Assembly (NCBI GenBank): GCA_003215545.1
Contig: QCKF01000006.1
Span: forward strand, 1-57,450
Direction of reading: 5' to 3'
DNA from: Prochlorococcus sp. AG-409-L14
Lineage (GTDB): Bacteria; Cyanobacteriota; Cyanobacteriia; PCC-6307; Cyanobiaceae
Length of the DNA stretch: 57,450 bases
Below are positions 1 through 57,450 of this stretch, piece after piece. Position 1 is the stretch's first letter. Every line of letters begins with the position of its first letter. The translations under genes were made by a program, and so were the position numbers. The notes under the pieces were generated by a model. That model searched no databases. It had not been told where the DNA came from and saw only the letters and a program-made list of their open reading frames with translations.

Positions 1-453
1 ATACCAGTCCTAGCGACTACTAGATCTTTTGCTTACTAAAGAGACATATTCCTTACTTCTTGTCACTCTCCAAAACACTTCCGAAGAAGTTCTGATCACT
101 TCAGAAAACCAATCAATTCAAGAAAAGGACAGAAATATAAGCAAGATTTTTCTCTTAGGCAGTTCTTAGAAAGCAGTTTTCTAGTAGAAATGAAAACTGA
201 AGTGCTAGTCCAGAGAGAGGCTTAAAGAGATGCTGAACAGATGTAATAAACAAACGAGGCATTAATACATGTACCAATGGAGTTGCAGAACGGAATTGAA
301 ATGGCTCTTCAAGACCTCTAATTTTTGCCAGTTTTAGGCACAGGAAAATTTTGCTTAATAAAGACCTTTAACTATTCCGAGCATATTGCAACCAGATCAA
401 TTGAGAAGCTTGTAGGGTTCCACTCGTCGTATTTAGTCTTGCACTCTTAAATT
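1..453 (+). promoter_or_regulatory. Gene-free region upstream of first pcb gene
   Basis: No open frame of useful length is visible on either strand. The stretch is AT-rich and leads straight to the first pcb start codon, so it most likely holds the pcb promoter and a 5' leader. The last bases before the ATG, ACTCTTAAAT, recur before the second pcb gene. I could not assign a -10 or -35 box with confidence, and I see no terminator here for whatever gene lies to the left. Confidence 0.4.
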
Positions 454-1542
454 ATGCAGACCTACGGAAATCCAGACGTCACCTACGGGTGGTGGGTTGG
501 TAATTCTGTAGTAACCAACAAGTCAAGCCGATTTATTGGCTCGCATGTTGGCCATACAGGATTAATTGCTTTCAATGCTGGTGCTATCACCCTTTTTGAG
601 CTAGCTCGTTTTGATCCCTCTTTGCCAATGGGGCATCAAGGATTGATCTTCCTTCCTCATTTAGCTTCTCTTGGTATTGGCTTTGATGAAGCAGGAGTAT
701 GGACCGGTGCAGGCGTTACGTTCATAGCCGTTTTCCACTTGATCTGCTCCATGGTTTATGGAGGAGCAGCAGCCCTGCATTCACTAATTTTTAGTGAAGA
801 CACTCAAAACAGTTCAGGACTTTTTGCACCTGATCGTCCAGAGCATCGTCAAGCAGCCAGATACAAGCTTGAATGGGATAACCCTGACAACCAGACCTTC
901 ATCCTTGGCCACCACTTAATTTTCTTTGGTGTCGCAAATATCTGGTTTGTTGAATGGGCTCGTATTCATGGAATTTATGACCCTGCGGTCGAATCCATAA
1001 GGCAAGTGGCTTACAACCTGGATTTAACCCAGATCTGGAATCATCAATTTGATTTCCTAACCATTGACAGCCTTGAGGATGTCATGGGCGGCCATGCTTT
1101 CTTAGCCTTCTTCCAAATTGGTGGTGGTGCATTCCATATTGCTACTAAGCAAATTGGTGAATACACAGAGTTCAAAGGCTCCAACCTGCTTTCTGCAGAA
1201 GCCATTCTTTCCTGGTCACTTGCAGGTATTGGCTGGATGGCAATTGTTGCTGCCTTCTGGTGTGCACAAAACACAACTGTTTATCCAGAAGCCTGGTATG
1301 GAGAGCCATTAGCTCTGAAATTTGGAATCTCCCCGTACTGGATTGATACTGTTCCAGCTATAGATGGAGCACCTCTTGGCCATACATCAAGAGCGTGGTT
1401 ATCAAATGTTCACTACTACTTGGGATTCTTCTTTATCCAAGGTCATCTTTGGCATGCAATTCGCGCTTTAGGCTTCGACTTCAAGCGTATTCCTGCTGCT
1501 ATTGGCAATCTTGATAACACCTCTGTCAGCTTGTCTGACTAA
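454..1542 (+). CDS. pcb: Pcb chlorophyll a/b-binding antenna protein (first copy)
   Basis: A 362-residue member of the Pcb/IsiA/CP43 family of six-helix chlorophyll-binding proteins, the thylakoid antenna that replaces phycobilisomes in Prochlorococcus and binds divinyl chlorophylls around photosystems. Family signatures include MQTYGNPDVTYGWWVGNS at the N-terminus, LASLGIGFDEAGVWTGAG near residue 70, ILGHHLIFFGVANIWFVEWAR near 150 and the C-terminal QGHLWHAIRALGFDF, with conserved histidines as likely chlorophyll ligands. It lacks the large lumenal loop of CP43. The next gene is a paralogue, but this copy has a longer loop around residues 112-130 (SEDTQNSSGLF...). It ends at an intrinsic terminator and is probably transcribed alone. 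Which photosystem it serves cannot be read from the sequence. The start follows no Shine-Dalgarno site. Confidence 0.96.
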   Translation: MQTYGNPDVTYGWWVGNSVVTNKSSRFIGSHVGHTGLIAFNAGAITLFELARFDPSLPMGHQGLIFLPHLASLGIGFDEAGVWTGAGVTFIAVFHLICSMVYGGAAALHSLIFSEDTQNSSGLFAPDRPEHRQAARYKLEWDNPDNQTFILGHHLIFFGVANIWFVEWARIHGIYDPAVESIRQVAYNLDLTQIWNHQFDFLTIDSLEDVMGGHAFLAFFQIGGGAFHIATKQIGEYTEFKGSNLLSAEAILSWSLAGIGWMAIVAAFWCAQNTTVYPEAWYGEPLALKFGISPYWIDTVPAIDGAPLGHTSRAWLSNVHYYLGFFFIQGHLWHAIRALGFDFKRIPAAIGNLDNTSVSLSD

Positions 1543-1602
1543 AGAATCTGAATCTCTATCTGATTCCAGATTGAATCCGATAGTAGATCTGATGATTTTC
1601 TT

Positions 1603-1637
1603 AAAAGCCTCGTCTCTAAGACGGGGCTTTTTTTTTT
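1603..1637 (+). terminator. Intrinsic terminator after first pcb
   Basis: GCCTCGTC and GACGGGGC form an 8-bp stem with one G-U pair and a 5-base loop, flanked by A residues on the left and a run of about ten T on the right. It lies about 60 bases after the first pcb stop codon, so the two pcb genes are probably separate transcription units. Confidence 0.9.
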
Positions 1638-1905
1638 AAGAAGCTTCATTGTTTACAAATCACTTCACCTCAAAAAAGCATCATGAGGGAAGCCCCAACT
1701 CAGGCACCTTTCTTTAAAAAGCCAGTCCCAGATAGGGATAAGAGATTCTAATCAATGATTTTCTTATGCAAAAGATGGGGTTTCTTACTACTTAAAAAGG
1801 CAAACCTTCCAACCCAGACCTTTACGGAAGCTGAACGGCAATCCCTTGAGCGGCCCAGGTGAGTGTAGTCTTCAACGCGTATTGCCCTCCTTTAACTCTT
1901 AAATC
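1638..1905 (+). promoter_or_regulatory. Intergenic leader of second pcb gene
   Basis: Between the first pcb terminator and the second pcb start there is no credible gene. It should hold the promoter and 5' leader of the second copy. The final bases ACTCTTAAATC precede the ATG and match the first copy; further upstream the two leaders do not obviously resemble each other, which suggests different transcriptional control. Confidence 0.4.
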
Positions 1906-2955
1906 ATGCAGACCTATGGAAATCCAGACGTCACCTACGGGTGGTGGGTTGGTAATTCTGTAGTAACCAATCGCGCTGGCCGATTCATTGGCTCGCATGT
2001 TGGTCATACAGGGATTATTTGCTTCGCAACTGGTGCAAGTTGCTTATGGGAACTTGCACGATATGACTCCTCAGTGCCAATGGGGCATCAAAGCTCAATA
2101 TACCTTTCCCATTTGGCATCTTTAGGTATTGGCTTCGATGAAGCTGGAGTATGGACTGGTGCAGGCGTTGCAACTATCGCAATCTTCCACTTGATCTTTT
2201 CAGCAGTGTATGGAGGCGCAGGCTTACTTCACTCCTTACTTTTTGATCCAGACCTTCAAGGTGGACCAATTGGACGAGTAGACAAATTCAAACTCGAATG
2301 GGACAACCCAAACAACCTGACCTTCATTCTTGGGCATCATTTAATTTTCCTAGGAGTTGCGAATATCTGGTTCGTTGAATGGGCCAGAGTTCATGGCATA
2401 TATGATCCAGCTCTAGGAGCTGTTCGAACAGTTTTCCCTGGGTACGGAGATTTCGGAATGGTCTTTGGCCATCAATTTGACTTCCTTTCAATTGACAGCC
2501 TTGAAGATGTGATGAGCGGGCATGCTTTCTTAGCCTTCTTACAAATAAGTGGCGGAGCATGGCACATTGCCACTAGACAGATTGGTGAATACACCAAATT
2601 CAAAGGTGCTGGCTTGCTTTCTGCAGAAGCTGTACTTTCTTGGTCACTTGCAGGCCTCTTCTTGATGGGAGTAGTTGCTGCATTCTGGGCCGCAGGAAAC
2701 ACAACTGTCTATCCAACAGAGTTTTACGGAGAACCCTTGCAGCTCAAGTTTGGAATCTCACCATATTGGGCAGATACTGGCGATGTATCTGACTGCAAAT
2801 ATTTCCTCGGGCACACGACTCGTGCAGCCTTAGTGAATGTTCAGTATTACTTCGCTTTCTTCTGCCTTCAAGGTCACCTTTGGCACGCTCTAAGAGCTAG
2901 CGGCTTTGATTTTAGAAGGATTCCAAAAGCCCTATCAAACGTAGCTCCTGCTTAA
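1906..2955 (+). CDS. pcb: Pcb chlorophyll a/b-binding antenna protein (second copy)
   Basis: A 349-residue Pcb antenna protein paralogous to the preceding gene, with the same six-helix CP43/IsiA-like plan and the same signatures (LASLGIGFDEAGVWTGAG, LGHHLIFLGVANIWFVEWAR, QGHLWHALRASGFDF). It has a shorter loop near residue 115 (DPDLQGGPIG) and a distinct middle section, VFPGYGDFGMVFGHQFDF, which in my recollection is typical of the PcbC/G-like forms rather than PcbA-like forms; that subtype call is inference. The first 65 bases differ from the first copy at only one position although the genes diverge strongly afterwards. It is followed by its own terminator. Confidence 0.95.
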   Translation: MQTYGNPDVTYGWWVGNSVVTNRAGRFIGSHVGHTGIICFATGASCLWELARYDSSVPMGHQSSIYLSHLASLGIGFDEAGVWTGAGVATIAIFHLIFSAVYGGAGLLHSLLFDPDLQGGPIGRVDKFKLEWDNPNNLTFILGHHLIFLGVANIWFVEWARVHGIYDPALGAVRTVFPGYGDFGMVFGHQFDFLSIDSLEDVMSGHAFLAFLQISGGAWHIATRQIGEYTKFKGAGLLSAEAVLSWSLAGLFLMGVVAAFWAAGNTTVYPTEFYGEPLQLKFGISPYWADTGDVSDCKYFLGHTTRAALVNVQYYFAFFCLQGHLWHALRASGFDFRRIPKALSNVAPA

Positions 2956-3017
2956 AAGAAAGGGAAAAGTCTGATTATTTTTTATTTTCAAACTTTCCCC
3001 AACTCGATATCACATAC

Positions 3018-3046
3018 AAAACCTCGCCTATACGGCGAGGTTTTTT
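3018..3046 (+). terminator. Intrinsic terminator after second pcb
   Basis: AAAACCTCGCC and GGCGAGGTTTT form an 11-bp perfect stem around the 5-base loop TATAC, ending in six T. It lies about 60 bases after the stop codon. Confidence 0.92.
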
Positions 3047-3241
3047 ACTACTTAAAAGAAAGCGAAAATTTTAAAACCTAGACCTCCGATTAGAAAAATG
3101 ATCGAGATTTAATGATCAATTAGATATAGAACGAACTAGCAGAAAAGAAGCACATTTAGGATCAAAGGTAAATTAAATAATAAAAAATTGCATTTGCATT
3201 AAAATTGAATCAGCCTTAATATTTAAAGTAAAATCTATGTA

Positions 3242-3886
3242 ATGGCTAATAGAATTCTTTTTGATCATCAACGTAGAAAGGCAGACAACTCAGATGATGC
3301 TTCATTTTATTCTCAGCCACGCATTGTTCACCATTTAGATTCAGCATTTCGTCGCAAATTAACTAGTTTATATAAAGATAGAATTCCTAAAAATTCTATT
3401 ATTTTAGACCTAATGAGTAGTTGGACTAGCCATCTTCCTGAGGATATACTATATAAAAAAGTAATCGGCCATGGCTTAAATTTAGAGGAGCTTAAACAAA
3501 ACAAACGCCTTGATAGTTTCTGGGTTCAAGACCTAAATAGAAACCAAAAATTACCTCTAGAAGATTCATCAATAGACACATGTTTAATGGTTGCTGCATG
3601 GCAATACCTTCAAGAACCAGAAAATATTGCAGAAGAGATCAAAAGAGTAATGAAACCTAATGGGCAAATAATAATTTCTTTTTCAAATAGAGCATTTTGG
3701 CAAAAGTCTCCTGAAATATGGATCAATTCAAATGATATGGAAAGATTAAATTACATCGCAGCAATATTAATTGCTCAAGGTTGGAAGAGTCCTGAAAATA
3801 TCATAGAGAAGACTAGTCAAAAAGGCATACTAGGGCTAATCGGTAAGGAAGGCGACCCATTCTTCTCTGTTATATCACGAAAATAA
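3242..3886 (+). CDS. Class I SAM-dependent methyltransferase (type 11-like)
   Basis: A 214-residue soluble protein with the outline of a Methyltransf_11 domain. The motif I region (IILDLMSSWTSHLP, about residues 52-65) keeps the hydrophobic strand and aspartate but lacks the usual GxGxG loop. A later strand with DTCLMVAAWQYLQEP (about 112-126) and the segment RVMKPNGQIIISFSNRAFW (about 138-156) match the region after motif II of small-molecule methyltransferases. Substrate unknown. It stands at the start of a plus-strand run of small metabolic genes, separated by about 110 bases from the next gene. The degenerate SAM loop leaves open that activity is reduced. Confidence 0.75.
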   Translation: MANRILFDHQRRKADNSDDASFYSQPRIVHHLDSAFRRKLTSLYKDRIPKNSIILDLMSSWTSHLPEDILYKKVIGHGLNLEELKQNKRLDSFWVQDLNRNQKLPLEDSSIDTCLMVAAWQYLQEPENIAEEIKRVMKPNGQIIISFSNRAFWQKSPEIWINSNDMERLNYIAAILIAQGWKSPENIIEKTSQKGILGLIGKEGDPFFSVISRK

Positions 3887-3998
3887 AAGATTCTATATTA
3901 TAGGGAGAAAATTATTGAAGAGTAATTTCAATTCAAGTAAATCTCACTTGCCAACTCGGAGAAAATAAATCAAAAATATCTTAGCGATTAAATCCTAA

Positions 3999-4454
3999 AT
4001 GGAACAATTTATCTCAGAATTATCCTTTAGGACAGAAAGCGAAGGCTTTACTAATTTAACCAGCGATGTAAACAATTGGATTAAACAGAAAAACCTTAGC
4101 AAGGGGATTCTGATAATATCAATAAAGCATACTAGTTGTAGCTTAATTATTAATGAGAACGCTGATCCTAGAGTTTTAATCGACCTTTCAAATTTTATGC
4201 GTGCGCTAGTTCCAGAATACTCATTTAAATCTTCGAACTCGAGCGACGAAGCTATTTACTATCAGCATAATGATGAAGGTTCTGATGATATGCCAGCACA
4301 TATAAGAACTGCCTTAACTTGCACCTCACTTAGCCTAAGTATTAACAAACAGCATTTAACCTTAGGGACTTGGCAAGCGATATATTTATGGGAACATAGG
4401 AATCTTGGCCAAACAAGAACTATCACCATCCACGCAATTGGTGAAACTACATAG
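3999..4454 (+). CDS. YjbQ/UPF0047 family protein
   Basis: A 151-residue protein with the compact UPF0047 fold. Signatures are HTSCSLIINENADP (about residues 44-57), HNDEGSDDMPAHIR (about 90-103) and LGTWQAIYLWEHR (about 122-134), which carry the conserved His/Asp/Glu residues thought to line an active or metal site. Family members have been described as thiamine-phosphate-synthase-like by complementation, but the true role is unsettled. Length matches the family. It is followed by 166 bases before phhB, so operon linkage is uncertain. Confidence 0.9.
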   Translation: MEQFISELSFRTESEGFTNLTSDVNNWIKQKNLSKGILIISIKHTSCSLIINENADPRVLIDLSNFMRALVPEYSFKSSNSSDEAIYYQHNDEGSDDMPAHIRTALTCTSLSLSINKQHLTLGTWQAIYLWEHRNLGQTRTITIHAIGETT

Positions 4455-4620
4455 TGTATAGCTAAATATATTCCAGTAAAATCTCGTATTTCAATCTAAA
4501 CGACGTCCAGACAAATAAAATCCAAACAGATAAATATTATAATGAGAAAACCAAGATTTGCTGATTGAGCAACTTAATATCTAATTAGGTAGCATTATAA
4601 GGAAAGTTAAATAAGCTCCA

Positions 4621-4911
4621 ATGAAAGTCAAGTTGCTTAGCAATGAAAAACACCAACAACTCAAACAATATATTCCCATGTGGGAAATCCAAGAAAAGCG
4701 AATCAAAAGGAGCTGGGAATTCAAGGATTTCTTAACAGCTTTTGGATTCCTAGCAAAGGTGGCACTTTTAGCCGAGTCAAAAGGACATCATCCAAAATGG
4801 ACAAATGTCTATAACAAGCTAACCATTGAATTCACAACTCACGACCTTGGAGGACTAACTGACCTTGATTTACAAATGGCAGAAGCAATAGATCAACTAG
4901 AGTCAAACTAA
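4621..4911 (+). CDS. phhB: 4a-hydroxytetrahydrobiopterin dehydratase (pterin carbinolamine dehydratase)
   Basis: A 96-residue protein matching the PCD/DCoH family in length and motif: EsKGHHPKWTNVYNKL (about residues 53-67) carries the two catalytic histidines, followed by the downstream TH of FTTHDLGGLT. It dehydrates 4a-hydroxy-pterins, recycling pterin cofactor. I saw no aromatic amino acid hydroxylase in this window. PCD homologues in organisms without one have been linked to molybdopterin metabolism, which is family knowledge rather than something seen here. A CobW-type metal chaperone follows after 51 bases on the same strand. Confidence 0.93.
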   Translation: MKVKLLSNEKHQQLKQYIPMWEIQEKRIKRSWEFKDFLTAFGFLAKVALLAESKGHHPKWTNVYNKLTIEFTTHDLGGLTDLDLQMAEAIDQLESN

Positions 4912-4962
4912 AAAGCAATTCTTTCTATGTTTTTTAAACTTTATTGAAGCAAAACAAAAGTT

Positions 4963-6081
4963 ATGGAAACAAAATCCAAAAGTGCTGGCCAAACTGAGAT
5001 CACAAATATAAAAGATAGGGAAAGTAATCCTGGCATCCCAGTTACTATTATCACAGGTTTTCTTGGCTCTGGGAAAACAACTCTTTTAAATCACATATTA
5101 ACAAATCAGATAGATCTTAAAACTGGAGTACTAGTAAATGAATTTGGTGAGATTGGTATTGACAATGATTTAATTGTTAGCACCAGTGAAGACATGGTGG
5201 AGCTAACAAATGGGTGTATTTGTTGCACAATTAATGGTGAATTAGTAGACACAGTACAAAAGATACTTACTAATAATGACTCCATTGAGTATCTAATAGT
5301 CGAAACAACTGGATTAGCAGATCCATTACCCGTTGCGATGAGCTTCTTAAGTAGTGAGCTAAGAGAAAAAGTTAGGCTTGATTCAATAATTACAATGATA
5401 GATGCTGAAAACTTTGAAGCAACTCTTCTAGAAAGTGAAGTTGGAAGATCTCAGCTTATTTATGGAGACATAATACTCATCAACAAGTGTGATTTAGTAA
5501 AAAAAGAGTATATTAATGAAATTGAGGATAAAATCAATGACATAAAAACAGAACCTAGAATTCTAAATACTGTAAACGGAATAGCACCTCTTTCTCTTAT
5601 CTTAAGTGTGGGTCTTTTTCAAACAGACCTCATAGCACAAGAAGAAAGTACACACAATTCTCATAAACATAATCACTCAGAATGTGACCATTCAGAGAAT
5701 AAAAGTATTCATGATAAAGCTGGAGGACATAAAGTTTATAAAAAAATTACTTCAAGCAATAATCATGAAGGTATTGAAGGATTTACCTCTATTTCATTTG
5801 AAAGCAATGGGCCATTTTCACTTAGGAAATTCCAAAACTTTTTAGACAATCAATTACCAAAAGAAGTTTATAGGGGAAAAGGAATTCTGTGGTTTATAGA
5901 AAGTGAGCGAAGACATGTATTTCATCTTGCTGGGAAGCGCTTTTCAATAGATGATACTGACTGGACAGGAAAGCGTAAAAATCGCCTAGTATTAATCGGG
6001 CGCAATCTTGATCATGAAACAATTCATACTCAATTAAAAGCCTGCATTGCAAAAGATCTTGGAAAAGACTTTGTCAAATAA
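4963..6081 (+). CDS. CobW/COG0523 family GTP-dependent metal chaperone
   Basis: A 372-residue P-loop GTPase of the G3E/COG0523 group. Walker A TGFLGSGKTT is at residues 31-40, the metal-binding GCICC motif (CxCC) at 84-88, the base-specificity motif NKCD near 175, and a histidine-rich segment at about 231-256 (HNSHKHNHSECDH) lies between the GTPase and the C-terminal CobW_C domain. Such proteins deliver metal, often zinc, to client enzymes. The His-rich linker suggests metal storage or sensing. Neighbours are phhB upstream (51 bases) and the futB iron permease downstream (48 bases), so the three may be co-transcribed. The client metal cannot be decided from sequence. No cobN is nearby. Confidence 0.93.
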   Translation: METKSKSAGQTEITNIKDRESNPGIPVTIITGFLGSGKTTLLNHILTNQIDLKTGVLVNEFGEIGIDNDLIVSTSEDMVELTNGCICCTINGELVDTVQKILTNNDSIEYLIVETTGLADPLPVAMSFLSSELREKVRLDSIITMIDAENFEATLLESEVGRSQLIYGDIILINKCDLVKKEYINEIEDKINDIKTEPRILNTVNGIAPLSLILSVGLFQTDLIAQEESTHNSHKHNHSECDHSENKSIHDKAGGHKVYKKITSSNNHEGIEGFTSISFESNGPFSLRKFQNFLDNQLPKEVYRGKGILWFIESERRHVFHLAGKRFSIDDTDWTGKRKNRLVLIGRNLDHETIHTQLKACIAKDLGKDFVK

Positions 6082-6129
6082 AAAATATTTGAATTCTTTT
6101 AATTCTTTCCAACAAGCAACACTTAAAAA

Positions 6130-7719
6130 ATGATTACTAAAATTGACTCCTTAGATTTTAGAAGTATATTTCCTAAAAACTGGCAACAAACTAGATTAAT
6201 ACTAAGTATTTTGGCAGCATTTGTTGCTATATTAGCTTTACTCCCTTTATTAGTATTAATCCTAGAAGGAATAAATGGTATTAAGAGTGGCGCCATAAAT
6301 CTTGGCATTGATAGTTCAAAAAGAATATTTGGAACTCTTAATTTATTAATTTTTACAGCACTTTTTGGAGGAATAATTGGTACTATTAATGGTTGGCTTC
6401 TCGCCAATTGTAGATTCAAAGGCAGAAAAATCTTAAGAATATCTCAGTTAATTCCTTTAGCAACTCCAGCATATTTACTTGCAGCCACCTTAATTGATCT
6501 AGGAAGTATTTATTCCATAAGAATTCATGGAATGTCTTGGGCTATAGCAATAATGTCTTTAACTACTTACCCTTATGTCTTTCTCTTAAGTACAGAAAGT
6601 TTCGCAATTTGCGGAAGACGGCAACTTGAAGCATGTAGAAGTCTTGGAGTAGGAGCATGGAATAGCTTCTTAAGAATTGCGCTCCCAATGGCTTTACCTG
6701 CGATTGGAGCTGGCATCGCTCTTATGGGAATGGAAGTAATTAATGAGCTAGGTGCAGTTCAACTATTGAACGTCTCAAGCATCTCCGCAGGTATTGTCGA
6801 GAATTGGGTAGCAGAAGGTAATCCAGCAGGTGCGATTGGCCTTGCTCTCATTGCGTTAGTACTAGTCATTTTTCTCGTCTGGTATGAAAGAAGACTCAGG
6901 AGACGCAGCCGAAGATGGACAGAGGGAGTAGCTGGAGGCGAAGCGCCTGAATGGGAATTAAATGGCTTCCGTGCTCTTTTGGCTCAACTTTTATCAATTA
7001 TCCCTCCAGTATTAACACTAGGAACCCCAATAATTTGGGCTTTTGTCAATAGGGAACAAATATTAAAAGGCTTAGATCTGGAGCTATTAGCGCTAACTAT
7101 TAGAAGCTTAGGGCTAGGAATTGCGGCAGCAATTATTGCAACTACTGTTTCAGTTTTACTTAGTGTTGCAACGAGGTGGAACAAAAGTAAATGGATGAAA
7201 GGCCTCACATTTATTGCTGGAATAGGTTATGCAATTCCAGGTGCTGTCTTGGCACTAGCTCTTCTTTATTTTAGTGGCTTGTCTTGGAAGATATCACCTA
7301 TTGTTTTACTTCTATGGGGATATTCAGACAGGTTCCTTGCGGTTTCAAAGAGTGGCTTAGATGCTGCCCTGGAAAGACTATCTCCAAGCCTCGATGAAGC
7401 TGCAACTGGCTTAGGATGTAAATGGCCTGATGTTCTTAGAAGAATTCACTTACCTCTACTTAAAGGGCCAATTACAGTAGGTTTTTTATTGGTTTTTGTT
7501 GATACTTTAAAAGAGCTTCCTCTTACATTTGTTTTAAGACCATTCGACTTTGACACATTATCTGTACGAGTCTTTCAATATGCTGGCGATGAAAGAATGG
7601 CAGAAGCAATCCTCCCAGCCTTGATAATTCTATTCCTTGGGTTAGTAGCTTCAATAGCTTTAATACCAAGTATTGGGAATAATGATAAGGACAGGGGGGC
7701 AATAAATCATAATTCCTAG
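6130..7719 (+). CDS. futB: Iron(III) ABC transporter permease, FutB type
   Basis: A 529-residue fused double permease of the FbpB/ThiP class with about twelve membrane helices. Each half carries an EAA loop: EACRSLGVGAWNSFLRIALP (about 177-196) and EAATGLGCKWPDVLRRIHLP (about 421-440). The linker near residue 260 is arginine-rich (RRLRRRSRRW), consistent with a cytoplasmic loop. It forms the plasma-membrane channel for ferric iron delivered by the periplasmic FutA protein and driven by the FutC ATPase; neither partner is in the window. Assignment to iron rather than thiamine rests on resemblance to cyanobacterial FutB. The start is 48 bases after the CobW-type gene. Confidence 0.88.
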   Translation: MITKIDSLDFRSIFPKNWQQTRLILSILAAFVAILALLPLLVLILEGINGIKSGAINLGIDSSKRIFGTLNLLIFTALFGGIIGTINGWLLANCRFKGRKILRISQLIPLATPAYLLAATLIDLGSIYSIRIHGMSWAIAIMSLTTYPYVFLLSTESFAICGRRQLEACRSLGVGAWNSFLRIALPMALPAIGAGIALMGMEVINELGAVQLLNVSSISAGIVENWVAEGNPAGAIGLALIALVLVIFLVWYERRLRRRSRRWTEGVAGGEAPEWELNGFRALLAQLLSIIPPVLTLGTPIIWAFVNREQILKGLDLELLALTIRSLGLGIAAAIIATTVSVLLSVATRWNKSKWMKGLTFIAGIGYAIPGAVLALALLYFSGLSWKISPIVLLLWGYSDRFLAVSKSGLDAALERLSPSLDEAATGLGCKWPDVLRRIHLPLLKGPITVGFLLVFVDTLKELPLTFVLRPFDFDTLSVRVFQYAGDERMAEAILPALIILFLGLVASIALIPSIGNNDKDRGAINHNS

Positions 7720-7777
7720 TTTGAAAGATTTAATTTCATGGCTAGCTTAATCCTACTTTTTAAGATGAGTAATTAAT

Positions 7778-8755
7778 TTATTTTGAGCTTTTAAATGCAA
7801 CAAGTGATTTTCTTCTAGGATATAGAATTGACATTATAAAATCTGAAAGAGTTACAATCAACCGATATGAAAGTAAAACAGCCAGAAGAAGTGATTCATC
7901 AGTATCACTTGAAAGCTGAAATACAACTAAAGTCTCAAATATTCCAACACCACCAGGTGCCGCAGGAACAACCAAACCTATAGCCCATGACAAAGAAAAG
8001 GAAGATAACCATACAAATAAATTTAGGCTAGATGAGAGATCAAATGCTTTCAAGCAAACCCAAAATCCTATAAATCTAGTTAATACAAATATAATCTCTA
8101 ATACTAACGGCTTCCATGGATAAGACATAATTCCTTCTTTAAAGGTATAATCTCCAGAAGATTTATTACCATTTAAAACAACTCTTAACTTTGAAATATT
8201 CAACATTCCCAAGCCACTAATGATTGGCTCACGAAAAGTTCTAAAAAATAAAGCTAGAGGTATTATTCCTACCAAGGAAATTCCAGATTGCCAACCCCCT
8301 AAAGGTACAAAAAGCAAAGCTGCGGAAAGCATTAACAATGGCTCAAGTACAACTGAAAGTAATGCACTTGAAGGTTCCCATGATCTCATTAAAACTCTTA
8401 ATCTCTCAACAAAGTGCCAGACCCCACCAGGTAAATACTTAAGGATGTTAGTTGAAATATATAAATTTATAATATCTACATTTTCAGGCTTATATCTAAG
8501 CCAAAGAAGCAATGACCTCCAGGCAATTGCATTAAAAAATATACTTACGCAACTCACTAATATGCCAATAAATAAAAGAATAATCTTTGATGAATCAAAT
8601 GATATTTCCGCTAAATTATTTATATTTATAAATATTGAATTACCTACATATGCTAAGCTAAAAAATGTCAACCAGAGCTTTATTCCTCCAGGAATCGAGA
8701 TAAACTTTATTGCTAGCCATAGCTTACGAAATAATTTAGAAAAGAAATAAATCAC
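7778..8755 (-). CDS. UPF0104 / lysylphosphatidylglycerol-synthase-TM family membrane protein
   Basis: A 325-residue integral membrane protein with about eight hydrophobic helices and the UPF0104 signature YLPGGVWHFVERLRVL (about residues 109-124) and VPAAPGGVGIFETLVVFQL near 260-278. It resembles the flippase-like membrane part of MprF and glycosyltransferase-associated proteins; the lipid substrate is unknown. Its start overlaps the larC stop by four bases (ATGA type), so the two genes are translationally coupled. A long open frame on the opposite strand within it is a shadow. Confidence 0.85.
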   Translation of the reverse strand: MIYFFSKLFRKLWLAIKFISIPGGIKLWLTFFSLAYVGNSIFININNLAEISFDSSKIILLFIGILVSCVSIFFNAIAWRSLLLWLRYKPENVDIINLYISTNILKYLPGGVWHFVERLRVLMRSWEPSSALLSVVLEPLLMLSAALLFVPLGGWQSGISLVGIIPLALFFRTFREPIISGLGMLNISKLRVVLNGNKSSGDYTFKEGIMSYPWKPLVLEIIFVLTRFIGFWVCLKAFDLSSSLNLFVWLSSFSLSWAIGLVVPAAPGGVGIFETLVVFQLSSDTDESLLLAVLLSYRLIVTLSDFIMSILYPRRKSLVAFKSSK

Positions 8756-9993
8756 AATGTCCAGTCTTCTTCAGAAATGAAATCAGACTTGGATAAAAAG
8801 AACTCTTTCCGTATTGAATCGATAGATTTTCCTGTTTCCAAGCTAACTCTAACTAAATCATCATGCTCAGGCTTAATTGTAATTCGACCATCAGGACGTT
8901 GAATTTGCTTAGCAGAAACAACTTTACCTGATTCAATAAGTACACTTCCTTCTCTTCTAAGCAAAGTCCATCTCCCGTCAAGTCGCTCCCTCAAACCAAT
9001 GGTCATTTCATTCTCAAACCAAATCTTTCTTAAGTCAGCAGCCTTATCTGGTAAGACTATTGCTTTAATACAAAAACCCTGTCTACTTTTTTTCATTTGA
9101 ACAGTGTTACATGTGACTTCTATCGCCCCTGCCTTCCTTAGCTGATCAGTAAAAACTGCTATGTCTTCAGAAGAAACATCATCAATCCAAGCTTCCTGCG
9201 TAACTAGTTTCTGCCATTTAATTGCCCCGTCGGTTCTTGTTAAATCTCCAAGAACAAATTGATCAAGCTCACATACTCTAAGCAAATTTGGCTGATCAAG
9301 AATTCTATTACCTAATCCAATACCAATTGCTTTAACAATATAAGACTCAGGTTGGCCAAAATTATTGCAAAGACAGGCCATCAATGCAAGACCAGTTGGA
9401 GTTGTTAACTCCGCGGCTTTCTTAATTGTAGAACTAGCTAATTCTATCTGAAATTTTCTAGCTAATTCCAATACTACTGGTACTGGAATTGGCAAGATTC
9501 CATGAGATGTTTCTACATCTCCAAACCCAGTTGGTGGATTAGAGCAGATAATTTGATCTGGATTCAAATACTCAACTGCTGCACAAACACCCACAATATT
9601 TATCAAGGTCTCAATTTTTCCTAATTCATGAAAATGTACCTCTTCGATATCACATCCATGAACTGCAGCCTCAGCCTCAGCAAGGGAGGAATAGGTAGAA
9701 TAAATTTTTTTCTTTAAACTCGTACTCCAATGTGCATGCAAAATAATATCTCTAATGTCCCTCCAAAAACTGGGGAAAATATTGGACTGAGATTGGCCTT
9801 TACTAATGATAACTTTTAGGCCTCTTAATCCTTGAGTTTTGTCTTCCTTGGTGGCTAGTTCAAAATCATAAGTCTTACCAACTAAAGCCAAAGAATCTTC
9901 TATTATTTTTCTAGTGCCGGGCAAGTCAAGTAAAGCCCCTAAAAGCATATCCCCCGATAGACCACTTGGACATGAGAAAAAAAGTGTTTTCAT
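8752..9993 (-). CDS. larC: LarC-like nickel-pincer cofactor biosynthesis protein (DUF111)
   Basis: A 413-residue member of the LarC/DUF111 family. The N-terminal SCPSGLSGDMLLGALLDL (residues 8-25) and the histidine motif EEVHFHELGKIETLINIVG (about 118-136) are typical. LarC inserts nickel into the pyridinium-dithiol pincer cofactor with CTP. I see no larB, larE or lactate racemase nearby, and the family is widespread in cyanobacteria without a proven role, so the cofactor assignment is by homology only. The downstream membrane protein overlaps its stop by four bases. Confidence 0.88.
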   Translation of the reverse strand: MKTLFFSCPSGLSGDMLLGALLDLPGTRKIIEDSLALVGKTYDFELATKEDKTQGLRGLKVIISKGQSQSNIFPSFWRDIRDIILHAHWSTSLKKKIYSTYSSLAEAEAAVHGCDIEEVHFHELGKIETLINIVGVCAAVEYLNPDQIICSNPPTGFGDVETSHGILPIPVPVVLELARKFQIELASSTIKKAAELTTPTGLALMACLCNNFGQPESYIVKAIGIGLGNRILDQPNLLRVCELDQFVLGDLTRTDGAIKWQKLVTQEAWIDDVSSEDIAVFTDQLRKAGAIEVTCNTVQMKKSRQGFCIKAIVLPDKAADLRKIWFENEMTIGLRERLDGRWTLLRREGSVLIESGKVVSAKQIQRPDGRITIKPEHDDLVRVSLETGKSIDSIRKEFFLSKSDFISEEDWTL

Positions 9994-10113
9994 CCTCTAT
10001 GACTTTTCAAAAGGATTACAGAGAGATTTGAATGAAGCGAGTTTATTATGAGACCTTAAAGTCAATTATAAATCCTTTTATTTATGAAGATATAAATTTT
10101 TAAATTAGTATTT

Positions 10114-10797
10114 TCATGAGAGTTCACCTTGATTGTTACTTTCTACGCTTCGATTGAAGTTTTGCTTACCAGACTTGCGCTTACCTCCACGCGTAGGCAT
10201 TGATGCAATAACATCATATTTTTCAAGATGAAGTTGTTGGTCCTTTCTTCTAACATCTAAACTTATAAAACTACGCAAATTTTCTAAAGGAATCTCTCCC
10301 TTTAATTGTAATTTAAATGGTATAGGCTTCCTGCCATCTTTCCTAGGACGTTGTCTAACCTTCACCACAAAATCCTTAGCATCTGGCTTTGTATAGATCA
10401 ACTCTCCTCTAATAGAGAAATAATCATCACCTTCGGGTAATTGGTCAGAAAAAGATTTCCTCGAAGTTTCCAAAACAGAGTCTTCGACATTCTTTTCATT
10501 ACTTCCTTTAGTCAAAGTACTTGGCTCCCATATTCCAGCTATTTGCAAATGAAGATGATTACAATCTCTACAACGAGGGTAAACCACCCATAAGTGAGGA
10601 CTTTCAATATCTAAATGCCGCCGCATCAAAGTTAAAATTCTTCCCAGTACAACTGCTTCCAAAGAGACACCATTTGCATCCAATAAATGCCCTCTGGTGA
10701 GTTTCTCGGAATCTTCCGGAGTATATATGCCTCTAACTATGCCTATTGCACGATATTGCAAAGGCTCAGTGACTGGAGGGATCGGATGATCTCGCAT
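10114..10797 (-). CDS. Conserved protein of unknown function with a CxxC motif
   Basis: The 227-residue version starts at the ATG preceding RDHPIPPVTEPLQYRAIG. The reading frame stays open for a further 56 codons upstream, but that extension looks unlike a coding N-terminus, so I prefer the inner ATG. A mid-protein segment VVYPRCRDCNHLHLQIAGIW (about residues 80-99) holds a CxxC plus histidine that could bind metal. The C-terminal half is basic and ends in a lysine/arginine-rich tail (TRGGKRKSGKQNF), suggesting contact with nucleic acid. I do not recognise a named family; it resembles proteins annotated only as conserved in picocyanobacteria. An alternative start at 10965 gives 283 residues. 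Confidence 0.7.
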   Translation of the reverse strand: MRDHPIPPVTEPLQYRAIGIVRGIYTPEDSEKLTRGHLLDANGVSLEAVVLGRILTLMRRHLDIESPHLWVVYPRCRDCNHLHLQIAGIWEPSTLTKGSNEKNVEDSVLETSRKSFSDQLPEGDDYFSIRGELIYTKPDAKDFVVKVRQRPRKDGRKPIPFKLQLKGEIPLENLRSFISLDVRRKDQQLHLEKYDVIASMPTRGGKRKSGKQNFNRSVESNNQGELS

Positions 10798-10968
10798 TGA
10801 GGAAGGCTCTTTAGTTGGCCTGGCATCAAATTTAGCGGGATTTATACAACCTCTACAAGCAATTGTAGAAGATATCTTTAGTTGCCAATTTTTTATAGCA
10901 AGAAAACAGTATGCATACGTATAAGATTTGACGTGGAAAGCGAGTAAAACTGTTTCGGAACCCAAGCT

Positions 10969-11265
10969 TCACTGAACTTCAATGGGATCTTTCGTCTCAA
11001 AAGCTTTTAAGGCATCATCGATTGCATCTGAAGGAGTAGTGGCATCATCCATAGCTGTGGCACGTCGGAGTTTATTCAGAAGATCCATAGGATTTGTTGC
11101 ATCAAGAATTGAATCTTTCTGACTGGATCCAGGCAAGGTATTAAAAAGCTCATTCTCCTGTGGGTTTTCAGTTGCAATAACATCAAATCTCAAGAAGAGA
11201 ATTGCAAAAGGAGCCAAAGCTGCTAAAGCAATTTTGATGATTACGTTAATTGGGTGCTTTTTCAT
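10969..11265 (-). CDS. Small single-pass membrane-anchored hypothetical protein
   Basis: A 98-residue protein from the start MKKHPINVIIKIALAALAPF. Residues about 8-26 form a hydrophobic helix after two lysines, either an uncleaved anchor or a signal peptide. The rest is polar and acidic (DATNPMDLLNKLRRATAMDDATTPSDAIDDALKAF is the general character), with no recognised domain. A start four codons upstream is possible. It ends at 10969, close to the CxxC protein that follows on the same strand, so co-transcription is likely. Confidence 0.6.
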   Translation of the reverse strand: MKKHPINVIIKIALAALAPFAILFLRFDVIATENPQENELFNTLPGSSQKDSILDATNPMDLLNKLRRATAMDDATTPSDAIDDALKAFETKDPIEVQ

Positions 11266-11331
11266 ATATACCCACAATCAAATTAGAAATGGTACTAAAT
11301 AGTAAAGGAAAGACAGCTCTGAGCAAGCACA

Positions 11332-12165
11332 GTGTTAATTGCCACTTGGAACGTAAATTCCATTCGAACTCGCCTTGATCAGGTTATTAAATGGATGGAA
11401 GAAGTTAAACCAGATCTTCTCTGTTTACAAGAGACAAAGGTTGACGACACTTTGTTTCCAAAAGAAGCTATTGAGAGCAAGGGTTTTCAAGTATTCTTCC
11501 ACGGTCAAAAAGCTTATAATGGTGTAGCGCTAATTAGTCCTCATGAACTTGATGATGTGCGCATGGGGTTTATTGGGGAACTTCCTTCAGACACGGAAGC
11601 AATTCGACTGGGGGAACAAAAACGAGTTATAAGCGCCTTATTAGATGGGATACGAGTAGTAAATGTGTACGTACCAAACGGTTCAGAAGTTGGTTCGCCA
11701 AAATATATTTACAAACTAGAATGGCTTAATTGCTTAAATAGATACCTTGAAGCCCCAAGAAAGAGAGATGAACCTATTTGTTTACTTGGAGATTTTAATA
11801 TTGCGCTAGAAGCAAGGGATATTCATAATCCTAAAAGACTTACAGGGGGGATAATGGCAAGTGAGAAAGAACGTCTTGGCTTAAAAAGTGTCCTAGGGGA
11901 AAATATGCAAGATGTGTTTAGGGTTTTCGAAAATGAAACTAATCACTGGAGCTGGTGGGACTATAGAAGTGGAGCATGGGATCGTGATAGTGGTTGGAGA
12001 ATTGACCACATATACTTATGCGAGACTCTAGTTATGCAAGCAAGAAGTTGCTTGATTCATAAAAGTATTAGAGGCAATCAAAAGCCAAGTGATCATGCAC
12101 CTGTTTCAGTTGATATCAACTGGCCACCTTCCGAAGACTTAGATTACGTAGATGGACATTACTGA
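11332..12165 (+). CDS. xthA: Exodeoxyribonuclease III / AP endonuclease
   Basis: A 277-residue member of the exonuclease III (EEP) family. Motifs in order: IATWNVNSIRTR (residues 3-14), LLCLQETKVDD (about 29-39), VYVPNGSEVGSPKY (about 104-117), LLGDFNIALEARDIHNP (about 147-163), WWDYRSGAWDRDSGWRIDHIY (about 200-220) and SDHAPVSVDI (about 253-262), giving the Glu, Asp, Asn and catalytic His of the family. It incises abasic sites and removes 3' blocks in base-excision repair. The start is GTG directly before TTAATTGCCACTTGG; length fits the family. It stands alone between divergent and same-strand neighbours. Confidence 0.96.
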   Translation: MLIATWNVNSIRTRLDQVIKWMEEVKPDLLCLQETKVDDTLFPKEAIESKGFQVFFHGQKAYNGVALISPHELDDVRMGFIGELPSDTEAIRLGEQKRVISALLDGIRVVNVYVPNGSEVGSPKYIYKLEWLNCLNRYLEAPRKRDEPICLLGDFNIALEARDIHNPKRLTGGIMASEKERLGLKSVLGENMQDVFRVFENETNHWSWWDYRSGAWDRDSGWRIDHIYLCETLVMQARSCLIHKSIRGNQKPSDHAPVSVDINWPPSEDLDYVDGHY

Positions 12166-12613
12166 AATATATGAAGAAATTTCTAGCTACATATTTTTCA
12201 GTAAAATATATGATATTAATCCTCAATTATTCGTCTTTTAATACAATTTTTATTTGATAGTAAGTTATTAAAAAAAAATTCTAGATATCATCCTTAAACA
12301 AAGTAAGCCCAAGAACCAATCAAATTTCTAATCAAATGTTGAAAAACTGACCAAACTGTGAAGATCTATGGTCAAAGCGTCACAGTCTTAAACGTTAAAT
12401 CTTCAAGACTTTCTGGACAATCTGGCGAATGGTGCAAGCGCTGAATAGCATTGGTATGACTAATAAGTGACCAAGACTGGGCCACCCACAAAGAACCTTT
12501 TTTATTATTCATAAATGCATTCAGGTATCGAAAGTGCTTAGGAAATCGAGACGAATCCGACTGTTTTACGCCAAGATGGCCAATTGTTCATAGAGCCTTT
12601 TGGCTTGCTCCCC
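12166..12613 (+). promoter_or_regulatory. Long gene-free region before hemL with possible structured RNA
   Basis: No gene is visible in about 450 bases. The first part (to about 12300) is very AT-rich. From about 12340 to 12500 the GC content rises and two short inverted repeats follow each other: TGACCA/TGGTCA (12348-12353 with 12370-12375) and AGTCTT/AAGACT (12385-12390 with 12406-12411). A run of T follows at about 12498. This could be a hemL leader or an independent small RNA; I cannot assign a known family. Confidence 0.35.
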
Positions 12614-13909
12614 TTGACAGACGCCTTGAACACCAGCCGTTCCCAGGCCATTTTCAGCGCCGCCCAAGTGTTGATGCCGGGTGGAGTGAGTTCTCCAGTT
12701 CGAGCATTCAAGTCGGTAGGAGGCCAACCGATTGTTTTCGAAAGAGTTAAAGGTCCCTACGCATGGGATGTAGATGGAAATCGCTTCATCGACTATGTAG
12801 GTAGCTGGGGACCAGCAATCTGTGGTCACAGTCATCCTGAGGTAGTTGCAGCACTTCAAGAAGCATTAGAAAAAGGCACTAGTTTTGGTGCTCCATGCGA
12901 GCTAGAGAATCAACTCGCAGAGATGGTCATAGAAGCCGTACCTAGCGTCGAGATGGTTCGCTTCGTAAATAGTGGCACTGAAGCCTGCATGGCTGTTCTT
13001 CGTCTAATGAGAGCCTTCACAGGAAGAGACAAGGTCATTAAATTCGAGGGCTGCTATCACGGCCATGCAGATATGTTCCTAGTCAAAGCAGGTTCTGGAG
13101 TGGCAACACTTGGCCTGCCTGACTCCCCTGGAGTTCCAAGAAGCGCAACATCGAACACTCTCACTGCTCCATATAACGACCTTGAAGCTGTTAAAGAACT
13201 TTTTGCTGAAAACCCAGATGCTATCTCTGGAGTAATACTTGAACCCGTCGTGGGGAATGCAGGATTCATTACCCCAGAACCAGGTTTTCTTGAAGGTCTA
13301 AGAGAATTAACAAAAGAAAATGGGGCCTTATTAGTTTTCGACGAAGTGATGACTGGCTTCAGGATTAGTTATGGAGGTGCTCAAGCACGATTTGGAGTAA
13401 CTCCTGACCTCACTACCCTTGGGAAAGTTATAGGAGGAGGACTTCCTGTAGGAGCGTATGGAGGCAAAGCAGAGATCATGCAAATGGTTGCTCCAGCTGG
13501 CTCTATGTATCAAGCAGGAACGCTTAGTGGAAATCCACTAGCAATGACAGCTGGCATAAAAACTCTTGAATTACTTAAACAAGAAGGAACTTATGAAAAA
13601 TTAGAAGCTACTACTAATCGTCTCATTAATGGCATCATTGAAGCAGCAAAGGAATCTGGAATTCACATAACTGGTTCAAGTATTGGTGCAATGTTTGGGT
13701 TCTATCTTTGTGAAGGCCCTGTTAGGAATTTTGAAGAAGCAAAATCAACAGATTCAGATCGCTTTGGAAAGCTTCATAGGGCAATGCTTGAAAAAGGTAT
13801 TTATCTCGCCCCAAGTGCTTTCGAAGCAGGATTCACTTCATTGGCACATTCAGAGGACGACATTGACGAAACCCTAAATGCATTCCGCATAAGCTTCTCA
13901 GAAATATAA
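12614..13909 (+). CDS. hemL: Glutamate-1-semialdehyde 2,1-aminomutase
   Basis: A 431-residue PLP-dependent class III aminotransferase-fold enzyme that turns glutamate-1-semialdehyde into 5-aminolevulinate, the first committed intermediate for chlorophyll, heme and cobalamin. Signatures are [18 protein letters not shown] near the N-terminus, [50 protein letters not shown] and the PLP lysine in [18 protein letters not shown] (about residue 265). I chose the TTG at 12614 ([13 protein letters not shown]) because family N-termini begin about here. An in-frame TTG at 12584 would add ten residues. The substrate derives from Glu-tRNA made by GltX, also in this window. Confidence 0.95.
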
Positions 13910-13997
13910 TAAATAAATTAAAATTAATTATACAAATTTACTCCTAAAAATAAAAATATCAAATTGGTCCTTCAAGGATAAAAATGTTGAGATTATT

Positions 13998-14801
13998 CTA
14001 GTTTCTTCCTCCAACAATTACAGGATTTCCACCCCCTTTTGATCCAGGCAAAGCAGGGACCACTTGAGTCTTACCATCCCATTTATCAAGAAAAAGCTTG
14101 AAAAGCACTTGATCGTCAAGACTTTTAGTAAGAGTTTCATATCTCTGAGCCTCTTGCTCTGCAATCTTTACTTCTGTTTGTGCTCTTAATAGTTGTTGTT
14201 CAGCAATCTGCTTTTGCTCAATAGCGGCGCGATATTCCTCAGCTATTTCCAAGCCTGTTAAGTCTAGTCCTTTGACATCAACATAATCAAACTTATCTAA
14301 TTCTTCTGCAACTGTTTTTTCTACAAGTTCAGAAATATCGCTCCATTTACTTGCAATAGTTACTAATTCGTATTGAGAAAATACCGATTTCAAAGCTTTT
14401 AGCAAAGAAGGTTGGATAATTCTTGGATAAACCTCTCTATCGTTATAAGCAATAGTGCTATAAACACGGCCAGCTTCAGTTGGCCTAACAGCGTACTTAA
14501 TCGTTGCTGTGGCTTCAATTACCTGTAAGTCCTTAGTAAGAGTTGCAAATTTCTCAGGTTTAACCTGAGTACGAACATCAAAAGGGAAAACTGCTTGTAT
14601 AAAAGGTATCTTTAAATTCAATCCAGGACGTCTTGAGCCACCACTAACCTTACCTAGAGTTGTTACAACCGCGACTTGACCTGCAGGAACAATAAATAGC
14701 GACTGCGTAATCAGCAAGAAACCTGCGAAAGAAAGTGCAAGTACAAGTGTGGCTGCACTTCCATTACCGTTGGGAGTGACGTTCCTGAAAGGTGTAGTCA
14801 T
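13998..14801 (-). CDS. SPFH/band 7 (prohibitin-like) membrane protein
   Basis: A 267-residue protein with one N-terminal membrane helix (about residues 18-38) followed by an SPFH domain: IVPAGQVAVVTTLGKVSGG (about 37-55), LNLKIPFIQAVFPFDVRTQ, and a helical region rich in Ala, Glu and Gln (EEYRAAIEQKQIAEQQLLRA, about 188-207) that would form a coiled coil. This is the prohibitin architecture, membrane scaffolds that form rings and often regulate FtsH proteases. The C-terminus is short and glycine-rich. It is convergent with hemL, about 90 bases apart, with no clear terminator between. Confidence 0.9.
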   Translation of the reverse strand: MTTPFRNVTPNGNGSAATLVLALSFAGFLLITQSLFIVPAGQVAVVTTLGKVSGGSRRPGLNLKIPFIQAVFPFDVRTQVKPEKFATLTKDLQVIEATATIKYAVRPTEAGRVYSTIAYNDREVYPRIIQPSLLKALKSVFSQYELVTIASKWSDISELVEKTVAEELDKFDYVDVKGLDLTGLEIAEEYRAAIEQKQIAEQQLLRAQTEVKIAEQEAQRYETLTKSLDDQVLFKLFLDKWDGKTQVVPALPGSKGGGNPVIVGGRN

Positions 14802-14903
14802 AAAAAAAATGACATCGAATTTGATAATAGATATTTATATTTGAAAAATGGTTTTTTTTAAAATAGGTTCAGGAATCCAAGACCAAGTCAAAGGAATTCT
14901 TAC

Positions 14904-15401
14904 CTATCTATAATTTTCAAATTGCAGTGGAGTATCAATTTGATCTTCTTTTTCCCGCAAAAGAGCTATTGCCTTCTGAAGATCATCCTTATTCTTGCCT
15001 GAAACTCGAATTCTATCTCCCTGAATAGAAACATTAATTTTCTTTAGTCCGTCACGAATGATCTTGCTGAGACTCTTAGCGAGATCCTGAGATAATCCTT
15101 TCCTAAAAATCACCTTCTGTCTTACTTGATTCCCTCCTGCTACCTCAGGAGGTTGAAAGTCAAAAATCTTCAATGACAACTTGCGTTTAGTGGCCTTCTG
15201 ACGAAGTACATCCTCAATGGCCTGCAAAGTCATATCACTAGCTGTAGTTATCACTAAACAATCTTCTTCAAGTTCAACTTCCGTATTTGAATCCTTTAGG
15301 TCATACCTTTGAGAAAGCTCTCTCCTCAATTGGTCAATGGCGTTAACAAGTTCCTGCCTGTCAAAATCAGAAACCACATCAAAAGAATAATTCTCGGGCA
15401 T
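14904..15401 (-). CDS. yajQ: YajQ family nucleotide/nucleic-acid-binding protein
   Basis: A 165-residue UPF0234/YajQ protein: it starts MPENYSFDVVSDFDRQELVNA and keeps RYDLKDSNTEVELEEDCLV, KKINVSIQGDRIRVSGKNKDDLQ and the final short DTPLQFENYR. Family members bind cyclic-di-GMP in some bacteria and nucleic acids in others; which applies here is unknown. Length agrees with the family. The prohibitin-like gene follows on the same strand after about 100 bases. Confidence 0.92.
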   Translation of the reverse strand: MPENYSFDVVSDFDRQELVNAIDQLRRELSQRYDLKDSNTEVELEEDCLVITTASDMTLQAIEDVLRQKATKRKLSLKIFDFQPPEVAGGNQVRQKVIFRKGLSQDLAKSLSKIIRDGLKKINVSIQGDRIRVSGKNKDDLQKAIALLREKEDQIDTPLQFENYR

Positions 15402-15523
15402 GGGATTGAATACTGAGTCTTTTCTGCAACCACATTATGAATATAAAAATTGGAAACTGATATTAGTTAAAATCCAAACTCAAGGTTACTCAAAAAGCTA
15501 ACCCCCCTTAAAGAAAACGAAGT

Positions 15524-16048
15524 TCAATCAAAGAAAAGCAAGCTTACTACTTTACCCATATCTTCAGCAGCTCTACAACTACTCAGAAGAGTTTCACTAT
15601 CATGGAAAGCAAAGCAGATCAATTGATCACAACGGGTAATAATTTCTTGATTACAAAGACTGCTTGCGATTGGCAATGGCAAATCATCATTGTCAGTTTT
15701 TTCTATTAAATGCAACACCTCATTCAGCACTTCTCTAATCTCAGGAACTTGTCGATCAAGGCTCTGGGGTAAGAGAACAGTTAGCAAGGAAGGATCTACT
15801 TCCAAAACAGCCCTTATAACAGCAGCATTTACACCCTGAGAACCAGATGTAATTAGTGAATGTCCTTCTTGGGCTAAAGCTCTGGCAATTAATTCAACCA
15901 AGTGGATAGAAACCACAGGTACGTGCCTGCTCCCAAGAAAGGCAATTCTTCTCTTACCTTTGTCTTGCAACAAGGCTAATTCTTGGGCAAGGGTATCAAC
16001 GCTCCCCAAGGAAGGAAGGTCCAAAGAACTACTCAAGGGCTTCCCCAT
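15524..16048 (-). CDS. DprA/LOG-like Rossmann-fold protein (short)
   Basis: A 174-residue protein made only of a DprA/SMF-like Rossmann core: RIAFLGSRHVPVVSIHLVEL (about residues 34-53), LITSGSQGVNAAVIRAVLEV (about 64-83) and an ICFAFHDSETLLSSCRAAEDMGK-type end (about 144-166). Full DprA proteins are longer, with SAM and winged-helix domains that are absent here. Such short forms in picocyanobacteria are annotated as DNA recombination mediator A, but a nucleotide-phosphate-binding role like LOG or TIGR00725 proteins is equally compatible. It follows the P-loop/DRTGG gene by 34 bases and is probably co-transcribed with it. Confidence 0.75.
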   Translation of the reverse strand: MGKPLSSSLDLPSLGSVDTLAQELALLQDKGKRRIAFLGSRHVPVVSIHLVELIARALAQEGHSLITSGSQGVNAAVIRAVLEVDPSLLTVLLPQSLDRQVPEIREVLNEVLHLIEKTDNDDLPLPIASSLCNQEIITRCDQLICFAFHDSETLLSSCRAAEDMGKVVSLLFFD

Positions 16049-16082
16049 AAAATTGATTTGAAATAAAAGGCAGCCATTGCTA

Positions 16083-17174
16083 CTAAATCATGAGATTAAG
16101 GCTCTCAAATAACTTATCGATATAACAATTTTCCTCAACCAATCTAAAGGCAAAAGTAGCCTTAACAGCTTCGTGAAGCCTGACATGTCCAAAGGCCTGT
16201 TCAATTACTTCTACTGTTGAGAGAGTGTCATGATCTACTTTCAACAAAGGGACATCCAACTCTTCAGCTCTATTAATTAATTGAGGCAAAGGTTCGCCAG
16301 CCCCTGTAAGGATCAAACATTGAGTAGAAGCTTCTAGTGCTGCTAATTGAATATCAGTTCTTCCTGCACCTGTAACGACTGCCATATTTCGTCTTTTGCG
16401 GAAAAATTCCATTGCCGAATTTACATTCATAGCTCCAATACTCAAAGTCTCAACCAATAGCTCTAGCCTTTCTGAGCAGCAAATAACTCTTGCCTCCAAG
16501 CGTCTTACTAACTCCCCAACTGTCACGCTCCTAAGTAGAGGTGAACTTGGCATTACTCCAAAAACAGTAATTCCTAAAGCTTCTAATGATGGGACGACCT
16601 CCTTTCTCAAAACCTCTACATCCTGAGGCGTAACAGCGTTTAAAACTATCCCAACCAATTTGTCTCCCAATTGGTGTTTAGCAGCTAGCAAAGCTTCAAC
16701 ACTGCAACTGTTCTGCCATAGATGAACAAGTAGAACACGTGCATCTAACTCTCTGGCAACTTGTCCAAGACTTAAGCCATACAAGAGACCTTCATGGAGA
16801 CTTCCAGCGCCCTCGAGTATCGTTAGCCCCTCAAAAGGAAAACTAAGCTGTTTTTTTAGGTCTTCAAAAGGAGTATCTACTACTAATTTTGAGCTAGCTA
16901 GTCGTTTATAAGCTGTCTTAGGGGATAAAAGATGCAGAGATGGAATCAACTCCTCCTCAGATAAACCTAATGTCTCTCCAACAAAGCGGACATCATCATC
17001 AATCAAAAGCTGAGGAGCGCTAGTTCCAGGTAGATCTTCATCAAAGCTAGTAGCTAAAGGCTTCCCAAGCCTTATAGGGAAATTAGCTGCGATCAATTTC
17101 CTTGATAGGCCTAAAATGAAAGCAGATTTGCCACTAAAAGGCTCACAAGATCCGATCATTAAGGTTGCACCCAT
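16083..17174 (-). CDS. P-loop (dethiobiotin-synthetase-like) protein with DRTGG-like domain
   Basis: A 363-residue two-part protein. The N-terminal part carries a BioD/CobB-like P-loop, IGSCEPFSGKSAFILGLSRK (about residues 7-26), and a LTILEGAGSLHEGL segment (about 115-128) like the Walker B region of those synthetases. The C-terminal part, around MAVVTGAGRTDIQLAALEAS (about 268-287), resembles the DRTGG domain found before the catalytic domain in some phosphotransacetylases; the Pta catalytic domain itself is absent. Often annotated as a phosphotransacetylase-family protein, but no acetyl transfer should be assumed. A regulatory or nucleotide-sensing role is a guess. The short DprA-like gene follows after 34 bases. 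Confidence 0.8.
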   Translation of the reverse strand: MGATLMIGSCEPFSGKSAFILGLSRKLIAANFPIRLGKPLATSFDEDLPGTSAPQLLIDDDVRFVGETLGLSEEELIPSLHLLSPKTAYKRLASSKLVVDTPFEDLKKQLSFPFEGLTILEGAGSLHEGLLYGLSLGQVARELDARVLLVHLWQNSCSVEALLAAKHQLGDKLVGIVLNAVTPQDVEVLRKEVVPSLEALGITVFGVMPSSPLLRSVTVGELVRRLEARVICCSERLELLVETLSIGAMNVNSAMEFFRKRRNMAVVTGAGRTDIQLAALEASTQCLILTGAGEPLPQLINRAEELDVPLLKVDHDTLSTVEVIEQAFGHVRLHEAVKATFAFRLVEENCYIDKLFESLNLMI

Positions 17175-17359
17175 AAAAGGGACTCCTTTAGATGGTTCTA
17201 TAGGTAATTTAAAGAGTATCCTGCTTTACTCAATACCGCTTTAAGGAAGTCATTCAAAAGGAACTTCAGAAACAGCCAATCCCATCAAACCTAGCTATTT
17301 AATTTCACCAAGTTCGCTTTCAATCAGATTTTCAAACAACCAGTTATTCGCCTAAAGCA

Positions 17360-18100
17360 ATGGGTACACAAACCAAAGGTAATGGTCGATGGAAAAATTG
17401 TCGTATAGGTATCACAGGTGCAAATGGTGCACTTGGTCAAGAACTAACCAAAAAGTTTCGGAATAAAGGTGCTGCAGTAATTGGCCTTACCCATAAGCAA
17501 AAGACAACAAAGGAGTTTTTGGAAGGCGAACCAAATGAGTGGGTAGAATGGGAATGCGGAAAAGAACAATTAATATTAGAAACTTTAAAAACCCTGGATA
17601 TTCTTATTCTTAATCATGGAATAAACCCGAAAGGCAAGCAAGTTCGAACAGATATTGATGCAGCGATTGAAGTCAATGCTTTAAGTACCTGGCGCTTAAT
17701 CGGACTGTTTGAAAAAGTTGCAGAGCAAGAATCCAATACCTCCCGAACGAGAGAAATCTGGGTGAACACCTCTGAGGCTGAAATACAACCAGCATTAAGT
17801 CCTGCCTATGAAATCAGCAAAAAACTAATTGGCGAGTTAGTCAGCGTTAGATTGAACACAGTTCAAAATAAAAAAAACTTATTAATTTTCAGAAAGCTAA
17901 TCCTAGGACCATTCCTTTCCCAACTAAATCCAATTGGCATAATGCCTGCATCTTTAGTTGCCAATCAAATTATAAGTCAAGCTGAATTCAATATCAAACT
18001 AATAATAGTAAGTCCTAATCCAATCACTTATATATTAATGCCAATAACAGAATTAATCAGATCTATTTATATAAAATTAGTCAACCTTATATATAAATAG
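17360..18100 (+). CDS. Short-chain dehydrogenase/reductase family protein
   Basis: A 246-residue SDR-type Rossmann protein. The cofactor loop is IGITGANGALGQEL (about residues 17-30, TGxxGxxG) and the NAG-like segment is LILNHGINPKG (about 91-101). The active-site motif is SPAYEISKK (about 151-159; YxxxK), with a preceding NTSEAE where the catalytic Ser would lie. The last 30 residues are hydrophobic (YILMPITELIRSIYIKLVNLIYK), unusual for a soluble SDR and suggesting membrane association. Substrate unknown. It is convergent with map, only about 16 bases apart. Confidence 0.82.
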   Translation: MGTQTKGNGRWKNCRIGITGANGALGQELTKKFRNKGAAVIGLTHKQKTTKEFLEGEPNEWVEWECGKEQLILETLKTLDILILNHGINPKGKQVRTDIDAAIEVNALSTWRLIGLFEKVAEQESNTSRTREIWVNTSEAEIQPALSPAYEISKKLIGELVSVRLNTVQNKKNLLIFRKLILGPFLSQLNPIGIMPASLVANQIISQAEFNIKLIIVSPNPITYILMPITELIRSIYIKLVNLIYK

Positions 18101-18116
18101 TGAAAACTTATTCTTT

Positions 18117-18956
18117 TCAGGATCCTCTATCAGTAAGTATTTCACATCCATCTGAATTAACTACAATAGTATGCTCCCATTGAGCAGAAAGGCTCCCATC
18201 TTGAGTAACCACTGTCCATCTATCTTTTAGTGTTCTACATGCTTTACTACCAGCATTTAAAATAGGCTCTACAGCTAAAGTCATACCTGCTCTTAATTTG
18301 ACATTAGGCAATTCACTTGTACGGAAATTAAATACAGATGGTTCTTCATGCAGGTTTCGACCTACTCCATGTCCTGTATAGTCTTCAACAACACTATAAT
18401 TATTTTTATTTACATGATCTTCAATAGCACCAGCTATATCTAGGAGTGAATTATTTGGTTTAATTTGAGAAAGGCCTGCCATTAATGCCTCTTGAGCAAT
18501 ACGACTTAAATTACGACCTTTTTCAGGAACATCTCCTACACAAATAGTGATACAACTATCCCCGTGATAACCATCAAAGTAAGCTCCTGTATCAACCTTA
18601 AGTAAGTCTCCATTCTTTATAACTCTCTTAGAACTTGGAATTCCATGAACAACTTCATTATTAATACTTGCGCAAATGCTTCCTGGAAATCCGTGATAAC
18701 CCTTAAAACTTGGAACGGCACCCATTTCTCTAATCCTTCGTTCTGCGAAATCATCTAGATCTCCAGTTGTTTGTCCTGGGTGAACCATCAAATTAATTTC
18801 CCTCAAAACAGTTGCAACAATATGACTAGCCTTTCTCATGATTTCTACTTCTCTGGCTGATTTAATTTCAATACCTCTTCGTTGCTGTATTCGTGGACCG
18901 GTAGTGACTGTGTTGGCTAACTTACTTGAAGCAATTAGATCCGCAAAGAGATTCAT
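18117..18956 (-). CDS. map: Methionine aminopeptidase, type I
   Basis: A 279-residue M24A peptidase that removes initiator methionine from nascent proteins. Metal ligands are visible in [16 protein letters not shown] (two Asp, about residues 120-135), [15 protein letters not shown] (His, about 194-208), LAVEPILN (Glu) and WEHTIVV (Glu, near 259). An N-terminal extension of about 30 residues ([17 protein letters not shown]) precedes the usual start [13 protein letters not shown] and lacks zinc-finger cysteines. Convergent with the SDR gene. Its upstream region is the long gene-free stretch before rplS. Confidence 0.95.
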
Positions 18957-19421
18957 AATGCCTAGGAAAAGAAAAGTATTTAAGAGCTAGCATCAAAAGC
19001 TCTCTTTTAAAGAGAATAAACACACCTTGGGCAACTTCAAGCTATCAATATGATTGTAGATACTTAAAAATGTGATCTTGCACCATAAAACCACTAAAAT
19101 TTCGGTTTAACACTTCTAAAGGCGATCTCAGCCCTTCTAGGAGCAGTCTATTCTGGAGTCAGTTATTGAATACTAAACGCTAGTGAAGCTTTAAGGAATT
19201 AAGACCATTCTTTTAAATAGCTAAAAATCAAAGAGAATTCCTAAAGGCCAAGGCTGGGCCAGGATATATTCAAGATTTGCCCTTGGACTCCTTTCAGCCT
19301 AATAGCTGACTGAAGCTTAATAATCCAAACCCTTTCGCCCAGAAGAAATAATCGATAAATCTCCTGGCATTGATTAATGAGCAGTTAGAATCTAATTTTG
19401 CTGTGATTATTGGTAGCTGGA
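18957..19421. promoter_or_regulatory. Divergent gene-free region between map and rplS
   Basis: About 465 bases with no plausible gene. It must contain the map promoter on the minus strand and the rplS promoter and leader on the plus strand. Near the rplS side there are short complementary segments: CCAAGG (19248-19253) with CCTTGG (19281-19286), and TTTCAG with CTGAAG around 19299-19325. Ribosomal-protein leaders are often autoregulatory, so a structured leader is plausible but not shown. I see no known RNA family signature (no signal-recognition-particle, 6S, tmRNA or Yfr1 motif). Confidence 0.35.
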
Positions 19422-19919
19422 ATGGAAGAAGAGTCCAAAACACCCTCTATTAGTGAGGAAACAAATAGTCCAAAACCTGAGGCTCCAAAAGGCACTGAGG
19501 TTAATTCCGCAAGTGAGCCTAAAGCTGCTGCAGCAAAAAGTCCTGCCATAGCCACACAGAAAATTTCTGGTGCAGAACTAATTCGTGAATTCGAGGCTTC
19601 TCAGGAAAAAACAGATTTACCAGAAATCTATGTGGGAGATACCGTTCGAGTAGGAGTTCGAATTAGTGAAGGGAATAAAGAGCGAGTTCAGCCTTATGAA
19701 GGCGTGGTGATTTCAAAACGACATGGAGGTTTAAATGAAACCATTACTGTTAGACGAATTTTTCAAGGTATTGGGGTTGAGAGAGTATTCATGCTTCATA
19801 GCCCCCAAGTAGCTTCTATCAAGGTTGAACGTCGAGGTAAAGTAAGAAGAGCGAAGCTTTTCTATCTGCGGGACCGAGTGGGGAAAGCCACTCGAGTAAA
19901 GCAGCGCTTCGATCGTTGA
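19422..19919 (+). CDS. rplS: 50S ribosomal protein L19
   Basis: 165 residues from the ATG of [13 protein letters not shown]; a TTG four codons upstream is the alternative. The conserved L19 core begins near residue 50 ([13 protein letters not shown]) and includes [39 protein letters not shown] and [20 protein letters not shown] at the end. The first 45 residues form an acidic, Ala/Pro/Lys-rich extension absent from the roughly 115-residue enterobacterial protein; such tails occur in cyanobacterial L19. It heads a translation cluster: tRNA-Trp, PSHCP, tRNA-Asp and gltX follow on the same strand. Confidence 0.96.
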
Positions 19920-19984
19920 GGTTTCTGGGCCTCGTTCAAACCAAATATCATCGTTCTCGTCGATGGTCCAAGGGTATTTCCCAT

Positions 19985-20057
19985 GCGCCGTTAGTTCAGT
20001 TGGTAGAACGCAGGTCTCCAAAACCTGATGTCGGGGGTTCGAGTCCTCCACGGCGCG
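19985..20057 (+). tRNA. trnW: tRNA-Trp (CCA)
   Basis: A complete 73-base cloverleaf: acceptor stem GCGCCGT/ACGGCGC with discriminator G, D-arm GTTC..GAAC, anticodon stem CAGGT/ACCTG with loop CTCCAAA (anticodon CCA at 20018-20020), and T-arm GGGGG TTCGAGT CCTCC. CCA is not encoded. It sits 65 bases after rplS and 36 bases before the PSHCP start. Confidence 0.97.
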
Positions 20058-20093
20058 TCCGATGACCCTTATTGCAGTTTCCTAGTTTTAATA

Positions 20094-20282
20094 ATGGAGT
20101 TGGATCTTCAACCTGGTGATGTCGTGAAGGTACTCGAGTCCGCCGCTCTCGGTTGGGTCCGAGCACGAGTAATAAGAGTGAAATCTGGCGGACGAGTGGT
20201 CGTTCAAAGCGATCAAGGGCGTGAATTCACCGCTCGAGGAAATCAAGTACGGCTTATTGAACCCGCTGGATTTCGCCCATAA
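20094..20282 (+). CDS. Hyper-conserved picocyanobacterial protein PSHCP (62 aa)
   Basis: The ATG at 20094 gives exactly 62 residues, MELDLQPGDVVKVLESAALG ... ending IEPAGFRP. I recognise this as the Prochlorococcus/Synechococcus hyper-conserved protein, reported as identical in sequence across the clade and without homologues outside it. Published work, as I recall it, detected association with ribosomal protein L2, PsaD and a Ycf48-like protein and proposed a ribosome-linked role. The sequence is short, beta-rich in pattern (alternating VVKVLE, WVRARVIRVK, GRVVVQSD, VRLIEP), strongly basic in the middle and consistent with an SH3-like barrel. It lies between two tRNA genes within a translation cluster. 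A longer upstream frame running through the tRNA is not coding. Confidence 0.93.
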   Translation: MELDLQPGDVVKVLESAALGWVRARVIRVKSGGRVVVQSDQGREFTARGNQVRLIEPAGFRP

Positions 20283-20451
20283 TTAAAAATCAAAGAAGTT
20301 ATCTTGCTTTAGTCCAACTCAATGCAGATACAAATACTTACTAGTATTTGACGAATGGCCTGATGTAGGTTGATACTTCAAATCGTCGTAAAACGACTTT
20401 CGCCTCCCTTAACTTGGAATACATCTTCCGAGCGAGGCCCCTCCCCTTCCT

Positions 20452-20525
20452 GGGACCGTAGTTCAACTGGTTAGAGCACCGCCCTGTCACGGCGGAAGTT
20501 GCGGGTTCGAATCCCGTCGGTCCCG
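20452..20525 (+). tRNA. trnD: tRNA-Asp (GTC)
   Basis: A complete 74-base cloverleaf: acceptor stem GGGACCG/CGGTCCC with discriminator G, anticodon stem CCGCC/GGCGG with loop CTGTCAC (anticodon GTC at 20486-20488), and T-arm GCGGG TTCGAAT CCCGT. CCA is not encoded. It is 21 bases before the gltX start, so the two probably share a transcript that is processed. Confidence 0.97.
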
Positions 20526-20546
20526 TACCCCAAAGAGACAGAAACA

Positions 20547-21977
20547 TTGACTGTGAGAGTAAGGCTGGCTCCTAGCCCGACAGGAAAACTACATATAGGT
20601 ACAGCAAGAACTGCTCTCTTTAACTGGCTTTTTGCCTTTCACGAGAAAGGTCAATTCCTTCTTCGAATCGAAGACACAGACAAAGAAAGATCTAAAACTG
20701 AATTCACTACAAATATTCTGGAAGGTCTTGAATGGCTTGGAATCAATTGGACTGAATCACCAGTTTTACAAAGCTCTCAAATACAAAAACATAAAGATGC
20801 AATCCAACTCTTATTAGATAGAGGGCTTGCCTATCGCTGTTATGCGACTGAAGAAGAACTTGAAGAAATGAGGTCTCAACAAAAAGCAAAGGGTGAGGCA
20901 CCTCGTTACGACAACCGATACAGAGATCTAAGTGCTGAAGAACAATCCAAATTCCACCAGGAAGGGAAAACAGCAGTTGTACGTTTTCGCATAGATGATC
21001 TATCAGTAATTTCTTGGAATGATCTAATTCGAGGTCAAATAAATTGGCACGGTGAAGATCTAGGAGGTGACATGGTCATCGCGAGAAGGGCCCCAGCCGA
21101 CGAAATAGGAGACCCTTTATACAATCTAGCTGTTGTAGTTGATGACTCTTCGATGGAGATATCGCACGTTATTCGAGGCGAAGACCATATAGCAAATACA
21201 GCCAAACAAATTCTTTTATATAAAGCACTAGGCCTAAGCATTCCAATCTTTGCTCATACACCCTTAATACTTAACCAAGAAGGAAAAAAGCTTTCAAAAA
21301 GAGATGGTGTTACCTCTATAAGTGAGTTCAAAAGCATGGGATATACATCAGAAGCATTAGCAAATTATATGACCTTACTAGGATGGTCTGTTCCTGAAGG
21401 CATGGAAGAAAGGTTCACCATTCAAGAAGTAGGTTCAGTATTTGGTTTTGATCGTGTAAATAAAGCTGGTGCAAAATTTGACTGGGACAAATTGAATTGG
21501 CTTAATTCTCAAGTAATACATAACTTGCCTCCTCAATCATTATTAGAAAGGCTATTACCCCTTTGGGAGAAAAAAGGCTGGAAAATCTCTTCGAACGAAT
21601 GGGGACTAGACCTTGTCTCTTTAATTGGACCATCATTAACATTATTAAATGATGGTATCGATCAAGCATTTCCATTTTTTGAGACGCCGCCACTTCTAGA
21701 AGATGGTAAGAATCAATTGCAAAGTGAAAACTCATCTAAAGCACTTGAATCACTTTCAAAACAACTAGAGGTAAATCCTTGGGATGGGTACAATACAGAA
21801 TTTGCGAAGGACATCTTGAAAACAGCAGCAGAATCTATTGATATAAAGAAAGGAGTATTAATGAAAAGCCTAAGAGCTTCTCTTTTAGGTACTTTAAATG
21901 GACCTGATTTAATAACCAGCTGGGGACTACTTGCTCGAATCGGTAAGGATAGAGAAAGACTCCTTTCCAATATTTGA
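20547..21977 (+). CDS. gltX: Glutamate-tRNA ligase
   Basis: A 476-residue class I aminoacyl-tRNA synthetase charging tRNA-Glu, also the entry to tetrapyrrole synthesis in cyanobacteria. The HIGH-type motif is [17 protein letters not shown] (about residues 7-23), [12 protein letters not shown] follows, and the KMSKS-type motif is KKLSKRDGV (about 250-258). I placed the start at TTG 20547 ([10 protein letters not shown]); a frame reading back into tRNA-Asp is not coding. No zinc-binding insert is evident. The last 51 bases overlap the 3' end of the convergent antiporter gene. Confidence 0.96.
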
Positions 21978-23201
21978 GCTTTCATTTAACTCCTCTTTTT
22001 TAAGATTATCTTTTTCTAAAAGGCCTAGAAATTTAGCCAAAGGCTGTGCGGTTAAACCTTGAATTCCAACGGTCATTAAGATAGTGAGAAAAACGAGTCC
22101 TTGAAGACGACCAGCACCCAATACGCCTGCTTGCTCTAGTCGAATAGAAAATAATGAAGCTACAGCAGCTGTAACGATACCCCTAGGGGCAAGCCATCCA
22201 AGAAATAGCTTTTGTCTTATATCAAGAGGCAATCCAATAGTGGCAAGGCTAACAGCAACAGGGCGAACAATAATCATCAAAGAAAGAACACAAGACACTC
22301 CTCCCCATCCCAAAGGACTTAGTTCTCCCCAAGAAACATCTGCTGCAAGTAACGGGAAAAGCATTGTTATCGCTAATTGAGCAAGCTCTCTTATCAACGG
22401 ATCAAGTTGACTTGCTTGAGACGAAGGCCTCCTTCCAACAACAAACCCTGCAGCAACCGAGGCAGGAAGTCCAGACTCAGGCAATAGCCATTCACAAGAA
22501 CCATAAAGAAGAAAAAGTACTCCAATAGTTAGCTGCAATCGCAAGCCAAGTGATGAGCTTTTATCAACACGCTTCAAACCCTCTGAAAGAATCCACCCAC
22601 CAAAAACACCTATCAAAACTCCTCCTCCAAGTCTTGCAAACAAACCGAGTGCAAGCTCTCTTAATCCATGCAAATCTCCTACCAATAATTCCAAAAGCAG
22701 CAAGGCTAATACTGCTCCTATGGGCTCTAGAACAAGTCCCTCTGCCTCAAGTACGTCACCAAGTGGAGAGGCAAGCCTTATTTGTTGAACTAATGGAGTA
22801 ACAACAGTTGGACCAGTAGCCAAAACTATGGCGCTATAAACAGCAGCTACTGACCAACCCAAACCAGCCAACCAATGTGCAGCAATTAATCCAGCAGCAA
22901 GTGAAACGACAAGTCTTATTAAAGAGATTCTTAAAACAGTTGCCTTTATTGTGTCCCCTGGAAGACGTAAGTTCAATCCTCCATCAAAAAGGACAAGGCT
23001 TACCAATAAGCCAACTATCGTTTCCAACCCTTGTCCTAAGTCCAAGGGTTCAACTAAACCAAGTCCTGATCGACCTATCAAAAGCCCGGAAAGCAATAAA
23101 AGGACAACTCCTGGAAGGCCAGATAAAGCCGCCAAAAGTCTTGCCCCCGCTCCCGCGAAAACGGTGATACCCCAAAGCAGACCTAGCCGCTCAGGTGTCA
23201 T
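21927..23201 (-). CDS. Cation/proton antiporter, CPA family
   Basis: A 424-residue membrane protein with about twelve helices in the Na+/H+ exchanger domain. The helix with [19 protein letters not shown] (about residues 127-145) and the following [20 protein letters not shown] (about 150-169) take the place of the CPA1 TDP and ND motifs. I recall a branch of the family with TGPT and DPIGA, so this could be a regular variant with Asp to Glu. It probably exports Na+ or K+ against protons; ion and direction are unknown. Its 3' end overlaps gltX by 51 bases, and its start codon falls within a 9-bp inverted repeat. Confidence 0.85.
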
Positions 23202-23250
23202 AGAAAAGCTTGATCAAAGTTGGCTGCCCTGATTGATCTTGTGACACCTG
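23192..23250 (-). promoter_or_regulatory. Possible start-occluding hairpin in antiporter leader
   Basis: CAGGTGTCA at 23192-23200 and TGACACCTG at 23242-23250 are perfectly complementary, with a nested pair GATCAA (23212-23217) and TTGATC (23233-23238). In the minus-strand messenger the outer stem would include the antiporter AUG and the next two codons. A 9-bp repeat at this distance can arise by chance, so this is tentative. Confidence 0.3.
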
Positions 23251-23456
23251 GTCCATAAGCAATGAGTATCCTTCAATCGCCCTAAATAACAATTTATCTA
23301 ATCCCCCTTAAATGAAGATGTAAAGCCTTCTCTTGTATAACTCAAAAAACGTTAAATGGTAATAAAAATTGTTTTTTAGAAGAGGAATTAAATAAAAACA
23401 GTTCCTAAATATGGAAAATTTAAGGGTTCAGAGTTTCCATAAGGAACCAAGAGCTC
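23202..23456. other. Intergenic region between antiporter and DUF1643 gene
   Basis: About 255 bases with only trivial open frames. It holds the antiporter leader described separately; I see no terminator for the DUF1643 gene and no RNA gene. Confidence 0.4.
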
Positions 23457-24020
23457 TTATGCAAAAACTGAATTTCGCCAAATAAAAGGTCTCAAGTCCT
23501 TCGAAGAAGAAGCATAAAGAGGATGCCGAGGATGCCCTGCTTTTGTAAATCCAATGACTAATGGACCCAACGCATACGGAAATTGCTGTTGTCTATAAAT
23601 AAAATACTTTTTCAAGAGTTGCATTACATGATAATCACGACTTCTCCAAGCACCTCTATCCCCCCACCCCAACCATAAATCGCAAGATGGGTCTGAACTC
23701 CAAGAACTTCCACTGAAAAGAATTTCATGATCATTCTTGAAACCTATAGGATCATCAACTTTCTTAAGTATTTGCGGAGACCTTCCAATCCTTGCAAATA
23801 AATTAATCACAACAAGTGACCCATAATTCCATGAAGTGGAAAACCCTATAAGCCTTCTCAAGGTTGCATCATTATTACAATTATCTGCCTTTGAAGGATT
23901 TAATCCTATAAAAATTATCGATCTCTTGTTATTGCTAATTTTCCTTCTAAGATTCCAACGATATAATCCACATTCACTAAATGAAGCAACAGAATCATAT
24001 AAAGGCACAAAATACCTCAA
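23457..24020 (-). CDS. DUF1643 domain protein
   Basis: A 187-residue protein with DUF1643 features: the phrase IIFIGLNPSKADNCNNDATLRR (about residues 36-57) and LVVINLFARIGRSPQ (about 70-84), followed by CDLWLGWGDRGAWRSRD and GFTKAGHPRHPLY near the C-terminus. The function of the family is unknown; occurrence is patchy among bacteria. The start would be TTG at 24020, because the frame is closed by TGA four codons further upstream; a GTG at the fourth codon is the alternative. It lies just downstream of hli on the same strand. Confidence 0.82.
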   Translation of the reverse strand: MRYFVPLYDSVASFSECGLYRWNLRRKISNNKRSIIFIGLNPSKADNCNNDATLRRLIGFSTSWNYGSLVVINLFARIGRSPQILKKVDDPIGFKNDHEILFSGSSWSSDPSCDLWLGWGDRGAWRSRDYHVMQLLKKYFIYRQQQFPYALGPLVIGFTKAGHPRHPLYASSSKDLRPFIWRNSVFA

Positions 24021-24085
24021 TCTGTTGTTTCACAATAAATACCATTTCCCCAAGAGAAAAGCCTACCAAATGATGCTGATAATGT

Positions 24086-24268
24086 TTAATTACTAAAAAA
24101 TAAATTAACCATAAGAAGGGCTGTCAAACTTATTGTTAGTCCAATCATTGCCATTCGACCATTCCAAATCTCTGCTTGAGGAGTAAATCCTCTTCTCCAA
24201 GAATTCAATTCACCTTTTGGAACAGGTTCTATAACCTGATTTGTATTCAGTTGAGATTGATTTGCCAT
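24086..24268 (-). CDS. hli: High-light-inducible protein (single-helix CAB-like)
   Basis: A 60-residue one-helix thylakoid protein. The helix carries AEIWNGRMAMIGLTISLTAL (about residues 32-51), the ExxNGRxAM chlorophyll-binding motif of HLIP/Scp proteins. These bind chlorophyll and carotenoid, protect photosystem II assembly and are induced by excess light or phage infection. The N-terminal 30 residues are polar. tsaD lies upstream on the same strand, about 28 bases away, so it may be read from the tsaD transcript or its own promoter inside tsaD. Confidence 0.95.
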   Translation of the reverse strand: MANQSQLNTNQVIEPVPKGELNSWRRGFTPQAEIWNGRMAMIGLTISLTALLMVNLFFSN

Positions 24269-24296
24269 AACTGAAACCTTAGTTTTTAAGGAACTC

Positions 24297-25391
24297 TCAA
24301 AAAGGGGGTGGGGTTTGATACAGCAACCCTGACTCCTCTAAAGGCCATCGAGGCGAAATGCCCAGCTCTAAAGAACTTTCCAACTTCTTGCATTCTAATC
24401 GCAATAATGCTGCTGCGCCTATCATTGCTGCATTGTCTGTACAAAAAGTCTTCGGAGCCAAATAAATCTCAATTTCTGATTTCAATGCCTGATCTTGCAT
24501 CATGCGCCTTAAACGTTTATTAGCTGCAACACCTCCAACCATTACTAAAGTTTTAAGACCTTGATCTATTGCACATTTCAAGCTTCTTTCAACTAGCACC
24601 TCTGCAACAATATTCTCGAAACTAGCAGCAAGATCTTTTACGGGAATTTCATCACCAGAAGCCTCAAATCTCTCGACAAGCCTAAGCATTGCGGTTTTCA
24701 AACCACTAAATGAAAAGTCATAAGGATAGAAACCACCTTCAGGATTTGATACCCGTCCCTTAGGCAATGAGAACCTATAAGGATCACCTGATATTCCACA
24801 TTGTTCTATAGCAGGGCCTCCCGGATAAGGAAGTCCTAACAAGCGCGCGACCTTGTCGAAAGCTTCTCCAGCGGCGTCATCATGACTACGGCCGACACGC
24901 TTATAAATGCCAGCTCCAAAAACTTGAATAAGTTCTGTATGTCCCCCACTAACTAATAGGACTAAATAGGGAGGGTTTGGATGCCTATCAGTATCAGAAA
25001 GAAACACAGATGCAAGATGGCCTTCAAGATGGTGGACACCCAAAAAAGGCTTCCCATACATTGCGGCAAGTGTCCTGGCAGTAATAGAACCAATCATTAG
25101 TGCTCCCGCCAAACCAGGAGCCACAGTTGCTGCTATTACATCTATATCCTCTATTTTTTTCCCAGAATTAGATAAAGCCTTCTCCAGCAAAAAAGGTAAA
25201 GCCTCTAAATGTTTTCGCGAAGCAATCTCAGGAACCACTCCTCCCCATTTTGAATGTTCTTTAATTTGAGAGGCTATTTCACTAGCTAAAACCTCTAGCT
25301 GCCTAGCATCCTGGCGAATAATTGCCACAGCCGACTCGTCACAACTTGTTTCGAGGGCCAGTACAGATTGTGTGTTGGTGCTGTATCTCAT
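24297..25391 (-). CDS. tsaD: tRNA N6-adenosine threonylcarbamoyltransferase
   Basis: A 364-residue TsaD/Gcp protein that transfers threonylcarbamoyl to A37 of ANN-decoding tRNAs. Signatures: [16 protein letters not shown] at the N-terminus, [14 protein letters not shown] (HxxxH metal site, about residues 118-131), [13 protein letters not shown] (about 146-158), [18 protein letters not shown] and [16 protein letters not shown] (about 277-292). Divergent from psaF with about 60 bases between start codons. Confidence 0.97.
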
Positions 25392-25450
25392 CTAACTTGA
25401 GGGTGTGACATCCTGCCCTGATGGGTCAGGCATTAAAAGGAATCGAACTA

Positions 25451-26029
25451 ATGCGCCGTCTTTTTTCCATTCTGCTATCTGTCTTCCTTGTAGTTGGCTT
25501 TGCACCATTAGCAAATGCAGAAGCAGGTCCTGCTTTAAATGATGACAGAGCTGACACATCATTTGTAGCCAACGGTCTAACTCCTTGTGCAGAAAATGCA
25601 CGTTTTCAAGAAAGAGCAAGTGCCGCTACTACAGATCAGGCTGTAGCAAGGTTTGATAGATACAGCAAAGCCTCCTGTGGAGATGATGGGCTACCTCATC
25701 TCATCATTGGACCAACCATTGAGCCATTTGGAGCTCTTTCCATGAGAGGTCATGAAGGAGATGTCCTAATACCAGCTCACATTTTTGTTTTCATAGCAGG
25801 AATCATTGGTTGGGCAGGAAGAGAATACTTAAAACTTGCACGCGCCTCTAAGAAGGATGCAGTTGACAAAGAACTATTTATTGACTCTGACTTGCTAAGA
25901 GATGCTTTAGTCAAAGGTGCTCAATGGCCTTTGATGGCTAACAAAGAAGGTCGCTCTGGCGAACTAAGAGAAAGCAATAAAAACATCACTTGTTCACCAG
26001 AATCTGATTACAGCAACGTGCCTTTCTAA
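25451..26029 (+). CDS. psaF: Photosystem I subunit III
   Basis: 192 residues from the ATG at 25451 (MRRLFSILLSVFLVVGFAP); an in-frame start ten codons upstream is less likely. Residues 1-23 are a cleavable export signal ending near ANA, and the mature protein has the PsaF features LTPCAENARFQER, RYSKASCGDDGLPHLI and a membrane helix IPAHIFVFIAGIIGWAGREYL (about 114-134). The two cysteines (CAEN and CGDD) form the lumenal disulphide. PsaF lies at the lumenal side of photosystem I near the plastocyanin/cytochrome c6 docking site. psaJ follows after 55 bases, the usual cyanobacterial psaFJ operon. Confidence 0.97.
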   Translation: MRRLFSILLSVFLVVGFAPLANAEAGPALNDDRADTSFVANGLTPCAENARFQERASAATTDQAVARFDRYSKASCGDDGLPHLIIGPTIEPFGALSMRGHEGDVLIPAHIFVFIAGIIGWAGREYLKLARASKKDAVDKELFIDSDLLRDALVKGAQWPLMANKEGRSGELRESNKNITCSPESDYSNVPF

Positions 26030-26084
26030 GCTAAAGGCCTTATAGCTTCAAATCTGTACTAAAACTAACCCCAACAAAACTCCA

Positions 26085-26216
26085 ATGTCATTTAAAGCCA
26101 ATCACAAACTATTCAGATCAGCCCCAGTAATTGGTGCTGGATGGATTGCTGTTACAGCAGGCATCTTGATTGAATGGAATCGTTTTTTTCCAGATCTACT
26201 TTTCCACCCTATGTAA
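26085..26216 (+). CDS. psaJ: Photosystem I subunit IX (43 aa)
   Basis: A 43-residue protein, [20 protein letters not shown] ... ending FPDLLFHPM. One hydrophobic helix ([20 protein letters not shown], about residues 13-32) and the C-terminal [12 protein letters not shown] are typical of PsaJ, which packs next to PsaF at the edge of photosystem I. It lies 55 bases after psaF and before a strong hairpin. Confidence 0.96.
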
Positions 26217-26263
26217 AAATAGGCTTAAAGAAAGGTAGGAATCAAAGCTTTTATCTATAACAA

Positions 26264-26323
26264 AATACCTAACAATAAATAAGCCTATCTCTAGGGAGAT
26301 AGGCTTATTTATTGTTAGGTATT
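26264..26323. terminator. Perfect 28-bp hairpin between psaJ and gmk
   Basis: Two arms of 28 bases (26264-26291 and 26296-26323) are perfectly complementary around the 4-base loop TAGG. The stem core is GCCTATCTC/GAGATAGGC with AT-rich flanks, so each strand ends in a T-rich stretch. It lies between the convergent psaJ and gmk genes and most likely terminates both transcripts and protects the psaFJ 3' end. Confidence 0.88.
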
Positions 26324-26347
26324 AGCTTCAGCAAAACCTTAAAACAG

Positions 26348-26932
26348 TTAATTGAAGTTACTCGACTTAGTAATACCAATCAACTCTTCTAACCGAGAAA
26401 CAGCATTAAAAACTTGATCATTAACCACCACAGCATCAAATTCATTCTTTGCTTGCAATTCTTCCTTGGCCCGTAAAAGTCTCCTTTCTATAGACTTTTC
26501 ACTATCTGTTCCTCTACCTCTAATCCTCCTCTCAAGCTCCTCAAAGCTTGGCGGAGCTAAAAATATTTGAAATGCCTCTGGAAATGTCTTACGGACCTGC
26601 CTAGCTCCCTCTAATTCAATCTCAAGCAAAACAAACTGGCCTTGAGAAAGATTTCTCTTAACTGGTTCCGAAGGTGTCCCATACAAATTTCCTGAAAATT
26701 CTGCCCATTCCAACAAACCATCCTCAGCAATTAATTTAGTGAACTTTTCCCTTGAAAGAAAAAAATAATCACTACCATCAGTTTCACCTTCTCTTGGCTG
26801 CCTAGTAGTAGCGGAAACAGAAAGCCAAATTTGCTTATTTCTTTTAAGAAGGTTCTTCACCACAACACCCTTACCTACTCCACTTGGTCCAGTGAGGACG
26901 GTTAGCCTTATAGGCAAAGAATAATCACCCAT
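26348..26932 (-). CDS. gmk: Guanylate kinase
   Basis: A 194-residue nucleoside monophosphate kinase converting GMP to GDP with ATP. The P-loop is [16 protein letters not shown] (about residues 14-29), followed by [21 protein letters not shown] (about 40-60), [13 protein letters not shown] (GMP site, about 75-87) and RLLRAKEEL near 148. Length is usual. Its promoter must lie in the 64 bases before rqcH, which diverges from it. Confidence 0.96.
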
Positions 26933-26996
26933 CTTTCAATTGACCCCAATAGTTAATGACGAAAACATGGACATAACAATTAATCGAATTCCATAA

Positions 26997-28733
26997 ATGG
27001 ACAGTACTGCCATACAACTGATGGACTTAACGAGTCTGAAAGCTGTAGTTGCAGAACTTCGTCATGAGATTCTGCCAAGTCGTTTTGAAAAGGCGCAACA
27101 ACCAGAATCTAATACCCTGCAAATTGGCCTAAGAACACTTAAAGGACTTATATGGCTAGAGATTAGTTGGCAAGCTGATGCCCCTCGACTTGTTCAAATC
27201 CCCCCTCCAGCAAAACAAGGAGGGGAAAGCACTCTCGCAAAGCAAGTGCAGCATGGTCTTTATAATTTGGCCCTGACAAAAATAATTCAGGAAGATTTTG
27301 AGCGTGTAATCAGGTTTGAATTAGCACCACGCCCAGGAGAAAACGTTAAAAGAATTTTGGTACTAGAATTAATGGGTCGCCATAGTAATTTTTTGCTGCT
27401 AGATAATACCCAAAAAATAATCGCGATAGGTCGCCAAATCAGAAAACATCAATCTAGAGTTAGACCAATAAGTACCGGAGACTTATATCTACCACCTCCT
27501 CCATTAATAGGAATCAAACCTGACAAAAATGAATCTTTTACCAGCTGGAAGGAAAGACTTAGCTTAATACCTACAACTCTCAAAGATGCTCTTAAAAATA
27601 CTTATCAAGGCATGAGTCCACAACTAATGTTGCAACTTACTGGGGAGAATAAAGAAACTGCATTGAATCTTCTTAAATGTCCAATCGAAAAACTCTCCAA
27701 TAAAAAGTGGGAATATCTTTATAACAGATGGTCTATATGGCTGACTAGACTAGACATGGAGCAGCTTGGGATTTGGTTTAAAGGACCAACTACATACAGA
27801 AATTGGGATACAGAAATTCCTAATTCGTCATCATTAGAAGGAATAAGTATTAATTTAGGTAAATATTATAGAGATAATCTAAATAAAAAGACTATTAACA
27901 GGGTCAGCAAAGATCTTCATAATAGTCTTAAAAAATCAATTAAGAACGAAGAAACTTCTTTAAATAATCAACGAGATCTACTTATATCAACTTATCAAAG
28001 TGGTGACTTAAAAAAAGAGGCTGATGAAATACTAGCGAAACCTTTTCCTCAAAAGGATGACATAGAAAAAGCTCAATCTCTATATAAGAGATCAAAAAAA
28101 CTTCGCAGATCGATCTCAATCCTAAAGGAACGAATCGTCTTTCATGAAGAAAGGATAAAGATGATAAAAGAAACAGAATTGTTTCTAGAAAACATTTCGG
28201 AAACTCAATGGGAGACATTTAGCGAAAAACTTAAATTAATCATGGCATTAAAGAAAGATTTTTATGCTCACTTTTCCAGACGGAAACAGCCTGAAGTCAA
28301 AAAAAAATCAACTAAAGATAGGCAACCAGTTCCTCTTGAAATTTTAAGCCCAAAAGGCCTCCTCATACAAATTGGACGCAACCATCGTCAAAATGAATGG
28401 ATAAGTATCCGCAAAGCAAAAAATGGTGATATTTGGTTTCATGCCCAAGAATGTCCAGGAAGCCATGTTGTCCTCAAATCGTCTTCAGGATTGGCCGAAG
28501 AAAAAGATTTACAAATGGCAGCCGATCTAGCTGCTTTCTTTAGCAGAGCAAAAGGAAACGCGAAAGTTCCTGTTTTCATGGTTCCAGTTGAAAGGCTAAA
28601 AAAAATCCCAAATGCGATGCCAGGCACGGTTAGTCATAGTGAAGGCAAAGTCTGCTGGGGAAAGCCAACAAGAATTGAAAGTCACTTGGCAGCAACCCTC
28701 AAAAGAACCGTAAATAAATCTTCTACAAATTAG
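26997..28733 (+). CDS. rqcH: RqcH/NFACT family ribosome quality-control protein
   Basis: A 578-residue NFACT protein (fibronectin-binding-A N-terminal domain, helix-hairpin-helix, coiled coil about 300-400, and the C-terminal NFACT-R domain from about residue 450). The NFACT-R signature is RNHRQNEWISIRKAKNGDIWF followed by HAQECPGSHVVLKS. The N-terminal NFACT-N part starts MDLTSLKAVVAELRHEIL. In bacteria RqcH binds obstructed 50S subunits and adds C-terminal alanine tails to stalled nascent chains. Older annotations call it a fibronectin-binding protein, which makes no sense for a free-living cyanobacterium. Divergent from gmk. Confidence 0.93.
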   Translation: MDSTAIQLMDLTSLKAVVAELRHEILPSRFEKAQQPESNTLQIGLRTLKGLIWLEISWQADAPRLVQIPPPAKQGGESTLAKQVQHGLYNLALTKIIQEDFERVIRFELAPRPGENVKRILVLELMGRHSNFLLLDNTQKIIAIGRQIRKHQSRVRPISTGDLYLPPPPLIGIKPDKNESFTSWKERLSLIPTTLKDALKNTYQGMSPQLMLQLTGENKETALNLLKCPIEKLSNKKWEYLYNRWSIWLTRLDMEQLGIWFKGPTTYRNWDTEIPNSSSLEGISINLGKYYRDNLNKKTINRVSKDLHNSLKKSIKNEETSLNNQRDLLISTYQSGDLKKEADEILAKPFPQKDDIEKAQSLYKRSKKLRRSISILKERIVFHEERIKMIKETELFLENISETQWETFSEKLKLIMALKKDFYAHFSRRKQPEVKKKSTKDRQPVPLEILSPKGLLIQIGRNHRQNEWISIRKAKNGDIWFHAQECPGSHVVLKSSSGLAEEKDLQMAADLAAFFSRAKGNAKVPVFMVPVERLKKIPNAMPGTVSHSEGKVCWGKPTRIESHLAATLKRTVNKSSTN

Positions 28734-28779
28734 AAGCTAGCCATGGCTTATCATTTGGCTAAGAATATCCTGACTAAAA

Positions 28780-29064
28780 ATGTTTGATTTCCTTCTCGGT
28801 ACTCATGAATTTCTTGGGAATCACACTCTCCCAGAGTTCCTGGTTGGTTACATTTTTGGAGCTGCTTTGATAATTGGCGCACCAACAGTCTTCCTCCTTC
28901 TCACATTTACTAGTGCTCTCATGAAAACCAATGGAAAGATGGGCGGATACAGAGAATTTGAGACCTATGGAGAGTCTTCCTTAAATGACTGCCCTCCATT
29001 CTTACTACCTGATCCAACAGCTACAACAAACACAAATAGATCAAAGAGGCGCTCAGCTTTCTAA
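28780..29064 (+). CDS. Small membrane protein of unknown function
   Basis: A 94-residue protein with one clear long hydrophobic stretch (LVGYIFGAALIIGAPTVFLLLTFTSAL, about residues 21-47), a short N-terminal region MFDFLLGTHEFLG, and a polar C-terminus with DCPPFLLPDPTATT. I do not recognise the family. It begins 46 bases after rqcH and precedes tatC. Overlapping frames on the same strand past its stop are not convincing. Role unknown; photosynthetic membrane location is a guess. Confidence 0.65.
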   Translation: MFDFLLGTHEFLGNHTLPEFLVGYIFGAALIIGAPTVFLLLTFTSALMKTNGKMGGYREFETYGESSLNDCPPFLLPDPTATTNTNRSKRRSAF

Positions 29065-29285
29065 AAGTCAAATAGGCTTATTAAAGCTTAAAGACAAAGT
29101 GGCAACCATCTTCCAACTAAGTTTACTTAATAAGGAATCATACACACGAAAAAGTAAGGATTTAAAATCTCCTCCAAGCCATATAAATATAGCAATATTA
29201 GTTGATTTAAGACTTGTATTATTAGAATAAGAACCTATGAATTTATTTTGAAGCCTTTCTCCCTTTTAAAACTAGAAAAAGCAAG

Positions 29286-30134
29286 ATGGTACCTACTATA
29301 AAGAATTATAATAATGGTCAAAAGCCAGAAATGAAAGCACCTCCACCTATCAGAATAAATACGGGGGATAACAAGTCATTAGTTCCTAATGACATAGAAA
29401 TGCCATTAGCAGATCATCTCGAGGAATTACGACAAAGAGTTTTCCGTTCTCTCATTGCAGTTATTTGTGCGGCAGGGATATGTCTTTTGTTTATAAGACC
29501 ATTAGTCAGAATTCTAGAAACACCTGCAGGATCAATACACTTCCTTCAAGTTGCACCGGGAGAATTTCTCTTCGTATCAATTAAGGTTGCAGGTTATGCA
29601 GGCCTTACCGCTGCTCTGCCATATGTAATATTTCAGGCCTTGGCTTTTATTCTGCCAGGTCTAACTGCAAAAGAGCGAAACTTAATAGCCCCAGCTGTAG
29701 CAGGTTCAACAATCCTATTTCTATTAGGCATCATTTTTGCCTGGGGTGTTCTAGTGCCTGCAGCATTAAAGTTTCTAGTTAGCTATGGAGCAGACGTTGT
29801 AGAGCCTCTTTGGTCAATAGAAAAATATTTAGATTTTGTTTTAATTCTTTTACTCGCTTCAGGCCTTTCATTTCAATTACCAGTTTTACAATTACTTTTA
29901 GGTGCTTTAGGCATTCTTAATTGGAAAAGAATGATATCTGCCTGGCGATGGGTAGTAATGACTTCTGCTTTAGCTGGAGCAATTCTCACCCCCTCTACTG
30001 ATCCAATAACAATGCTATTACTAGGGTCTGCTATCACAATTCTTTTCCTAATAGGTGTTGCTTTAGTAGCCTTTACGGACAAGTTCAAAGAACAAACTCC
30101 TTCAAACGATAATCAGCCTTCAACTGCAAAGTAA
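29286..30134 (+). CDS. tatC: Twin-arginine translocase subunit TatC
   Basis: 282 residues with six membrane helices. The TatC signature MPLADHLEELRQRVFRSLIA starts near residue 39 and the loop between helices 2 and 3 has LPYVIFQALAFILPGLTAKE. It recognises twin-arginine signal peptides and forms the export receptor with TatA/B. The Rieske protein encoded next (petC) has a twin-arginine signal, so it is a likely client. The first 38 residues form a polar extension; the true start may be an inner ATG at 29331 or 29400. The last 50 bases overlap the convergent DUF3067 gene. Confidence 0.95.
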   Translation: MVPTIKNYNNGQKPEMKAPPPIRINTGDNKSLVPNDIEMPLADHLEELRQRVFRSLIAVICAAGICLLFIRPLVRILETPAGSIHFLQVAPGEFLFVSIKVAGYAGLTAALPYVIFQALAFILPGLTAKERNLIAPAVAGSTILFLLGIIFAWGVLVPAALKFLVSYGADVVEPLWSIEKYLDFVLILLLASGLSFQLPVLQLLLGALGILNWKRMISAWRWVVMTSALAGAILTPSTDPITMLLLGSAITILFLIGVALVAFTDKFKEQTPSNDNQPSTAK

Positions 30135-30450
30135 TTGCTCTCCCAAGTCTTGGTTTTTCTCTTATTGACAACAACCATTGCCGAACAATCCCTGCTTGAC
30201 CAAGCCTATTAATAATTTCAACGACTTTATTCAAGTTTTTTCTATAAGCAACTTCGTCCAATGGGAAAGATTGCTGCTCTAAGTAGGCCCACATAAGCTG
30301 AAGGTAGAGTTTTTTGTTACGTTGTACTAATCGCATGTCATAAGAGGCACCCCAACGTTTTCGAAGGAAGTCAACTACCTCATCAACACCCAAAGGGGCA
30401 ATAAAATGCTCAAAAGATGAATAATTTACGCAATCAAAGTCAAGAACCAT
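30085..30450 (-). CDS. DUF3067 family protein
   Basis: A 121-residue protein with the DUF3067 pattern found in cyanobacteria and plastids: VVDFLRKRWGASYDMRLVQRNKKLYLQLMWAYLEQQSF in character (about residues 25-62; seen as FLRKRWG, KLYLQLMW and YLEQQSFP), then VAYRKNLNKVVEIINRLG. Function unknown. The first 24 residues may be an upstream extension. It is convergent with and overlaps tatC by 50 bases, and diverges from petC. Confidence 0.85.
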   Translation of the reverse strand: MVLDFDCVNYSSFEHFIAPLGVDEVVDFLRKRWGASYDMRLVQRNKKLYLQLMWAYLEQQSFPLDEVAYRKNLNKVVEIINRLGQAGIVRQWLLSIREKPRLGRAITLQLKADYRLKEFVL

Positions 30451-30501
30451 ATAAAAATCTCTCTATTTGCAAAGATTAAAAGACCCTTCACAGTCCATAA
30501 T

Positions 30502-30517
30502 GGTCATCATTATGACC
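30502..30517. promoter_or_regulatory. Dyad GGTCAT-N4-ATGACC upstream of petC
   Basis: A perfect 6-bp inverted repeat with a CATT spacer lies 16 bases before the petC start codon and about 50 bases upstream of the divergent DUF3067 start. It could be an operator or a 5' leader hairpin; no known factor is assigned. Confidence 0.3.
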
Positions 30518-30533
30518 TGGTTGATCATTCGTA

Positions 30534-31070
30534 ATGACACAAATGACCTCTAGTGATGTGCCCTCTATGGGCCGGAGGCAGTTCATGAACCTCCTCACCT
30601 TTGGCTCGGCTACAGGGGTCGCATTAGGAGCCCTTTATCCAGTGGTCAATTACTTCATACCAGCAAGGGCTGGGGGAGGCACTGGAGGCACAACAGCTAA
30701 AGACGAACTAGGTAATTCTGTTACTGCAAGCGGATGGCTTTCATCCCATCCAACTGGGGACCGCAGCCTTGTTCAAGGACTCAAAGGTGATCCAACATAC
30801 TTAATTGTTGAAGGAGGAGATGCAATAGGAAGTTATGGCATCAATGCGATTTGTACGCATCTTGGTTGTGTAGTTCCCTGGAACAGTGGTGCCAACAAAT
30901 TCATATGTCCTTGTCATGGAAGCCAATACAACGAAACTGGAAAAGTCGTAAGAGGACCTGCTCCCCTCTCACTTGCTTTGGCGCACGTTGAAATTAATGA
31001 AGACAACGTCTTGCTGAGTCAATGGACGGAAACTGATTTCCGAACCGGTGAACAGCCCTGGTGGGGTTGA
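30534..31070 (+). CDS. petC: Cytochrome b6f Rieske iron-sulfur subunit
   Basis: 178 residues. The twin-arginine signal-anchor is [20 protein letters not shown] (residues 13-32) followed by the hinge [15 protein letters not shown]. The 2Fe-2S cluster is held by CTHLGC (C107, H109, with C112 in the disulphide) and CPCHGS (C125, C127, H128). It passes electrons from plastoquinol to cytochrome f in the thylakoid. petA follows 16 bases downstream, the usual cyanobacterial petCA operon, here extended by lgt and cobM. Confidence 0.98.
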
Positions 31071-31086
31071 TCAATTACTACCAAAT

Positions 31087-32043
31087 ATGAAATTCCGCTC
31101 TTTTGCCCCCATGCGTCGCTTTATCACTCTCTTTCTCGGAACAATATTTGTTGGTTTTTCAGTCCTTGTGGCGCCATCAAATAGTTGGGCATATCCCTTT
31201 TGGGCCCAGCAAAACTATGAAAATCCTCGAGAGGCTACTGGAAAAATAGTTTGTGCAAACTGTCACTTAGCAAATATGAAAACCCAAGCTGAAGTTCCTC
31301 AATCTGTTGGAGCTGACAGTGTATTTAAAGCAGTTGTCAAAATCCCATATAAAAACGGAACACAAGAAATAGGAGCAGACGGTAGCGATGTTCCACTACA
31401 AGTAGGAGCCTTAGTAATGCTTCCTGACGGTTTCAAGCTTGCACCACAAGACAGATGGACTGAAGAAATCAAAGAAGAGACCCAAGGTGTTTATTTCACT
31501 CAATACAGCGAAGAACTTGACAATATTATTCTTGTTGGGCCATTACCTGGTGATCAAAATAAAGAGATAGTCTTTCCTATCCTTTCCCCAAATCCTGCTA
31601 CAAATAAGAATATACATTTTGGCAAATATTCAATTCACGTAGGAGGGAACAGAGGTCGAGGACAAGTTTATCCAACAGGAGAAAAAAGCAATAATAATCT
31701 TTTCACAGCCTCTATAGCAGGAAAAATCACTTCTATTGAAAATGGCGAAAGTGGTGAGAAGTTAATAACAATTGAGAATGAAAAAGGAGAATCCAAAGTG
31801 GAAACTATACCTATGGGACCGCTAGTTTCTGCAAAAATTGGAGACATAGTTGAGACTGGTACAAAACTAACCAATGACCCAAACGTCGGCGGCTTCGGCC
31901 AGTTGGATACAGAAGTAGTGTTACAAAGTCCTGCAAGAATATTTGGCCTTATTGCTTTCTTCATAGGTGTAACTCTTACTCAAATATTACTTGTACTTAA
32001 GAAAAAACAAGTTGAAAAAGTTCAAGCTGCCGAAGGGATTTAA
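31087..32043 (+). CDS. petA: Cytochrome f
   Basis: 318 residues from ATG 31087; an inner ATG at 31111 ([10 protein letters not shown]) gives 310 and is also plausible. A signal peptide ends before [14 protein letters not shown], whose N-terminal Tyr supplies the axial haem ligand. The haem-binding CxxCH is VCANCHLA, about 43 residues from the inner ATG. A C-terminal helix (about [20 protein letters not shown]) anchors the protein to the thylakoid with a short stromal tail [10 protein letters not shown]. Cytochrome b6f oxidoreductase; accepts electrons from PetC and gives them to plastocyanin or cytochrome c6. Confidence 0.97.
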
Positions 32044-32073
32044 CCAAATACAATAAAGAATAGGAAAATAATA

Positions 32074-32943
32074 ATGCAATCATTACTAGCAATATTCAGT
32101 TCGCCAGGGCCCGAGCTTTTACAGCTTGGGCCTTTTACTTTGCGTTGGTATGGGCTACTAATTGCATTTGCGGTTTTTACTGGGCTTAATTTATCAAACA
32201 ATCTTGCAAGACAAAGAGGCCTCCCTAACGGCCTGATAAATGATTTAATGCCAATACTTATACTTTCAGCAGTCATTGGGGCAAGAATTTATTACATTAC
32301 TTTTGAATGGAGAAATTACAAATACAGTTTTTTAGAAATGATAGCTATTTGGAAAGGAGGCATAGCAATTCATGGAGCACTTTTAGCAGGTACCTTGGCT
32401 ATTTATCTTTTTTGCCAGTCAAAGAAATATCCTTTCTTTGACGTTCTCGATAGCATTATTCCATCAGTCTCACTAGGACAGGCTATTGGAAGATGGGGTA
32501 ATTTCTTCAACAATGAAGCCTTTGGAACTCCTACAGACCTTCCATGGAAGTTATTCATACCAGAGTCATTTAGACCAAGTGAGTTCACAAATTATGAATA
32601 CTTTCACCCTACATTTCTATATGAATCTTTATGGAATATTATTGTCTTCTTATTTCTAATATACCTATTCAGAAGAGGGGCAAAAAAGAAAATAAATCTT
32701 CCATCTGGAGGACTGACCTCAATATATTTAATTACCTATAGCCTAGGAAGGGTATTTATTGAAAATCTTAGGACTGACCCTCTTTGCCTTGGAGCTTTAC
32801 CTCCATTATGCGAGGGGGGTATAAGAATTGCACAGCTAATGAGCATTCTATTAATAGTAATTGGTTTTTTCATTCTTTCATTTGTCTATAAAATAAACGA
32901 GAAGATTCCCAAAAATATTCAACAAAAGGAAGTCCAAAAATGA
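32074..32943 (+). CDS. lgt: Prolipoprotein diacylglyceryl transferase
   Basis: A 289-residue membrane enzyme that adds diacylglycerol to the lipobox cysteine. Signatures: [13 protein letters not shown] (residues 22-34), [23 protein letters not shown] (catalytic His region, about 97-108) and the Lgt motif [16 protein letters not shown] (about 142-157). It has about seven helices. It lies 30 bases after petA, and its stop overlaps the cobM start by four bases. Probable clients in this window are the lipobox-bearing proteins near 54000 and 56400. Confidence 0.95.
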
Positions 32944-33698
32944 ATTACGTTTCAATCGTAGGTGCTGGCCCAGGAGCAATTGACCTGTTGACATTGAGAG
33001 CTGCAGAAAGAATCAAAACTGCCGAGGTACTTATTTGGGCAGACTCATTAGTTTCTCCTCAAATCGCTAATCTTTGCCCCGAAAGTTGCGAAAAGATCAA
33101 AACTAGCTCTCTAACCCTTGAAGAAATTTTGAGCTTGACCATCGAAAGGTCAAAAACTGGAAAAAAAGTCGTCAGGCTTCATGATGGTGATCCATGCCTT
33201 TACGGTGCTTTATCAGAACAGATATGTGGGCTAGCAGAAGCAGGAATTGAAGTAGAAGTAATTCCAGGAGTCAGTGCTTATCAAGCTACATCTGCGGCAT
33301 TAAAAGCTGAATTAACCATCCCAAATATTACTCAAACAATTGTAATTAGTAGAGCCAGTGGAATTACTGGGGTTCCAGAAAAAGAGCAGCTAAAGAATTT
33401 AGCCTCTATAGGAGGATCACTTTGTTTATATCTGAGCGCCAGGCATGTAGTAGATGCAGAAAAAACCTTATTAAAGTATTATCCAGAAGATACTCCAGTT
33501 GCAATAGGTTATAGAGTCAGCTGGGAAGACGAATGGTTGCAAATAGTTCCTTTAAAAGAGATGGCATCAAAAACCAAAGAGCGTAAACTTATCCGTACAA
33601 CCGTTTACTTAATAAGCCCTGCTCTAAGAAAAAATCAGGAGCGTTCAATGCTTTATTCACCTAATCACAGTCATATTTTTAGGAAAGAAAAGCAGTGA
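32940..33698 (+). CDS. cobM: Precorrin-4 C11-methyltransferase
   Basis: A 252-residue SAM-dependent tetrapyrrole methylase. The N-terminal [20 protein letters not shown] (residues 4-23) and [19 protein letters not shown] (about 78-96; the DGDP motif) mark the CobM/CbiF subgroup, with [19 protein letters not shown] (about 107-125). It methylates C11 of the corrin ring in cobalamin synthesis. Start and lgt stop share ATGA, indicating coupling. Minor uncertainty between CobM and CbiF names. Confidence 0.95.
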
Positions 33699-33735
33699 AA
33701 TTTAAATCATTTCTCTAAGTAAGTAGTAATACATT

Positions 33736-33837
33736 ATGAAAACACAATTAGCACCTGAGATTGATCACCTGAAGTCATGGCTTGAAAACTGGCTAGAATG
33801 TTACATACTTCGAATACAGGCCAAGGCCAAACCTTGA
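33736..33837 (+). CDS. Possible 33-residue small ORF before the RodZ-like gene
   Basis: ATG at 33736 opens MKTQLAPEIDHLKSWLENWL and ends KAKP before TGA at 33835. It is out of frame with, and overlaps by 40 bases, the start of the following HTH gene. The sequence is amphipathic and tryptophan-containing. It may be a genuine small protein, an upstream ORF coupling translation, or chance. No clear Shine-Dalgarno site precedes it. Confidence 0.3.
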   Translation: MKTQLAPEIDHLKSWLENWLECYILRIQAKAKP

Positions 33838-34583
33838 CACCAAAAAGAACAGAAGATTCACAGCCTCTCTCCAAAAAGGAAGAAGGTATCGATTTAGACT
33901 TATCAGGTATTGGCAACTTTCTTAAAGCAACCAGAGAAAAGCTTGGAATAACACCAAAAGATCTTGCTGACAGTCTTCGCATAGGAGAAGAACAACTACT
34001 TGCGATAGAACTTGGGGAAGAGGATCTACTCCCAGAGAAAGTATTTATAAAAGCTATGATAAAAAGAATTGCCGAGAAACTAAAAGTAAACGAAGATCCA
34101 ATCATATTAGGAATTAATCCAATCAAGAACGCAATTGTCTTAGAAAATGATAAAAAGGGAAAAGAGAAGAATGAAGCTTTAATTCCTCTTAAAAAGTTAT
34201 CGATAGTATTCTCAATAAGCTTAATATCCTTATTCGCAATAATCAAAACAATAGGACCCTTAATAAGTACTATTAATAATAGAGGACAGAATCAATCCGC
34301 AAAGACTCTATTTAGCTTAGAAGACTTTCCAATTGAATCGAGCTTAAGCAATGCAAATATAGCCATACACGAACAAATTCTAAATGCAAGCAATCAAAAT
34401 ATCAGAGAAAGCTTTTTCTATTTCAAAAGAATTATAAATATCAAAAAGGACAGACTACCTTTAATGCAAAAAAATAAATATTTTCCAATCTACAATACTA
34501 AAGAAATTTTTACTTTTAAGGATCAAGAAAAAGGTCCTACATCAAACATAACTAAAAGCTTCCTCATGAAATATAGAATCTAA
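33798..34583 (+). CDS. RodZ-like HTH membrane protein
   Basis: 261 residues. A Xre-type helix-turn-helix lies at about 38-95 (GNFLKATREKLGITPKDLADSLRI followed by EEQLLAIELGEEDLLPEKVFIKAMIKRIAEKL in character; key words LGITPKDLAD and IELGEEDLLPE), then a basic stretch and one membrane helix near 133-155 (LSIVFSISLISLFAIIKTIG), then a polar periplasmic tail. This is the RodZ/YfgA plan of cytoplasmic HTH plus transmembrane anchor, linked elsewhere to MreB and cell shape. The C-terminal beta domain is weakly conserved here. Low GC and divergent tail. Confidence 0.75.
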   Translation: MLHTSNTGQGQTLTPKRTEDSQPLSKKEEGIDLDLSGIGNFLKATREKLGITPKDLADSLRIGEEQLLAIELGEEDLLPEKVFIKAMIKRIAEKLKVNEDPIILGINPIKNAIVLENDKKGKEKNEALIPLKKLSIVFSISLISLFAIIKTIGPLISTINNRGQNQSAKTLFSLEDFPIESSLSNANIAIHEQILNASNQNIRESFFYFKRIINIKKDRLPLMQKNKYFPIYNTKEIFTFKDQEKGPTSNITKSFLMKYRI

Positions 34584-34592
34584 AAGATGATA

Positions 34593-36242
34593 CTATTTTT
34601 TATTCATCACTATAACCTCTATATCAACATTCTTATGTTGCTTAACTAGTCCCATAGATCTTTGAATACTCCATTGTTCCAAACTAAGATCCTGGCCATC
34701 CTTTCTTGAATAAAGCCTAAAAGTAACCTTAGAAGGATTAGAAATTACTTCTATCGAGTTAATAACTGGTTCAGGACGCCTATCCAAAGCAACAGCAAGT
34801 CTAAGCAAGATTGCCATGTCATATACAAGTTGGCGCTCTGGCCTTGTTTGCAATAACTGCCATTCTTCATGTCGTTTCTTAGGAAGACTTCTTCGATGAT
34901 ATCTAGCTATAGCTGCAACCATTAAATGCTCTGATTGAGAATATCCAAGCAACTCACCATGCCTTATAAGGTAACAAGAGTGCTTATGATAAGCACTATT
35001 ATTTATATGCTTTCCACATGAATGTAGCATAGCTGCTGCCCACAATAATTCACGGCCTCCACCATTATCATCATGTAGAATTCCTTTTGTATTGTCATAA
35101 ATAGATAAAGAAAAATTTGCAACTTGTTCAGCCCTAATGCTATTAACAGCAAAGCGTCTTGCTTGATGAATAACTGTACGTCTTCTAATACTACTTTGAA
35201 AGCTGAACCTATCTTCCAAAAAACCATGGCGAAGCATCCAGTCGACAATTAAGCCTTCACGGAGAGCTCTTTCAGAAAGTATAACTTCAGAACTAGATAA
35301 CATTTCCATTGTCTTTTGCAAAATCAAAGCCCCTGGAACAATTATTTCTGCACGACGATCATTCAATGGAGTCAATTTTCGCCTTTCTTGTGGGGACATA
35401 GTCAATAGTTTGTCTAATACCAAATCAAGACTTTTCTTTGAGAAGCGATATCCATGCAATCTCATTGGAGAATTAGCATCTTCAGAAGCGACTAAAGAAC
35501 CTATAGCCATAGCAGTTCCACTAGTTGCTACCAAAACTGGTTTTTCTTTTGTGTTTAACCGATTTTGAATTTTATCTATAGCAGGCTCCAAAGATCCCTC
35601 TATAAAGGTCTTTATAAAAACTTGCCTCTTAAGAGGGATTGGTTCTTCCTTAATAAAATCTCTCTGCAATCTAACTGCTCCTACACGAGTACTAGTAAGA
35701 GCTCTAGCATCTCTTCCATCAGCAAGTATTAACTCTGTCGAACCACCACCAATATCAATAAGGAAATGTGGCCTATCTCCAAAAGGCATACCAGAGAGAA
35801 CTCCTAAATAGATCAACCTTGCTTCTTCAGCGCCACTAACAAGATCCACTTCTAAGTTCAATTCATCGTTAATCTTCCTAAGAAATTCTCTTCCATTAGG
35901 CGCCTCTCTAACCGCACTTGTTGCAGCCGTAACTAGATGTTTGACCCTATAACTTGCTGCTAATTCCTTAAAACCTCTCAAAGTATCAATTACTCTTTGC
36001 ATACCCTCCTCCGTAAGTTCTCCTGTTTCCTGATCTCTTTCTCCAAGACGTGTGGTTGATTTCTCAGCGATCTCAATACTGAAAGTGTTAAGTGCTAAAT
36101 CAACTGCTGCAATTAACAAGTGTGTTGAATTTGTACCAAGATCAATTGCGCCAACATAAAGAGGCTTGCGATGATCCACGATTATGGACTTGGAACTCTC
36201 GAAATCTTCCAATTGGCCAAGCTTTCTATCGACACCTGGCAT
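34593..36242 (-). CDS. ppx: Ppx/GppA family exopolyphosphatase/pyrophosphatase
   Basis: A 549-residue protein with an actin-like ASKHA fold at the N-terminus: YVGAIDLGTNSTHLLIAAVD (about residues 30-49) and FLIDIGGGSTELILADG (about 157-173), plus an HD-type C-terminal domain (LLWAAMLHSCGKHINNSAYHKHS region near 400). It releases phosphate from polyphosphate or hydrolyses pppGpp; the two activities cannot be told apart by sequence. Length is that of longer Ppx forms with the HD domain. Divergent from ubiA with 87 bases between starts and a palindrome in that gap. Confidence 0.93.
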   Translation of the reverse strand: MPGVDRKLGQLEDFESSKSIIVDHRKPLYVGAIDLGTNSTHLLIAAVDLALNTFSIEIAEKSTTRLGERDQETGELTEEGMQRVIDTLRGFKELAASYRVKHLVTAATSAVREAPNGREFLRKINDELNLEVDLVSGAEEARLIYLGVLSGMPFGDRPHFLIDIGGGSTELILADGRDARALTSTRVGAVRLQRDFIKEEPIPLKRQVFIKTFIEGSLEPAIDKIQNRLNTKEKPVLVATSGTAMAIGSLVASEDANSPMRLHGYRFSKKSLDLVLDKLLTMSPQERRKLTPLNDRRAEIIVPGALILQKTMEMLSSSEVILSERALREGLIVDWMLRHGFLEDRFSFQSSIRRRTVIHQARRFAVNSIRAEQVANFSLSIYDNTKGILHDDNGGGRELLWAAAMLHSCGKHINNSAYHKHSCYLIRHGELLGYSQSEHLMVAAIARYHRRSLPKKRHEEWQLLQTRPERQLVYDMAILLRLAVALDRRPEPVINSIEVISNPSKVTFRLYSRKDGQDLSLEQWSIQRSMGLVKQHKNVDIEVIVMNKK

Positions 36243-36282
36243 AAAGCACCGGAGCCATCAATCCAATCACTCTGGCATTTGT

Positions 36283-36299
36283 AGTGACAAGCTGTCACT
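36283..36299. promoter_or_regulatory. Palindrome AGTGACA-N3-TGTCACT between ppx and ubiA
   Basis: A perfect 7-bp inverted repeat separated by AGC lies 40 bases upstream of the ppx start (minus strand) and 30 bases upstream of the ubiA GTG. The position and symmetry suit a dimeric repressor or activator acting on both promoters, but a chance palindrome is possible and no regulator is known to me for it. Confidence 0.35.
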
Positions 36300-36329
36300 T
36301 AATGGACAAATCTTCGTAAGGTGATCTTT

Positions 36330-37223
36330 GTGAAAAATCCTTCTATCAAAAACCCTTTCAAAGAATGGATCAAGTTGCTTAGATGGAATAAACCTAGTGG
36401 GCGCCTAATCTTATTAATCCCTGCAGGCTGGAGCCTTTGGCTAGCACCTTCTGCACCTCCAGAAAAGGATCTTGTATTTTTGATATTTGCTGGTGGCATC
36501 CTTGTAAGCGGAGCTGGATGTATCGCAAACGATTTATGGGATAGGCGAATTGACCGAAAAGTTGCACGAACCATGAGCAGGCCTTTAGCAAAAGGGACTG
36601 TTGAGATAAAAACTGCTTGGGGTTTGCTTTTAGCAATGCTAGTTCTGAGCCTAGTAGTAATTAGTCAATTAGCTCCTAGCAGTAGAGAAATATGTTTTGG
36701 ACTCGCATTACTAGCATTACCACCAATCCTTATATATCCATCAGCAAAAAGATGGTTTGCCTATCCACAAGCAATACTTGCTATATGTTGGGGGTTTTCA
36801 GTTCTTATTCCATGGGCTGCGAGTGAATCTAATTTAAATGGTGGGATAACACTTCTAAGTTTATGGCTAGCAACTATGTTTTGGACATTTGGATTTGATA
36901 CTGTTTACGCCATGGCTGATAGAAATGAAGATAAGAAATTAGGTATAAGAAGTAGTGTGCTTAGTCTTAAAGAAAAAAGTTTTTTAGCAGTCTCAGTATC
37001 ATATATAACTGCGTGCTTATTTCTCGCAATTTCAGCAATTTCAGCAAAAGTAGGATGGATTTTCTGGCCAATATGGACCATATCCTTCATTCTGATGCAA
37101 TATGAAACCAGGTCAATAGTAAATCCCAAACTTAACGACTCAAAATATGGCAAACATTTTCAACATCAAGTTGGGATTGGATTCCTTCTACTTATAGGGA
37201 TTATATTAGGGCGTTTTGGATAA
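36330..37223 (+). CDS. ubiA: 4-hydroxybenzoate polyprenyltransferase (UbiA family)
   Basis: 297 residues from GTG 36330, chosen because AAGGTGA lies five bases upstream; a GTG at 36321 would add three residues. The two aspartate-rich motifs for prenyl diphosphate and Mg are NDLWDRRIDRKVARTMSRPL (about residues 69-88) and YAMADRNEDKKLGIRSS (about 191-207). About eight helices. In cyanobacteria this enzyme attaches the solanesyl chain in plastoquinone synthesis. ldcA starts three bases after its stop, so they form an operon. Confidence 0.94.
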   Translation: MKNPSIKNPFKEWIKLLRWNKPSGRLILLIPAGWSLWLAPSAPPEKDLVFLIFAGGILVSGAGCIANDLWDRRIDRKVARTMSRPLAKGTVEIKTAWGLLLAMLVLSLVVISQLAPSSREICFGLALLALPPILIYPSAKRWFAYPQAILAICWGFSVLIPWAASESNLNGGITLLSLWLATMFWTFGFDTVYAMADRNEDKKLGIRSSVLSLKEKSFLAVSVSYITACLFLAISAISAKVGWIFWPIWTISFILMQYETRSIVNPKLNDSKYGKHFQHQVGIGFLLLIGIILGRFG

Positions 37224-37226
37224 AAC

Positions 37227-38129
37227 ATGATTAAAATATGTAGCAAGGAATATACGAGGCCTCTTAAGGCTGGTGATGAGGTAATAACTGCCTCTATCAG
37301 CTCTAAGATAGATGATCAAAATCAAATTCTCCAAGGACTACAAGTTCTAGAAAGTTGGGGTCTAATTGTCAAGAAAAGTCCTCCAAATATGAAAAGTTGG
37401 GGTTATTTATATGGCACTGATCAAACTAGATATGAAGAGCTTCATCCTAAGAAAACTGCACCACTTATTGCATGTACTAGAGGAGGGTGGGGTGCGGCAA
37501 GGCTACTCGAATACCCACAACCTTGGAAAAAAGGTTGGATACTTGGATTCTCAGATATCACAACAATATTACTTGCAAGACTTTCTGCCGGATTCGACGG
37601 AGGAGTACATGGTCCACTACTAAATACTCTTGCCAAAGAACCTGTATGGAGCAAAGAAAGACTTAAAGGAATTCTTTTTGGAGAAAAAGTGCCTGATCTA
37701 AAAGGCGAAGCCTGGAGAAGGGGGACTGCAATAGGACCAGTAGTAGCAGCAAATTTAACCGTTGGATCTCACTTGATTGGGACAAAATATTTACCAAATT
37801 TAACTGGGGCAATATTAATATTAGAAGATATTTCAGAAGCACCTTATAGAATAGAAAGGATGATGACTCAATGGCGTCTAGCTGGACTTTTGCAAAATCT
37901 AGCTGGGATTGGTTTTGGGAATTTCAAAAACTGTGAAAATTCAATAGAGGAAAATGAAAGAAATGAATTTAAACTTATGGATATACTTCTGGAGCGAACT
38001 AAAGATCTTGAGATCCCAATTTTAGGAAGACTTCCAATTGGACATTGTTGTGGCAATGCTGCATTACCACTTGGAAGAAAAGTATTAATTGATGGAAATC
38101 ATGGCAGCCTTAAACTTCTGAACGATTAG
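37227..38129 (+). CDS. ldcA: LD-carboxypeptidase (peptidase S66)
   Basis: A 300-residue S66 peptidase that trims muropeptides at the L,D-bond during cell-wall recycling. The nucleophile elbow is [13 protein letters not shown] (Ser near residue 110), the Glu is in [17 protein letters not shown] (about 192-208) and the His in [17 protein letters not shown] (about 266-282). The chain begins with [21 protein letters not shown]. It follows ubiA after 3 bases and overlaps the convergent ispD by 20 bases. Confidence 0.93.
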
Positions 38130-38790
38130 CCAAGACAGCTTCAGCAATAATCAAATCAAATGGAGTTGTAACTTTAATATTAGATGGATCTGATTCCAAA
38201 ACTTTTACTTTCCAACCAAGCTGTTCAAACAAAGAAGCATCATCAGTAACATTCCAGGAATTTAACATAGCTTCCTTATGAGCCTTTCGTAATTTAATCA
38301 CTGAAAATCCCTGTGGTGTTTGAGCTGCCCAAAGCTCTGATCTATCTGGAGTCTCAAAGATATAATTTTGATCATCTACGCATTTAATAGTGTCCGTGAC
38401 TGGAGTAGCAGCAACTATTGCTTCTTCTGAAATTGTGGCATTAGAGCAACTATTAAATAACGAAGGCTTAACTAAACAACGGGCGCCATCATGAATAAGG
38501 ACATATTTAGCATCTGAAGGTAAAGCCGCCAATCCAAGCTGAACAGATTCTTGACGAGTTGGTCCACCATTAACAAATTCAATAGGCTTGTCTGAACTTT
38601 TTAAGCAAGCCTTTATTTGTTCTCGATCATCAGGCTGACAAATAATTCCTATCCATTCAATTGATGAAGCCGACAGAGCCGACTCTATGGTCCACGCAAG
38701 TACAGTTCTTCCAGCTAATGGCAAAAGTAATTTGTTGCCTTTAGCTCCCATTCGACGGCCGCTCCCAGCCGCAGCAATCAAAAGATGCAC
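38110..38790 (-). CDS. ispD: 2-C-methyl-D-erythritol 4-phosphate cytidylyltransferase
   Basis: A 226-residue nucleotidyltransferase of the MEP isoprenoid pathway. The N-terminal CTP loop [20 protein letters not shown] (residues 5-24) keeps the GSGxRMG and lysine of the family; [30 protein letters not shown] (about 97-109), [17 protein letters not shown] and [12 protein letters not shown] follow in order. It supplies the isoprenoids used for carotenoids, chlorophyll phytol and quinones. The 3' end overlaps ldcA by 20 bases. Confidence 0.96.
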
Positions 38791-38905
38791 AATTAACTCC
38801 TCCAGCCAAAAAAATTGAGATCAATCATATATAGACCTATCAGCTTATTGATTGAATTGGGTGCATGCCTTTTATCCTTCCTCTTAGAGAAAATCTAAAG
38901 CTCAA

Positions 38906-38941
38906 AAATCTAAGGTGTCCATTAATGGGCACCTTAGATTT
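38906..38941. terminator. Hairpin between divergent ispD and fabG
   Basis: Arms 38906-38920 and 38927-38941 form a 15-bp stem with one wobble pair around ATTAAT, with core AAGGTGTCC/GGGCACCTT and flanks AAATCT/AGATTT. It lies in the 240-base gap between two divergent genes, where no coding transcript should end, so it may terminate a small RNA or act in the fabG leader. Confidence 0.5.
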
Positions 38942-39033
38942 CCACCCTTGTAGTAATAAGTGACCAATTACCAATTTCACCTTAAGTTAATAGGCCATCG
39001 AAATATACGATTAAAAGAGTTCTTCTAAAGAAT

Positions 39034-39786
39034 ATGACCACAGCCAATCCACTCTCTGATCAAACAGCCGTAGTAACGGGAGCTAGCAGAGGGATAGGCA
39101 AAGCAATAGCTATAGCTCTAGGGAAAGCAGGCATCGAAGTAGTCATCAATTACGCAAACTCACCTGAAAAAGCACAAGAGGTTGTTGAAGAAATACTTGA
39201 TTCGGGAGGAAAAGCCTATTCAATGCAAGGAAATGTAGGTGATGAGAAATCAGTCGAAACAATATTCAAAAAAGTCCTTGAAAGAAGTGGGCGCATAGAT
39301 ATTTTGATCAATAATGCAGGCATTACTCGTGATGGATTATTAATGAGAATGAAAACTGAAGACTGGCAATCATTAATAGACCTAAATTTAACTGGAGTAT
39401 TTTTATGCACTCGTGCAGTTGCAAGACAAATGCTTAAGCAAAAAAGTGGGCGAATTATTAACATTACTTCTGTAGTAGGGCTAATGGGAAATGCTGGTCA
39501 ATCAAACTATGCAGCAGCGAAGGCTGGCGTTATTGGATTAACAAAAAGTACTGCCAAAGAATTTGCTAGCAGAGGTATCACAGTCAATGCTGTAGCGCCT
39601 GGATTTATCGATACTGATATGACTAAGGGACTAAAAGCTGAAGAGATTTTATCAGCAATCCCATTAGGACACTTTGGCAAGCCAGAGCATATAGCCGGAG
39701 CTGTTTATTATTTAGCAACTGACCAATCTGCAAGCTATATAACTGGACAAGTCCTACAGGTTGATGGAGGGATGGTAATGGGATAA
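39034..39786 (+). CDS. fabG: 3-oxoacyl-[acyl-carrier-protein] reductase
   Basis: A 250-residue classical SDR. The NADP loop is VVTGASRGIGKAIAIALGKA (about residues 13-32), NNAGITRDGLLMRM (about 91-104) is the FabG motif, catalytic Ser and YxxxK are in ITSVVGLMGNAGQSNYAAAKAG (about 142-163), and the C-terminal ITGQVLQVDGGMVMG is typical. It reduces 3-ketoacyl-ACP in fatty acid elongation. Divergent from ispD. Confidence 0.97.
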   Translation: MTTANPLSDQTAVVTGASRGIGKAIAIALGKAGIEVVINYANSPEKAQEVVEEILDSGGKAYSMQGNVGDEKSVETIFKKVLERSGRIDILINNAGITRDGLLMRMKTEDWQSLIDLNLTGVFLCTRAVARQMLKQKSGRIINITSVVGLMGNAGQSNYAAAKAGVIGLTKSTAKEFASRGITVNAVAPGFIDTDMTKGLKAEEILSAIPLGHFGKPEHIAGAVYYLATDQSASYITGQVLQVDGGMVMG

Positions 39787-39907
39787 CAGTTAGACTTAAG
39801 AATAAAAAATAGCGCTAGAGAATTATAATCAAAAATTCAGCTTGGTTAAATATAGGATTTAAAGAAATATTTCTAGAAAAAATATTTTAATGTTTAACAA
39901 TTCTATT

Positions 39908-40147
39908 TCAACTAAATCCCATAACTTTGAGTCCTACAATAAAAAGACCACAACCAACAAGGCAAATATTGATCAATCCCATACCGACAATTCCTATACT
40001 GACCAATCCCATAGAGACTCCACCAATAGCCACAAGTCCCATAGGAACTAAACCTATAGAAACAATTCCCCTAGGCGCTATACCTATGGAAATCCAGCTT
40101 GAATAGACTTCACTCTTGGTTCCTACTTGACCAATTGATTCATTCAT
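39908..40147 (-). CDS. Glycine-pentad repeat protein of unknown function
   Basis: A 79-residue protein. After a polar start (MNESIGQVGTKSEVYSSWIS) the rest is about eleven consecutive five-residue units led by glycine: GIAPR, GIVSI, GLVPM, GLVAI, GGVSM, GLVSI, GIVGM, GLINI, CLVGC, GLFIV, GLKVM. The consensus is G-[LI]-V-x-[IM]. The regular hydrophobic pattern would fit a beta-helix or an all-beta membrane-associated rod, in the way pentapeptide-repeat proteins form a square helix, but the residues are not those of the classical A(D/N)LxX repeat. I know no function. The in-frame repeat argues for real coding; low complexity is the caution. Confidence 0.6.
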   Translation of the reverse strand: MNESIGQVGTKSEVYSSWISIGIAPRGIVSIGLVPMGLVAIGGVSMGLVSIGIVGMGLINICLVGCGLFIVGLKVMGFS

Positions 40148-40309
40148 GTAAAAGAGAGTCTATAAAGTATATATTCCTGTTATATAGCTTTTAATAACCA
40201 AGTGTGTTGTGCTATTAAATTTTATATATAAAGACATAAATACTAAAAGAAAAAAATATTAAATGCCATCATATCTATTTCATTAGGAACTTAATATCTA
40301 AAATTCATA

Positions 40310-40486
40310 TCATAATTGATATGGCTGCCCCAGCTCATCCCGAAGCCGCCTAATTCGCTGAAGAAGTCTTAAACGCCTACTTCTTGCTGTTGCTGTAAGG
40401 AATAAGCGTAAAGGAAAATATACCAACGTCATAGTGCCAGCCAAGCCAGCCATGATTACAAAAAACAACGTGCCAGAGTCATTCAT
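40310..40486 (-). CDS. Small membrane protein with arginine-rich tail
   Basis: 58 residues from the inner ATG (MNDSGTLFFVIMAGLAGTMT); a start nine codons upstream is possible. Residues about 7-30 form a membrane helix, followed by a basic amphipathic segment ATARSRRLRLLQRIRRLRDE and GQPYQL. The pattern is that of a single-pass protein with a cytoplasmic basic tail. I do not recognise a named family. Divergent from groEL with about 130 bases between. Confidence 0.6.
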   Translation of the reverse strand: MNDSGTLFFVIMAGLAGTMTLVYFPLRLFLTATARSRRLRLLQRIRRLRDELGQPYQL

Positions 40487-40609
40487 GCCTTGACAATAAC
40501 TAGCTTTATCCAAATTTGATAGCTCCTAGACAAGGAGAATTCGGCTTTCCCCACTTATCACCCCTCCCATAAAAGACAGTTCCTATGGGAAATTTAACCT
40601 CAGCACTAA

Positions 40610-42340
<1,731 letters not shown>

Positions 42341-42476
42341 GGAAAAGCTAAATACTATTTAATAACAAAGAAAATATATACAGCGATATATTTTTTGAAG
42401 CCTTATCTATCCATTCTGATTAAGAAAATATCTAGGCAATCAGGCTTAGCAAAGATTCATCTATAGATTAGGCACT

Positions 42477-42902
42477 TTAAGAAGCAATATCATCTTCACC
42501 ATTTTTATTAGGTAACCATTTTCTCAAGTGACTTAAAGCTGGTCGAGGTGGTGGTGCAATATTAATTGGCCTAGGTTTTGTTGGTGGAACAATATCATCC
42601 GATTTACAATCATTGACCTCCAATTCTTCTGAGTGGATTAATACATTCTCTCCTGATTTAATGGCTGTATTTTCTGAATGCATTAATTCATCTACTAATT
42701 CATATGAATTATTATCTTGATTTGTGCAATAGCTTTCAAAAGATAAATCTTCTTTGGAAGAGATCTTTCCTTTAAGAATGAACTTCGGGAATGTTTCCAA
42801 TCCAAAACGATGTACCCACTTGGCTTCTAATAATGAAAGACGTTCTAGATCATTGAGCTCAAATGCCTCTTGAAGCTCTTCTTGAAGATCGGATTTAAGC
42901 AT
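42477..42902 (-). CDS. Hypothetical protein with proline-rich C-terminus
   Basis: 141 residues. The N-terminal 60 (MLKSDLQEELQEAFELNDLE followed by RLSLLEAKWVHRFGLETFPKF) look like a small helical domain, a middle section is acidic and low in complexity, and the end is PPTKPRPINIAPPPRPALSH then LRKWLPNK. I do not recognise the family. The C-terminal proline-rich motif could be a docking peptide. It follows the ABC exporter permease gene on the same strand after about 33 bases, so it may belong to that operon. Confidence 0.6.
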   Translation of the reverse strand: MLKSDLQEELQEAFELNDLERLSLLEAKWVHRFGLETFPKFILKGKISSKEDLSFESYCTNQDNNSYELVDELMHSENTAIKSGENVLIHSEELEVNDCKSDDIVPPTKPRPINIAPPPRPALSHLRKWLPNKNGEDDIAS

Positions 42903-42935
42903 GAGAGTTGAAAATTAGAGAGCAAGGTTAAATAG

Positions 42936-43790
42936 TCAAGCCAGCTTGCGATTGAGGAGTGGACTGATCAAAACGAAAAGTCCAACTGTGATCCCAATCA
43001 AAACAAAGAGACATCCAAAACCAGTTACATCTCCATATGGGGCATGAAGTACAACCATGGCAAGGTCCACTGGGCCAGAATAAGCAGCTCTTATAGGCTC
43101 TATTGCGAAGGTAAGAGGATTTATAGCTGCAAGCCAGCCAAGCCATGAAGGCATAAATGAAATAGGAGCCAATGCAGTACTTGCAAAAAGCAAAGGCAAA
43201 TTAGCCACAAAAATAACGGCTATAAGCTCAATATGCCCAGGCAAAGCAAAGGCGAGACCAAGGCTCAAGGCCGTGACAGCAAAAACTAATAGCAGCAAAG
43301 TAAATACAACTAATAAAAGCCCTGCAGAACCCGGCCAGCCATAACCCAGACCATAAGAAGTACCCATTATTGCAAAGCTCTGAAGAAGGCTAATTGTTGT
43401 GATATAAAACACTGAAGACAAAATAATCGAACTACGACTTCGCAATGGTGCAACTAATAATCGATTAAGGAAACCAAATTCACGATCAAACATAACTGGC
43501 AAACCAGCGTTTAATGCTCCACTAAATGCAGTAAAAACAATTACCCCTGCACCAAGGAATTTCCCATAGGTAAGTCCACTGGGCAAAAGATCATTAGGGG
43601 CATTGGAAAATAAGGCTCCAAACAAAACTAGCCATATCAATGGCTGAAGAATTCCTGCGATAAGAGTGGAAGGTCGACGGAGAAGTTGCAAAAAAAGACG
43701 CTTGGTCAAAGCATAAGTCTCTTGAGCAAGATCTTGAAGCAGACTTCTCTCATCTGAACCTTGTGATGTAGTTGCGATAGAATGAGTCAT
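42936..43790 (-). CDS. ABC-2 type exporter permease
   Basis: A 284-residue membrane protein with six hydrophobic helices of the ABC2_membrane family (DrrB/NodJ-like): LRRPSTLIAGILQPLIWLVLFG (about residues 39-60), LGAGVIVFTAFSGALNAGLP and EFGFLNRLLVAPLRSRSSIIL (about 105-125). It pairs with the ATPase encoded just upstream to form an exporter of unknown substrate. The position downstream of ctaB is common in cyanobacteria and has been taken to hint at a link with haem or oxidase assembly; that link is inference. Confidence 0.9.
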   Translation of the reverse strand: MTHSIATTSQGSDERSLLQDLAQETYALTKRLFLQLLRRPSTLIAGILQPLIWLVLFGALFSNAPNDLLPSGLTYGKFLGAGVIVFTAFSGALNAGLPVMFDREFGFLNRLLVAPLRSRSSIILSSVFYITTISLLQSFAIMGTSYGLGYGWPGSAGLLLVVFTLLLLVFAVTALSLGLAFALPGHIELIAVIFVANLPLLFASTALAPISFMPSWLGWLAAINPLTFAIEPIRAAYSGPVDLAMVVLHAPYGDVTGFGCLFVLIGITVGLFVLISPLLNRKLA

Positions 43791-43854
43791 AATTTTCCTT
43801 CAATGTTGTTTAAGGAAACCCTTAGTAAGAAAGTCATATAATTCATAGATTTTA

Positions 43855-44868
43855 TTACCTCATAGAATTTTTAGCCTCTGCTTTAGTATCTCTTTGCTTA
43901 AGGACTTCCATTTCAGCATCCATAATAGTCCTTCCAGTTGCTTGCAGATAAACATCATCTAAGCTTGGCCTACTTTGTGAAAGAGAAAAAACCTGAACAT
44001 TTTCTTCTTCAAGTCTCTCTCTCATACGATTAACTGCAGCTTGGTTATCAACAACAAGGTTCAAAGAAAAACCCTGTAACCTATTAACTACAACTTGACT
44101 AACACCTTGAATACTTTCTAATATATTTCTAACACTTTGAGCCTCAATCTCATCACTAAATTCTCTCACCCTTAAAGTAACTCTATCGCCTCCTAATTGA
44201 TTCTTAAGGTTTTCAGGATCACCCTCAGCAATAACTTTCCCGCCGTCAATAATTGCCATTTGATCGGCAAGCGCCTCAACTTCTTCTAAATAATGACTGC
44301 TTAATAAAATAGTTGTTCCTTGAGATTTCAACTCGACTAACAACTCCCAAATAGAAGACCTACTTTCAATATCTAAACCTACTGTTGGCTCATCAAGTAT
44401 TAATAGCGTTGGAGAATGTAGCAAGCCACAAGCAAGGTCCAAACGTCGTCTCATTCCGCCAGAATATGAACCACATCGGCGATCAATCCAATCAAACATA
44501 TCAAGTCTCAAATTTAATTCGCGAATACGTTTATCTATATCTGAATAGTGCATATGATATAAATTTCCTTGAAGTTGAAGCAATTCACGGCCAGTCAAAA
44601 TCTTATCAATTGCAACTTCTTGTGCAACATAACCCAAAATCTTTCTAACTGAAATTGGATGCTTAAGGATATCAATGCCGGCAATGCTCACGTGTCCTGA
44701 ATCAGGAGACAAAAGAGTACATAATATTCTCAATGTAGTTGTTTTACCTGCTCCATTTGGCCCAAGCAATCCATATAGAGTTGCTTGAGGAACATTTAAA
44801 TTTAATCCATTAAGAGCACATACTTTCCCATAACTCTTGACTAAATTCTCAATCTCAATCAAAGCCAT
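43855..44868 (-). CDS. ABC transporter ATP-binding protein (DrrA-like)
   Basis: A 337-residue ATPase. Walker A GPNGAGKTT is at 36-44, the signature YSGGMRRR about 135-142, Walker B LLILDEPTVGLD about 155-166 and the switch His in LLSSHYLEE near 190. A C-terminal extension of about 110 residues after the ATPase core matches DrrA/DUF4162 exporters. It works with the permease downstream. ctaB lies immediately upstream (six bases between stop and start). Confidence 0.93.
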   Translation of the reverse strand: MALIEIENLVKSYGKVCALNGLNLNVPQATLYGLLGPNGAGKTTTLRILCTLLSPDSGHVSIAGIDILKHPISVRKILGYVAQEVAIDKILTGRELLQLQGNLYHMHYSDIDKRIRELNLRLDMFDWIDRRCGSYSGGMRRRLDLACGLLHSPTLLILDEPTVGLDIESRSSIWELLVELKSQGTTILLSSHYLEEVEALADQMAIIDGGKVIAEGDPENLKNQLGGDRVTLRVREFSDEIEAQSVRNILESIQGVSQVVVNRLQGFSLNLVVDNQAAVNRMRERLEEENVQVFSLSQSRPSLDDVYLQATGRTIMDAEMEVLKQRDTKAEAKNSMR

Positions 44869-44874
44869 AACTAT

Positions 44875-45876
44875 CTAGAAAAAAGAAAAGTTACTAACTA
44901 TCTGTACAAAAAGGAAATGAGTTTGTGTTTCAAAATCAATTGCAACAGGCAAACGGCTCATAAGTAGTAATAGGCATATTCCAAACATATAAAGAATTGA
45001 CCATCTGAAGAGGTCCTTTGCACGAGCAATATTGTCAGGCATATCACTTAAACGATTTATCATCTGAATAAGACGAGCATTAAAAGGAAGCAACAAAATC
45101 GCGTACAAGAGTCCACCTTCTGGGAGGGCAAGCACGCCACAGCCACTTAAAAGTACAGTTGCCCAGCCATATCTCTGAATAGCTCTTGCAGTTACAACAG
45201 GCCCTTTAACAACAGGTAGCATTGGAATCCCTACAGACTCATAGTCATCCTTCAATAAAAGAGCAAGAGCCCAAAAATGAGCGGGTGTCCATACCATTAC
45301 AAGCGAAAACAGCCACCAACCACTCCATCCAACATGTCCTGTTGCAGCGGCAGCACCCACTAAGGGAGGTATAGCTCCAGCAACTCCTCCGATCACGATA
45401 TTTTGAGAAGTACGAGGCTTTAAGAGCGCTGTATATAAAAGTACGTAACTGCATAGACCTAATAAAGAAAGTCCTGCAGCTAAGGCATTAACTCCAACTA
45501 CCAAGATTATCGAGGCAGCAAAAGCACAGGTGACCGCCCCAATAAAAGCCTTATCTGGAGACAAACGACCTGAAGGTAAAGCTCTAGTACTTGTTCTTGT
45601 CATACGAGCATCAAGATCATGCTCCCAAAGACAGTTCAGAACGCCTGCAGCTGCAGAAGCTAATGCTCCACCAACCAAAGTGCAAACAAGCTTTGGCAAT
45701 GGCAAAGGCCAACCCTCTGTTAAAGCCATACCTCCAAGAGTTGTGGCTAAAAGAAGAGGAATCAATCTTGGTTTTGCAATCTCTAACCATGCAGGTAACT
45801 TGACTCGGCGCCTTGAAGGAACTATCTGCTGACGTGTAATACCGCCAGATAAATAATTAGGAGTTGTACTAACCAT
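44875..45876 (-). CDS. ctaB: Protoheme IX farnesyltransferase
   Basis: 333 residues from the ATG at 45876 ([17 protein letters not shown]); a start nine codons upstream is possible but lies inside ctaA. It is a UbiA-superfamily membrane enzyme converting haem B to haem O. Aspartate motifs are [20 protein letters not shown] (about residues 90-109) and the later [15 protein letters not shown] region (about 210-224). Eight or nine helices. The start overlaps the ctaA stop by eight bases, so ctaA-ctaB are coupled. Confidence 0.96.
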
Positions 45877-46798
45877 GACAGTGCTCCAATAAAGACTCTC
45901 CAATTTGATCAGAAACGAGAAGAGTTGATGTTGTTGGTTTTCTAAAGCACATAGCAGCCAATAGTGCGACTAACAATGCAGCAATTAATTGATGTCCCAC
46001 CGTTAATAAAGGTTGTGACAAAGAAAAACGAATCGAAAGCTGACCTAGGAGAACCTGGATAGCGACAAGAAGAGCAACCGAAAGGAGGAATGGCCACTGA
46101 TCACGAGTCCATCCACCAGCGAAAAAAGACGTCAGAACAAACATCAAGATGCATGATGCAGCAAAGATCGCAAAAAAGCGATGAAGATCAAGTAATTGGC
46201 AAGTATCTGCGTTACTAAGACACAATTGCGCAGCCCAAGTTGAAGCCATCCTTCCTCCCAGAAGAGATTGAAAAAGTACTAGTGACAAAGATCCAAAACC
46301 CATTAAGCGCCACCAAAGTGGTGCAATAAGTTGGTTTTTAGGGGTTAACAAATGTTGCGTTAAACCACTCATGACTGCCACAAGGACCAGAGCAAGAGCC
46401 AAATGAGCAGTAACAACATCGGACAATAAAAGCCTAGAAACAGTCAAAGCTCCAAGGATGCCTTGGCAAATAACTAAAAACACTAGAAAGGAATATGTCA
46501 GCAAAAGCCATCTAGGAAGCTCTGCACGCCAATTAAGACCAATTGCTAATTGAAGAATCAATAACAAACCCACAAAAAAGGCATCAAGCCTATGGAACCA
46601 TTCAAGAAAAACTTGAAGATTCATTTGTCTGCCAGGGAAAAACGAACCAAAACACAATGGCCAATCTGGGCAGGCCAATCCAGCTTCCATTACTCGGGTA
46701 GCACCACCAATAACCACTAGGGCAATAAGTGCTACTACAAGGTGGCTAGCCAATTGAGCAAGTCGCCATCGAATCTGAATTGAAGGTGCAATAGTCAA
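45869..46798 (-). CDS. ctaA: Heme A synthase
   Basis: A 309-residue CtaA/COX15 protein with eight helices, oxidising haem O to haem A for cytochrome oxidase. Motifs: [20 protein letters not shown] (about residues 25-44), [15 protein letters not shown] (His, about 65-79), [13 protein letters not shown] (His, about 129-141), [13 protein letters not shown] (His) and [12 protein letters not shown] (His near 276). The last three give haem ligand positions. Divergent from ctaC. Confidence 0.95.
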
Positions 46799-46927
46799 AA
46801 GTTCAACTCAATCCCCAAATTGAGAGCTGCCATTTGTGAAACGTAGCTATTAGAACTATTGCGGCACGTTCTATGGCCAACTGCAACATCACAACAATGA
46901 TTTAAATTACCCAATCCTGACAAAACT

Positions 46928-46958
46928 AAAAAAAAAGCCTTTCTTATGTTCAAAAGGC
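46928..46958 (-). terminator. Minus-strand terminator-like hairpin upstream of ctaA
   Basis: On the minus strand, GCCTTT and AAAGGC (46958-46953 with 46942-46937) form a stem with a 10-base loop, followed directly by nine T (complement of 46936-46928). It lies about 130 bases upstream of the ctaA start, in the ctaA/ctaC divergent region, pointing towards ctaA. It could end a short leader or antisense RNA, or act as an attenuator of ctaAB. Confidence 0.6.
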
Positions 46959-47061
46959 AATAAATGTCCAACGATTTTCCATATTTATTGCTGAGTTAAT
47001 GATCTCCCCATGCCAATAGGGCTTCAACTCCATACCCTTAAAACATAAATTGCTGTTTCAA

Positions 47062-47886
47062 ATGTCGACACGTTCGGCGTTACTAACATTCCTTTTAGTT
47101 GTCCCTCTATTTGCCATAGGCATTTGGATTGGACAAAATATAAATCCATTGCCCATTGATGCGAGTACCAACGCATCGGTATATGACGAGCTATTCAGGG
47201 TTTTATTTAGTATTGGTTCAATCCTTTTTCTAGGATTTGTAGGTCTTCTCACTTACAGCCTATTTAAATTTCGTCGGAAACCTGAAGACAAAGGAGACGG
47301 CCTTGCCATAGAAGACAATTTGCCTCTTGAGATCCTATGGACGGCCATCCCAACAATTGTGATTTTATTTGTAGGTCTTTATAGCTATGACATATATGAC
47401 CGTATGGGAGGCATGCAATCTCTTGAACATGCTGGGCACAACCATGAATCTATGGTTTCAAAAGAACGCATCTGGGGAGGTATTGGGTCTGGATCTATTG
47501 GATCAACCAAAGAAAGCTTAAACAAAGAATTATTCATTGAAGTCACTGCAATGCAGTTTGCCTTTCTTTTCCATTACCCAAAAGGAGATATTATTTCGGG
47601 TGAACTTCATGTACCTGTTGGACAACCTATCAGCATGAGAATGGAGTCAAAAGATGTCATCCATGCTTTTTGGGTGCCTGAATTTAGAATCAAACAAGAT
47701 GTAATACCTGGACAACCAACAATACTAAATTTCACTCCTACAAAAGCTGGTAAATATCCAATAATCTGTGCCGAGCTTTGTGGTCCTTATCATGGTGGGA
47801 TGAGATCAACAGTTGTAGTAGAGGAACAGAAAGAATATGAAAACTGGTTTGAGAAAAACTCCAAAACACCTATTACAAAGACATGA
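47062..47886 (+). CDS. ctaC: Cytochrome c oxidase subunit II
   Basis: 274 residues from ATG 47062 (a TTG four codons earlier is the alternative). Two N-terminal helices (about 7-24 and 50-70) anchor a periplasmic or lumenal cupredoxin domain. CuA ligands are H201 (DVIHAFWVP), C236, E238, C240, H244 and M247 (CAELCGPYHGGM). It accepts electrons from cytochrome c6 or plastocyanin. The stop overlaps the ctaD start by four bases. Confidence 0.97.
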   Translation: MSTRSALLTFLLVVPLFAIGIWIGQNINPLPIDASTNASVYDELFRVLFSIGSILFLGFVGLLTYSLFKFRRKPEDKGDGLAIEDNLPLEILWTAIPTIVILFVGLYSYDIYDRMGGMQSLEHAGHNHESMVSKERIWGGIGSGSIGSTKESLNKELFIEVTAMQFAFLFHYPKGDIISGELHVPVGQPISMRMESKDVIHAFWVPEFRIKQDVIPGQPTILNFTPTKAGKYPIICAELCGPYHGGMRSTVVVEEQKEYENWFEKNSKTPITKT

Positions 47887-49553
47887 CAATCTCAATTCAA
47901 CCACAAGACAATTCTCCAAAAGAAAGCCTTCAGCCAAAAGGCTGGATGACTTACTTTAGCTTTAGTCTTGATCACAAAGTAATTGGTCTTCAATATTTAG
48001 TTTGTGGATTTATTTTTTATTTAATTGGAGGATTGTTAGCAAGCGCAATGCGTATCGAGCTAACAAGTCCTATATCTGACTTTATGCCAAGAGATGTATA
48101 CAACCAAGTATTGACATTACATGGGACCATAATGATATTCTTGTGGATTGTTCCAGTAGTAAATGGTGGATTTGGCAACTATTTAATACCTTTTTATGTT
48201 GGTGCCAGAGACATGGCATTCCCTAGGCTAAATGCAGTTGCATTTTGGATGATTCCACCATCAGGGTTACTACTTATAAGTAGCTATTTTATCAATGGTG
48301 CAGCACAATCTGGATGGACAGCCTATCCTCCTCTCAGTATTACAACTCCTGCAGCAGGTCAAATCATCTGGATCATTAGTGTACTCCTTCTTGGAGGAAG
48401 TTCTATTTTTGGTGGAATAAATTTCATAGCCACAATACTTAAGCTCCGAAGACCTGGATTAAAACTAATGAATCTACCAATGTATTGCTGGGCAATGCTT
48501 GGAACCAGTATATTAGTAGTCCTATCTACACCTGTACTTGCTGGAACACTAGTACTTTTAAGTTTCGACATTGTCGCCCACACAGGATTTTTCAATCCTG
48601 CATTAGGTGGAAATGTGGTGGTATATCAACATCTATTTTGGTTCTACTCTCACCCAGCAGTATATATAATGGTTTTACCAGCTTTTGGATTAGTTAGCGA
48701 AATAATACCAGTACATTCACGTAAACCATTATTTGGTTATACAACAATGGTTTACTCAATTTTAGCAATAGTTGTTCTTGGATTCGTTGTATGGGCACAC
48801 CACATGTTTACCAGTGGAACACCCCCTTGGATGCGATTATTCTTTACTATCGCGACCTCTTTTATTGCAGTACCAACTGGCATAAAGTTTTTTAATTGGG
48901 TAGCAACTCTCTGGGGTGGAAAAATATCTATAAATAGCGCAATTCTTTTTTCTTGTGGATTCATAATAAACTTTGTATTAGGTGGTATTACAGGAGTCAC
49001 TCTTGCCCAAGTGCCTTTCGACGTTCATGTCCATGATACCTACTATGTAGTTGCTCACTTCCATTACATTGTCTATGGAGGAACTGTATTTGTAATATTT
49101 GCCTCTATTTACCATTGGTACCCAAAATTCACAGGAAGAATGCTTAATGAAAACCTTGGAAGATTTCACTTTGCTCTAACTTTTATAGGGTTTAATCTTT
49201 GCTTTGCGCCTCAACACTGGCTAGGGCTAAATGGAATGCCAAGAAGAGTTGCTGAATATGATCCACAATTTGCTTTCGTGAATCAAATCAGTACTGTCGG
49301 AGCATTATTAATGGCAATAAGTACTCTCCCTTTTTTATGGAACATAATTCAAAGTGCTTTTGTGGGAGAAAAGTCAGGAGATAACCCTTGGAATGCATTA
49401 ACCCCTGAATGGCTAACCAGTTCTCCACCTCCTGTAGAAAACTGGTTGGGAGAAGCACCTCTCATTACAAAGCCATACGGATATGGCTTAAAAGAAGAGT
49501 CCGAAAAACTTGTCTCTGAAGAAGACATTGATGTCAATTTGACCAACCAATGA
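47883..49553 (+). CDS. ctaD: Cytochrome c oxidase subunit I
   Basis: A 556-residue haem-copper oxidase with twelve helices. Ligands: H80 (LTLHGTIMIF) and H394 for haem a, H392 for haem a3, and H257, H306 and H307 for CuB, with Y261 for the His-Tyr cross-link (SHPAVY). The proton-pathway Glu of A1 oxidases (HPEVY) is replaced by Ala with an upstream YS pair (YSHPAVY), which places it in the A2 subgroup. It overlaps ctaC and ctaE by four bases each. Terminal respiratory oxidase of thylakoid or plasma membrane. Confidence 0.98.
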   Translation: MTISIQPQDNSPKESLQPKGWMTYFSFSLDHKVIGLQYLVCGFIFYLIGGLLASAMRIELTSPISDFMPRDVYNQVLTLHGTIMIFLWIVPVVNGGFGNYLIPFYVGARDMAFPRLNAVAFWMIPPSGLLLISSYFINGAAQSGWTAYPPLSITTPAAGQIIWIISVLLLGGSSIFGGINFIATILKLRRPGLKLMNLPMYCWAMLGTSILVVLSTPVLAGTLVLLSFDIVAHTGFFNPALGGNVVVYQHLFWFYSHPAVYIMVLPAFGLVSEIIPVHSRKPLFGYTTMVYSILAIVVLGFVVWAHHMFTSGTPPWMRLFFTIATSFIAVPTGIKFFNWVATLWGGKISINSAILFSCGFIINFVLGGITGVTLAQVPFDVHVHDTYYVVAHFHYIVYGGTVFVIFASIYHWYPKFTGRMLNENLGRFHFALTFIGFNLCFAPQHWLGLNGMPRRVAEYDPQFAFVNQISTVGALLMAISTLPFLWNIIQSAFVGEKSGDNPWNALTPEWLTSSPPPVENWLGEAPLITKPYGYGLKEESEKLVSEEDIDVNLTNQ

Positions 49554-50152
49554 CAAGCCTTACTGAAACACAGCAGCAATCTCAAGCAACCCTTGCTCAT
49601 GAAGGAGAACATCCTGACTACCGAATGTTTGGATTAGCAACTTTTCTAGTTGCTGATGGGATGACATTTGCAGGCTTCTTTGCTGCTTACCTAACCTATA
49701 AAACAGTAAATCCTATTGCACCAGACTCTTCATATGAACTGGAACTAGCTCTACCAACCCTAAATACAATTTTACTGCTTGTAAGCAGTGCAACTTTCCA
49801 TAGAGCAGGAAAAGCCTTAAGAATTGGAAATTCCAAACTTTGTCAGCGCTGGCTGATAATCACATCAACACTTGGGCTCGCATTCTTAACAAGTCAAATG
49901 GTGGAATACTTCACCCTACCCTTTGGACTTACGGATAATTTATATGCAAGTACTTTCTATGCTGTCACAGGTTTCCATGGGCTCCATGTAACACTTGGCA
50001 CAATTATGATCCTTATTGTGTGGTGGCAATCAAGGTCTCCAGATGGGCGAATTAACAAAACAAATCAGTTCCCTTTAGAGGCAGCAGAGCTCTACTGGCA
50101 CTTCGTGGATGGCATCTGGGTGATTTTGTTCATCATCTTCTACCTCCTCTAA
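49550..50152 (+). CDS. ctaE: Cytochrome c oxidase subunit III
   Basis: A 200-residue subunit III with five helices, the short form lacking the two N-terminal helices of the mitochondrial protein. Motifs: FLVADGMTFAGFFAAYL (about 33-49), GFHGLHVTLGTIMI (about 142-155) and AELYWHFVDGIWVILF (about 180-195). It stabilises the oxidase. ATG overlaps the ctaD stop by four bases, completing ctaCDE. Confidence 0.95.
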   Translation: MTSLTETQQQSQATLAHEGEHPDYRMFGLATFLVADGMTFAGFFAAYLTYKTVNPIAPDSSYELELALPTLNTILLLVSSATFHRAGKALRIGNSKLCQRWLIITSTLGLAFLTSQMVEYFTLPFGLTDNLYASTFYAVTGFHGLHVTLGTIMILIVWWQSRSPDGRINKTNQFPLEAAELYWHFVDGIWVILFIIFYLL

Positions 50153-50248
50153 TGTGAAACTATTAATACCAAGTAGCAAAATTTAGAACAAGAAACTTGC
50201 AAACTTCGAAGTAATTAGTCAGAATTCGTTCAATTAAATCTGGCACAA

Positions 50249-50623
50249 ATGCTTGTAGGTAAGGAACTGCTTGACAAAGCCAGATCCCTAAGCAATCGTC
50301 CCGAGGATGAAATTGCTCGTGGTTGTGGCTATGTAGGTCCTAGCGGGAGGGTGCTACGCAAGAGCTTTTACCGTGCTCTAGTAGAGGCAAAGGGCTACAA
50401 ACTCCGCTCAGCGACCTCAGGAAGACCAGGCGGGAGATCATCCCGTGGCAGGCAAGCGGAATTTAAAACCCGAGTCCACGGGAATGGCAACCTGTTAATA
50501 GGTCATGCGTATACAAAAAAACTTGGTCTTGAGCCAGGTATGGAGTTTCGAATTGATATTCGAAAAGAATCAGGTGCTATTTGGCTTCAACCTTTAGACA
50601 GTAAAAAGTCAAAAAAGAACTAA
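50249..50623 (+). CDS. Cyanobacterial AbrB-like (cyAbrB) transcription regulator
   Basis: A 124-residue protein with the cyAbrB layout: a conserved N-terminal part (GCGYVGPSGRVLRKSFYRAL, about 26-45), a glycine/arginine-rich linker (SATSGRPGGRSSRGRQAEF) and a C-terminal AbrB-like region (GHAYTKKLGLEPGMEFRI, about 82-99). These dimeric DNA-binding proteins modulate carbon and nitrogen gene expression in cyanobacteria. It stands alone about 95 bases after ctaE. Confidence 0.93.
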   Translation: MLVGKELLDKARSLSNRPEDEIARGCGYVGPSGRVLRKSFYRALVEAKGYKLRSATSGRPGGRSSRGRQAEFKTRVHGNGNLLIGHAYTKKLGLEPGMEFRIDIRKESGAIWLQPLDSKKSKKN

Positions 50624-50681
50624 GTTATAAAGCAAAAGGAAAATTTTAAGCAAGGCTTTCTTCGATTAATGGTCTGCTGGA

Positions 50682-51341
50682 TTACTCCCATCCATTCTTA
50701 AGAAGCCACTCCATGGACAGTTGAGATTTATTTTGTATATTTTCTTCTGCATCTATTGTTGCCAATAGTATTTTCTGTGCATATTTAGCCATTAAATCTA
50801 CTTCTATATTTACTTTGTCTCCTATTTGTAGTTGATTTAATGTAGTACTTGAAAACGTATGAGGGATAACAGCTAACCAGAAAGTTTTAAACTCACTATT
50901 AAGACCTGCAATCGTAAGGCTAATTCCATCAATAGAGATACTTGCCTTCTTACAAATAAATTTGTCAAATTCCTTGTCTTTCCAACTTATCTGGACCTTC
51001 CATGATTGATCTAATTCGTCAATCAGATGAACTTCTCCTAAACCGTCAACGTGACCGCTTACAAGATGACCTCCTAAACGATCAGAAAATCTCAAAGCTG
51101 GCTCAAGGTTAACCAGACCCCCTCTATCAGATTTATTTGAAAGCGTTGTCTTCTCGATTGTCTCCTCACTTACATCAGCAAGAAAGCCATCCAAAACAAG
51201 ATCCTTTACAGTTAGACATACCCCATCAACAGAAATACTGTCGCCAATAGCTAAAGGGGAGAAAGGCTCGCAACCCCTTACTAATAAGCTTTTTCCTCTG
51301 CGGTGAACACTTCCAACAGATTGAATTAGGCCAGTAAACAT
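50682..51341 (-). CDS. ribE: Riboflavin synthase, alpha chain
   Basis: A 219-residue enzyme with two tandem lumazine-binding barrels: MFTGLIQSVGSVHRRGKSLL and SIDGVCLTVKDL (about residues 38-49) in the first, and GGHLVSGHVDGLGEVHLIDE (about 93-112) with SISIDGISLTIAGLN (about 134-148) in the second. It dismutates 6,7-dimethyl-8-ribityllumazine to riboflavin. Length is normal. Divergent from the DUF151 nuclease gene, 59 bases between starts. Confidence 0.96.
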   Translation of the reverse strand: MFTGLIQSVGSVHRRGKSLLVRGCEPFSPLAIGDSISVDGVCLTVKDLVLDGFLADVSEETIEKTTLSNKSDRGGLVNLEPALRFSDRLGGHLVSGHVDGLGEVHLIDELDQSWKVQISWKDKEFDKFICKKASISIDGISLTIAGLNSEFKTFWLAVIPHTFSSTTLNQLQIGDKVNIEVDLMAKYAQKILLATIDAEENIQNKSQLSMEWLLKNGWE

Positions 51342-51400
51342 TGAAATTCTTCTTTATCAAGATTAAATGGTCATAATCAAAAAAGTAATCAGGAGAAACT

Positions 51401-51979
51401 GTGGTCGAGATGAGCGTTGCCGGTCTCGCCCTCGACGCGTCAACCCGCAGTCCAATAGTTTTACTCCGAGATCTTTCTGGACATAGGCAGATCCCAATTT
51501 GGATAGATCATGCACAGGCTTACAACATAATGATAGGAGCACAAAAAAATCATGCCCAAAAGCCTCAAAGTCATGACTTGATGATCTCTATATTAGAAGC
51601 TGGAAATCTTCTTTTAGAGCGTATAGTTATTCACTCAATCGAAGAAAATACTTTTCAAGCCATCCTAAAACTTCAATCAATTAAAAAAGTAACTAGCTCA
51701 ACTGCAAAAAAGGATATCAAAATCATTGAAATCGATGCTCGTCCAAGTGATGCCATAGCCTTAGCTGTCCGAGCAAAATGCAGCATATGGATGCTTGAAG
51801 AGGTTGTAGCAAAAGCATCAATCCCAGTTGATGTAGATGCAGATGAGGAAGAGAAGGATGAATTCCATAGATTCATAAATGAAACAAGTCCTTCACAACT
51901 TATAAATCACCTAAAGAATAAGAATAACGAGAAGGAACCACCAACAAACTCACCAAATTCAGGCTCAAAGGATAAGTAG
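51401..51979 (+). CDS. Bifunctional nuclease family protein (DUF151)
   Basis: A 192-residue protein with the BFN domain: ALDASTRSPIVLLRDLSGHR (about 10-29), LPIWI-type IPIWIDHAQAYNIMIG (about 32-47) and DARPSDAIALAVRAKCSIWM (about 122-141). The last 50 residues are acidic, then Asn/Pro rich. Homologues have been reported with DNase/RNase activity or stress roles. I chose GTG 51401 because AGGAG lies five bases upstream; the ATG at 51410 would be 14 bases away. The final base overlaps the next start. Confidence 0.9.
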   Translation: MVEMSVAGLALDASTRSPIVLLRDLSGHRQIPIWIDHAQAYNIMIGAQKNHAQKPQSHDLMISILEAGNLLLERIVIHSIEENTFQAILKLQSIKKVTSSTAKKDIKIIEIDARPSDAIALAVRAKCSIWMLEEVVAKASIPVDVDADEEEKDEFHRFINETSPSQLINHLKNKNNEKEPPTNSPNSGSKDK

Positions 51980-53115
51980 TGAAATATATCTATCACAAGT
52001 TTGGCGAAGGTCCAAAAGTTAGTCTTTTTACATTGGGAACAATGAGATCACTAAGTTCTCTTGAACAAATGTATTCAGTTGTCCATGCTGCATACCTAGC
52101 AGGGATAAATCATTTAGAAACAGCACCATCCTATGGGAACGCTCAAAATCTTTTAGGCAAAACCCTAAAAGAGCTTCAGTGTAGAGAAATAGTACCTGTG
52201 AAAAACTGGGTAATTACAAGCAAAATACTCCCAGAGATAGAACTTGAAGAAGGGAAGAAACAAATATTGAAGTCAATCAATGAACTTGGGGTTTCAAAGA
52301 TTCATAATCTTGCAATACATGGGCTAAATACTCCACAACATCTAAATTGGGCTTTAAAAGGTGTTGGTTCTGAGATTATTACTTGGGCATTAGATAATAA
52401 TTTTATTGGCCAAGTAGGCTTTAGCTCTCATGGTAAATCAACTCTTATCAAGGCAGCAATAGAAAGTAAAAGTTTTAAGTTTTGCAGTCTTCATCTACAC
52501 CTTTTTGACCAGGAAAGGATCCCCCTGATAACCAATGTACTAAATGAAGGCATTGGTGTAATGGCAATTTCCCCTGCAGACAAAGGAGGGCATTTACACC
52601 ATCCAAGCAAGAAACTTGTCAAAGACTGTGCACCTTTCTCCCCAATTGAAATTGCCTATAGGTTCTTACTTTCTAAAGGTGTTAGCACTTTAACCTTAGG
52701 TGCTTCAAAACCGGAAGACCTAATCATTGCAAAAAAGCTATCTCGTGCAGATCATCCACTAATAGAAGAAGAAATTTCAGTTCTGAACAACCTAAAGGAA
52801 GAGCGAAGTAAAATACTTTTAGAAGAGGAATGTGGTCAATGTAGAGAATGTCTTCCGTGCCCAAATGAGGTTCCTATTCCTGAACTATTGCGTTTACGCA
52901 ATCTGCGAATAGGTCATGACCTAAAAAGCTTTACAGAAGAACGATACAACCTTATAGGGAGAGCAGGTCATTGGTGGGAAAAAAACAATGCGAGTTCCTG
53001 CGGCAGATGCGGTGATTGTATTCCACGTTGCCCAAACAAACTCGCAATTCCAGACTTACTTGAAGATACACATAAAAGATTAATTGCATCTCCGCGGAGA
53101 AGGTTATGGAGCTGA
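51979..53115 (+). CDS. Aldo/keto reductase fused to a ferredoxin-like cysteine region
   Basis: A 378-residue protein. The N-terminal 270 residues follow the AKR barrel (LGTMRSLSSLEQMYSVVHAA, HLETAPSYGNAQNLLGKTL, AIHGLN, QVGFSSHGK, TLTLGASKPEDL). The C-terminus has two cysteine groups, CGQCRECLPCP (about 293-303) and CGRCGDCIPRCPN (about 340-352), each in a 4Fe-4S-like spacing (CxxCxxCxxC and CxxCxxCxxxCP). It could couple NADPH or flavin chemistry to iron-sulfur electron transfer, as in the DUF/ferredoxin-type AKR group; substrate unknown. GTG start overlaps the previous stop by one base; its 3' end overlaps the convergent lipoprotein by 12 bases. Confidence 0.85.
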   Translation: MKYIYHKFGEGPKVSLFTLGTMRSLSSLEQMYSVVHAAYLAGINHLETAPSYGNAQNLLGKTLKELQCREIVPVKNWVITSKILPEIELEEGKKQILKSINELGVSKIHNLAIHGLNTPQHLNWALKGVGSEIITWALDNNFIGQVGFSSHGKSTLIKAAIESKSFKFCSLHLHLFDQERIPLITNVLNEGIGVMAISPADKGGHLHHPSKKLVKDCAPFSPIEIAYRFLLSKGVSTLTLGASKPEDLIIAKKLSRADHPLIEEEISVLNNLKEERSKILLEEECGQCRECLPCPNEVPIPELLRLRNLRIGHDLKSFTEERYNLIGRAGHWWEKNNASSCGRCGDCIPRCPNKLAIPDLLEDTHKRLIASPRRRLWS

Positions 53116-54108
53116 TTTGTTCCATATTTCTCTATAAAGTATTCTCTGAGTATCACTTAAAATTGGTAAGGACCAACATTTACCCCAAAGAGACTCCTCT
53201 CCACAAACTATAGATTGAAAATCTCTAGAGATGTTAAGATTGTCCTTACAAATCTTTGAAATAGCAAATGGTGGGATAAACCCCGATGCCAGTGATTTAG
53301 ATAAAAAGGGTGTATCCCAAACTCCTTTTATCCATTTTACAGGCAAACTTTGTCTAGATGATTTTGGAATTAATAATAGAGTCCAATTCAAAGGAGAACC
53401 CGCCTTTGGTAAAACAATTTTAAGTCGTGGATCCTTCCTAATACTTTTCATACAACGTTGCAAAGGCAAAACGGCGACGCTTGCTTTATTTGACAAAATC
53501 CAATTCAATCCATTGCGATCATCATAAGTTTTTGCCTGTTTACGCAAAATAGTCAAAGCATTAGGATCACGCATCTTGCTTGCAAGAGATATAATTAAGC
53601 GAGGACTATTAGGTAAAATTATTTGTTTTTCAAGTCTATTGTCTAATAAAACTTCCCAACCTTCTAAAGCCTGATTTAGCCAAGGCTCTCCATTTCTGAA
53701 AACCATTACCCAAGGACTAAAACCTATTGGAAAAACACGACTAGAAAAATCGCTGCCCAACCCATACATGAAATTTTCTACGCTTCCTTCCATACGAGAG
53801 AAAAGTTCGTGAGCTCCTATTGGCTTAAATTTTTCAAAAGGAAATTTATGAATCCAACCATCTCCAATTGCCAGCATATCAATATCTTCTAAAGAAAATC
53901 TCTCGAAATTTTCTCCATAGAACTGACTCTTAAAAAACTCATAGCGCCAGGCGGATGGCAATGCAGCTAAAAATTCCTTAGGAAAGGTTTCTTTCGAGGT
54001 CATGAGAACAGCTTTCGATTTATCTATGCCACAACTTGCAAGCATTCCAAAGCTAGCCAAAAAACTTAAACGAAGTAACTTACGCCTCTTAAGTATCAGT
54101 GGGTTCAT
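53104..54108 (-). CDS. Putative extracellular solute-binding lipoprotein with Tat-like signal
   Basis: 334 residues. The N-terminus MNPLILKRRKLLRLSFLASF has a twin-arginine-like motif KRRKLL and a lipobox LASC ending near residue 26. The body resembles polyamine/iron-type periplasmic binding proteins (weak; for example IGAHELFSRMEGSVENFMYG and VFPIGFSPWVMVFRNGEPWL). It would be held at the outer face of the plasma membrane and bind an unknown small molecule. No permease or ATPase neighbours it. Convergent with the AKR gene (12 bp overlap). A stand-alone role or a partner elsewhere in the genome is possible. Confidence 0.7.
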   Translation of the reverse strand: MNPLILKRRKLLRLSFLASFGMLASCGIDKSKAVLMTSKETFPKEFLAALPSAWRYEFFKSQFYGENFERFSLEDIDMLAIGDGWIHKFPFEKFKPIGAHELFSRMEGSVENFMYGLGSDFSSRVFPIGFSPWVMVFRNGEPWLNQALEGWEVLLDNRLEKQIILPNSPRLIISLASKMRDPNALTILRKQAKTYDDRNGLNWILSNKASVAVLPLQRCMKSIRKDPRLKIVLPKAGSPLNWTLLLIPKSSRQSLPVKWIKGVWDTPFLSKSLASGFIPPFAISKICKDNLNISRDFQSIVCGEESLWGKCWSLPILSDTQRILYREIWNKSAP

Positions 54109-54142
54109 GAGTTAGTGAAAGCAAAAGGTTTAACCATTTGGG

Positions 54143-55318
54143 TTATTGAAATAAGTTAATTACAACTTCCTCACAACCAAGAGCCAATTGATTTGTACTT
54201 GCTCCATTTAATTGAGCTAATAAAGACAAAGCTCCTGCTCCAACGCCCTCTTTGATATATCCAAGTTCATAATCATATAAAACTTTTACATTGCTTTCAT
54301 TAAAGCGAAGGCCGCTTGCAAAAGCCAACAGGCCTACCTGAAAATGTTCTCCAATTAGATCCAAAAGTTGCTCAAAAGCACTTGCATCAGAAGAGGAAAG
54401 CCTCCCCTCTTCAGCAAGCCATGCAGTTGTAGCGAGTGAAATACCTTCAACAAATTCATCACGATTTGCAGGGTTCAATGATTCAAGCGCTAAAGCCAAA
54501 ACTGCCAACATTTGACTACCACCGCCTAATAAAACATTCTGACCAGCTTCTCTGGCACCAAGCAAAAGACCTGCCGCAAAAGGTTGAAAAGGATCTCCAA
54601 TAGCAGCTAATAACGCTTGAGGAGATGGCCTGATTCCTAAATTTGCTGCTAATAGACCCTCCTTAACCAATTTTTTCTTTAAATCCCTAGGCGGATTAAG
54701 AGCACTCCCACTCACAAGACCAGCCACAGGAAAGCCAAGACCGGTCAACACAGCTTGAGCTGTAGTTGTCCCTCCAGGGACACACTCGGCGATTAATAAA
54801 GGGCGATTGATTTCCCTACCAATTCTCAAGCCACTTTTCCAAAGGTTTTGAACACGTTCAATACTCATTGCCTTTCCAGTACTTAAACAAGCCGAAGGAC
54901 CATTGAATACTGAATCAACAAGAACATGAGGAAATGAAGGCTCTTGATCTAAGCCTATGGCAACAATTACAGGATCAATTTGAATCCATTTACCAGCCAC
55001 AAAACCAATTAAAGCTGGTGACACTCCAGCAGACAACGCAGGCAAAGGCCATGTTCGTCTAGACGGAGAAGCGCCGTATAGCAATAGCTCTGCATCAGCA
55101 ACTGCCGTGAACTTGCGTGACTCCGGGGTAGCTCCTGCTTCTGAAATGCCTTCAACCGCTGCAGTCTCAGAACCAGCGAGAATCAAAAAGAAAGCTATTT
55201 GACCAGCACAATCTCTCCAAATAGATAACCATTCCTTAATTCTTTGGGCGGATACACCATTCCCAAAAACCCTACATCCAGAAGGCAATCCAAATGAGGA
55301 AGGCTTTTTCAGATCCAA
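54143..55318 (-). CDS. CobT-homologous phosphoribosyltransferase-like protein
   Basis: A 391-residue member of the nicotinate-nucleotide-dimethylbenzimidazole phosphoribosyltransferase superfamily (the cyanobacterial/archaeal TIGR00303-like form). Segments such as LLIAECVPGGTTTAQAVLTG (about 189-208), NVLLGGGSQMLAVLALALES (about 262-281), LTGLGFPVAGLVSG and GVGAGALSLLAQLNG near the end match the family. True CobT activates the lower ligand of cobalamin. These cyanobacteria are reported to make pseudocobalamin with adenine as lower ligand, so this protein is a candidate for that step (inference). Downstream of a DUF2232 gene by 4 bases, within the topA operon. Confidence 0.82.
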   Translation of the reverse strand: MDLKKPSSFGLPSGCRVFGNGVSAQRIKEWLSIWRDCAGQIAFFLILAGSETAAVEGISEAGATPESRKFTAVADAELLLYGASPSRRTWPLPALSAGVSPALIGFVAGKWIQIDPVIVAIGLDQEPSFPHVLVDSVFNGPSACLSTGKAMSIERVQNLWKSGLRIGREINRPLLIAECVPGGTTTAQAVLTGLGFPVAGLVSGSALNPPRDLKKKLVKEGLLAANLGIRPSPQALLAAIGDPFQPFAAGLLLGAREAGQNVLLGGGSQMLAVLALALESLNPANRDEFVEGISLATTAWLAEEGRLSSSDASAFEQLLDLIGEHFQVGLLAFASGLRFNESNVKVLYDYELGYIKEGVGAGALSLLAQLNGASTNQLALGCEEVVINLFQ

Positions 55319-55322
55319 ATCT

Positions 55323-56012
55323 CTAAAGCGGGTCTAAAACAACCAATCCATTTAGCAATGATGGTGGCTCAGGCATTTTTGCGTGTAATCGAGGGAAAAT
55401 CCAAAAGGCAAAGGCATGAAGAACAAATACATAGATAAGTTCCTGAAGAAGCACCAACAAAATTGCCATGAATTGAACTTGCAACAAATCAGGAGAAGTT
55501 TGAACATTAAATATTCCCAAAATCCTCTCTAAAAATCCTGAAGCAGCTCTTGTAATAATCACCCAAAGGTTTTCACCTACCAAAAGTGAAAGAATTAAAA
55601 CCCTTACTAAAAAACCTGACGTACCCAATAAAGATCCAATTCCCCAACTTATCCACCAACTCTTTTCTCGATACCAGCACCAACCCAACCAAATTGATAA
55701 CAATCCATAAGGAAATAAAAGTAGTGGTCCACGGACTGGGCCCATCAACGCAATCAATAAAAGTACACTTATAAAAACACCTTCAATTCCTGCCCTTTTG
55801 CCTCGCCTTATAAATAACAAAGCCAAAGGTAATGGCAATGCAAGCCTAAAAAGTGCTCCGCCAACTGGTAAGTAATAAAGAGCGACCCAAATAAGTGATG
55901 TTACAGCAGCTAAATATGATCCTTCCATCATTCTTAAAGCCTCTAAACGCGTCAAAGGCGTCTCTCTCACTTTCCTCTTATGCCGAGTAACATTTTGATT
56001 AAATCTAATCAA
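55323..56012 (-). CDS. DUF2232 membrane protein
   Basis: A 229-residue protein with six or seven hydrophobic helices and the DUF2232 outline: LTRLEALRMMEGSYLAAVTSL (about residues 20-40), YYLPVGGALFRLALPLPLAL (about 46-65), RRGKRAGIEGVFISVLLL, GPVRGPLLLFPYGLLSIWLG and a C-terminal LQELIYVFVLHAFAFWIFPRL. Function unknown; related YybS proteins are linked to sporulation in other bacteria. Its start overlaps the upstream lipoprotein stop by four bases. Confidence 0.85.
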   Translation of the reverse strand: MIRFNQNVTRHKRKVRETPLTRLEALRMMEGSYLAAVTSLIWVALYYLPVGGALFRLALPLPLALLFIRRGKRAGIEGVFISVLLLIALMGPVRGPLLLFPYGLLSIWLGWCWYREKSWWISWGIGSLLGTSGFLVRVLILSLLVGENLWVIITRAASGFLERILGIFNVQTSPDLLQVQFMAILLVLLQELIYVFVLHAFAFWIFPRLHAKMPEPPSLLNGLVVLDPL

Positions 56013-56473
56013 CGTTGTATACCTCTTAAAGGTGTGACCTTGGTGGACCGATCAGTTTCAACTCTCTCAATCCTTTCAACTTCGAAAATTACTCCAGATC
56101 TTCTTAATGCGTTAGTAACTGTCTCTGCAGGTGCCGAGGGATTGGCTCCTGAAAGTTTAATTGTTATTCGATATGGCTGAGGCTTAAAGGATCTATTTGT
56201 CAATACTAAATCCTTAATCTCTTTTCTGTCTTCTTTAGATGAGAAAGGTGTTTTTATATTTTTTTTAGCACTCCTTTTCGAAGATTCACTTACTTTAGCC
56301 ACAGGCTTCTTAACAGCTTCTGAGGCCGCATCTTGAGACACTGGAGAGTCAAAACTCTCGGAAAGTTTGCTTCCAATCTGGGTCCCACCACAAGCCTGAA
56401 TTACAAGGAAAAGTATGAGGAGAAATATATGTTTAGGGTCTAACTTTTGATAATCAGACTTCACACTATCCAT
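56009..56473 (-). CDS. Small putative lipoprotein
   Basis: 154 residues with a signal: a hydrophobic stretch HIFLLILFLVIQACGG (about residues 14-29), the cysteine of which suits a lipobox (IQAC). After that, Ser/Lys-rich low-complexity sequence and a C-terminal half (PQPYRITIKLSGANPSAPAE, about 100-119) with VTNALRRSGVIFEVERIERV. Unknown family. Start overlaps the topA stop by one base (TAATG) and its own stop overlaps the next start by four, so all four genes are one operon. Confidence 0.7.
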   Translation of the reverse strand: MDSVKSDYQKLDPKHIFLLILFLVIQACGGTQIGSKLSESFDSPVSQDAASEAVKKPVAKVSESSKRSAKKNIKTPFSSKEDRKEIKDLVLTNRSFKPQPYRITIKLSGANPSAPAETVTNALRRSGVIFEVERIERVETDRSTKVTPLRGIQR

Positions 56474-57450
56474 TAGGTTTCACCTGGTTTTATTACACGT
56501 ACAGCACTTGCTCGCAATCTACCTGATTTTGTGATTGATGGAGTTTTGCGTGTTGTCGTTTTTGTTGTTGTTTTTGTTGTTGTTTTTGTTTTTGTTTTTG
56601 TTTTTGCTGAACTAGTTGTCTTGGTAGATTTCTTTGAGGTGCTAGCTTTTCTTCCTGATTTCTTACCTGCTGCTTTTGATGCAATTAAATCTATTGCCTC
56701 TTCAAGTGTTATATCGTCAGCACCTTTTCCTTCTGGGAGAGAAGCATTAACTTTCCCTTGCTTAACATATAAACCATAAGGACCATCGTAAAGCTGAATA
56801 ACTTCATCGCTATTTTTGGGTGTACCTAATGATTTTAATGCTGTTCTTCCACCTCTACCGCGCTTAGGCATCGCTAATAATTCCATAGCCCTTTCCAATT
56901 CAACTTTCAAGACCTCATCTTCTCCTTTAAGCGATCGATAATCCTTTTCTCCTTTCCCTTTGTTCCAAACAATATAAGGACCAAAACGTCCCAATCCAGC
57001 TTGAATTTTTCCACCGCTAGGATGTTCGCCAAGCAATCGAGGGAGTCTCAATAAACCCAATGCATCCTCAAGTTTTACATCTTCAGGATTAAGTCCCTTT
57101 GGTAAAGAAGCACGCTTAGGTTTGGGTGTTTCATCACTTACCTCACCTTTTTGCAAATATGGTCCATATTGACCAAATAATAAAAAGATCTGCTCCCCAG
57201 TATCAGGATCAACACCTATTGATTCTGGCCCTTCTGCTTTCTGCTTTAAGAAAAGCTCAGCTTTTTCAGAATCAAGTTCCGCTGGTGTTAACTCTTTAGG
57301 CAGATTTGCCTTAATTAATTCCTCCTCTCCTTCATCACTCAATCGTTTTGCTTCTAAATAAGCACCATATCGACCAATTCTTACTAAACAAGGCAAACCT
57401 TCTAGCTCAATAATTCTTGAAGAACCTGGATCGATATCTCCTTCTCTTTG
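56473..57450 (-). CDS. topA: DNA topoisomerase I, C-terminal part (continues past window)
   Basis: The frame is open to the window edge; the visible 325 codons are the carboxy end of TopA, with the catalytic part lying outside. Visible are repeated cyanobacterial C-terminal domains, each around 60 residues, with signature phrases LVRIGRYGAYLEAK, FGQYGPYLQKGE, LGRFGPYIVWNKGKG and DGPYGLYVKQGK. The tail is KKSGRKASTSKKSTKTTSSA followed by KT/T-rich repeats, then PSITKSGRLRASAVRVIKPG. Relaxes negatively supercoiled DNA. The encoded tail repeat is visible in DNA as runs of TTG and TTTTTG. It heads the operon with the lipoprotein gene. Confidence 0.93.
   Translation of the reverse strand, partial: QREGDIDPGSSRIIELEGLPCLVRIGRYGAYLEAKRLSDEGEEELIKANLPKELTPAELDSEKAELFLKQKAEGPESIGVDPDTGEQIFLLFGQYGPYLQKGEVSDETPKPKRASLPKGLNPEDVKLEDALGLLRLPRLLGEHPSGGKIQAGLGRFGPYIVWNKGKGEKDYRSLKGEDEVLKVELERAMELLAMPKRGRGGRTALKSLGTPKNSDEVIQLYDGPYGLYVKQGKVNASLPEGKGADDITLEEAIDLIASKAAGKKSGRKASTSKKSTKTTSSAKTKTKTKTTTKTTTKTTTRKTPSITKSGRLRASAVRVIKPGET
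56553..56606 (-). repeat. Low-complexity Lys/Thr microsatellite in topA tail
   Basis: On the plus strand the region is built from TTTTTG and TTGTTG units; on the coding strand it gives Lys-Thr and Thr-Thr-Lys steps (KTKTKTKTTTKTTTKTTT). Codon-multiple units mean length change would keep the frame. Confidence 0.8.

Follow-up and report, generated by a model that had tools for sequence, protein, structure and literature searches.

What is the 62-codon frame set between two tRNA genes in Prochlorococcus sp. AG-409-L14, and what does its product do? The window, i.e., the whole stretch of DNA analyzed here (contig QCKF01000006.1, 57,450 nt), was translated at 20094–20282 (+) into MELDLQPGDVVKVLESAALGWVRARVIRVKSGGRVVVQSDQGREFTARGNQVRLIEPAGFRP, followed by a stop codon. 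The gene is pshcp, whose product is the Prochlorococcus/Synechococcus hyper-conserved protein (PSHCP), already known and in its known place. Residues 1–56 are identical to chain 6nnb_A (E = 2.4e-31), released in 2019 under the title "Solution structure of the Tudor domain of PSHCP", and all 62 residues are identical in at least 80 loci from GTDB genomes (80 of the 80 returned), so the ORF is not a chance one. The window protein and the known PSHCP (PMC4215834, PDB 6nnb) were alike in sequence, length, gene order, and clade, and no difference between them was observed. The identification made from the sequence in the earlier note is thus confirmed, and the ARAGORN tRNAs and the ORFs agree with its placement of the gene between tRNA-Trp and tRNA-Asp, adjoining rplS and gltX (Table 1). 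The organisms that carry PSHCP are the most abundant of all photosynthetic ones, and although their genomes are otherwise strongly divergent, it ranks with their most conserved proteins. The window contributes a further identical copy. From the comparison come a broader survey of how well the protein and its gene order are conserved, the arrangement that the locus had ancestrally, and a constraint on the mRNA start that can be measured.

Table 1. Features of the pshcp locus in the coordinates of the window.
Feature	Position	Strand	Description	Basis
rplS	19422–19919	+	Ribosomal protein L19, ATG at 19422	ORF; same-position orthologues 62.6–100% identical
tRNA-Trp	19984–20060	+	CCA anticodon	ARAGORN; Rfam RF00005
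Leader	20061–20093	+	tRNA-Trp to pshcp start codon	Spacing; partial sequence conservation
pshcp CDS	20094–20282	+	62 aa and stop; Tudor/SH3-like barrel	Translation; 6nnb identity; identical loci
pshcp codons 2–8	20097–20117	+	Synonymous codons unusually fixed	RNA-level constraint
tRNA-Asp	20451–20526	+	GTC anticodon	ARAGORN; Rfam RF00005
gltX	20553–21977	+	Glutamyl-tRNA synthetase, GTG start	ORF; same-position orthologues 52.7–100% identical

The pshcp frame is open upstream to an ATG at 20028 inside tRNA-Trp, which gives an 84-aa reading, and the tRNA genes are overlapped by further open frames of 49–106 aa; the warning of the earlier note about longer frames was therefore justified. The start at 20094 is supported since the family-wide identity begins there and the leader before it varies. 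In genus g9 and one further genome, residues 1–2 are not kept, and Met3 must be the start. Transcript and protein have been detected in three strains; translation, on which doubt had been left, is no longer in question because PSHCP was quantified by immunoblot in those three strains (PMC4215834). Downstream of gltX, a large hydrophobic frame (21927–23201, minus strand) resembles, by eye, a cation/proton antiporter.

A pshcp match was found in 363 of the 400 species genomes of the family and in 247 of the 251 good ones. Counted from E-values, 34 matches were short of perfect; 30 of these imperfect copies were fetched for comparison, two being contig-end fragments. The truncated copies in G298 and G253 were rejected as real truncations, both being cut by contig ends. 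Deviations fall mainly at residues 61–62 in some species, single changes among the fetched copies include V13A, K12R, L54M, R25S, R43S, and I55N, genus g9 carries V10L and L19M, and many Prochlorococcus copies have a C-terminal QK extension. Lys30 is invariant across all full-length copies fetched, and residues 4–60 hardly change across the family. The conservation is thus not absolute, given the deviations at residues 61–62, in g9, and at single sites. Between copies, the pshcp DNA diverges by 21% on average (maximum 35%) without a change in the protein, and at most third positions nearly every synonym occurs. Freely varying third positions combined with near-fixed residues 4–60 show that selection acts on the protein, and that this purifying selection is extreme. 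In the same loci, the mean identity to the window was 77% for rplS and 65% for gltX. A real loss of pshcp in some family genomes was considered and rejected: of six pshcp-less genomes examined, four also lack rplS (G167, G099, G229, and G039) and two have rplS ending at a contig edge (G181 and G150), so assembly gaps explain the absence. One contig labelled as a Bifidobacterium breve MAG (locus L076) bears the picocyanobacterial locus, and its label or binning is therefore wrong.

PSHCP is confined to the picocyanobacterial family: searches of 386 genomes from the phylum outside the family gave no convincing homologue (best E ≥ 0.003), and IMG/VR and phages gave none. The weak tblastn matches outside the family were discarded as chance, those inspected corresponding to NadB (frames of ~580 aa), KdsB (frames of 243 aa), and other unrelated frames.

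The AlphaFold2 model of PSHCP is a five-stranded barrel (pLDDT 85.7), for which Foldseek returned 6nnb as the top match, followed by Tudor and other SH3-like domains. PSHCP folds into a small Tudor/SH3-like barrel of five strands and has a short tail that is flexible; the earlier note had proposed an SH3-like barrel, and the solved structure, named a Tudor domain, shows one. Sequence matches to SH3/Tudor-like Pfam families were weak (SH3_1 missed the gathering cut-off, 22.0 bits vs. 22.9), and NCBIfam and PHROGs gave nothing meaningful. Eukaryotic Tudor domains (TDRD3, PHF20, and others) share the barrel with PSHCP (Foldseek TM ~0.7–0.79, ~20–27% identity); unlike it, they read methylated arginine or lysine and sit in larger proteins. 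We know of no such methylated ligand for PSHCP. It has just three aromatic residues (Trp21, Phe45, and Phe60), so that, judging from the sequence, a full methyl-binding aromatic cage looks unlikely. The Tudor likeness is one of fold and does not establish a shared function or sequence homology.

As for function, ribosomal protein L2 was pulled down with PSHCP in all three strains, under N and P stress the expression of pshcp parallels that of translation genes, and the gene is co-transcribed with tRNA-Trp (PMC4215834). We consider it probable (roughly 0.65) that PSHCP is a clade-specific, translation-associated accessory that binds structured RNA. Its basic face would make the contact, most likely with tRNA and/or with ribosomal RNA near L2, and the accessory would have turned indispensable to the translation machinery in the family ancestor. 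A 2019 J Biol Chem paper reportedly describes the PSHCP structure together with preferential binding of tRNA, involving a patch around Lys30. Small basic proteins also bind RNA non-specifically. To our knowledge, there is no PSHCP knock-out, ribosome-bound structure, or in vivo tRNA partner. The basic, RNA-binding character of the protein is upheld, and so is the caution of the earlier note that the function is still uncertain.

Alternatively, PSHCP could be a true clade-specific ribosomal protein near L2 that stabilizes 23S rRNA helices, its in vitro tRNA binding being a by-product. This is rather unlikely, as we found no ribosome structure that shows PSHCP and the tRNA affinity that is said to exist offers an alternative. 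The same possibility draws on the association with L2, on non-compensatory 23S substitutions near L2, and on a PSHCP abundance comparable in order with that of RbcL, as argued or reported in PMC4215834. Somewhat more doubtful is a main role in coupling ribosomes to photosystem assembly. It would act through PsaD and a Ycf48-like factor, which were also recovered in the pull-down with L2 (PMC4215834) and point away from translation. However, the pull-downs were made from lysates with a bait protein and gave one to four unique peptides for PsaD and the Ycf48-like protein, and cyanobacteria outside the family, where no homologue was found, assemble photosystems without it.

Two points may go beyond the known account of PSHCP, namely, the constraint on the start region and the arrangement of the locus in outgroups. 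The leader is 33 nt long in the window and 32–49 nt across relatives, and an SD-like tetramer is absent before pshcp in 158 of the 168 loci. In codons 2–8, certain synonyms are retained in genomes that differ greatly in base composition, codon 2 being GAG in all 80 genomes with a third-position GC of 0.20–0.35. The excess synonymous homozygosity reaches 0.52 in codons 2–8 against 0.10 in the rest of pshcp and 0.12 at the gltX start; as the sequences are related, the tests on the start region are not independent, though the within-gene contrast is clear. A conserved hairpin was rejected since the region has less structure than expected rather than more; of 144 sequences, 90% have a pshcp start with less structure than its synonymous variants. 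The start is thus likely an SD-independent, open initiation region. The RNA-level constraint was measured; tRNA processing of the mRNA and feedback by PSHCP are speculation. Under the accessory reading, the pshcp mRNA would be partly freed from a longer transcript through tRNA processing on both sides and translated without a Shine-Dalgarno sequence from its unstructured start. That the leader and codons 2–8 form a conserved, unstructured, SD-less RNA element, cut out by tRNA processing at either end and perhaps regulated by PSHCP through its binding of tRNA or of its own leader, is a long shot.

The order rplS–tRNA-Trp–pshcp–tRNA-Asp–gltX is complete in 153 loci, the others being cut by contig ends, and it is kept in all loci whose contig spans it, one with an extra gene. 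Locus L158 was rejected as a break of this order, since a gene is inserted there between pshcp and tRNA-Asp and is followed by tRNA-Asp and gltX. Read by eye from the sequence, the insert (L158/L216, genome G048) resembles an NAD(P)H-dependent FMN reductase. The arrangement in most outgroups is rplS–tRNA-Trp–secE–nusG. In three relatively close ones, G435, G735, and G728 (loci L177, L203, and L206), the order is rplS–tRNA-Trp–tRNA-Asp with a gap of ~125–205 nt and nothing homologous inside, which may be the state before pshcp appeared. In five of the five genomes checked, the window's own included, nusG lies elsewhere in the genome. Gene order suggests that secE-nusG departed, tRNA-Asp arrived, and pshcp then appeared between both tRNA genes. 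The adjacency of rplS and tRNA-Trp is older than pshcp, and the proximity of rplS, from which a ribosome-linked role had been argued, is therefore weak evidence for function.

An origin of PSHCP from a neighbouring SH3-like domain, either the NusG KOW or the adjoining L19 barrel, was tested because the KOW domain of NusG is SH3-like and nusG formerly occupied this place. It is very improbable: although NusG/Spt5 KOW and L19 are, like PSHCP, SH3-like RNA-associated barrels with genes at or once at the locus, nusG follows tRNA-Trp (rplS-trnW-secE-nusG) in most other cyanobacteria, archaeal Spt5 is second among the Foldseek matches, and a local GD.(V/I).VL similarity exists, the sequence similarity is not significant (shuffle z-scores mostly 0.9–2.7 for NusG, with one sequence at 3.6 and one at −0.3, and 0.2 for L19), the profile comparison of PSHCP with NusG KOW (hhalign) gave a probability of 2.7%, and the closest relatives with trnW-trnD adjacency are already without nusG there.

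Upstream of tRNA-Trp, the last 28 codons of rplS (19836–19919) contain several synonyms near-fixed family-wide (GGT at −27, AAG at −21, and CGC at −4). Alignment folding of this 3' end did not outperform shuffled alignments and so gave no support to a conserved RNA fold; the fixed synonyms could stem from codon bias or from a hidden signal that serves tRNA-Trp downstream.
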